DNA of 35,906 nucleotides from Alicyclobacillus sp. (GTDB lineage Bacteria; Bacillota; Bacilli; Alicyclobacillales; Alicyclobacillaceae), in contig JAILZF010000004.1 of the NCBI GenBank assembly GCA_023512635.1, positions 1-35,906 of the forward strand, written 5' to 3'. The position numbers and the translations under genes are program-made. Under the pieces are notes generated by a model, which saw only the letters and a program-made list of their open reading frames with translations, was not told the origin of the DNA and made no database searches. Below, piece by piece: positions 1 to 35,906 of the stretch (position 1 is its first letter; each line of letters opens with the position of its first letter).

Positions 1-24
1 AGTGGTGGAAAGGGAGGGCAAACC

Positions 25-771
25 GTGTACGCCCAAGAAGCACAACAACCTCTGCTTGAGTTTCGCAACGTGCAAAAACGCTTTGGCGGTCTGTTGGTGA
101 CCAACGACGTCAGCTTTGCGGTTTATCCAGGAGAAATCCTGTTTATCATTGGCCCCAACGGAGCCGGCAAAACCACCCTGTTCAACCTCGCCACCGGCTT
201 TATTGCGCCAGATGCCGGCGAGATCCTGTTTGCTGGCCGCTCCCTGCGTGGGCTGAAGCCATATCAAATCGCCCGCTTGGGCATCGGCCGGACCTTTCAA
301 ATCGTCAAACCGTTGGCCAATCTGACGGTGTTGGAGAACGTGATGCTCGGCGCGTTTGCCCACACCTCGGCGAAAGCCGCTGCTCGTCAGGAAGCCCTCG
401 AGATCTTAGAGTTCACCGGCCTGGCGGACCGGCGTGACATGCTCGCTGGCGCACTCACCCTGGCTGGCCGCAAGCGTTTGGAGATTGCCCGCGCTCTGGC
501 AACGCGGCCGCGCCTGATCTTGTTAGACGAGGTGGTGGCTGGGCTGACGCCGACGGAAGCGGTCGAGACGATGGCCCTATTTAAACGCTTGTCCGAACGT
601 GGCGTCACCGCCATTGGCGGGATTGAACACGTCATGCGCGTCGTCATGGAAATCTCCCACCGGGTGATGGTGATTCACCACGGACAAAAAATTGCTGAAG
701 GCACGCCCCGCGAGGTCACCTCTCACCCCGATGTGATTGCCGCCTACCTGGGCAGCCAGATGGAGGTGTAA
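25..771 (+). CDS. livG: Branched-chain amino-acid-type ABC importer ATPase (LivG family)
   Basis: ATP-hydrolysing subunit of a Liv/urea-type ABC importer, acting on the cytoplasmic face of the membrane. The 248-residue protein has Walker A GPNGAGKTT, a Q-loop region around GRTFQIVKP, Walker B LILLDE and an H-loop in GIEHVMRVV. The ABC signature is LTLAGRKRLE rather than LSGGQ. This variant, together with the DEVVAGLTPTEA continuation, is known in one LivG subgroup, so it is not damage. The GTG start has a good site (AGGGAGG) eight bases upstream. livF follows after three bases, so the two are one transcript. The permeases and binding protein would lie beyond the left edge. Substrate cannot be read from sequence; branched-chain amino acids are the family default and urea or short amides are alternatives. 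Confidence 0.9.
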   Translation: MYAQEAQQPLLEFRNVQKRFGGLLVTNDVSFAVYPGEILFIIGPNGAGKTTLFNLATGFIAPDAGEILFAGRSLRGLKPYQIARLGIGRTFQIVKPLANLTVLENVMLGAFAHTSAKAAARQEALEILEFTGLADRRDMLAGALTLAGRKRLEIARALATRPRLILLDEVVAGLTPTEAVETMALFKRLSERGVTAIGGIEHVMRVVMEISHRVMVIHHGQKIAEGTPREVTSHPDVIAAYLGSQMEV

Positions 772-774
772 GGC

Positions 775-1482
775 GTGCTAGAGATTCAAGACATCCACGT
801 GTTTTACGGAGACCTGCAGGCGTTGTACGGGGTCTCGCTAGAAGTGCAGGAAGGCGAGGTCGTCGCCTTGGTCGGAGCCAATGGCGCTGGCAAAACGACG
901 ACGCTGCGCACCATTTCTGGATTGCTGCGGCCGCGCAGCGGCGCAATCTGGTTTGACAAGCAACCGGTTCACCGCCTGCCGCCACACCAGATTGTGGAGC
1001 TGGGCATTAGCCACGTTCCTGAAAGCAGGCAGTTGTTTCCGCTTATGACGGTCGAAGAAAACCTGTTGCTGGGCGGCCACATTCGGCGCGTGCGTTCAGA
1101 CCGCCAGCGGATGCTGCACGAGGAGATCTACCCGCTATTTCCGCGCCTGCAAGAACGGCGCCAGCAGCTTGCCGGCACCCTCTCTGGCGGTGAACAACAA
1201 ATGGTGGCCATCGCCCGTGGATTGATGAGCCGGCCGAGACTGCTGATCCTCGATGAACCATCTCTCGGACTGGCGCCCGTGGTGGTGCAGGAGATGTTCA
1301 ACGTGGTACGGCGCATCCGTGAACAGGGCGTCACCGTGTTGATTGTCGAGCAGAACGTCACCCAGACCCTGCAACTTGCCGACCGCGCCTACGTCATGGA
1401 GAACGGACAAGTGGTGTTGTCGGGGGACAGCAAGAGCTTGGTGAACGACGAACACATGAAAAAAGCCTATTTAGGGATGTAG
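775..1482 (+). CDS. livF: Branched-chain amino-acid-type ABC importer ATPase (LivF family)
   Basis: Second ATPase subunit, expected to pair with the LivG-like protein immediately upstream. The 235-residue length is typical for LivF. It has Walker A GANGAGKTT, the signature LSGGEQQM, Walker B LLILDEPSLGLAP and an H-loop region in VEQNVTQ. The GTG start lies three bases after the livG stop and its ribosome site (GGAGGTG) lies inside the end of livG, so translation is probably coupled. The next gene is convergent and no clear terminator is visible in the 87 bases between them. Confidence 0.9.
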   Translation: MLEIQDIHVFYGDLQALYGVSLEVQEGEVVALVGANGAGKTTTLRTISGLLRPRSGAIWFDKQPVHRLPPHQIVELGISHVPESRQLFPLMTVEENLLLGGHIRRVRSDRQRMLHEEIYPLFPRLQERRQQLAGTLSGGEQQMVAIARGLMSRPRLLILDEPSLGLAPVVVQEMFNVVRRIREQGVTVLIVEQNVTQTLQLADRAYVMENGQVVLSGDSKSLVNDEHMKKAYLGM

Positions 1483-1569
1483 CCAGACAAACCCGTCCGA
1501 CAGCCTCTGACCCAGGACAGGGCGGCTCAGTAGGCCCGCTGGTCACTTGCAGCCCTGCCCCCGCCCAGC

Positions 1570-2409
1570 CTAATGCAAGCCTACGGCGGTGACCGCCCAC
1601 AGCGAGACCATAAACAAACCCGCCCCCGCCGTCACGAGCAGAATGGCACGCCGGTCTGCCGCCTTGACGGCGGGGATCAGCGTGGTGGCGGACACATACA
1701 GGAACGATCCGCTGGCCAACGCGGTCACTGCCTGCACCCAGTGTTCCTCATACACCCCCGCCCACAGCGTCACCCCTGCCCCTACCAGCGTCGAGAGGGC
1801 GAGCAACGCCGTCGCGCCAAAAGCCCGCCAACGGGATCGCCCGGCGGCCAACGCCACGCTGGCCATGCTTAACCCCTCGGGCAATTTATGCAGCGCAATG
1901 GCCGCAAACATCAGGACCCCAGCCGCCCGGCTGGTGGTGAAGGCGCCGGCAATCACCGCTCCATCCAGCCAGGTGTGAATCAACAGCGCCCACAGGGTGG
2001 CCCAGTCGGTGGTGACAGGAATCCCCCATGGTTCTGCCTGCATGGAACCGGGAAAGGGATGAAGATGAGACGCGTGCTCCACGGGTCCTCCCAGTGCCGG
2101 GGCCGTAGGCATGCCAGCCACCCGCCTCCCTAACGGTTCAGGACGGGCGGCGCGGTGGCTGTAACGCTCCAACCACATCATGCCCAGGTAACCACCAGCC
2201 ACCCACAGCGGTCCGCTGGCCGGCAGGCTGGTCAACGCGTCTGGCAGCCGGTCCAAGACGGTGGCTCCAAGTAAAAAACCGGCCCCCAAGGCCGTGATCC
2301 GCGCGATTTGCGTGGTGCCCCAACGGCGCACCAAGATCAGCGTGCCTCCCAGCACATCTGCACAAGCAGCCACCGCACTGAGCAGCAACGCCAACACCCA
2401 CACCGTCAC
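1570..2409 (-). CDS. ZIP-family metal transporter
   Basis: Polytopic membrane protein of 279 residues, ZIP (ZupT/GufA-like) family, expected to move divalent metals such as zinc, iron or manganese into the cytoplasm. The best marker is HKLPEGLSMASVALAAGRSR in the second half, the metal-binding helix of ZIP proteins with conserved H, E and G residues. A matching helix with AALIHTWLDGAVIAGAF precedes it. A cytosolic loop around residue 115 has a small His cluster (EHASHLHPF), as is common in ZIPs. Start is GTG at 2409 with GGAGGG about nine bases upstream; another GTG lies two codons further in. A Fur-like box upstream fits metal-dependent control. The metal specificity is not determined. Confidence 0.85.
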   Translation of the reverse strand: MTVWVLALLLSAVAACADVLGGTLILVRRWGTTQIARITALGAGFLLGATVLDRLPDALTSLPASGPLWVAGGYLGMMWLERYSHRAARPEPLGRRVAGMPTAPALGGPVEHASHLHPFPGSMQAEPWGIPVTTDWATLWALLIHTWLDGAVIAGAFTTSRAAGVLMFAAIALHKLPEGLSMASVALAAGRSRWRAFGATALLALSTLVGAGVTLWAGVYEEHWVQAVTALASGSFLYVSATTLIPAVKAADRRAILLVTAGAGLFMVSLWAVTAVGLH

Positions 2410-2464
2410 CTAAGGACCCTCCGGTCTGCTTGGGTCACTTCTGGTATCTCTAGAATGACCCTGG

Positions 2465-2490
2465 GACTCGGACATGCAGGAAACCGAGTC
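2465..2490 (-). other. Hairpin in the leader of the ZIP transporter mRNA
   Basis: Perfect 7-base inverted repeat GACTCGG/CCGAGTC with a 12-base loop, between the Fur-like box and the ZIP start codon. No T tract follows, so it is probably a leader structure and not a terminator. Function unknown. Confidence 0.3.
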
Positions 2491-2505
2491 TCTCGCCGCT
2501 CTTAT

Positions 2506-2520
2506 TGAAAATCATTTTCC
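2506..2520 (-). promoter_or_regulatory. Fur-like operator upstream of the ZIP transporter
   Basis: TGAAAATCATTTTCC is a 7-1-7 inverted repeat with only the outermost pair mismatched. It matches the architecture of Bacillus Fur-superfamily boxes (TGATAATNATTATCA for Fur; Zur and PerR boxes are related). It lies in AT-rich DNA about 100 bases upstream of the ZIP start and about 125 bases upstream of the sulfate promoter. Its position supports metal-responsive repression of the transporter. Which Fur-family member binds is not decidable from sequence. Confidence 0.55.
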
Positions 2521-2632
2521 TTAAATAATGTACCGGCGCTGGGCTGACGTGTCAACCGACAAACCTGCAGCCAACATCACTCCTGTGACAGGCTAATCCA
2601 AGTAACCAAATTGGCTTTTCTGCAATAAACCG

Positions 2633-2661
2633 TTGACGTCGACTGCAAAAGCCGGTAGACT
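2633..2661 (+). promoter_or_regulatory. Sigma-A promoter of the sulfate-assimilation operon
   Basis: -35 TTGACG (2633-2638), 17-base spacer, -10 TAGACT (2656-2661). Transcription would start near 2668, leaving a leader of about 47 bases before cysH. That is too short for a SAM riboswitch or T-box, so control is more likely by a DNA-binding repressor or activator. Confidence 0.65.
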
Positions 2662-2714
2662 TGGAGAAACAAAGACAATTTCAAACTAACTTGATCGGAA
2701 TAAGAGGTGTATCG

Positions 2715-3413
2715 ATGGCGACGACCGTTTTGCAATCAGAGGAAATTCATCAGCTCGCTGAAACGTACGCCCAACGGGAACCGGAAGAAATCCTGCGGGT
2801 GGCGGCCGAACGCATTCCTAACCTGGCTCTGGCGTGCAGCTTTGGCGCAGAAGACATGGTGTTGCTCGACCTGTGGATGCGTGTCCGGCCGGACGGGGTG
2901 GTGTTCTACCTGGACACTGATGTGCTGTTCCCTGAGACGTACGAATTGGTGGAACGCGCTGTGGCCCGCTACGGCATCCCTAACCTGCGCCGGGTGCGGC
3001 CGGCTTTAACGTTAGCCGAACAGGCAGAGCAATACGGAGAAGCGCTGTGGGCGCGCAACCCAAACCTGTGCTGCGACTTGCGCAAGGTACAGCCGTTGCG
3101 CTCTATCCTCAGCGAACTCGACGGCTGGATCACCGGCATTCGCCGAGAACAGGCCCCGACGCGGGCCAATGCCCAGGTCTTTGAACTGGACGCCAAGTTT
3201 GGTCTGGTCAAGGTCAACCCGTTGGCATTTTGGACCGACAAACAGGTTTGGCGCTACATCGCCGACCACCAAGTCCCGTACAACCCGCTGCATGACCGCG
3301 GCTATCCGAGCATCGGCTGTCTGCACTGCACACGTCCGGTCAAACCTGGCGAAGACCCGCGCAGCGGCCGCTGGGCCGGTTTTGATAAGACGGAGTGTGG
3401 CTTGCACCAGTAA
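2715..3413 (+). CDS. cysH: Assimilatory APS reductase (adenylyl-sulfate reductase)
   Basis: Reduces adenosine 5'-phosphosulfate to sulfite and AMP with thioredoxin as donor, in the cytoplasm. The start chosen is ATG 2715, preceded by AAGAGGTG; an in-frame TTG at 2661 overlaps the promoter -10 and is rejected. The product is 232 residues. Four cysteines in the pattern of the [4Fe-4S] APS-type enzyme are present: Cys119-Cys120 (NLCCDLRK) and Cys202/Cys205 (GCLHC). The catalytic cysteine is Cys228 in the C-terminal ECGLH motif. The nucleotide-binding region starts at CSFGAEDMVL (41-50). The four cluster cysteines mark it as using APS rather than PAPS, in line with no APS kinase in this operon. 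It is the first gene of the operon. Confidence 0.93.
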   Translation: MATTVLQSEEIHQLAETYAQREPEEILRVAAERIPNLALACSFGAEDMVLLDLWMRVRPDGVVFYLDTDVLFPETYELVERAVARYGIPNLRRVRPALTLAEQAEQYGEALWARNPNLCCDLRKVQPLRSILSELDGWITGIRREQAPTRANAQVFELDAKFGLVKVNPLAFWTDKQVWRYIADHQVPYNPLHDRGYPSIGCLHCTRPVKPGEDPRSGRWAGFDKTECGLHQ

Positions 3414-3559
3414 GCCCAACGTCCTCTGGCACAGTTTTTGCCAACGCAGGCGGCCAAGCGGACGGACGGTGTTGGTGGCTGGACAGGGGTTCAGGACACC
3501 TGCGGCGCTCCCTCGGTGAGGCCAGCGGGACGATCTCGGCGGATGAGGTGGGAGACCAG

Positions 3560-4333
3560 ATGGATGTACGTGTATCCCTGATTGGTTTTGTGGTTGGGGC
3601 GCTGATAGGACTGACCGGGATGGGCGGGGGTACCGTGATGACCCCGCTGATGATCTTCCTGTTCCACATGCACCCGGCGATGGCGGTCGGCACAGACCTG
3701 GTCTACGCCTCCATCACCAAACTGGCTGGGGCCCTCCAACACATCCGCCAAAAAACGGTCGACTTCCCGGCGTTTAAAGCGTTGACCTTAGGCAGCGTAC
3801 CGGGAGCCCTGCTCGGCTCCGGCGCCGTGGGCGCTATGCAACACTGGCTGCCCATGGCCACCGTCAACCTGTTCATCAGCCAGCTGCTCGGTGCGGTTTA
3901 TTTGCTGACGATTGCCGCCGTGTTGTGGCGTGAGTACACCCGCCGCCACCGGCCTGCGCCGGCGGCGGTGACAGTCCCGCTGCCGCGCTTGCGCCTCGGG
4001 CTGCTCGGCCTGGTGGCCGGCTGCATTGTCGGCTTGACCTCGGTGGGCAGCGGATCGCTCTACGTAGCGCTGTTGGCTTTGGTCTACCCGGTGGCGACCG
4101 CCAAATTGGTTGGCACGGACATCTTGCAAGGGGTTTTGGTGACGGGCGTCGCGGGCCTGGTGCACTTCGCCTTCGGTAGTGTTGATCTGCCGATGGTAGC
4201 CAGCCTGCTGGTGGGGTCTGTTCCTGGCATCCTGTTGGGCAGCCGCATGACCGTGCGCATCCCGGACGGGGCGATTCGCGCTGGTGTGCTGCTGATGCTC
4301 GGTTGGTCGAGCTACAGCCTGTTATTGCGTTAA
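3560..4333 (+). CDS. TauE/SafE-family anion permease
   Basis: Integral membrane protein of 257 residues of the TauE/SafE (sulfite exporter, DUF81) family. The N-terminal family signature is clear (LIGLTGMGGGTVMTPLMIF, then AVGTDLVYASITKLAGALQH). The second half repeats the motif (VGLTSVGSGSLYVALL, then KLVGTDILQGVLV), as expected from the internal duplication of the family. Start is ATG 3560 with GAGGTGGGAG upstream; longer in-frame extensions into the cysH 3' region lack a ribosome site. It sits between cysH and sat, the slot of the CysP-type sulfate permease in Bacillus subtilis. Sulfate uptake, or export of excess sulfite, is therefore inferred; direction and substrate are not shown by sequence. 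Confidence 0.85.
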   Translation: MDVRVSLIGFVVGALIGLTGMGGGTVMTPLMIFLFHMHPAMAVGTDLVYASITKLAGALQHIRQKTVDFPAFKALTLGSVPGALLGSGAVGAMQHWLPMATVNLFISQLLGAVYLLTIAAVLWREYTRRHRPAPAAVTVPLPRLRLGLLGLVAGCIVGLTSVGSGSLYVALLALVYPVATAKLVGTDILQGVLVTGVAGLVHFAFGSVDLPMVASLLVGSVPGILLGSRMTVRIPDGAIRAGVLLMLGWSSYSLLLR

Positions 4334-4409
4334 ATCGCCTGCCCGCGGCCGTGACGTCAACCCATGCCAAGCGCTTGCCAGACCCAGACAAACATCGAAA
4401 GACAGGTGA

Positions 4410-5588
4410 ATGCAGATGGCCGATTTGATTGCTGCACACGGAGGTACCCTGATCAACCGTCAACTGACGGGCGATGCCCGGCGCGAGGCGTTGCATGAAG
4501 CGCAGAGCCTGCTACGCCTACCGATTTCCGACTGGACGCGCTCCGACCTAGAAATGATAGGCGTTGGCGCATTCTCGCCGCTCACAGGATTCGCCAACCG
4601 TGCTGACTGGGAAGCGGTGTTGGATACCATGCACCTGGCTTCTGGGGAAGTCTGGTCGATCCCGGTTACCTTGCCAGTCGAACCAGACTTGGCCCGGAAC
4701 CTCCGCCTGGGCAGCCGCGTCGCCCTGGTCGGCGAAGACGACGGCGTCATCTATGGTACGTTGGAGGTGCAGGACATCTACGAAGCGGACAAGGTGCGCG
4801 AGGCGCAAGCGGTCTTCCGTACCACCGACGAGGCCCACCCTGGCGTGCAAAGACTGTTCGCGCGGCCCAACGTGTACGTCGGCGGTCCGGTTGTCCTGCT
4901 CAACCGCAAACCGCCTGCCCAGTTTGCCGAGTTTTACTTAGACCCGGCAGAAACCCGGCGGCGGTTTGCGGAACGCGGTTGGCGCCGGGTTGTCGGCTTC
5001 CAAACGCGCAACCCGGTGCACCGGGCGCACGAGTACATTCAGAAGTGTGCCCTGGAAATCGTTGATGGACTGCTGCTGCACCCGCTGGTTGGCCAAACCA
5101 AGGCGGACGACATCCCGGCTGATGTACGGATGCGCAGCTATCAAGTGTTGCTGCAACACTACTACCCGCTGGACCGGGTGATGCTTGCGGTATATCCGGC
5201 TGCCATGCGTTACGCTGGGCCGCGGGAAGCGGTGTTTCACGCCTTGGTCCGGAAAAACTACGGTTGTACCCATTTTGTGGTAGGGCGCGATCACGCTGGG
5301 GTGGGCAACTACTACGGCACCTACGACGCCCAGCACATCTTCCGCGAGTTCAAGCCGGAAGAGCTGGGAATTCAACCGCTGTTTTTCGAGAACAGCTTTT
5401 ACTGCGAGAAGTGCGATGGCATGGCTTCCGAAAAAACCTGCCCGCACGACGCTCAGTACCGGTATATCCTGTCTGGCACCAAGGTTCGCCAAATCCTGCG
5501 CAGCGGCGAACGTCCTTCGCCCAAGTTCACGCGGCCCGAAGTGGCTGACGTGCTGGTCGAAGGACTGGCCGAGCGCGTGCACGCCTGA
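4410..5588 (+). CDS. sat: Sulfate adenylyltransferase (ATP sulfurylase)
   Basis: Makes APS and pyrophosphate from sulfate and ATP, the first activation step of sulfate assimilation. The 392-residue protein has the catalytic signature [10 protein letters not shown] (198-207) and GRDHAG (292-297). A zinc-binding motif of the bacterial/archaeal monofunctional type is formed by Cys332, Cys335, Cys344 and His346. No APS kinase domain is fused. Start ATG 4410 follows GACAGGTG; a second ATG two codons on is possible. It lies 76 bases after the permease and 21 before cysI. Confidence 0.95.
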
Positions 5589-5609
5589 ACACGAACGGAG
5601 GAGTGAACG

Positions 5610-7328
5610 ATGACCCAGGAGCGCAGTGCGCCCGAGGCGGTCAAAAAGGAATCGAAGATTGAGGTCATCAAGCGCAACAGCCGGCACCTCCGCGGTACCC
5701 TGGAGGAGGCGTTGCAGGACGGCCGGCCGCTGTTTGATGAAGACAATGTCCAGGTCTTGAAGTTTCACGGGGTCTACCAGCAAGATGACCGAGATCTCCG
5801 CCAAAAGCTGAAAAAAGAAGGCAAAGAAAAGCACTATATGATGATGGTGCGGGCGCGTATACCCGGTGGCGTGTTGACGCCTGAACAGTACCTGGCGTTT
5901 GACGAGCTGGCTGACCGCTACAGCGAGTACGGCAGCCTGCGCATCACCACGCGCCAAACCTTCCAACTGCACGGCATCCTGAAGGGCGACTTGAAAGCCA
6001 CCATCCGCGCCATCAATGAGGCGTTGTTGACAACGCTCGGCGGTTGCGGTGATCAAGTGCGCAACACCATCACGTGTGCGGCCCCTGGACACGAGGCGTA
6101 CCACGCAGAAATTCGTGAAGACCTGCTGGCGATTGTCGATTGCGCATCCGCCAAGACACACGGCTACCACGAAATCTGGCTCGACGGGGAAAAGCTGCCG
6201 CTGGGCGCGGAAGCAGGCGAGGAACCGCTGTACGGCGACATCTACCTGCCGCGGAAGTTTAAGATTGCAATTGCCATTGAAGGCGACAACTGCCTTGACG
6301 TGTATGCGAACGACCTTGGGATTGTCGCACACGTGGACGGGGAGCACGTGACTGGCTATACGCTGCTGGTGGGCGGCGGTATGGGCCGGACTGCCTCGGT
6401 CAAAGACACCTATCCGCGCCTGGCCACGCCCGTAGCGTACGTCGAGCGGCACGAGCTGTTGGAGGCGGTGGTGGCGGTGATCACCGTCCAACGCGACTAT
6501 GGCAACCGCGCGGATCGCCGCTACGCACGCTTTAAGTACACGCTGGACGAGCGGGGTATCGACTGGTTCCGCGCCGAACTGGCAGCTCGTCTCGGCCGGC
6601 CGCTGGCGGAACCGCGGCCGCTGCACTGGCAACGCGCCCACGACCACCTCGGTTGGCACGTGCAGCGTCCAGGTTACGGTTACTTGGGAGTGTACGTCCC
6701 CAACGGCCGCTTGCGCGACACTGAAACCGCCCGCTACAAGTCGGCCTTGCGTGAAATTGTCGCGGAGTTCCGGCCCTCGGTGCGCCTGACGACCCAGCAG
6801 AACATCATCTTGGCAGATTTGCCCGAGGCAGCGCGGCCGCTGGTGGAGCAAAAGCTCAAAGCAGCCGGCATTCCGCTGGTCGATGAGTTGTCGGCCCTGC
6901 GCCAAAGCGCCATGGCGTGTGTGGCGCTGCCGACCTGCGGCCTCGCCACCGCTGAATCAGAACGCGCCCTGCCGGGCCTGTTGCCGCAGTTTGAACAGCT
7001 GTTTGCCGACTACGGCTTGGCAGACGAGCGCATCAGCATCCGCATGACCGGCTGCCCCAACGGCTGTGCCCGTCCGTACATCGGCGACATCGCGTTTGTC
7101 GGCCGCTCGCTGGGCAAGTACGACATCTTCCTGGGTGGCGACTTTTACGGAACGCGCCTGAATCAGCTGTACAAAGAGCTGGTGCCCATCGACCAGCTCG
7201 TGGCGGAGATCCGCCCCTTGGTGGCTGCTTACGCTGCCGAACGGCAGCCCGGAGAAGGTTTTGGAGACTATTGCCACCGCGTCGGACTGGAGCGGTTCCG
7301 CACCGCAGCGGCGGGCGAACTGCGGTGA
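5610..7328 (+). CDS. cysI: Sulfite reductase hemoprotein subunit
   Basis: Siroheme/[4Fe-4S] protein that reduces sulfite to sulfide with six electrons. Length is 572 residues, normal for CysI beta subunits. The cluster and siroheme ligands are present as Cys437-x5-Cys443 and Cys482-x3-Cys486 (TGCPNGC). The N-terminal ferredoxin-like half has RITTRQTFQLHG and the GGCGDQVRNT segment typical of the siroheme pocket. Start ATG follows ACGGAGGAG. The NADPH flavoprotein partner CysJ is not encoded beside it, so either cysJ lies elsewhere or electrons come from ferredoxin. The downstream genes make its siroheme cofactor. A long open frame on the opposite strand here is a high-GC artefact. Confidence 0.93.
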   Translation: MTQERSAPEAVKKESKIEVIKRNSRHLRGTLEEALQDGRPLFDEDNVQVLKFHGVYQQDDRDLRQKLKKEGKEKHYMMMVRARIPGGVLTPEQYLAFDELADRYSEYGSLRITTRQTFQLHGILKGDLKATIRAINEALLTTLGGCGDQVRNTITCAAPGHEAYHAEIREDLLAIVDCASAKTHGYHEIWLDGEKLPLGAEAGEEPLYGDIYLPRKFKIAIAIEGDNCLDVYANDLGIVAHVDGEHVTGYTLLVGGGMGRTASVKDTYPRLATPVAYVERHELLEAVVAVITVQRDYGNRADRRYARFKYTLDERGIDWFRAELAARLGRPLAEPRPLHWQRAHDHLGWHVQRPGYGYLGVYVPNGRLRDTETARYKSALREIVAEFRPSVRLTTQQNIILADLPEAARPLVEQKLKAAGIPLVDELSALRQSAMACVALPTCGLATAESERALPGLLPQFEQLFADYGLADERISIRMTGCPNGCARPYIGDIAFVGRSLGKYDIFLGGDFYGTRLNQLYKELVPIDQLVAEIRPLVAAYAAERQPGEGFGDYCHRVGLERFRTAAAGELR

Positions 7329-7351
7329 TGTGAACAAGAGGGGGGAGCGCA

Positions 7352-8527
7352 GTGACCGGCAAGGTCTACCTGGTCGGAGCCGGACCTGGTGATCCGGGGC
7401 TGTTGACGGTTCGCGGCAAACGGCTGCTGGCAGATGCCGATGCGGTCGTCTTCGACCGGCTGCTTTCCCCTCGGCTGTTGCTGTACACACCACCGCACTG
7501 TGAACTCTACAGTGTAGGCAAGGCGGCCGGCCGCCACCCGGTGCCGCAAGCAGAGATAGAAGCACTGCTGCTGCGCTTGGCGCATGCCGGCAAGCGCGTG
7601 GTGCGTTTAAAAGGGGGCGATCCGTTCGTCTTTGGCCGCGGTGGAGAAGAAGCACTGGCCTTGGCAGCGGCCGGGGTACCGTGGGAGGTGGTCCCCGGTG
7701 TCACCTCTGCTGTGGCAGCACCCGCCTATGCGGGCATCCCTGTGACGCACCGCGGGGTGTCTGCCGGGTTCACAGTGTGGACCGGACACCGGCGCACCAC
7801 CCGGTCAGCCGGCACCCCTGCAGATACGCTGCAAGGTGCAGCCGGCGGGACGCTTCACCCCGGTGGTACGCTGTTGATCCTCATGGGCGTGGAAAGCCTG
7901 GCCACGTGGACGGAAGAGTTGATGGCAACCGGTTACCCTCCGGAGACCCCGGTGGCGTTGGTTCGCTGGGGGTCCCGCGCGGCCCAAAAGACGCTGACTG
8001 CCACCCTGGCCACCGCTGTCCAAGTGGCTGCGCAAGCGGCGTTTGCGGGGCCCGCGGTGATTGTGGTGGGTGCCGTGGCCGGATTGCGCAGTGCGCTGCA
8101 GTGGGTGGAGCGAAAGCCCCTGTTTGGGAAGCGAGTGGCGGTGATTGGGCGGGATCGCCAGGAAACCGAGCTGTACGCCGACGAACTGGCCGAGTGGGGA
8201 GCTGAGGTGTACGACTTTGCCCTGGCTGCCATCTTGCCGGCAGCCCTGCCGCAACGCTTGCAGACCCTGTCGGACGCCGTCCGCGACGCGTTGGAGGGGG
8301 CCGCGTGGGACGCTGTCTGGGTTCTGGCGGCCAACGCCTGGGCTGCGTGGCGTATGTGGGCCCCCGCGTTGGCCGCAGGTTGGCAGACGGCGGCCGTGTG
8401 GGCCGTGCAGCCGCATGCCGTACCCTTGGATTCTCCTCCCGAACGCCCGTTCCACGTGGCGGCGTCTGCCGACGAATTGGCAGCTTTGCTGGCTGGGGAT
8501 GCAGAGATACGGGGGTGGCCGCGGTGA
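7352..8527 (+). CDS. cobA: Uroporphyrinogen-III C-methyltransferase with truncated HemD-like C-terminal domain
   Basis: Residues 1-250 are a complete SUMT: the glycine-rich N-terminal motif VYLVGAGPGDPGLLTVRG, the GGDPFVFGRGGEE loop, and VPGVTSAVAAPAYAGIPVTHR. This enzyme methylates uroporphyrinogen III twice with SAM to give precorrin-2. From Trp251 the sequence switches to WVERKPLFGKRVAVIG, the linker typical of CobA-HemD fusions. The remainder is only about 140 residues, whereas HemD is usually about 240-260. The segment AWDAVWVLAANAWAAWRMW resembles the first-half HemD strand with a TSANGV-like motif, and the second half is absent. The tail is therefore probably a remnant without synthase activity. 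GTG start with a strong GAGGGGGGAG site; the stop overlaps the next start (GTGA). Confidence 0.88.
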   Translation: MTGKVYLVGAGPGDPGLLTVRGKRLLADADAVVFDRLLSPRLLLYTPPHCELYSVGKAAGRHPVPQAEIEALLLRLAHAGKRVVRLKGGDPFVFGRGGEEALALAAAGVPWEVVPGVTSAVAAPAYAGIPVTHRGVSAGFTVWTGHRRTTRSAGTPADTLQGAAGGTLHPGGTLLILMGVESLATWTEELMATGYPPETPVALVRWGSRAAQKTLTATLATAVQVAAQAAFAGPAVIVVGAVAGLRSALQWVERKPLFGKRVAVIGRDRQETELYADELAEWGAEVYDFALAAILPAALPQRLQTLSDAVRDALEGAAWDAVWVLAANAWAAWRMWAPALAAGWQTAAVWAVQPHAVPLDSPPERPFHVAASADELAALLAGDAEIRGWPR

Positions 8528-9324
8528 ACCGGCGTACAGGCTTGCTTCTGGTGGGTCACGGTACAAGGCTGCCCGCGGGACAATGGGCGTTTCAAGAGTT
8601 TGTTCAGCAATTGGCCGCTACCCTGCCAGCGTTCCTCCCGGGGAGAGAGCTCCCGCCCCTGGCGACCGCCTATCTGGAGCTGCAGCAACCAAGTGTGCCC
8701 GAGGCTGTCCAGGCGTTGGTGGAACAGGGGGTCAAGCACGTCGTGGTCGTGCCATTGCTGCTGCTGGCTGCCGGCCACTGGCACCGTGATCTGCCTGATC
8801 TGCTCGCGGCGGCACAAGCGTGGACCCCGGGGGTGGACTTGACCTTGGCTGCGGCCGTCGGCCCTGACCCGGCGTTCATTCGGGCCGCCGCGGACCGATT
8901 GCAATCAGTGGGCTTCCAGCCTGGCGACGGCCAGGCGGGGGTGTTGTGGGTCACCCGAGGTCACCGCGGTCTGCAAGCGCTGCGTGATACTGCCCGGCTG
9001 GAGCGGCGGCTGCAGGCGTTGCTGCGCACTCCCTGGTGGACGCACGCTACCCTGGCGGGAGAAGGGCCGTCGCTGCAGCAAGCCTTGGCCACCTGCGCGC
9101 AATGGCCTGTGCGGCACTTGTACGTCCTACCGTATCTGTGGTTTCCAGGTCGACTCACTGAACAGGTGGTCCGTACGGTTGCCGCCGCTCAGTCTAGCTT
9201 GCCAGCGTTCATCCATATCGCCCCCCCGCTGGGGGACCATCCGCTGATTGTCGCCAAGATGTGTGCACGCGCTGCGGCCCTCATGGGCTCGGCGAAGATA
9301 GCGGATAGCGCCCATGGCGTCTGA
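8524..9324 (+). CDS. sirB: Sirohydrochlorin chelatase (SirB/CbiX-type)
   Basis: Inserts Fe2+ into sirohydrochlorin to make siroheme. The GTG at 8524 overlaps the upstream stop by four bases and gives 266 residues, the size of two-domain SirB proteins. It begins with GLLLVGHGTR, whose His is a metal ligand. The second conserved His region is VVVPLLLLAAGHWHRDLP. The C-terminal half repeats the fold (GVLWVTRGHRGL, then LYVLPYLWFPGRLTEQV). Context in a sulfite reductase operon argues for iron, not cobalt. The dehydrogenase SirC, which normally follows or precedes it in Bacillus, is missing here. Confidence 0.88.
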   Translation: MNRRTGLLLVGHGTRLPAGQWAFQEFVQQLAATLPAFLPGRELPPLATAYLELQQPSVPEAVQALVEQGVKHVVVVPLLLLAAGHWHRDLPDLLAAAQAWTPGVDLTLAAAVGPDPAFIRAAADRLQSVGFQPGDGQAGVLWVTRGHRGLQALRDTARLERRLQALLRTPWWTHATLAGEGPSLQQALATCAQWPVRHLYVLPYLWFPGRLTEQVVRTVAAAQSSLPAFIHIAPPLGDHPLIVAKMCARAAALMGSAKIADSAHGV

Positions 9325-9347
9325 TCAAGCCCGCCGCGGGCGCTATC
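9304..9347 (+). repeat. Inverted repeat at the end of the sulfate operon
   Basis: Perfect 10-base stem GATAGCGCCC/GGGCGCTATC with a 24-base GC-rich loop, overlapping the last codons of sirB. No T tract follows, so it is at best a weak terminator or an mRNA-stabilising 3' structure. Confidence 0.35.
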
Positions 9348-9418
9348 TAATAGGCTCGGGTGTCTGCGGCGGGTGTTCTGCATCCCCCTTTCCGCTTCTT
9401 CATCTGCTCCTCCTTCCA

Positions 9419-9447
9419 TTGTCATTCACGCATCTCCAGAGTACAGT
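9419..9447 (+). promoter_or_regulatory. Candidate sigma-A promoter for the small exported protein gene
   Basis: TTGTCA (9419-9424), 17-base spacer, TACAGT (9442-9447). It lies about 105 bases upstream of the TTG start at 9552. The -35 match is good and the -10 only fair. Confidence 0.35.
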
Positions 9448-9551
9448 GAAGATAACACCACACCGTCCTCCGTCATCAGCAGTGCGGGGTCGGGTTCAGT
9501 GGTGCTCTTGCTCTCAGCTGTTTCGCTGTACTGCCATGAGGAGGGAAAACC

Positions 9552-10010
9552 TTGATCAAGCGGATTGTGCTCAGTCTACTGAGTTGGTGTTTGGTGATGG
9601 CAGCTGCTATCACGCCGGCGGCCGCGGTCGTCCGTACTGAAGCTGTCTCTGTGCAATCGCTGCAGCAACAGGTCAACCCGGCTCAGGTCGAGGTCCAACC
9701 TGTCGCCTTGCGCGCGGGGACGAGTGCGAGTGCGGGGGGCGGCTACCGCTCTGGCTACCGTACACCTTCTGCCAGCGCGGGAAGTTACGGTTTTTCTCGG
9801 CCGTCCGCCAGTCCGCTTCCGAGCAGCAGCGGTTGGGGATCGCACCTGTTCTCTTTTGGCGCTGGGTGGTTGCTCGGCAGTATGTTTCACCCTTTTGGTT
9901 ATGGCGTCTGGGGAACCTACCACAGTTTTTCGCTGTTTGGATTGATTTTTGACCTCTTGGCACTGTACCTGCTCTGGCGGCTTGTACGCTGGCTGTTTTT
10001 ACGGCGGTAA
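9552..10010 (+). CDS. Small exported Gly/Ser-rich protein with hydrophobic C-terminus, function unknown
   Basis: The 152-residue product starts with a signal peptide (MIKRIVLSLLSWCLVMAAAI, then TPAAAV). Next comes a low-complexity region rich in Gly, Ser, Tyr and Pro (about 57-95). A hydrophobic part follows (SFGAGWLLGSMFHPFGYGVW, then SLFGLIFDLLALYLLWRLV) and the end is basic (RWLFLRR). It is probably a membrane or surface protein with a flexible outer linker. The start is TTG, supported by a strong GGAGGG site six bases upstream. It stands alone between the sulfate operon and the convergent EAL gene. I do not recognise a family. Confidence 0.65.
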   Translation: MIKRIVLSLLSWCLVMAAAITPAAAVVRTEAVSVQSLQQQVNPAQVEVQPVALRAGTSASAGGGYRSGYRTPSASAGSYGFSRPSASPLPSSSGWGSHLFSFGAGWLLGSMFHPFGYGVWGTYHSFSLFGLIFDLLALYLLWRLVRWLFLRR

Positions 10011-10197
10011 GTTGACGTGGCAGTGACAGGGGTGTCACCCAGGTTTCAGGGGTCGATCCGGGGGGACCGCCGGGACGGGCTGCCGCCGCGCACAACCCCG
10101 GCGGCCGTCAAGGCCCGCGGTGGGCGCTGCCCGATGGGCACGGGTGTCCGCGGCGGCCAAGCGCGCGCACAGCGCCCCTACCACCCCGTACCGGCTG
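10011..10197. other. GC-rich intergenic region with palindromes between convergent genes
   Basis: No gene seen. It contains a perfect hairpin GTGACA-gggg-TGTCAC (10023-10038) and a wider CCGCCGGG/CCCGGCGG inverted repeat further in. Neither has a T tract. They may stabilise or end the converging transcripts. Confidence 0.4.
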
Positions 10198-11535
10198 CTA
10201 CCCCTGTCTCTCTCTAGCCTGCCAAACCCCCTCTACGTCTGCCCAACTAGCGGGCGCATGCAAGGTTTCCGCCGCCAGCACGCGCGCGAACTCGGCTGCC
10301 GGCAACGGGCGGCTGAACAGAAAGCCCTGCAACTCATCACAGCGGTGATCGCGCAGAAACTGCCACTGGCGGGCGGTCTCAACCCCCTCACCCACCACCC
10401 ACATGCGCAATCGGTGTCCCAACTCGATGATAGCTGACGCCACCTGGACCGCCGCGTCATCCGCCCATTGCAAGAAGGATCTGTCTAATTTTAAGGTATT
10501 GACAGGCAAGTGACAGAGCGTGCTCAACGTGGAGTAGCCGATGCCAAAGTCATCGAGCGCCACGCGCACCCCCATCGACTGCAATTTTTGCAACGTCTCC
10601 CGCACAGCCTCCGCGCGCAGCAACAACGTACTCTCGGTGATTTCCACTTCCAGCCAATGCGGATCTACCCCATACTCTTCCAGTATCTGCTGCATGGTTC
10701 GCGCAAAATCAGAAGATTGAATCTGCAATCGCGAGACGTTCACCGCTACCCGCACCAGCGGCATCCCCTGCCGCTGCCACTCCCGCAACTGTCGGCAGAC
10801 TTCGCGCAACACCCACTGACCAATAGGCACAATCAGACCTGACTCTTCCGCCATCGGGATAAACTCGCCAGGCGGTACCATTCCTCGGCGCGGGTGCAAC
10901 CAGCGGATCAAAGCTTCTGCACCGGTAATGCGCCCGCTCCACGCGTGCACGCGCGGCTGGTACTCCAAATAAAACTCCCCTTGTGCCACCGCCCTGCGCA
11001 AGTCACGCAGCAACCGAATCCGCTCCTGAATACCACGGCCAATGTCTGGCGAGTAGACCACCACCTGCCCCGCCCCGAGCGCACGCGCCGCAGCCAACGC
11101 CGTTTGTGCTTGGGCCCACAAGCTGGCAGCATGACCGTCCGCCGTGACAGCAGCCCCGACGGATGCGTCCACCGGAATCCACTCCCCTTGCGCCTGAACC
11201 GGCTCCACCAGCAAAGCCAACAGTTCCCGCGCCCGCGCGTCCAGTTCTGACGCTCTACCGTCCTGCTCCGTCACACTTCCCGTCAACTCGTCCAGGACCG
11301 CGAACTCATCAGCACCTACCCGCGCTATCCACCGGGAACGCCCTGTGAGCGCGCAGCGCAAGCGTCTCTCAACTTCAGTCAGCACCGCTGCCCCCGCGTC
11401 GTCTCCCAAACCGTGGCAAAGCAACCGAAAGTGGTGCAGGTCCAACAACCATAGGCCCGCCAACCGCCCAACCCGCAGACAGCTGCGCAAGTGCTGCAAC
11501 AGCTCAGCTTCAGGCACTGCTGCGTGCTCACGCAT
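10198..11535 (-). CDS. GGDEF-EAL protein, probable cyclic-di-GMP phosphodiesterase
   Basis: A cytoplasmic 445-residue protein with no membrane segment. Residues about 20-165 form a GGDEF domain whose active-site motif is GADEF (74-78), so cyclase activity is doubtful. Residues about 170-430 form an EAL domain with the catalytic set in place: EAL (207-209), Asn266 (VNVS), the ITES motif (299-302), DDFGIG (328-333), Lys349 and Glu383 (EGVET). It should hydrolyse c-di-GMP to pGpG. The chosen ATG at 11535 overlaps the fapA-like stop by eight bases (ATGCGTGA) and has GGGAGG upstream, so translation is coupled. Both genes lie behind a c-di-GMP riboswitch, which makes a feedback loop. Confidence 0.88.
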   Translation of the reverse strand: MREHAAVPEAELLQHLRSCLRVGRLAGLWLLDLHHFRLLCHGLGDDAGAAVLTEVERRLRCALTGRSRWIARVGADEFAVLDELTGSVTEQDGRASELDARARELLALLVEPVQAQGEWIPVDASVGAAVTADGHAASLWAQAQTALAAARALGAGQVVVYSPDIGRGIQERIRLLRDLRRAVAQGEFYLEYQPRVHAWSGRITGAEALIRWLHPRRGMVPPGEFIPMAEESGLIVPIGQWVLREVCRQLREWQRQGMPLVRVAVNVSRLQIQSSDFARTMQQILEEYGVDPHWLEVEITESTLLLRAEAVRETLQKLQSMGVRVALDDFGIGYSTLSTLCHLPVNTLKLDRSFLQWADDAAVQVASAIIELGHRLRMWVVGEGVETARQWQFLRDHRCDELQGFLFSRPLPAAEFARVLAAETLHAPASWADVEGVWQARERQG

Positions 11536-13420
11536 CACCGTTCGCCTCCCCCCGCGCTGGCGCAAAACACACGTTGCGCTCCGCTGTCCACGTCCGGTCA
11601 TACCGTCCAGCGACTTCTAAAACGGTATTTGGATGGCGCAACCCAACCACAATCCAGCCCTCTGCTTGTTGAACCCTCACCTCTGTCGGCGATCCCGCTG
11701 CACTGCCCAACTCACCCAGGACCACCGCCCGCCCGGCCACAACCTTCCCGCCGCGCACAGCCCCGCGGACATGCACCGCCTGGGCCGCTTCCAAGTCACT
11801 CGCCAAGCTGCCCGTCCCCGACAGACGAATCCACCCTGCCGACCACAGCGTACTGTGCGTGACGCTAGTTGCCCGCAAGACAGGCAACTCGGCGTGCAAA
11901 GCCGAGACAGCGTTTGCGCTTGCGCGTACCGCCGCTGCCAACTCAGACACCGCCGCAGCCGACAACCCTGCCGGCTCATCCTGCAGCCAATTCTGCAGGC
12001 AAAGAGCCAATGGGCGCATCGCCGCCACCATTGTCAACGGTGGTTGCCGCAGCAAAGCCGCAACCGTTTGCAAAGATGCACGCAATTGTGGATAGCGCTG
12101 GGCAAGCAAGGCGTAAGCCAAGCGCCCTTGCAAGCGGCCATCCTCCCCTCGTGTTGCAGCGCTTTCACCGAGTATACGGCAATCCTCGGCGAGCTTCATC
12201 AACTGCTGGCAGATTTCCTCTGCATGCTGGAGGAACCCTGAATAGGCGGTAGTCCCTCCGCCCGCGTACACCTGCGCGCGGGATACCCGGCCGGCAATTC
12301 GCACCGGTCCGCCAGCCCAGACCTCAGCCTGGCATACGTCACCCTCAATGGTCACACCCCCGGTGGCGCGTACTTGTGCACCCGGCAAGAGTGACCCTCG
12401 AATCGTCACACAACCGTCAAACACCAGCGGATTGTCTTGGGCTGTGAGGTCCTGCGGCCAGTCCAGGTGTGGCAAAACCTGAATCCAGCGGTCCGTCCAG
12501 ACCAACCGTCCCGTCCGAGCCGCCACCAGCTCTCCCTCTTGCTCACACACCCCATCCCCCAGCGCAGGAGCCCGTGCAATCGGAGGAGGTAACACTACCT
12601 GCCCATAGACATCTCGTCCCATCACCCCTTGCACCGCCGGTGCTTGATAGCCGAAACGCTGCCCTGCCGACAGCAGCACCCAGCCTTCACGCCGACCCTG
12701 CCGGCGCACCTCCGGCAGCAACCGGTAGCGCGGTGGCAAAGGCCGGTGCGGCCGTCTCCCACGTATCACGACTGCCTCCGCATCGTGCACCGCTTGTCCC
12801 AACCGCTGTAAAGCGCACACGTCCAGCTGCCCTTGCAAGCCAGCTTTCATCATCCCAGCCAACAGCAGGCGCGGCTCGGCCGGCGGTGGCGCCAAAGGAC
12901 GTTCGCAGAGCGACAAGTGCAGGCGCCTCGCTGGTGGCGCATCCACCAACACCCAGACCCTGCCCACCTGCACGCGCTTTACCAGCGTGGCACTGAGGCG
13001 ATCCGTTGCCACCCGCCACTCATAACTCACCTTAGGCGGCTCGTCCCTGGTGCACACCTCCAGCTGTTGCCCTGCGCGCACCTGAACGTCTCCCTGAACG
13101 GGCTGTCCATCCAACGTCACAGTCAGTGCGGCCGCCGCAGGGATCACCAGGGTAGCCAGCTCCCCGCCGGGCGAGGGATGACGCACCAACACCCGTCCAT
13201 TCTCTACCCATACAACGCCGTCCACCGGCCGGACAAGTCTGCGCAACCCCTGCTTCGGCTTTCGCCCCACGCGCGGACGAGGGTGACGAGGGCCTGGAGA
13301 CACTGCCGACTGGCGGCGATGTACCGGGACCACGGCCGTCCTCTCATGTTCCGGAAAACGTGAAAGTTTCGGAAATCCGGAAAACCAATGTCTGATGCGG
13401 AACACCATGCTTGGCCACAT
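11528..13420 (-). CDS. fapA: FapA-family (DUF342) polymer-forming protein
   Basis: A 630-residue protein of the FapA/DUF342 family, whose members have a repetitive right-handed beta-helix and affect flagellar or surface functions. The middle has the family motif near GRDVYGQVVLPPP, then ALGDGV, and a run of short beta-helix turns (GCVTIRGSLLPGAQVRATGG, VTIEGDVCQAEVWAGGPVRI). A helical segment of about 130 residues interrupts the helix, and solenoid-like turns return at the C-terminus (VRGAVRGGKVVAGRAVVLGE). The first 60 residues are basic and unlike the family. Start ATG 13420 has AGCGGAGGA nine bases upstream, just after the riboswitch terminator. Its role in this organism is inferred from family and c-di-GMP context only. 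Confidence 0.75.
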   Translation of the reverse strand: MWPSMVFRIRHWFSGFPKLSRFPEHERTAVVPVHRRQSAVSPGPRHPRPRVGRKPKQGLRRLVRPVDGVVWVENGRVLVRHPSPGGELATLVIPAAAALTVTLDGQPVQGDVQVRAGQQLEVCTRDEPPKVSYEWRVATDRLSATLVKRVQVGRVWVLVDAPPARRLHLSLCERPLAPPPAEPRLLLAGMMKAGLQGQLDVCALQRLGQAVHDAEAVVIRGRRPHRPLPPRYRLLPEVRRQGRREGWVLLSAGQRFGYQAPAVQGVMGRDVYGQVVLPPPIARAPALGDGVCEQEGELVAARTGRLVWTDRWIQVLPHLDWPQDLTAQDNPLVFDGCVTIRGSLLPGAQVRATGGVTIEGDVCQAEVWAGGPVRIAGRVSRAQVYAGGGTTAYSGFLQHAEEICQQLMKLAEDCRILGESAATRGEDGRLQGRLAYALLAQRYPQLRASLQTVAALLRQPPLTMVAAMRPLALCLQNWLQDEPAGLSAAAVSELAAAVRASANAVSALHAELPVLRATSVTHSTLWSAGWIRLSGTGSLASDLEAAQAVHVRGAVRGGKVVAGRAVVLGELGSAAGSPTEVRVQQAEGWIVVGLRHPNTVLEVAGRYDRTWTAERNVCFAPARGEANGDA

Positions 13421-13440
13421 GATTGCATCCTCCGCTCAAT

Positions 13441-13468
13441 AAAAAAATCCTTGTCTTATCACAAGGAT
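13441..13468 (-). terminator. Intrinsic terminator, expression platform of the fapA riboswitch
   Basis: On the minus strand, ATCCTTGT-GATAAG-ACAAGGAT is a perfect 8-base stem followed by seven T residues. It lies between the GEMM-I aptamer and the fapA ribosome site, so it ends the leader unless disrupted. Its 5' arm overlaps CGGCGATC (13466-13473), which is fully complementary to GATCGCCG in the aptamer 3' core (13520-13527). The two pairings exclude each other. Confidence 0.85.
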
Positions 13469-13511
13469 CGCCGTGGTCCTCCCCACGTAAGCAACACCGG
13501 CCCGAGGCCTG

Positions 13512-13600
13512 TGGCAACCCGGCGATCATAGGCGGCCACCGCCGCCCGTAGACCCGTGGCTTTGCGTCTCAACGTTTCCGTTGATTTGCCCTTGGTTCTA
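13512..13600 (-). ncRNA. Cyclic-di-GMP-I riboswitch (GEMM-I) upstream of fapA-EAL
   Basis: The minus strand carries the GEMM-I core in order: AAGGGCAAAT, a stem TCAACG-GAAA-CGTTGA with GNRA tetraloop, GACGCAAAGCCACGGGTCTA, a second stem GGCGGC-GGTG-GCCGCC, then CGCCGGGTTGCC. In the first stem, the usual C-G pair next to CAAAC is T-A here, with both sides changed, which is a compensatory change relative to the second copy in this window. The three G residues of AGGGCAAA, expected for c-di-GMP rather than cGAMP variants, are kept. It is followed by a terminator, so it acts on transcription. Confidence 0.92.
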
Positions 13601-13831
13601 TGCTGTTAGACATTTTCATACGATGTTCCATCGCGCCATCCGCCATCAACAGAACAACCATGAGGACGTTGCCCATCGACGGTTGCCGACCCTGCCCCCT
13701 CTACCCTCCTTGTTGTAGAAATGTGATGAATCCTGTCGTTTTTAGTCGATTATCCCTTTCCCCGCCATCCCTCGGTATCCCCCACGTTTCCTATTTCTCC
13801 TCGCTGTTTTATCGGCACTGGTCCCCTCGTC
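13601..13831. other. Intergenic region with no recognisable gene
   Basis: Lower-GC stretch between the riboswitch and the LuxR-type gene. It must contain the promoter for the riboswitch RNA on the minus strand, but I find no convincing -35/-10 pair. A short minus-strand frame without a good ribosome site runs into the aptamer and is not called. Confidence 0.4.
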
Positions 13832-14431
13832 CTAGGACCTTGGCCACAGCCACTGCGTCAGCAGCTCGCGCCGGTTGCTTACACCAAGCTTTTGAAACAC
13901 GCGGCTCAGGTGGTTTTTCACCGTGTGTTCGCTGATGTGCAACGCTTGTGCTATCGCACGGTTGCTCAAACCTGTCACAGTCAGCGCCAAGACCTCTTGC
14001 TCACGGTCCGTCAACCCTTCGGTTGGCCAATCCACGCTGTCGAAACCCTTGCTCCCCGCCGCGGGAAAAGGCTCATGCCGACGTGCCAGCGGCCGCCATC
14101 CCTCCGTTGTACGCTGCGAGCTTCCCTGTGGACGTAGCTCAGCGGGTGCCGGCATCCCCGCTGCGGATCGTCCTGCAGCACCAGACAGGGCATAGACCGC
14201 CCGTTCCCCCCTGCCGAATACTTGCAACTGCGCACAATCTACAAGCTCTGCCAACGCTCCGGCCACTGCTGCTGGCTCACAGCCCATCCGCCGCGCCAAC
14301 CCTTGCGCCGTATCGTACGTAAACGGATTGCGTAAGAAAAACTGCAAACACTCCCTCACCAACGGCCGCGCCGCCTGCACCGGTGGCCCCTGGCTCTGAC
14401 GTTGGCCGCGCGTACCGGGTCTGTTGCTCAA
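13832..14431 (-). CDS. LuxR-type DNA-binding protein without receiver domain
   Basis: A 199-residue transcription regulator. The C-terminal 60 residues are a clear LuxR/NarL helix-turn-helix (LTDREQEVLALTVTGLSNRA, then IAQALHISEHTVKNHLSRVF). The N-terminal part (about 20-75: RECLQFFLRNPFTYDTAQGL, then ARRMGCEPAAVAGALAEL) looks like a small winged-helix fold. There is no phosphoacceptor domain, so it is not a classical partner for the nearby kinase. The start is uncertain: TTG 14431 is the longest possible, with an in-frame stop 27 bases upstream and only a weak ribosome site; GTG 14380 is an alternative with AGGGG upstream. It follows the KaiC-like gene in the same direction. Confidence 0.8.
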   Translation of the reverse strand: MSNRPGTRGQRQSQGPPVQAARPLVRECLQFFLRNPFTYDTAQGLARRMGCEPAAVAGALAELVDCAQLQVFGRGERAVYALSGAAGRSAAGMPAPAELRPQGSSQRTTEGWRPLARRHEPFPAAGSKGFDSVDWPTEGLTDREQEVLALTVTGLSNRAIAQALHISEHTVKNHLSRVFQKLGVSNRRELLTQWLWPRS

Positions 14432-14504
14432 GCCCTCACCGCCTTCCCACCGTCCTCAGTCCGTCTGCCCATGCTGATCCTGCCGAGGTCCGTCAAGCTT
14501 AAAC

Positions 14505-15935
14505 TCAGCGCAGCACCGCTCGGCCGCCTGCTGTTTCCCACTGCAAGATGTAAGGGGGGGACAACATCCCCACCGGACTTTTTCGGACCTGTACATAGGT
14601 ATACCCGCGCTCTGTCCAGAGCCGCAGCACCCCGTCGCACATCCGCCACAACTGCTGTCCGGCCGGTTCCCCTAACTCGCGCACATTGGCATGGACCCAG
14701 GCGCTCACCCCAATGCTGCGCAGCCCTGCCAACGCCTCGACCAATCCGGTTCCCAAGCCAGCCCTGCGGCCGGGGTAAAACGGGTGCAAACTAAAACCGA
14801 CAAACCACCGGCCGCCTTCGCGCAGCCCCCGCAACACCAAGGCCGTCCCACGCCGCCGCACAAACCTGCGAAACTGTCGCTGCCCTCCCTTGAGCGCCAA
14901 CCACCCAGCATGCAGGACCGGTGGTGCCGGCCGGTTTAACGGCTCCACCAACCACGCCCGCCGCTCCCGTACCAGCTGCGGTAACTGCGGCAGAGCCGCC
15001 AGCCAATCGCTTGCAGACAAGCCTTCCGACATGCCGAGCAACAGCCGGACTTCCCGCTCCCCTGCGTGTAGGCGCGCCGCCCCTGTGAGCACACGCCGGG
15101 CGGGCGCGCAAGCGTCCGCATCCAAAAGCACCAGCGTCCCCGCCGGGAACGCCTCTTGCACCAAATCGCCCAGGTGTTCTGGTGTTGTTCCTGCCCAACC
15201 CGCTGCCTCTTCCCCTGGACCAGCGGTGTGCAGTACATGCAGACCCTTGTGGCCAATTCGTAGCACGTGGGACTGCGGTTCCGCCCGCGTCCCGCGCATT
15301 TTCCAAATCTCTAACCGCCTTTCTCGGTAACATCCGGGCAGCCTGCGCCAAGTGAGGCGAATGATGCCGTCAAACACGTAGTGTTCCGGAGCTCTGCCCA
15401 CCGACAGGGGACCCTCATCCTCACGGATTAGCAGAGCCGTTAACCCATGCCGGCGCAACGCCCCGCGTACACTGTAGAGCAATTCGCGCTGGGCCCCCGG
15501 CTCCGCTGCCAACGCCTTGAGCGGGGTTAAGTTGTCCAACACCAGGCGCTTGCAGCCGAGCAACCGCAAAAGCTCTGCCAACCAGCTGCCTTCGCTGCAA
15601 AGCGCTTCCACCAAAGCGCGTGGCGTGGTACAAACCACCCGAAGCATACCGGCCGCCTCGGCCGCTCGCACATCCCAAGCAAAGCCGGCCGCTAAGTCAT
15701 AGAGCTGCTCGGGCAGTTCTTCAAACGTGATGTACACACCCGGTTCATGAAGTTCCACCGCTCCCCGGTAGATATACTCCAGCCCGAGCAGGCTTTTCCC
15801 TGTCCCAGGACAACCTTCGACCAACACCGCCGAGCAGGCGGGCAATCCTCCGCCCAACGCGCTGTCCAATCCCGCCACCCCTGTGGCCACTCGTTCCATG
15901 GTCATGGACACCCCACCGCTCTTTCCTGTGGCCAT
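14505..15935 (-). CDS. KaiC-like RecA-superfamily ATPase
   Basis: A 476-residue protein whose first 240 residues are one KaiC-type ATPase domain: ATGVAGLDSALGGGLP, Walker A GCPGTGKS (41-48), the catalytic glutamates in TFEEL (70-74), Walker B LVLDN (131-135) and the LEIWKMRGTR motif near 208. The last 235 residues have no Walker A and I do not recognise them; they may be a degenerate RecA-like or sensory domain. ATG 15935 is used; ATGs at 15905 and 15899 (MTMERVATG) also fit family N-termini. Such stand-alone KaiC proteins often work in signalling. Divergent from the c-di-GMP-controlled peptide gene and co-directional with the LuxR gene. Confidence 0.82.
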   Translation of the reverse strand: MATGKSGGVSMTMERVATGVAGLDSALGGGLPACSAVLVEGCPGTGKSLLGLEYIYRGAVELHEPGVYITFEELPEQLYDLAAGFAWDVRAAEAAGMLRVVCTTPRALVEALCSEGSWLAELLRLLGCKRLVLDNLTPLKALAAEPGAQRELLYSVRGALRRHGLTALLIREDEGPLSVGRAPEHYVFDGIIRLTWRRLPGCYRERRLEIWKMRGTRAEPQSHVLRIGHKGLHVLHTAGPGEEAAGWAGTTPEHLGDLVQEAFPAGTLVLLDADACAPARRVLTGAARLHAGEREVRLLLGMSEGLSASDWLAALPQLPQLVRERRAWLVEPLNRPAPPVLHAGWLALKGGQRQFRRFVRRRGTALVLRGLREGGRWFVGFSLHPFYPGRRAGLGTGLVEALAGLRSIGVSAWVHANVRELGEPAGQQLWRMCDGVLRLWTERGYTYVQVRKSPVGMLSPPYILQWETAGGRAVLR

Positions 15936-16170
15936 TCCACCAGTCCCTTTCTACCCGTTCGCAAGGTACGCTGATGCTGTCGGAATGACGCCGGTACACA
16001 ACCAGGAGGCCGCACTTCAGGCAATTGCGTTCTGCAGATACCCACAAAATCCTGCCCCTATCGACCTCATTCGACGAAGTTCGACATTTCCACACAATCG
16101 TAGAATGCCCGGTGGCGGGCCAAAACGCAAGAAATCTCAGCAATCTTCGCAAATCCTCACAACTATCGCA
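15936..16170. other. Divergent regulatory region between the KaiC-like gene and the peptide gene
   Basis: No gene seen. On the minus strand it should hold the promoter of the KaiC-like gene; only weak hexamers (TTGTGT, 17 bases, TCGAAT near 16070-16100) were found. The plus-strand promoter is listed separately. Confidence 0.35.
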
Positions 16171-16199
16171 TTGACAGTTAAACTTTGGCAAGCTAGAAT
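16171..16199 (+). promoter_or_regulatory. Near-consensus sigma-A promoter of the riboswitch-peptide transcript
   Basis: -35 TTGACA (16171-16176), exact 17-base spacer, -10 TAGAAT (16194-16199). It is the best promoter in the window, so this RNA is probably abundant, with control left to the riboswitch just downstream. Confidence 0.85.
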
Positions 16200-16288
16200 A
16201 GGCGCAAGGGCAAACCTGTCCGAAAGGCAGGGACGCAAAGCCACGGGCCTACAGCGGCGGTGCCGCTAAGGCAGCCGGGCTGTCGGTA
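16200..16288 (+). ncRNA. Cyclic-di-GMP-I riboswitch (GEMM-I) upstream of the small exported peptide
   Basis: The plus strand reads the GEMM-I core in order: GCAAGGGCAAACC, a stem closed by a GAAA tetraloop (CCTGTCC-GAAA-GGCAGG), GACGCAAAGCCACGGGCCTA, a second stem (AGCGG-CGGTG-CCGCT), then GGCAGCCGGGCTGTCGG. The GGG of GGGCAAACC is kept, as in c-di-GMP binders. No terminator follows. The segment GTATCCT (16286-16292) can pair with AGGAGAC (16304-16310) at six of seven positions, which would cover the ribosome site AAAGGAG, so control of translation is the likelier mode. This last part is inference. Confidence 0.92.
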
Positions 16289-16318
16289 TCCTACCCGTTA
16301 GAAAGGAGACCTCACCCG

Positions 16319-16540
16319 ATGAAACGAATGTTCCTCACGAGCGTGACCGCGGCAACCCTGTTGTTATCGTCCGTGACCCCCGCTTTTGCTGACGTTATCC
16401 GCGCTGGCGGACAAACCACCGGCCAACCGGTGGCCGCTCAGTCGAATCCCGGCAGCGCCCAAGGCCAAGCCAATCGTTCCGCTACGGGCACCAGCAACAA
16501 GCTGACCCACGACGGTACGGTGCCGATTTGGCCCGACTGA
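16319..16540 (+). CDS. Small exported peptide under c-di-GMP riboswitch control, function unknown
   Basis: A 73-residue protein with a standard signal peptide: MKR, a hydrophobic stretch, and a cleavage site after PAFA (24/25). The predicted mature part is about 49 residues, rich in Gly, Gln, Ser, Thr and Asn and with no Cys. It ends in DGTVPIWPD. Start ATG 16319 has AAAGGAG ten bases upstream and lies about 30 bases after the aptamer. Strong promoter plus riboswitch means it is made in quantity and by c-di-GMP level. It could be a secreted signal, a matrix component or an antibacterial peptide; the sequence does not decide. Next to it are a sensor-less kinase and a TPR protein. Confidence 0.8.
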   Translation: MKRMFLTSVTAATLLLSSVTPAFADVIRAGGQTTGQPVAAQSNPGSAQGQANRSATGTSNKLTHDGTVPIWPD

Positions 16541-16574
16541 GGCTGTTGAGCCCCTCTGGCGCTAGGCTATCCTC

Positions 16575-16608
16575 CGCGAAAACCCGGTTTGAACCCCGGG
16601 TTTGCGCG
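16575..16608 (+). terminator. Strong hairpin between the peptide gene and the histidine kinase gene
   Basis: A 13-base stem with one mismatch (16575-16587 with 16596-16608) and an 8-base loop, centred on AAACCCGG/CCGGGTTT. No T tract follows. It could partly end or stabilise the peptide mRNA, so that the downstream kinase is made at a lower level from read-through. Confidence 0.5.
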
Positions 16609-16627
16609 GCATTGACGGGAGGAACCT

Positions 16628-17305
16628 GTGAGTCCAAAGCGCGGAGAACTGCCGGTCTTTGACCTCACCGACCAGGGCATCCGCCTGCTGGAGGAGGAAC
16701 GCCGGCGCATCGCCCGCGACCTGCACGACGGCCCAGCCCAAACCCTGACCAACCTGAGCATGCGCCTGGAAGTCGTCCAGCGCATGTTTCAGACCCATCC
16801 CGAGTGGGTGGCAGCAGAACTGGAGCGGTTGAATGCTCACGCCCGCACGGCGGTTAACGAAATCCGCCGTTTGATCTACGACTTGCGGCCAGTGGCCATT
16901 GATGAGGTGGGTCTGTTGCAGGCGGTGGCAGAGCTTTGCAACCGCTGTTCACGCGAATGGGACCTGCCGTTTGAGTTCACGGTCGCCGAAGGCGTGCACA
17001 CAGATTTCTCCCCAGCCAAGCAGGTGGCGGTCTACCGGTTGATTCAAGAAATCTTTCATAACATCCGCAAGCACGCTGCCGCTCAGCGCGTTCAGGTGCG
17101 GTTTTCCCGAACGGGCTGCTTGCTAGACGTCTGGGTCGAAGACGACGGCGTCGGCTTTGATCCGTCAGCCGTGCCTGTGGGTCACTATGGTATTATCGGC
17201 ATGAAGGAGCGCGCCGCTTTTCTCGACGGCAACCTGGAGATTCAGTCGGCTCCGGGACGGGGCAGCCGGTTTCACTTGGCCGTCCCCGTCTACCCAGAGT
17301 CTTGA
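16628..17305 (+). CDS. Sensor-less DegS/NarX-type histidine kinase
   Basis: A 225-residue cytoplasmic kinase of the HisKA_3 class. The phosphoacceptor is His33 in RIARDLHDGPAQ, followed by the dimerisation helices. The HATPase domain has the N-box with Asn145 (EIFHNIRKHA), DDGVGF (171-176) and GIIGMKERA. Only about 20 residues precede the H-box, so there is no input domain, and no membrane segment. Signal must come from a partner protein, for which the TPR protein 25 bases downstream is the obvious candidate. No receiver-containing NarL-type regulator is in the window. GTG start with GGGAGGAA upstream. Confidence 0.88.
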   Translation: MSPKRGELPVFDLTDQGIRLLEEERRRIARDLHDGPAQTLTNLSMRLEVVQRMFQTHPEWVAAELERLNAHARTAVNEIRRLIYDLRPVAIDEVGLLQAVAELCNRCSREWDLPFEFTVAEGVHTDFSPAKQVAVYRLIQEIFHNIRKHAAAQRVQVRFSRTGCLLDVWVEDDGVGFDPSAVPVGHYGIIGMKERAAFLDGNLEIQSAPGRGSRFHLAVPVYPES

Positions 17306-17329
17306 CAAGGGCTGCGGCGCGAGAAGCGC

Positions 17330-18796
17330 ATGAGCGAGAATTGGCAAGAGCGGCTGCAGTCCGGTTTGGCCTTGGCAGCCAAGGGATTGTATCACGCGGC
17401 GCTGGAAGCATGGGGGGCGCCGCGTGTTTGGTCGTGCCCTGACCCGGTATTGCGGGCACAGGTTTGCCATGCCACTGCAAAAGTCTATACTTTTTTAGGC
17501 CGATACGAGCAAGCCGCCATGACCTTGTTAGCAGCTCTGGCAGACCCGCTCCCGCCGGACTTAGAAGCCAAATGCCTGGTGGCGTTGGCGGTCGCTTACC
17601 GCTATACCGATCCAGACAAAGCCCACCGTTTATTGACGACCGTGTTAGACCGTTTTCGCGGCCAGCTTTCACCTTCCCTGCGTGGTGTCTTGTACAACAA
17701 CTTGGGCGACGTCCAGTGGTTAAGCGGTTTCTACCAAGAAGGATACCGCTCCATCCAGCGTAGCCTGCACGCCTTCCGGCAGGCTGAACTGCACCACCTG
17801 TTGCCCGAGGTCTTCAACAACCTGGGTGTGTTTGCCTTGGAACTCGGGCGATACACGGAAGCCCAACGCTACTTTATGCAAGCCATGCGCAGCGGCGGCA
17901 GGCGCAGCCTGTATACCTTGGTCGAGCTCAGCCGGCTGTTCTTGTTGACCGATCGGCCTGTGCGCAGCGCGGCCTGCGCCCGGCGGGCCCTGGCCATGAT
18001 TTGGTCTGCCGGCTTGCACTCCGTCCAGTTTGAGATCAGCCGCCTTTGCCGACTGCTTGCTTTGCTCTGCCGGTTGGGCGGGGACCCCGTGACAGGGCTT
18101 CACCTTTTAGAGAAAGCCCACTTGATGTTTGGCCAATTAGGCGCTTGGCGCGAATGGCGCCTGACGCAAACAGAGTTAGACCAGTGGCCGCACGCGCCAG
18201 GGGTTCACGGCACAGGATTTGTTCAACCCTGGTTACCCCACACGGATATCCACCAGTTTTTGCGTTTGCTCGACGCCCTGCAGGCGCAGCAGACACTGTG
18301 CCCGCAGTTCACCGTGTGGTTGGACACACGTGTCTGGTACGCCCGGCTGTTGGCAGAAAAGCTGGGATACTCAGGCGAGTCCCTGGACACGATGGTCCTG
18401 GCAGCACGCTTTGCCGACTACGGCCTAACCGCCCTGGAAGCGGGAATTGTTGAAAACCCCGTGCGCTCGGCCGCAGCCTGGCAGCAGTACCGCCAGCACC
18501 CTTCGTTGAGTGCCGAGCTGTTAACCGCATTGCACGTGTCCCCAGAGGTGGTAGCGATTGTCGCGGATCACCACGAGCACTGGGACGGCAGCGGCTTCCC
18601 GGCCGGAAAACGCGGGTTGGACATCCACCCGTTGGCTGCCGTGTTGGCTGTGACAGATTACTACACGCAGCAAGTGGTGACCGCAGAGCGACCGCACAGT
18701 GCCGTCTTGGCTGACCTGCAGGCGCATGCCGGTGAGGCTTTTTCTCCCACCGTGGTCAACCATTTTACCCGCCTGTTTGCTGAGGCCGCAAAATAA
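17330..18796 (+). CDS. TPR protein with degenerate HD-GYP domain
   Basis: A 488-residue cytoplasmic protein. Residues about 1-285 are TPR-like helical repeats (for example GRYEQAAMTLLAAL, GVLYNNLGDVQWLSGFYQEG, NNLGVFALELGRYTEAQRYF). Residues about 320-488 are an HD-GYP-like domain. The late motifs are kept: His390-Pro391, His414-His415-Glu416 and DGSGFP (419-424). The early metal ligands are lost: the first His is Asp332 (LDTRV) and the HD pair is Ala362-Asp363. Hydrolysis of c-di-GMP is therefore doubtful, while ligand or protein binding may remain. It follows the kinase by 25 bases with a weak ribosome site (GAGAAG). Its last 32 bases overlap the convergent MBL gene. Confidence 0.8.
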   Translation: MSENWQERLQSGLALAAKGLYHAALEAWGAPRVWSCPDPVLRAQVCHATAKVYTFLGRYEQAAMTLLAALADPLPPDLEAKCLVALAVAYRYTDPDKAHRLLTTVLDRFRGQLSPSLRGVLYNNLGDVQWLSGFYQEGYRSIQRSLHAFRQAELHHLLPEVFNNLGVFALELGRYTEAQRYFMQAMRSGGRRSLYTLVELSRLFLLTDRPVRSAACARRALAMIWSAGLHSVQFEISRLCRLLALLCRLGGDPVTGLHLLEKAHLMFGQLGAWREWRLTQTELDQWPHAPGVHGTGFVQPWLPHTDIHQFLRLLDALQAQQTLCPQFTVWLDTRVWYARLLAEKLGYSGESLDTMVLAARFADYGLTALEAGIVENPVRSAAAWQQYRQHPSLSAELLTALHVSPEVVAIVADHHEHWDGSGFPAGKRGLDIHPLAAVLAVTDYYTQQVVTAERPHSAVLADLQAHAGEAFSPTVVNHFTRLFAEAAK

Positions 18797-19733
18797 ACAC
18801 TTCCCCTTGGCGGCGAATGACCACACGGTGCGCCTCTGGGCCCGCGGCGGCCAACAACCGTTCCAAAGGTTCAGACACTGGTTCTTGGGATAGGACAAAC
18901 GTGTCCCAATGCATGGGCACCAACCACTTGGCACCCGACTCCCTGAACATCTGCCATGCCTCTTCCGGCGTACAGTGGTTATGCCGAAACGGCTGGTACG
19001 CCCCTATGGGAAAACAGGCAAGGACAGGCGGATTCTCCCGCAGGGTACGAAACGCCGGCGTGTACGCGGTGTCCCCGGCAAAGAGCAGCCGCACGCCACG
19101 GCGCTCCAAGAGATAGCCGTTCCATCCGTACCCGCGGTTCCAGGGAAACCGTGCTCCCCAGTGGCGGACGGGCAGCGCCTGCACCCGTAAACCGCACGCC
19201 AGGTGCAGGGACGCCGGAGGGGTCAGCTCGTGTACCGCTGCAAACGGCAGCCGCCGTAGCAACCGGCCAGTCCCGGCAGCCGTCACCACGTGTACTCCTG
19301 GCTGGGCTAAGCGCCGCAGGGTGGGCAGGTCTACATGGTCCATGTGGGCATGCGACAACACAATCACGTCGACCTGCCCCGTTAACTCTTCCAGGCTGAG
19401 CGCCGGTCCCGTATGCCGCCGAACCCCAATGGTCGTCAAACCCGCCAACGAAATGCCCGCCCGCTCAGACAACACCGGATCGGTCAAAATCCGTAACCCA
19501 TCCCATTGGATGTACACGGTCGAATGGCCAATCCAGCATACCACCAGTGCATCTTCCGGCCATTGCCTAGGCTGGGGCCGCACCGGTGCCGGTTTGAACG
19601 GCGGACGCGGATAGGTTTTGCGCGCTTTGCGGTAGCGTGCAGCCAACCGCCAGATGGGGGTCCCCCAAGCTGCCAGCAGTGCCAACAGCACTACCCCACC
19701 GCCGAGCAGCAACCGCGTTTGCCACACCGCCAT
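18765..19733 (-). CDS. Membrane-anchored metallo-beta-lactamase-fold hydrolase (NAPE-PLD/RomA-like)
   Basis: A 322-residue protein with one N-terminal membrane segment ([20 protein letters not shown]) and an MBL-fold domain outside or inside that membrane. Motifs: [20 protein letters not shown], the metal site SHAHMDHVD, an aspartate in LLFAGDTAY, and a late His in MHWDTF. These fit the COG2220 group, which includes NAPE-phospholipase D and RomA-like proteins. Substrate unknown. The ATG at 19733 has GGGGGAG six bases upstream; longer in-frame extensions are rejected because they cover the queC upstream region. Divergent from queC. Confidence 0.82.
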
Positions 19734-19829
19734 CCGACTCCCCCTCTCTCGCAACTCGCAGCGCATCAAAAAATCAGTCATAATGAAGCCGCAGGCGAGA
19801 GGACCTGCAGGCAAAGGAGGACGCTGCCC

Positions 19830-20537
19830 ATGGTACACGCACCCGTCAGCCGCCTCGCCGCAGAAGGCGCTGTGGTTGTCTTCAGCGGCGGCCAAGACAG
19901 TACCACCTGCCTCGTCTGGGCACTGCAACAGTTTGGCCGTGTTGAAGCGCTTACTTTCCATTACCAGCAGCGTCACGCCGCCGAAGTGGCGTGTGCCCAA
20001 CGCATTGCGGAACAACTGCACGTACCCCACCACGTGCTCGACTTAGGTTTGCTTCACCAGCTCGCCCCCAGTGCCTTGACGCGGCCGGAGATTGCCATTG
20101 CCCAGGCCCCAGGCGAGCTGCCCAACACGTTCGTGGACGGACGCAACCTGTTGTTCTTAACCTTTGCCGCCATCTACGGCAAACAACGTGGCTTGCGCCA
20201 CTTGGTGACGGGTGTCTGTCAAACCGACTTCAGCGGCTACCCTGACTGCCGGGACGTGTTTATCAAATCCCTGAACGTGACCCTCAACCTGGCGATGGAC
20301 TGGGAATTTGTCATCCACACCCCACTGATGTGGCGCACCAAGAAAGAAACCTGGGCGCTTGCGGAGGAGCTGGGTTGTTTCGATCTCGTACGCCACGCCA
20401 CCCTTACCTGTTATGAAGGTATTCCGGGGGATGGCTGTGGCACGTGTCCGGCGTGCCAACTGCGCCAGCGCGGCATGCAGGAATACCTGGCTGAACGAGC
20501 GGCCCCGGTATCCCAGACGTCCAGCACTGCTGAGTAA
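19830..20537 (+). CDS. queC: 7-cyano-7-deazaguanine synthase
   Basis: Converts 7-carboxy-7-deazaguanine to preQ0 with ATP and ammonia, in the queuosine pathway. The 235-residue product has the PP-loop [10 protein letters not shown] and the C-terminal zinc site [37 protein letters not shown] is also typical of QueC. Start ATG 19830 has AAAGGAGGA upstream. It stands alone; queD, queE and queF are not in this window. A preQ1 riboswitch was looked for in the leader and not found. Confidence 0.95.
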
Positions 20538-20647
20538 CCTGCGGTAACCTGCGCGGGCTCCCCGTCCCCTCCTGAGCGGCGGGGGTCCGGCAGCCCGCAC
20601 GTCCGGCTGGTGCCTGTCGCTGACCCGCCCGGCCCGGACCTGTGCGC

Positions 20648-21892
20648 TTACGCAGGCAGGATGCGCACCAGCGCTGACAACAACGTGTCAATGTCTTCCT
20701 CGGTATTGTACGGGGCTAACCCCGCCCGTACCCAACCCCCGCGGCCTGCCACCCCTACACGTTGAGCGAGGGTGCTGGCGTAAAAGTCGCCGTCTGCCAC
20801 AAAGACCCCAGCCAGTTCCAGCAACTGTTCACAGACTTGGCGTGGGGGAACACCAGCCACGGTAAACGCTACGGTCGGCGTCTTGGGCACCTCGTCCGGG
20901 GCCGCATACACCTTGACCCCCGGTAACGCGCGCAGACCGGCGCGCAGCTTTTCTGCCAAAGGGTGTTCATACGCCTCAATCGCCCGCATGGCGGACTGCA
21001 GCCGCTCGTGCAGCGTCACCCCTCTGCCCAGGCGGGCTATAAAGCTGAGGGCTCCGTACACCCCAGCAATGCCCTCGTGGTTTTGTGTGCCCGTCTCTAA
21101 ACAGTCAGGCGGCGTCTCCGGTGCAGGCTCCAGTTTGTAGACGTGAAGTTGCTTCCAGAGGGAACGCCGTACCACCGCTATCCCAACGTGCGGGCCGAAG
21201 AACTTGTACGCAGAGCAGACCAGGATGTCCGCGTCCAGCGTATCTCGTTGCAGCACGAGATGCGGTGCGGCATGCACCGCGTCTACTGCCACTACGGCAC
21301 CTACGGCGTGTGCGCGGCGGGCGATGCGTGCCACGTCTTGAACGGTACCCACTGCATTGGATGCGGCTCCCACTGCTACCAGCCTGGTCCGCTGGTGGAT
21401 GACCGTCTCCAAATCGTCGAGTTCCAACGTTAAGCGATCCGGGTTCACGCGCAGCCAGCGCACCACCACCCCACGGTCTCGCGCGGCGCGCAGCCAAGGA
21501 TCGACGTTGGCACGGTGGTCCATCTCTGTCACCACCACCTCGTCCCCTGGCTGCCAGGTGGGTGCCAAAGCCCGTGCCAGTGCAAACGTCAGCGTCGTCA
21601 TGTTGGCGCCAAACGCCACCTCGTCAGGATGAGCACCGAAGAGTGCCGCCACCGCCGCCCGCGTCTGGGCGAGCAGCACCTCCGTCTCCACACTGGTGGG
21701 AAACACCCCGTGCAGATTGCCTCCGCCTGCACGCATGTACTGTGTCATCGCATCAATCGCCGCTTGGGTCACTTGGGAGCCCCCAGGGCCGTCTAAGTAA
21801 ATCACCGGCAACCCACCATAGGTTCGCTGCAAGGCGGGAAACTGTTGCCGTACCCAGGACACGTCAATCGCTGGCACTTGCTCCTCAGCCAT
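20648..21892 (-). CDS. Cysteine-desulfurase-like PLP enzyme (VC1184-type)
   Basis: A 414-residue fold-type I PLP enzyme of the class V aminotransferase family. The PLP lysine is in VCSAYKFFGPHVG, and the cofactor pocket has VTEMDHRANVDPW and VAVDAVHAAPH. Overall it fits the cysteine-desulfurase-like group typified by VC1184 and not SufS/IscS, as I see no catalytic cysteine loop in the expected place. Reaction unknown. The start chosen is ATG 21892, which overlaps the upstream stop by eight bases (ATGGCTGA) and has AAGGTGG upstream. A GTG at 21907 is too close to its ribosome site. Translation is coupled to the MBL gene upstream. Confidence 0.82.
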   Translation of the reverse strand: MAEEQVPAIDVSWVRQQFPALQRTYGGLPVIYLDGPGGSQVTQAAIDAMTQYMRAGGGNLHGVFPTSVETEVLLAQTRAAVAALFGAHPDEVAFGANMTTLTFALARALAPTWQPGDEVVVTEMDHRANVDPWLRAARDRGVVVRWLRVNPDRLTLELDDLETVIHQRTRLVAVGAASNAVGTVQDVARIARRAHAVGAVVAVDAVHAAPHLVLQRDTLDADILVCSAYKFFGPHVGIAVVRRSLWKQLHVYKLEPAPETPPDCLETGTQNHEGIAGVYGALSFIARLGRGVTLHERLQSAMRAIEAYEHPLAEKLRAGLRALPGVKVYAAPDEVPKTPTVAFTVAGVPPRQVCEQLLELAGVFVADGDFYASTLAQRVGVAGRGGWVRAGLAPYNTEEDIDTLLSALVRILPA

Positions 21893-23237
21893 CAGGACCA
21901 CCTTCACTCCTTTCGCTCATCCCATTGCACACCTGACCGCTTGCGGTATACACCTGGCCAGGCTGGACCAGCAGACGCCGGATGTGCGGTGCCCCGAGGG
22001 CAGCCGGTGCCAAGGTGTGCACCGGTACCAGCCACCGGGGCTGCACCACCGTGAGCAGCGCTTGTAAATCAGACGGAGTGGCATGGCCGCTTGCCGACAA
22101 ACGGATGAGGCGCACACCAAACACGTCAAGCCAGTGCAGCAGATTGGCCCAGGCCGGGTCAAACGGTCCCCCCGGGTTTGCGTCGGCGTGGATATACAGG
22201 CCACCGTCTGCTGGCCGGATATCCACCCATGCAGTCAATCGTTCGTAAGGCAGCTCGACCACCCAGGCGCGCTCCTGCCCGTGCAGCTGCTGGGGCAGCC
22301 AGACCGGCAAGCGCTGCGCCGTCAGCCATTGCCGCACCGCAGGCGTCCAGGTGTCTTCATCCCCGCCCAACACCGCGCTGCACGCCACCTGCCCATGCAT
22401 CGCAGCATACAGGTAGGCGGTGGGGGCTGTTAGCATCAGCCGCCGGCCCACCATGCGGACGGCCCACTGCAGAGCTTGGACGCGTTCCGTATGCATCGGG
22501 TACACAGCGATGTACGCCCCGGCTGGAGCTGTCTCCAGACAGCGGGCCAGCGCACCCGCCCATGCTTCTTCCCCAAGCTCTGGCTGCTCTGTCTCGGGTG
22601 ACGGCGCTGCGCGCACACGTGTCCCTTCCAAGAATAACACGTCCGGCTGGAAGTCCCGTGCTCGGCGCGCAAACGCCCAAGTGAGATACGGCCGGCGGCC
22701 GTGCAGGCGCAAGTCCCCCGAGTAAGCCAAGCGGCCACCTGGGGCTTCGACCAGCCAGGCGCAAGCGCCGGCCACATCGTGATCGACCAGGACAGCCGTG
22801 AGGGTAAACGGTCCCCAGCGAATGGGTTCGCCGGGGCATGCCGTGCGCAGGTCCAGTGCCCCTATCTCCGGGCCGAGGCCCGCATCTGGGAGCGCAGTCA
22901 ACAACCGGCGTGTCTCTGCAGTCATCCACACCGGCACGGTTGAACGAACGTAAGGCAGCAGACCGCAGTGATCGAAGTGCGCGTGGCTGATGGCCACGGC
23001 CAACCGGCTGTCTACCCCTTGATGGTCTGTGAACAGCCCAGGTACGACAGGGGCACGGCCTAGCCGCTGTAAGTCCCGGATGCCCCGGGGGCGCAAGCGG
23101 CTGTCAAACACCGGTTGAGCTGGGGTGTACAAACTACCTAGGTCAAGCACCAGCCGCCAGCCATCTGCTGCCAAAACAATCACCGTACCGCCGATGGTGT
23201 CCGCACCTTGCGCCACCTGCCAGCATACGTGGCTCAT
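21885..23237 (-). CDS. MBL-fold protein with beta-CASP-like C-terminal motif
   Basis: A 450-residue cytoplasmic protein. The MBL domain has SHAHFDHCGLLPY, a conserved Asp in LAYSGDLRLHG, and VLFLEGTRV. The C-terminus ends in LSASGHATPSDLQALLTVVQ, then PRWLVPVHT, the final motifs seen in RNase J and other beta-CASP nucleases. It is shorter than RNase J (about 555 residues) and lacks its C-terminal extension. An RNA- or DNA-directed hydrolase is a reasonable guess, not proven. ATG 23237 has GAGAGGAAG upstream. It is coupled to the PLP enzyme gene downstream by overlapping start and stop. Confidence 0.75.
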   Translation of the reverse strand: MSHVCWQVAQGADTIGGTVIVLAADGWRLVLDLGSLYTPAQPVFDSRLRPRGIRDLQRLGRAPVVPGLFTDHQGVDSRLAVAISHAHFDHCGLLPYVRSTVPVWMTAETRRLLTALPDAGLGPEIGALDLRTACPGEPIRWGPFTLTAVLVDHDVAGACAWLVEAPGGRLAYSGDLRLHGRRPYLTWAFARRARDFQPDVLFLEGTRVRAAPSPETEQPELGEEAWAGALARCLETAPAGAYIAVYPMHTERVQALQWAVRMVGRRLMLTAPTAYLYAAMHGQVACSAVLGGDEDTWTPAVRQWLTAQRLPVWLPQQLHGQERAWVVELPYERLTAWVDIRPADGGLYIHADANPGGPFDPAWANLLHWLDVFGVRLIRLSASGHATPSDLQALLTVVQPRWLVPVHTLAPAALGAPHIRRLLVQPGQVYTASGQVCNGMSERSEGGPDG

Positions 23238-23252
23238 CCTGCTTCCTCTCTT

Positions 23253-24911
23253 TCACGGAGCCCATGTCTCGCGCTGCTGCTGAACTCCTGGGGTTGCTTG
23301 CGCCACTCCAGCACGGGCTGGTACGGCGGGTTGTTCTGACGCTGACGCAGCGGATGCTGGCCGGCCGTGCAGCGAGATTCGATTCAAGCCCAGGCTCAAT
23401 ACCACACCGCTCAAGACACACACCAAGCTGACTGTAAACACCGCGTGCAGTGCGTGAATCAACGTGCTTTTGAGCACATCCGCTAACGGTTGCGCGACCG
23501 CCGCCGGCAAGCGGTGCAATAGATCTGGGTTGAGCAACGCGGAAAATAAGCCTTGTGCGTTGGTCCGTGGGTCAGGCATCCCCTGAAGAGCGTTGAACCC
23601 ACCCGGCAGGGCGGATAGCTGCTGCAGCAGCGCACCGCTTGAGCGGGCATTGAGCACCGCACCGAGCAACGTCATGCCAAACGTACCCCCGATTTGGCGG
23701 AAAAACTGACTAGAAGACGTCACCACCCCTAGCTGTTCACGCGGAAAGCTCTGCTGCAAGGCGAGCGTCAACAGCGGCATGACCAAGCCCATGCCACAGC
23801 CAAGGACCACCAAGTCCAGCGTGATCACCCAGCTGTGGGTGGACAACGTCGTCTGCGTCAAACACCAAAAACTCGCGGCCATCACCGCCATGCCCAAGGC
23901 CAACTGCGGACGTACACCCAAACGCAACGCCAAGCGGCCGCCAAGCGCACTGGCGGCCATCATCGCCAACATCATTGGCGTCATGGCCGTCCCGGAAGCC
24001 GACGGGCTTATACCAAGAATCCCCTGCAACAACAGCGGGACAAACATCAACGAGCCAAACATGCCTACGCTCATCAGGAACCCGACGCCGTTGACCAAAG
24101 TAAACGTACGGTTCCGCAACAGCCGCACCGGTATGACCGGTTCAGGGACGCGCAGTTCAAGCCACACAAATCCCGCCAAGCTAAGCACTGTCAGGAGCAT
24201 GAGGCCTAGCAACGGGGCAGCGTTCCAAGGCCAACGCTTGCCGCCCAGACTGAGCGTGAGCAACAGGCTGACGACCCCTGTGACCAGCGTCAGCATACCC
24301 GCCCAGTCAATCTGCACCCGTCCCTGCCGCGGCCGGCCTTCTAACCCGTAAGCAATCAGGACAACCGCCAACAAGGCAATCGGCAGGTTCAGGTAGAACA
24401 CCCAGCGCCAACTGGCGACATCCACCACCCAGCCACCCAGCTGCGGGCCCACCAGCGAAGCCAGGCCAAACAGCCCGCCAAACACCCCTTGCCACTTGGC
24501 GCGCTGCGAACCCGTAAATAGGTCGCCCACAATGATCATTGCCATCGGCATCATGATGCCCCCGCCGACGCCTTGAAACGCGCGGAAAACAATCAATTGA
24601 TTCATGCTTTGCGCGGCTCCGCATAAGGCCGAACCGGCGACAAACACCAACAGCCCGGACACATACACGACACGGCGTCCGAGCAAGTCGGCCAATTTGC
24701 CAGCAATCGGCACCACCGTCGTCGACGTCAGCATATAGGCGGTTGTCAGCCAGGCCATCTGTCCGAGTCCGCCAAGGTCTCCGACAATCCGCGGCATGGC
24801 AGTGCTGACCACCGTTTGGTCCAACGCACCAAACAGCATGGCAATCAGCAACCCAGCAATTAAAACGCCACGGCGGCGCTGTCCCACCGCAGCAGATGTG
24901 ACTTGTGACAT
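23253..24911 (-). CDS. MFS multidrug efflux transporter (DHA2, EmrB/QacA family)
   Basis: A 552-residue protein with about 14 membrane helices, proton-driven drug export class. It carries the family N-terminal segment LFGALDQTVVSTAMPRIVGD, the motif-A-like GKLADLLGRR, and an EmrB-like FRAFQGVGGGIMMPMAMIIV. Start ATG 24911 lies two bases after the marR-type stop and has AAGGAGGAA eleven bases upstream. It is the second gene of a regulator-transporter operon, the usual set-up for drug-induced efflux. Substrates are not predictable. Confidence 0.92.
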   Translation of the reverse strand: MSQVTSAAVGQRRRGVLIAGLLIAMLFGALDQTVVSTAMPRIVGDLGGLGQMAWLTTAYMLTSTTVVPIAGKLADLLGRRVVYVSGLLVFVAGSALCGAAQSMNQLIVFRAFQGVGGGIMMPMAMIIVGDLFTGSQRAKWQGVFGGLFGLASLVGPQLGGWVVDVASWRWVFYLNLPIALLAVVLIAYGLEGRPRQGRVQIDWAGMLTLVTGVVSLLLTLSLGGKRWPWNAAPLLGLMLLTVLSLAGFVWLELRVPEPVIPVRLLRNRTFTLVNGVGFLMSVGMFGSLMFVPLLLQGILGISPSASGTAMTPMMLAMMAASALGGRLALRLGVRPQLALGMAVMAASFWCLTQTTLSTHSWVITLDLVVLGCGMGLVMPLLTLALQQSFPREQLGVVTSSSQFFRQIGGTFGMTLLGAVLNARSSGALLQQLSALPGGFNALQGMPDPRTNAQGLFSALLNPDLLHRLPAAVAQPLADVLKSTLIHALHAVFTVSLVCVLSGVVLSLGLNRISLHGRPASAASASEQPAVPARAGVAQATPGVQQQRETWAP

Positions 24912-24913
24912 CT

Positions 24914-25366
24914 TTAAGATTCCTCCTTGAACGGCGTCGCCAACGCCAGCTCGGATGCCGCCTGCGCCAACCGTTCCAACGTTTGCACAAACGGTTCGGC
25001 TTGCTCACCGAGCTGTGCCAGACAACGGCCCACCGCGTCTGCGTGCAAAGCGGTAACGCGCCGCAAAGCAGCCTGACCGGCAGCCGTCAGGTGTACATGG
25101 ACCACCCGCCGATCCCGCTGGTCTCGTTGCCTTTCCACAAATCCGTGTTGCTCCAAACGGTCGAGCATGACGGTGATGGCGCTCGGTTTAACCGCCATCG
25201 ACTCCGCCAAAGAACTGACTGTGCATGCTTGCGACTGCTGCACAGCGTACAGCAACAACACCTGGCCCGGGGTCAATGGCTCTGGCAAAGCTGGGGTTAG
25301 CCACTGCCCCAGCTGTGTATTCAGCCGGTGCAACGCCTTTTGAAAGCGGCGAGCCAAATCGGACAT
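24914..25366 (-). CDS. MarR-family transcriptional regulator
   Basis: A 150-residue winged-helix repressor, expected to control its own operon with the downstream efflux pump. It shows the MarR core: TPGQVLLLYAVQQSQACTVS, then SLAESMAVKPSAITVMLDRL and the wing ERQRDQRDRRVVHVHLTAAG. The start chosen is ATG 25366 with AAAGGA at a proper distance; ATG 25372 is too close to that site and a further 26-codon upstream extension lacks one. Confidence 0.9.
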   Translation of the reverse strand: MSDLARRFQKALHRLNTQLGQWLTPALPEPLTPGQVLLLYAVQQSQACTVSSLAESMAVKPSAITVMLDRLEQHGFVERQRDQRDRRVVHVHLTAAGQAALRRVTALHADAVGRCLAQLGEQAEPFVQTLERLAQAASELALATPFKEES

Positions 25367-25491
25367 GGTCATCCTTCCTTTGGCATAGGCTTGCACGTGC
25401 GACGGCGAGCGCCACTTAGCACCCGCCAAGAACGGCGCCCCGTCCTGCACAAGCCAGGCTAGGTCTTAATTTCATCATTTAACTTTTTCAC

Positions 25492-25520
25492 AGTATAAAC
25501 ATATGCGTACATAAATGCAA
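25492..25520 (-). promoter_or_regulatory. Candidate promoter of the marR-efflux operon
   Basis: On the minus strand, -35 TTGCAT (25515-25520), 17-base spacer, -10 TATACT (25492-25497). AT-rich DNA just downstream (about 25470-25490, AAGTTAAATGATGAAATTAA) would cover the start site and is a candidate MarR operator, though its symmetry is poor. Confidence 0.45.
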
Positions 25521-25548
25521 GCGATCCCGCTCATCGAGATCGCTTGCA
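25516..25548 (-). terminator. Hairpin after the HAD phosphatase gene
   Basis: Perfect 11-base stem (TGCAAGCGATC/GATCGCTTGCA) with an 11-base loop. On the minus strand it is followed by TTTATG, a short T-rich end, and it lies 40 bases after the HAD gene stop. It overlaps the -35 of the marR promoter. Confidence 0.55.
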
Positions 25549-25587
25549 AGAGCTGTCGAAGGGTCAAGACAGCCAACAAGCAGCCGT

Positions 25588-26346
25588 TTAAGGGCCGGTT
25601 GCCTCTGCCCTTGCTGACAACAACCGTTCTATGGCACAGGCGACGCCGTCCTCTGCACACGTGGCTGTCACCCAAGCCGCCACGTCTTGTACTGGTTTGC
25701 TGGCGTTCCCCATGGCAATCCCACAGCCAGCCCAACGCAACATCGGCACGTCATTGCGACCGTCGCCAATGGCCACCACCTGGGAGGCGTCCAAGCCCAG
25801 CACGCGGCAGGCGACAGCCAAACCACTTGCTTTGCTCACCCCGGGCGGATTGATTTCAAGGTTGGCCGAGTTCGATTGCGTCAACTCATACGGTCCCAAT
25901 GCCTGCAGTTGGCGCCAAACGGCAGCCAACACCTCAGGGCGCTCAGCGTAACAACCAAACTTGAGCCACTGTTCACTCGCCACATCGGCCGGAAACTTGT
26001 CTTGCGGAAACACGCCGCTGACCGAAGCAGCCCAGTAAAAACACCCGGCCGCCTGCATGACGTCGAGCAGCTGCTGGACTTGCACCTGGGTGAACGGCGT
26101 ACGGGACAACAGCGTATCGCCAGCCCACACCTCCCCGCCATTCAATACCACAAACGGCGCTGTCAGCCCCAACTCGGTCACCAATGCCTGGACCAGCCCG
26201 TAACGGTGCCGGCCTGTGGCCAAGGTAACCTGCCAACCGGCTGCCAAAGCTGCTGCAATCGCAGACCGGTTACGATCGCTCACGTCACCATCAGGGCCTA
26301 ACAGGGTTCCGTCTAGGTCAAGGGCAATTAACCGCACTCCAGCCAT
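25588..26346 (-). CDS. Cof-type HAD-superfamily hydrolase
   Basis: A 252-residue phosphatase of the Cof/YwpJ group with a type IIB cap. The four HAD motifs are visible: LDLDGTLLGPDG, TLATGRH, Lys in GVSKASGLAVA, and IGDGRNDVPML. It should remove phosphate from sugar phosphates, nucleotides or cofactors; the substrate is open. ATG 26346 is preferred because GGAGTG lies six bases upstream; ATG 26364 adds six residues and has only a weak site. Confidence 0.88.
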   Translation of the reverse strand: MAGVRLIALDLDGTLLGPDGDVSDRNRSAIAAALAAGWQVTLATGRHRYGLVQALVTELGLTAPFVVLNGGEVWAGDTLLSRTPFTQVQVQQLLDVMQAAGCFYWAASVSGVFPQDKFPADVASEQWLKFGCYAERPEVLAAVWRQLQALGPYELTQSNSANLEINPPGVSKASGLAVACRVLGLDASQVVAIGDGRNDVPMLRWAGCGIAMGNASKPVQDVAAWVTATCAEDGVACAIERLLSARAEATGP

Positions 26347-26530
26347 CCGCTGCACTCCATTCATATTCCCATGCTACACAAGCGGCACAGCGACAGGCAA
26401 GACAAACCCGCGAGGTTGTACAGACCTGAAGGCCCTTCTATTTTCAGGAAACTCGTCCATCTTGAAGGAAAATTTCAAAAACTTCTTACGAGCAGCGAAA
26501 TATCCCCTTTCCCGCACTCCCACAGGCACC

Positions 26531-26536
26531 TATAAT
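26531..26536 (+). promoter_or_regulatory. Candidate -10 element for the polysaccharide deacetylase gene
   Basis: Perfect TATAAT about 100 bases upstream of the start at 26637, but no good -35 at 17 bases. An activator or a different spacing may be needed. The leader of about 95 bases is not a riboswitch I recognise. Confidence 0.35.
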
Positions 26537-26636
26537 GAATCTACACAAAAAGTTCACAGACCAGAGAGAATGCAATGCGGCAAGCAGCCGTGAGGCGCGG
26601 CCAACTTGCAGGGACTCATGGGGATGGGGGTTTTAT

Positions 26637-27677
26637 ATGCGCCGCAGCGCACTCTTTGCCAGCCTTGCCGCTTTGCTGGCTGCCGGGGTAGCCGGTGCTG
26701 CTGTCCAAGGCTCTTACTCCACCACGGCACCTAACGCAGAAGCTGCCTCACCACGACCTGTTACCCCCGCGGCATCCACTGTTCGACCTGCCGCGGTGAC
26801 CGTGAGCACTGCCACCAGTTCACACACCCTGCCGGCCGCTGACGAAGGCACCGTCCCCTCCACCCACGTCCGGTATACCACCGGTTTGACTCCGGCGTCC
26901 AACGCTCAAGGTGTGTACTACCAAAACCGAGTGGTGGTCTTGACCTTTCACGACATCTCGCCGACCTTTAAGTCGCACTGGACCATGACTCCCGAGCAGT
27001 TCACGGCCGACCTGGACGCTTTGCAGAAAGCCCATTTTAACGTCATCAGCAACGACCAGTTTGTCCGATTTTTACGCCATCAGGGGCGTGTGCCGGACAA
27101 CGCAGTCTTGTTGACTTTTGATGACGGCTACGAGGACATGTATACGTACGCCTTGCCAGCCTTACAACAGCACCATATGCAAGGTACGTTTTTCATCATT
27201 GTCGGGACGGCGGACGGTAAAAACGGCGGACAGCTGAAATACCTGACCTGGCAGGAACTGCAGACGATGCACGACGCCGGTATGGTGTTGGCCAGCCATA
27301 CCTACAACAGCCATTTCCACGTGAAGGAAAACGGCCGCTTGATCCCGGTGTTTGACACCCCCACAGTCATCAACCATCAGCAGGAGACGGAGGCCCAGTA
27401 CGAAGCGCGTATACTGGCCGACTTTAAGCAGGCAAAAAACGAACTAGAAACCCATTTGCACAGTCCCGTGATCGAAATGGCATGGCCGTACGGCTGGGGG
27501 ACACAAACGGCCACCCGTGTAGCCGAGTCGGCCGGTTACCAGTTGTTGTTTACCACCACCCCCGGTCCCGTGACGCCGTGGACGTCCCTCTCCGACATCC
27601 CGCGCATCGACATCGGGTATGACGACATGTCACCAACGGAGGCGATTGCCTCGATTATTCAAACAGCCCGCGGCTGA
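26637..27677 (+). CDS. Exported polysaccharide deacetylase (PgaB/IcaB-like NodB domain)
   Basis: A 346-residue secreted protein. It starts with a signal peptide (MRRSALFASLAALLAAGVAG), then a Ser/Thr/Ala/Pro-rich linker to about residue 85. The catalytic domain follows, beginning VVVLTFHDISPTF. The metal-site aspartates are in LLTFDDGYED and the histidines in ASHTYNSHFH; MAWPYGWG is a later family motif. The layout fits deacetylases that act on poly-N-acetylglucosamine in biofilm matrix more than peptidoglycan ones, but this is not certain. Start ATG 26637 has GATGGGGGT upstream; an in-frame ATG at 26535 would put 34 polar residues before the signal peptide and is rejected. Stands alone. Confidence 0.88.
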   Translation: MRRSALFASLAALLAAGVAGAAVQGSYSTTAPNAEAASPRPVTPAASTVRPAAVTVSTATSSHTLPAADEGTVPSTHVRYTTGLTPASNAQGVYYQNRVVVLTFHDISPTFKSHWTMTPEQFTADLDALQKAHFNVISNDQFVRFLRHQGRVPDNAVLLTFDDGYEDMYTYALPALQQHHMQGTFFIIVGTADGKNGGQLKYLTWQELQTMHDAGMVLASHTYNSHFHVKENGRLIPVFDTPTVINHQQETEAQYEARILADFKQAKNELETHLHSPVIEMAWPYGWGTQTATRVAESAGYQLLFTTTPGPVTPWTSLSDIPRIDIGYDDMSPTEAIASIIQTARG

Positions 27678-27695
27678 AGCCGTTCAATCGCCCAC

Positions 27696-28436
27696 TCACA
27701 CCTCCAAGCGCTGCAGGGTGTACACCCGCTCAGCCGGTTGCCCCCATGCAGCGCTTGCTTCCATGAGTAACTGCTCGACCGCCACACCGTGAGGATAGTG
27801 CGTCAATACCAACCGGCGGACACCTGCCTGACGAGCCACGCGCCCCGCTTGCCCGGCCGTCAGGTGCCCCGCTTGGGCAGCCGCTGCCTCCTGCCCGTCT
27901 GGAAAGCTGGCTTCACACAAGAACACGTCTGCCCCGCGTGCCACCTCGGTCAACTCGGGGCAAAACGCAGAGTCGGCCGAAAACGCGAAGACCTTTCCTT
28001 CCGCTGCTACACGCACCGCCAGGCACTCCACCGGATGCCGCGTTTGGACAAACGACCAGGTGGCCCCGGCACATACCACCTGTTGACCTGCGGACAGAGG
28101 CGTCCAATCCACGCCTGGCTCTCTGCGCAACTCCGCCTCTGCCCGCGGCTGGCCTGGGGGCGTATACACTGCCAACGGTTGGCGCAGTTGCCCTTGCAGG
28201 CGTGCCAGCAACACAGCATAGACCAACGTGCCTAGGTCTGCCGCGTGGTCATGGTGATGGTGTGTAACCACCACCCCAGCCAGATCTGGAATAGCACAGA
28301 CTTTTCCGAGTTGTGACAACACGCCAGATCCGCAGTCAAGCAACACCTTTCCGCCGGGTAGTTCCAACAGGAAACCGGTGGTTGCTTCCCCTGGCTCTGG
28401 ATACGCTCCCCAGTACCCCAACACATGCACACGCAT
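27696..28436 (-). CDS. MBL-fold hydrolase (YhfI/RNase Z-like)
   Basis: A 246-residue soluble metallo-beta-lactamase-fold protein. It begins MRVHVLGYWGAYPEPGEATT, then has the metal site THHHHDHAADLG, an aspartate in FAFSADSAFCPEL, and a late His in VLTHYPHG. It resembles the small RNase Z-like group including B. subtilis YhfI, whose substrate is not established. Start ATG 28436 has AAAGGGGG upstream; longer frames overlap the divergent promoter region. Confidence 0.85.
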   Translation of the reverse strand: MRVHVLGYWGAYPEPGEATTGFLLELPGGKVLLDCGSGVLSQLGKVCAIPDLAGVVVTHHHHDHAADLGTLVYAVLLARLQGQLRQPLAVYTPPGQPRAEAELRREPGVDWTPLSAGQQVVCAGATWSFVQTRHPVECLAVRVAAEGKVFAFSADSAFCPELTEVARGADVFLCEASFPDGQEAAAAQAGHLTAGQAGRVARQAGVRRLVLTHYPHGVAVEQLLMEASAAWGQPAERVYTLQRLEV

Positions 28437-28539
28437 CCCGTATCCCCCTTTGGCGGCAGGTGCACACCCCACCGTGTCCGCCCATATATGTAAATCACCA
28501 TGCCCGCTGACTGGCATGCAGCCGAAAGGAGGTACTCCC

Positions 28540-29007
28540 GTGCAGGACCCCGCCAACCTGAACGTGTACGCTGCCGTGCTTCACCACGTCGGGCTCAGTT
28601 TGCAAGCAGAGCAGGTGTTTTGTTCCATCGTCACTGAAATGAAATTTATGCCGGCGTTTCGAGATGACCCTCACCTGCAAACCGTACACAAAGAAAACTA
28701 TGAAACAAGCTACCACCGGAACACTGCAGCTGGCAACCTGCGCCGGTTGCTCACCGGTGCGTTTGCCGAGGAAGACATGCTCGTACTGATGACCATCGAG
28801 TGTTTTGTCGAAGCGAAAGCGCACGATCTCGCTGCTGAACAAGCCTTGCGCGCCATCCCTGCAACCACAGAATCGCAACAACACTGGTTGCGCGCGGCCG
28901 AGCGCTGGCACATGCGCAGGCGGCGAGAGCTCAGCCGGGCCAAGCGCATCCTGCGTAGCCACGTCTCTGCCGAGACTTGGCAAAAAGGGGTGGCGTTGGC
29001 GGAGTAA
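28540..29007 (+). CDS. Helical cytoplasmic protein, function unknown
   Basis: A 155-residue protein that I do not recognise. It is mostly alpha-helical and charged, with no signal peptide or membrane segment. It contains acidic/histidine clusters (EEDMLVLMTIECFVEAKAHD) that faintly recall ferritin-like helices, but no full di-iron motif. The C-terminus is strongly basic (RWHMRRRRELSRAKRILRSH), which could bind nucleic acid. The GTG start has a strong AAAGGAGG site seven bases upstream, so the gene is real; an ATG at 28515 would place that site inside the gene. Divergent from the YhfI-like gene and convergent with glycerate kinase. Confidence 0.6.
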   Translation: MQDPANLNVYAAVLHHVGLSLQAEQVFCSIVTEMKFMPAFRDDPHLQTVHKENYETSYHRNTAAGNLRRLLTGAFAEEDMLVLMTIECFVEAKAHDLAAEQALRAIPATTESQQHWLRAAERWHMRRRRELSRAKRILRSHVSAETWQKGVALAE

Positions 29008-29081
29008 CCGTCGTCCGTGACCACCGCCGTGCGCCACCATGCGCATCCGTCGACAGGGTCCGGCACCCTTCCACCCTCAGA

Positions 29082-30260
29082 TCAGATCACCCTTGTCACA
29101 TCCTGTCTCCCATCTGGACCGGCACCGTCCGCTGCGCTGGCGGCGCGGATGAGTCGTACAACGTTGCGGGCGGCGGCCGCCAGCCGTTGTGGGGCTTCTG
29201 CCAACGCCTGTGCCAGTGGAACAGGCGCCGTCACCGCTGCGTGCAGGCTGATAAAATACGCCCACAACGCCTCTGCCCCAGGCCCTAAGCTACCCGACAG
29301 CAGCACAGGCCGCGCCCCTGCCTGACGGGCGTACCAAGCCACCCAGTAGGGCACCTTACCGCGCAGAGTCTGGCTGTCGCTGCACCCCTCCCCAGTGATC
29401 ACCCAGTCGCCAGGTTGCAAAGCCGAGGCCAATCCGTTGGCTTCTGCTACCAAACGCGCCCCCGGTTGTAAGCGTGCACCCAGCGCCAACAAGGCAAAAC
29501 CCAACCCCCCCGCCGCTCCCGCGCCAGGTGTGTTGCGCAAAGGCCGGCCGGTCCAAGCTTCTATCCGGTCTGCCCAGCGCCTTAAGCCAGCATCCAAGCG
29601 CTGTACCTGCTCGGGTGTCGCTCCTTTCTGCGGGCCGAAGACAGCACTCGCGCCTTCGGGACCGCACAAGGGATTGGTGACATCACACGCCACCACCAGT
29701 TCGCACGCCGCCAGACGCGGGTCCAATCCACTCGGGTCAAGTGCGGCCAACTCCTGCAATCCTGCACCCGTTGGTGTGACGTCTGCCCCATGAGCGTCTG
29801 TCGCACGCAGTCCGAGTGCAGTCAACATCCCCAATCCGCCATCGTTGCAAGCACTGCCTCCCAGCCCAATCAACACGCGGCGATAGCCGAGACGAAGTGC
29901 TTCCCGTAACGCCTCACCCAAGCCGCGGGACGAGGTGAGCTCCGGGTTCCGCCGGTGTTCCGGCACTTGCGTCAAACCTGCCACGCCCGCCACCTCTACC
30001 ACAGCGGTGCAGCCATCCCCCAACACCCCGAGCGAGGCTGTCAGCGGCTCAAGCAACGGCCCCGTCACTTGGATGGACCTACAGTATCCGCCAGTGGCCG
30101 CCACCAGCGCTGCGACTGTGCCTTCCCCGCCATCGGCCATTGGAAACAGGCAGACCTCTGCCGCCGGCGCTTCCTGCCGCACAGCCGCCGCCACCACCTC
30201 AGCCGCGTCAGCTGCAGTCAGACTCCCTTTAAACGAGTCGGGTGCTATGACAAAGCGCAC
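29082..30260 (-). CDS. glxK: Glycerate kinase
   Basis: Phosphorylates glycerate with ATP (GarK/GlxK family). The 392-residue length is typical. Markers: N-terminal APDSFKGSLTAADAAEVV, PMADGGEGT, LIGLGGSACNDGGLGM, ACDVTNPLCGPEGASAVFGP, and VITGEGCSDSQTLRGKVP. GTG start with a GGGGGGAAGGG site upstream. An SDR dehydrogenase gene lies 103 bases upstream in the same direction; a joint role in glycerate or sugar-acid use is possible but not shown. Confidence 0.93.
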   Translation of the reverse strand: MRFVIAPDSFKGSLTAADAAEVVAAAVRQEAPAAEVCLFPMADGGEGTVAALVAATGGYCRSIQVTGPLLEPLTASLGVLGDGCTAVVEVAGVAGLTQVPEHRRNPELTSSRGLGEALREALRLGYRRVLIGLGGSACNDGGLGMLTALGLRATDAHGADVTPTGAGLQELAALDPSGLDPRLAACELVVACDVTNPLCGPEGASAVFGPQKGATPEQVQRLDAGLRRWADRIEAWTGRPLRNTPGAGAAGGLGFALLALGARLQPGARLVAEANGLASALQPGDWVITGEGCSDSQTLRGKVPYWVAWYARQAGARPVLLSGSLGPGAEALWAYFISLHAAVTAPVPLAQALAEAPQRLAAAARNVVRLIRAASAADGAGPDGRQDVTRVI

Positions 30261-30363
30261 GCCCTTCCCCCCTTATAGAGCCCCCGTTACAAGCTGCTGT
30301 TACATCACAACCCCCTGCTGCCTGCGTGGCCGTCAAGGTACAACACGGAAGAGATCATTGTCC

Positions 30364-31119
30364 TTACGGCTCGTAGATCATTTTGCGTGTCATGCCTCCG
30401 TCTACCACCAGATTGATACCTGTGACAAAACGGTTTTCAGGATGCGTTAAGTACAAGCAAGCGCGCGCGATGTCAACCGGACGGCCAACCCAACCTGCCG
30501 GGTGCTGAGCGTGGTCTTGGGGACGTAAAGTCGTGTAATCGCCTGTTTCAATCCAGCCTGGGCTGATGGCGTTCACGCGAATCCCAAGCGGACCCAACGA
30601 GATGGCCAACGCATGCGTCAGCGCCAGCAGCCCGCCTTTAGACGCCGCGTACGCCTCACTGTTAGGCTCGGACATGAGAGCCCGGGTAGAGGCAATGTTA
30701 ACGATGGCTCCACGGCCCAGCTTTCGCATGATGCGTGCCGCCGCCTGTGCACATAGAAATGCCCCTCGCAGATTGGTGTTGAGCACGTCGTCCCAAGCCT
30801 CCACAGACAGCTCCAGTGGCGACTGCCAACGCGTCACCCCGGCGTTGTTGATCAGCACCTCCAACCGCCCGCTGGCCGCGGCAGCCGCCATCAACGCTGT
30901 CACGTCCGCAGGCTGGCGGACGTCAGCCACCACCTCCCGGACGTCGCCCCCCTGTGCCTGCAGGCGATTGGCTGCCTCCGCCAGCCGTGCTGGGTCTTTG
31001 TCCGCCATCACCACCCGCGCCCCTTGGCGGGCGTACGCTTCAGCCACCGCGTAACCTATCCCCTGCGCCGCACCTGTCACCACCACCGTGGTCCCATGGT
31101 AATCCCGCTCCTCTGCCAT
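30364..31119 (-). CDS. Short-chain dehydrogenase/reductase (classical SDR)
   Basis: A 251-residue NAD(P)-dependent oxidoreductase. Cofactor site TGAAQGIG, Asp in ADKD that favours NAD(H), NNAG, active-site Ser in IVNIASTRA, and YAASK catalytic pair. The C-terminus has GIRVNAISPGWI and VVDGG, standard for the glucose-dehydrogenase/3-ketoacyl reductase group. Substrate unknown. Start ATG 31119 has AAGGAGGAG eight bases upstream; the longer frame to 31188 has no site. Confidence 0.9.
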   Translation of the reverse strand: MAEERDYHGTTVVVTGAAQGIGYAVAEAYARQGARVVMADKDPARLAEAANRLQAQGGDVREVVADVRQPADVTALMAAAAASGRLEVLINNAGVTRWQSPLELSVEAWDDVLNTNLRGAFLCAQAAARIMRKLGRGAIVNIASTRALMSEPNSEAYAASKGGLLALTHALAISLGPLGIRVNAISPGWIETGDYTTLRPQDHAQHPAGWVGRPVDIARACLYLTHPENRFVTGINLVVDGGMTRKMIYEP

Positions 31120-31318
31120 CTGTATGCTCCTCCTTGTCGCCACCGCGGCTCCCCTTTCAGCTGCCTCTGGCTGTCGCGGCCTAAGCATGTTATTGTAATA
31201 ATCAATTCAACCTCCTATCCCGTCTGCCCACTGGACAAGGGACCGCATCTCACAGGCTTGTCTGCGAGGACCCCCGCCGTTCTGCAGGGGTTCGGCAAGT
31301 TGCAAAGGAGCGTTGCTG

Positions 31319-32122
31319 GTGAACGTCGTCGAATTTCGAGGTGTGGTCTGGCGCCGCGGTGCCGACACCATCCTGCAGCATGTCGATTGGCGCGTCGAAC
31401 CCGGCCAGCACTGGGCCCTCATTGGATGCAACGGTTCTGGCAAGACCACCATCCTGCGCATGATCAACGGTTACCTGTGGCCGACGGCAGGCCGTATCGA
31501 GGTGCTGGGCCAGCGTTTTGGCTCGTGCGATATGCGTGAACTGCGCAGATCCATTGGCCTGGTGAGTTCCTCCCTGCAGGAGCAAGTGCAATCAGGACAC
31601 GCGACAGAATCCGCTCTCGAAGTGGTGTTGAGTGGCAAGTTTTCCTCCATCGGGTTGTATGACGACGTAGCTGACGCCGACGTCGCCGACGCCTGTGCCC
31701 TGCTCGACCGCTTCGGGTGTCTGTATCTGGCCGAACGGCCTTTCCACACCTTGTCCCAGGGAGAAAAACAGCGGGTTTTGCTGGCGCGCGCCTGGATGGC
31801 CAAACCGCAACTGTTGATCCTCGATGAACCGTGCACAGGCTTAGACATCTTAGCGCGTGAGCACCTGCTGCAGGCCGTCCAGGTCCTGGCCCACGCAGAC
31901 GACGCGCCCACCCTTTTGTATGTCACCCATCACATTGAAGAAATTTTGCCTGCCATCACCCACGTTCTCTTGTTGAAAGCTGGCCGGGTGGTCGCCGCAG
32001 GAGAAAAACACCGTATCTTGACCGATCCGCTGTTGTCCGAGACCTTTTCCATTCCCGTCTCGGTCACCTGGCAAGATGACCGCCCCTGGCTTCGCCTGGC
32101 ACCCGCCAGCGTCACGCAGTAA
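31319..32122 (+). CDS. Stand-alone ABC ATPase (YlmA/ModF-like)
   Basis: A 267-residue ABC protein with Walker A GCNGSGKTT, signature LSQGEKQR, Walker B LLILDEP and H-loop THHIEEI. It resembles the YlmA/ModF-like group of single ATPases with no adjacent permease, and none is seen here. Role unknown; a soluble role is possible. The GTG at 31319 is eight bases after AAAGGAG; the TTG at 31313 is too close to that site. Confidence 0.85.
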   Translation: MNVVEFRGVVWRRGADTILQHVDWRVEPGQHWALIGCNGSGKTTILRMINGYLWPTAGRIEVLGQRFGSCDMRELRRSIGLVSSSLQEQVQSGHATESALEVVLSGKFSSIGLYDDVADADVADACALLDRFGCLYLAERPFHTLSQGEKQRVLLARAWMAKPQLLILDEPCTGLDILAREHLLQAVQVLAHADDAPTLLYVTHHIEEILPAITHVLLLKAGRVVAAGEKHRILTDPLLSETFSIPVSVTWQDDRPWLRLAPASVTQ

Positions 32123-32164
32123 CCTGCCCGGTGCCGCACAAGGCTTGTCAGCCGGCATGCGTGC

Positions 32165-32216
32165 GCAGGGCCTGCGCCTGCGCAGGCCCTGCCATCCGGC
32201 CTGTACCCGACAGGCC
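32165..32216. repeat. Two tandem palindromic hairpins between convergent genes
   Basis: First: a perfect 13-base stem GCAGGGCCTGCGC (32165-32177) with its complement (32180-32192) and only two bases between. Second: GGCCTGT-acccg-ACAGGCC (32198-32216). Both are built on a CAGGCC(C)TG core. No T tracts. Position between the 3' ends of the ABC and DedA genes suggests a bidirectional transcript end or a REP-like element. Confidence 0.6.
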
Positions 32217-32289
32217 TGCCATTCCCAAGCCTATCGCAGAGCTCCTGCCGCACCACGCCGCTGCTTTCCCTACCGTACAGCGACGGCGC

Positions 32290-32898
32290 CTACCTGGAGG
32301 CCTGCCGGTGGCGACGGCGCCAAACCTTCCAAGAAATATAAATCGCTGCCAACACCACCACCCCCGCCACCAACTGCCAGACGTATTGGCTTAGCAGCGC
32401 GTGGTAGTGCAGCCAAGCCCGCCCGATGTACTTGCCTAAGACAATAAACACCGCAGCCCAGACTGCTGCACCTACCACGGTATAGACTGTAAACAAGAGC
32501 GGCCGCATGCGGTTGATACCAGCAATATACGGCACCAACACGCGAATGCCGGCGATGAACTTGGAAAACAGCAGAACACTGGCTTGATACTTGGCAAACG
32601 TCGCCTCGGCGCGGGCCAACCGTTCCGCATGGATGCCAATATATCGCCCGTAGCGAGCCACCACGGGCCGCCCGAGAAAGCGCCCAATGAGATAGGCTAT
32701 GCCAGCGCCCACGGTGTGCCCGCCGGCTGCCGCCAGCAACAGGGGAAATAGAGAGAACACGCCTTGCGTCCAGGCAATGCCCGCCAGTGTCAAGGTAGTC
32801 TCTGCCGGAAATGGAATACCTACCATTTCCAGCATGAGCACCGCAAACACCCCAGCATATCCGTAGTGATGGAGCAAGGCATGGATGTTGATATGCAC
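32290..32898 (-). CDS. DedA-family (VTT domain) membrane protein
   Basis: A 202-residue polytopic membrane protein. Markers: the start YGYAGVFAVLMLEMVGIPFP, AETTLTLAG, and GRFLGRPVVARYGRY, then FSKFIAGIRVLVPYIAGINR, the amphipathic re-entrant region of DedA proteins. The family is linked to flipping of undecaprenyl phosphate or phosphatidylethanolamine and to envelope integrity; which lipid applies here is unknown. GTG start with AAAGGGG upstream. It lies 87 bases downstream of the PhoR-like kinase gene in the same direction. Confidence 0.9.
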   Translation of the reverse strand: MHINIHALLHHYGYAGVFAVLMLEMVGIPFPAETTLTLAGIAWTQGVFSLFPLLLAAAGGHTVGAGIAYLIGRFLGRPVVARYGRYIGIHAERLARAEATFAKYQASVLLFSKFIAGIRVLVPYIAGINRMRPLLFTVYTVVGAAVWAAVFIVLGKYIGRAWLHYHALLSQYVWQLVAGVVVLAAIYISWKVWRRRHRQASR

Positions 32899-32985
32899 GC
32901 ACCTACCCCTTTCCGCTCAACCGCGTACCCGCCGCACGTCCGTTTGGCCCTAGTGTAGCGTAACACACCAAGGGATGCTATGGCC

Positions 32986-34842
32986 TTACGCACCAGCGCC
33001 TGCCGGTCCGCGCGGCAGGGTAAACCAAAAGCGACTGCCTGCGCCCAGCTGGGTCTCTACCCCAATCCGGCCGCCATGCAGTTCCACGAGGTGTTTGGCG
33101 ATGGCCAAGCCTAAGCCCGTTCCGCCAGACGACCGGCTGCGCGCTTTATCGACTCGGTAGAAGCGTTCAAAGACGCGTTCAGCGTCCGCTTCCGGAATCC
33201 CAGGCCCAGTGTCCGCCACAGCAAGCTCTACCGTTTCCTGCATATCCCGGACCTGCAACGTCACCTGGCCACCGGCCGGGGTATACGCCAGGGCATTGGT
33301 TAGCAAGTTCACCAAGACCTGCTCCACCCGGTCGGGATCGGCACAGACCCACACCGGTTGGGGCGGCCGTTCCACCGTCAGTTGCAAACCGCGTGCCGCA
33401 GCTTCGGGCGCCCATTTGGCTGCACACACCGCGGTCAGGTCGGCGACATCCACCTTTTCCCGGCGCAACGGCACGTGACCGCTCTCTAAGCGGGATAGTT
33501 CCAGCAAATCACAAACCAAACGGTGCAACCGTAACGCCTCGCTGTGCATCATTTGAACAAACGACCGGGCTGTCTCCGTGTCCGCCAAGGCGCCATCGAG
33601 CAGCGTCTCGGCAAAACCTTGAATGGCCGTCACCGGCGTGCGCAACTCATGCGACACATTGGCCACCAGTTCACTGCGCATACGCTCCAGGCGGCGCCAG
33701 GACGTGACGTCTTGGCTGGCCACCACCGCTCCTGTCACGGTCCCCCACGGACTGTATACCGGCGAGACCTGGACCACTGCCATGCGTTCGCCGGGGCCTG
33801 GCAGATGGACCTCCAGTTCCCCCTTGGCCCCTTCCGCCAAGGCCCGGTCAATCATGGCGCCTACGTCCGCTACGGCCAACACCTCACGGTGCGGCTGGCC
33901 GGAACGGACGCCCTCGCTTGGGCGCAGCAGGACCTCCGCCGCCTGGTTTGCCATCACCACTCGGCCCGCTCGGTCCACGACTAAAACACCCGCGGACATC
34001 TGCTCAATCACGAGCGACAAGGTGTTTTTCTCTTGGGTTAACGCAGCCCGTTGTTGTTGAAGACGCTGCGCCAAGTGGTTGAGAGCCCCCGTCAACGCCG
34101 CCATTTCGGCTGGTCCACCGGCAGCTGCGAGGCGTTCCCTTGCGCCTTCCGCCAGTGCCAAGACCGACTGGGACAACCCTTGCAGTTGTCTGCCCCAACA
34201 GCGGCCTCGCCACCCTGCTGCCACTACCACGCCACACAACACCCCTAAGCTGCCTACACAGATCACCGCCCAACGCTCAAGCAACTGCCGCCCCCACAGC
34301 GCCAGATTATCGCTAACCCGAACGGCCCCCACCACCTGGCCGGCGGATCGGACAGGGACAGCGACAGACCGGATATTGCCTTCAGGCCCTCGCTGCTCTG
34401 TAAGTGTGTCGTTGCCTGACAACGCCGCCTTCACCTCGGGTGGTAGTCCATCGCCCCCACCTGTAGCGCCTGCCGCCGAAGGTATCCCCCCAGGCCAACG
34501 GACCACGACCTGTCCATCCAGGTTGTAAACCGCCAGCTGTTCCCCCGTACGCCGCGGCCATTGTTGCAACAGTGCAAGCATGTGGGGGTTAGCGATCTCA
34601 CCCTGGCCGTTGGACGAAGCAGCGTGCATCGCTGCCAACGGTTCCGCAGTGCTGGCCACGGCCACAGACAGCGCTTGCCCCTCGCGCACCAGCTGCCGGT
34701 CGGCATCCACCTTGGCGTCCCGCTCCAGCCAGGCCAGTGCCCAGATGGCATTCAATACAATCCACACCCCGGTCACCAAGGCAAACCAACGCATCGCCTG
34801 CCCAGCCAACCGACCTCCCAAGGCGACAGGTCCGCGCATCAC
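32986..34842 (-). CDS. Membrane sensor histidine kinase (PhoR/WalK-like)
   Basis: A 618-residue kinase. Domains in order: first membrane helix (about 19-38), an outer sensory domain (about 40-185), second helix (about 190-211, VICVGSLGVLCGVVVAAGW), HAMP-like linker, PAS domain (from about 275), HisKA with phosphoacceptor His in ANVSHELRTPVTAIQGF, and HATPase with NLLTNALAYTP, DTGPGIP and GTGLGLAIAKH. It is the partner of the response regulator whose stop is two bases upstream. GTG 34842 is used because GGGGGT lies nine bases before it; ATG 34839 is also possible. The signal is not known; phosphate limitation is one option by similarity. Confidence 0.92.
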   Translation of the reverse strand: MMRGPVALGGRLAGQAMRWFALVTGVWIVLNAIWALAWLERDAKVDADRQLVREGQALSVAVASTAEPLAAMHAASSNGQGEIANPHMLALLQQWPRRTGEQLAVYNLDGQVVVRWPGGIPSAAGATGGGDGLPPEVKAALSGNDTLTEQRGPEGNIRSVAVPVRSAGQVVGAVRVSDNLALWGRQLLERWAVICVGSLGVLCGVVVAAGWRGRCWGRQLQGLSQSVLALAEGARERLAAAGGPAEMAALTGALNHLAQRLQQQRAALTQEKNTLSLVIEQMSAGVLVVDRAGRVVMANQAAEVLLRPSEGVRSGQPHREVLAVADVGAMIDRALAEGAKGELEVHLPGPGERMAVVQVSPVYSPWGTVTGAVVASQDVTSWRRLERMRSELVANVSHELRTPVTAIQGFAETLLDGALADTETARSFVQMMHSEALRLHRLVCDLLELSRLESGHVPLRREKVDVADLTAVCAAKWAPEAAARGLQLTVERPPQPVWVCADPDRVEQVLVNLLTNALAYTPAGGQVTLQVRDMQETVELAVADTGPGIPEADAERVFERFYRVDKARSRSSGGTGLGLAIAKHLVELHGGRIGVETQLGAGSRFWFTLPRGPAGAGA

Positions 34843-34844
34843 GG

Positions 34845-35633
34845 CTATCGACCCCCGCCGCTGGCCAGTTTATAGCCTACACCGCGGACCGTCTGGATGT
34901 ACTGCGGCCGTTTCGGATCGTCCTCCAATTTTTCGCGCAAGTGTGAAATATGGACATCCACCATGCGGGTGTCTCCAGGGTTGTCGTACCCCCAGACCCC
35001 GGACAACAGCTGGTCCCGGCTCAACGCTGCCCCCGCGTGCCTTGCTAAGAACAGCAACAGGTCGAACTCGCGAGCCGTCAACTCCACGAGCCGCCCGTTG
35101 CGGTAGACCTCGCGTTCGCGCACACGCACCTCCAGGTCTTGCACGGTATAGACCTCTGACCTCGTCCCTGCCGGGTCTGTACCCGCACCTGTCATCCGGC
35201 GTAACACCGCCTTCACCCGCGCCACAAGCTCTCGCGGGGAGAACGGTTTGGTCACGTAATCGTCTGCCCCAAGTTCCAGCCCTAACACCCTGTCCATCTC
35301 GTCCGCCCGCGCCGTTAGCATAATGATGGCAGGCCGCGATCCCGCTTGGCGCAACTGGCGGCACACCTCCATCCCGCTGATGCCCGGCAACATGACATCG
35401 AGCACGAGCACGTCCGGGTCACAGCGCGGTACCAGTGCCAACGCCTCAGACCCACTGTGCGCTACACATACCTGAAACCCCGCTTGGGACAGGTTGTACT
35501 CCAACAGGCGGGCAATGGCCAGTTCATCTTCCACCACCATCACCACCGCTGGCTGGTCCTGTCCAGCCCTATCCAGCCCATGCGTCTTTTCCACCCGTAC
35601 CACCTCACCGTCACGCACGTTGCGCGTGGCCAT
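34845..35633 (-). CDS. OmpR/PhoB-family response regulator
   Basis: A 262-residue regulator: an N-terminal extension of about 28 residues, a receiver domain with VVEDE, phosphoacceptor Asp in VLVLDVMLPG and Lys in DYVTKPF, then a winged-helix domain (LTAREFDLLLFLARHAGAAL, VDVHISHLREKLEDDPKRPQ, then TVRGVGYKL). The ATG shares a base with the stop of the small gene upstream (TAATG), so it is translated by coupling; it has no good ribosome site of its own. The extension could be shorter if an internal GTG is used. Confidence 0.92.
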   Translation of the reverse strand: MATRNVRDGEVVRVEKTHGLDRAGQDQPAVVMVVEDELAIARLLEYNLSQAGFQVCVAHSGSEALALVPRCDPDVLVLDVMLPGISGMEVCRQLRQAGSRPAIIMLTARADEMDRVLGLELGADDYVTKPFSPRELVARVKAVLRRMTGAGTDPAGTRSEVYTVQDLEVRVREREVYRNGRLVELTAREFDLLLFLARHAGAALSRDQLLSGVWGYDNPGDTRMVDVHISHLREKLEDDPKRPQYIQTVRGVGYKLASGGGR

Positions 35634-35830
35634 TACAAGTCGTCCGCTTCGTCAAACAGCGGCAGCTTGTCGCCTTTCCCCGCTTGGGCGGTTTTGTCTG
35701 TCACCATCCGGTCGTGGACAAGGCTAGGCCGCGCCTTGATCTCCTCGTCGAAGAGATCAGTCTCCAACGTGTATTGCACCCCGTCTGGGCGTTCCATCAC
35801 CAAGACGCGAATACGCCGTACCTTTGCCAT
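35633..35830 (-). CDS. Small protein coupled to the response regulator, function unknown
   Basis: A 65-residue charged protein, acidic overall, with no signal peptide or membrane segment. Ends in KLPLFDEADDL. Start ATG 35830 has AAGGGGG seven bases upstream and the stop overlaps the regulator start by one base, so it is a true gene. I do not recognise a family. Tight coupling suggests it is needed in step with the two-component system. Confidence 0.65.
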   Translation of the reverse strand: MAKVRRIRVLVMERPDGVQYTLETDLFDEEIKARPSLVHDRMVTDKTAQAGKGDKLPLFDEADDL

Positions 35831-35897
35831 GGCAATCCCCCTTGGGCGTCAATCCTGTCTTTATGGCACAGGCTGGATCCTTCAGCCCTTTGACTCT

Positions 35898-35903
35898 ACT
35901 ATA
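35898..35903 (-). promoter_or_regulatory. Possible -10 element of the two-component operon
   Basis: TATAGT on the minus strand at the window edge, about 70 bases upstream of the 65-residue protein gene. The -35 region would lie beyond the end of the window, so it cannot be verified. Confidence 0.25.
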
Positions 35904-35906
35904 CCC

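Follow-up and report, generated by a model that had tools for sequence, protein, structure and literature searches.

What does a c-di-GMP riboswitch control when the gene behind it encodes only a short exported peptide, and what could read such a peptide? The question is raised by a locus of Alicyclobacillus sp. on a contig of an incomplete genome assembly (JAILZF010000004.1; assembly of 1.76 Mb, 63% complete), the whole stretch of 35,906 nucleotides that was analysed being called the window hereafter. A sequence-only reading of this locus had described a near-consensus promoter, a clear GEMM-I aptamer and a short gene with a signal peptide, and our analyses agree with it on these three elements. 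The sigma-A promoter (16171-16199, +) is made of a -35 box TTGACA (16171-16176), a 17-nt spacer and a -10 box TAGAAT (16194-16199), with 11 of 12 consensus positions matched and an average of 0.1 promoter-like sites in shuffles of the region. The c-di-GMP-I (GEMM-I) aptamer (16199-16287, +) reaches 76.2 bits (E 2e-13) with the RF01051 covariance model, whose gathering score is 35. The ORF behind it (16319-16540, +) has 73 codons and starts with a predicted Sec signal peptide, the cleavage being predicted between AFA and D (signal part MKRMFLTSVTAATLLLSSVTPAFA, mature part DVIRAGGQTTGQPVAAQSNPGSAQGQANRSATGTSNKLTHDGTVPIWPD). The mature part is rich in Gly, Ser, Gln and Asn and was correctly reported as 49 residues without Cys ending in DGTVPIWPD; likewise, no match to the peptide was found in Pfam, NCBIfam or PHROGs, in agreement with the earlier reading, which knew of no described family for it. 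To this picture are now added a second aptamer, the operon downstream of the peptide gene and a structured linker between the aptamer and the ribosome-binding site.

In a search of 151 genomes, ten clear peptide homologues were recovered, all in the same family and order (E 2e-26 to 5e-5) and all with an RF01051 or RF03167 aptamer directly 5' of the peptide gene, which indicates that the pair in the window is not due to chance. With profiles of the peptide and of the two downstream genes, 27 cassettes were found in 21 of 59 Alicyclobacillales genomes, three of the carriers being publicly named (Alicyclobacillus herbarius, A. mengziensis and Ferroacidibacillus organovorans). Each cassette contains an RF01051/RF03167 aptamer, a gap of about 25-33 nt and a peptide of 44-73 aa with signal-peptide features. 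The homology check suggested by the sequence-only reading, namely whether riboswitch and peptide travel together, is thus answered positively in all 27, and one of its refuting cases, a frame left unconserved where the riboswitch is conserved, did not occur: the dN/dS of close peptide pairs lies between 0.06 and 0.44, a sign of purifying selection, so that the frame can be considered a real gene. These counts rest on draft genomes. Six genomes (G010, G017, G024, G028, G041, G053) carry two cassettes with differing peptide tails; in G028, fragments of a group II intron lie just 5' of one of them (L178:594-887). A sister-like system at two loci (L158, L159) associates an RF03167 riboswitch, a conserved 62-residue ORF, a HisKA_3 kinase paralogue and a TPR protein having lost the motifs of its C-terminal HD domain; it was left out of the count because the 62-residue ORF has no signal peptide. 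More generally, c-di-GMP-I riboswitches are very abundant in Alicyclobacillales, with 58 of 59 genomes carrying them and up to 20 per genome (e.g., G002, G015, G024). Literature searches returned no paper on the cassette.

Judged by eye, the 27 peptides all have a basic N-terminus followed by a hydrophobic stretch. Their middle part is of low complexity, rich in Ser, Thr, Gly and Asn and highly variable, and their last 10-14 residues follow a common pattern, ..[S/T][P/H]DG..PIW(D)/PIVVE, seen as KLTHDGTVPIWPD in the window, as VNKFTHDGFRLVVE in the predicted C-terminal fragment of the A. herbarius peptide, and in variants such as THDGTVPIWPD, SPDGMVLIW, SPDTLVRPIWD, TPDSTLPIVVE and SHGWREIW. 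The last residue is D or E in 15 of the 27 and W in 7. In several relatives the mature part is down to about 20 residues and the short C-terminal motif is retained. An interpretation as a RiPP precursor was dropped, a modifying enzyme being absent from the cassette.

The way in which the aptamer could act on the peptide gene was sought in the linker to the start codon, which is short and conserved. An intrinsic terminator was rejected as the switch of the cassette because no T-run is present between the aptamer and the start codon; the other c-di-GMP-I riboswitches inspected in Alicyclobacillales mostly have terminators. In the window, CGG at 16284-16286 pairs with CCG at 16295-16297 (helix S1) and UCCU at 16289-16292 pairs with AGGA at 16304-16307, inside the Shine-Dalgarno AGGAG (helix S2); the two helices cross in an H-type pseudoknot arrangement (16284-16307, +), with an A-rich third loop. 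The pseudoknot was parsed in the 27 cassettes, three S2 helices and one S1 being read by eye and the rest by script. Across them, S1 joins a triplet at the 3' end of the aptamer (CGG, CUG, CAG or CGU) to a linker triplet (CCG, CAG, CUG or ACG), and in S2 a CCC or UCCU lying between these two triplets pairs with the Shine-Dalgarno through its GGG or AGGA. S1 pairs in 23 of 23 aligned sequences; two of its three pairs have changed on both strands, and three distinct double-changed solutions occur (CUG/CAG, CAG/CUG and CGU/ACG). The covariation score of S1 and S2 together is 0.200 versus 0.107 in shuffles, none of 500 shuffles reaching it, and pairing is at 87%, compared with 40-60% once the partners are slid; the shuffles take no account of shared ancestry. 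By this comparison, covariation shows a pseudoknot predicted to sequester the Shine-Dalgarno by means of the strand that makes P1 in other c-di-GMP-I RNAs.

Does S1 take the place of P1? S1 has just 3 bp, and a 5-bp P1 is also possible in some cassettes (e.g., L027, L157). The best P1 measures on average 2.4 bp in the cassettes and 3.3 bp in the other riboswitches of the order, a weak difference obtained with a crude rule (p 0.045), for which reason our argument is based on the position of the promoter and on the covariation of S1. In the window, 9 nt separate the end of the -10 box from the aptamer core, and the RNA is predicted to start probably within a few nucleotides of the aptamer. The promoter abuts the aptamer, with a predicted -10 box ending 6-16 nt before the core, in 18 of 27 cassettes versus 2 of 18 other riboswitches (Fisher p 2.6e-4), so that in those 18 the transcript probably lacks the 5' strand of P1. 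These data fit a putative replacement of P1 by S1. In the translational Vc2 riboswitch, it is the P1 element that switches (PMC9262584). A covariance model built on the aptamer and linker together (R1) was rejected as a detector of this platform since ordinary c-di-GMP-I aptamers across the phylum match it; among the top outside matches that could be parsed, terminators or longer ORFs were found and a comparable peptide was absent.

Downstream of the peptide gene come a strong intergenic hairpin (16574-16609, +; -22.1 kcal/mol, without T-run in the window), a soluble HisKA_3 histidine kinase gene (16628-17305, +; Pfam HisKA_3 3e-20, HATPase_c 8e-10) and a gene for a TPR protein ending in a degenerate HD-GYP domain (17330-18796, +; Pfam TPR_12 4e-11, HD_5 3e-18). 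The hairpin is found in most cassettes and is followed by a T-run in several relatives, so that the downstream genes may be obtained by readthrough. The TPR-HD-GYP gene lies 3' of the peptide in all 26 cassettes that are not broken by a contig end, and the kinase gene sits between the two in 23 of them (the window and 22 others). In the remaining three (L152, L153, L177) the kinase is missing and the peptide adjoins the TPR-HD-GYP gene, which makes the TPR protein the most constant partner. Two genomes (L155, L156) have the kinase and the TPR-HD-GYP gene without a recognisable upstream riboswitch or peptide. Kinase orthologues are 51-60% identical, and the window kinase shows the phosphoacceptor RDLHDGPAQ and no recognised sensor or membrane domain. 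The phosphoacceptor histidine is lost only in genome G052 (RDLSEGPAR), where, beside a conserved peptide (L030, kinase near 9054-9716, -), RDLSEGPARALT replaces RDLHDGPAQ; judging by this motif, the G052 kinase is likely a pseudokinase.

The TPR-HD-GYP protein of the window has 488 aa, and its AlphaFold2 model (pLDDT 90) displays successive paired TPR helices as well as an HD-GYP fold, in agreement with the best 50 Foldseek matches, which are consensus TPR proteins and HD-GYP domains. Rap, NprR, PlcR, Rgg, PrgX and AimR do not appear among these 50 or among the 60 listed PDB sequence matches, an RRNPP match of lower rank remaining possible. A search of 399 genomes of the class (E <= 1e-40) detected no orthologue outside Alicyclobacillales. 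In an alignment to solved HD-GYP enzymes, Ala or Cys stands in place of the first HD-motif His in 25 of 25 peptide-linked copies checked, the lysine of HDxGK is also replaced, and the GYP motif reads GFP or GYP; the metal ligands are mostly kept (D363, H390, H414, H415, D443). The replacement of this His and Lys makes an ordinary phosphodiesterase activity doubtful, and the protein is probably not a canonical phosphodiesterase, as far as motifs can indicate. The mean identity is 35% for the TPR domain, 42% for HD-GYP and 52% for the kinase; the TPR domain is the fastest-evolving of the three, as expected of a domain that reads a peptide, a result that also fits a mere absence of constraint. 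In the model, N124, N164 and R202 occupy consecutive TPR A-helices, at what we take, from the TPR motif, to be the groove-lining position of peptide-binding TPRs. Among 23 peptide-linked copies that were compared, N124 and N164 show no variation and R202 differs only in L152 and L153; the two peptide-less genomes have N164 or R202 changed, together with D443, and H414 as well in one of them. Since both belong to one genus and represent little more than one event, these changes are only suggestive, and the NLG asparagines are also part of the general TPR consensus.

Taken together, genome comparison shows the aptamer, the covariation of the pseudoknot, the conserved coding sequence, the putative signal peptide and the operon association, and these data are in agreement with the following hypothesis. 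The RNA would begin almost at the aptamer, and the 3' strand expected to close P1 would instead pair with the linker, giving a pseudoknot that keeps the Shine-Dalgarno in its second stem and by which c-di-GMP could control translation of the small ORF. The peptide would leave the cell by the Sec route and be cut down to an oligopeptide from its C-terminal end, which would re-enter the cell and lodge in the TPR groove of the operon's own HD-GYP-like protein; this protein could in turn pass the signal on to the kinase, to c-di-GMP metabolism or to both. Export, processing, import, binding of peptide to receptor, direction of the switch, output and response to c-di-GMP are all inferred. We give an even chance to the hypothesis that the cassette is a conserved signalling unit of Alicyclobacillales in which c-di-GMP gates a Phr-Rap-like pro-peptide read by the TPR-HD-GYP protein. 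Against this hypothesis are the kinase gene found in between in most cassettes, unlike in classical RRNPP pairs, the generic nature of the best 50 Foldseek matches, and the existence of the kinase and TPR-HD-GYP genes in two genomes devoid of the peptide.

Several other hypotheses could be issued for the role of the peptide. It could be a small secreted protein with a structural or surface role, in the matrix, in the spore coat or in adhesion, produced upon a change in c-di-GMP, the kinase and the TPR-HD-GYP protein being regulators that share its operon. Surface and matrix genes are commonly controlled by c-di-GMP riboswitches, the Gly/Ser/Gln/Asn-rich composition would suit such a role, and the third riboswitch of the genome precedes another low-complexity exported protein (L034:10115-10879); we nevertheless consider this hypothesis unlikely, as the persistence of the C-terminal motif on mature parts of about 20 residues suits a cleaved signal better and as the pairing with the TPR protein is constant, kinase-less cassettes included. 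The sequence-only reading had left the choice between cell-cell signalling and matrix building: the first is made likelier by the adjacent kinase and by the c-di-GMP-enzyme-like domain of the TPR protein, whereas the second loses ground with the shrinking mature parts. Alternatively, the HisKA_3 kinase itself could sense the peptide or be regulated by it, directly or through inhibition, with the TPR-HD-GYP protein as the partner of the kinase and not a receptor. The position of the kinase gene directly 3' of the peptide in 23 of 26 cassettes and the lack of another sensor domain would agree with this, but three cassettes associate peptide and TPR-HD-GYP gene with no adjacent kinase, and in G052 the peptide is conserved although the phosphoacceptor motif is not, which leaves this explanation rather improbable. 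Finally, the ORF is short, separates a riboswitch from regulatory genes and in most cassettes is followed by a hairpin, all of which recalls a leader peptide, whose translation would merely couple the riboswitch to the expression of the kinase and TPR-HD-GYP genes and whose product would be inert outside the cell; the conservation of the signal peptide and of the C-terminal residues at the amino-acid level, with the low dN/dS mentioned above, renders this very improbable.

The direction of the switch can be discussed independently, both directions being compatible with a c-di-GMP-gated pro-peptide. If c-di-GMP stacks on S1, it would stabilise the pseudoknot and switch translation off, and it is on this stacking that our prediction of the peptide being turned off rests, with a slight preference for off over on. 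An on-switch is not excluded and remains a possibility to which we accord somewhat less than an even chance: P1, or an upstream pairing with the anti-Shine-Dalgarno strand, would open the pseudoknot, and the 5' flank can indeed pair with the S1a strand in L027 (UUCAG/CUGAA) and L028 (CCG/CGG) and, as read from the sequence, with the anti-Shine-Dalgarno strand in L172 (UAGGA/UCCUA). However, the predicted transcript start is too near the aptamer to leave a 5' P1 strand in 18 of 27 cassettes, and S1 takes the strand that is normally stabilised by ligand binding.

The neighbourhood of the cassette contains other genes related to c-di-GMP. A second c-di-GMP-I riboswitch (13510-13600, -; RF01051, 79.7 bits), equally strong, lies 2.6 kb away on the opposite strand, ahead of a FapA/DUF342-like gene (11528-13420, -; Pfam FapA 3e-14) and a GGDEF-EAL gene (10198-11601, -; Pfam EAL 1e-73, GGDEF 1e-15); its platform is an ordinary terminator, seen in the sequence. 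Synteny supports the FapA-like gene, which is near the cassette in 10 of 10 relatives inspected (on a scale of 14-20 kb) and has its own riboswitch in several, and the GGDEF-EAL protein is a candidate for a c-di-GMP enzyme encoded beside the cassette. Between the two riboswitches of the window are encoded a KaiC-like ATPase and a LuxR/GerE regulator that lacks a receiver domain (14505-15935 and 13832-14431, both -), neither of which was near the cassette in the relatives searched. Further on, an ORF (9552-10010, +) encodes a 152-residue exported protein rich in Ser, Gly and Tyr, with a C-terminal membrane segment and no Pfam family. Elsewhere in the same genome, the third riboswitch (L034:9941-10024, +) is followed by a gene (10115-10879, +) for an exported protein of 254 residues with Ser/Thr/Gly repeats at its end.

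c-di-GMP signalling and peptide quorum sensing are usually treated as separate circuits. Here, a single operon combines a c-di-GMP sensor, a putatively exported peptide placed behind it and, next to the peptide, a TPR protein with a domain resembling c-di-GMP enzymes, so that a direct link becomes testable; if it is true, a population signal and a second messenger would be joined within one operon. The natural c-di-GMP-I platform, in which P1 is apparently swapped for a pseudoknot on the Shine-Dalgarno, would be a compact translational design, absent from the other riboswitches of the order inspected. The conserved set of riboswitch, peptide, kinase and TPR protein suggests an undescribed c-di-GMP-gated system of cell-cell signalling. 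In its complete form, in which exported pro-peptides are gated by a P1-replacing pseudoknot riboswitch and read by a receptor that joins TPRs to a catalytically altered HD-GYP domain, we propose this undescribed system only tentatively.

Compared with known systems, the cassette aptamers are like the RF01051/RF03167 c-di-GMP-I class in sequence and structure, far above the gathering score, and differ from it by a conserved Shine-Dalgarno pseudoknot built on the 3' strand of P1 and, only weakly and by the crude rule above, by a P1 that is mostly short or absent. The TPR-HD-GYP protein shares the fold and most metal ligands of HD-GYP phosphodiesterases (4mcw, 4r8z; V-cGAP3 5z7c; Bd1817 3tm8), but its HD motif reads AD or CD and the HDxGK lysine is lost, so that it does not meet the test of complete motifs. 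The kinase has the HisKA_3 and HATPase_c domains and the RDLHDGPAQ motif of the DegS/NarL type, unlike which no sensor or membrane domain is recognised in the window copy; no response regulator with a receiver domain is directly beside it in the window. RRNPP and Phr-Rap peptide quorum sensing has been defined elsewhere (PMC10075063, PMC9765709), with pro-peptides of 10-100 aa (PMC10075063) whose export is mostly by Sec. The cassette resembles these systems by the length of the pro-peptide (44-73 aa) and its conserved C-terminus, and by a cytoplasmic TPR protein of about 490 aa, encoded in the same operon and within the 250-500 aa expected of RRNPP receptors. Sec export of the cassette peptides is inferred from signal-peptide features read by eye in the 27 sequences. 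In contrast, this protein ends in an HD-GYP-like domain and not in an HTH or Rap helices, the peptide gene is 5' of the receptor gene, usually with the kinase gene in between, and a c-di-GMP riboswitch precedes the peptide. The direct adjacency of pro-peptide and receptor genes is met only in L152, L153 and L177, and since it fails in most cassettes and no relatedness to the known receptors was found among the structural and sequence matches listed, we class the cassette as working like an RRNPP system and not as a member of that family. The likeness extends to the multiple Phr-Rap pairs, which are paralleled by the six genomes with two cassettes and different peptide tails.
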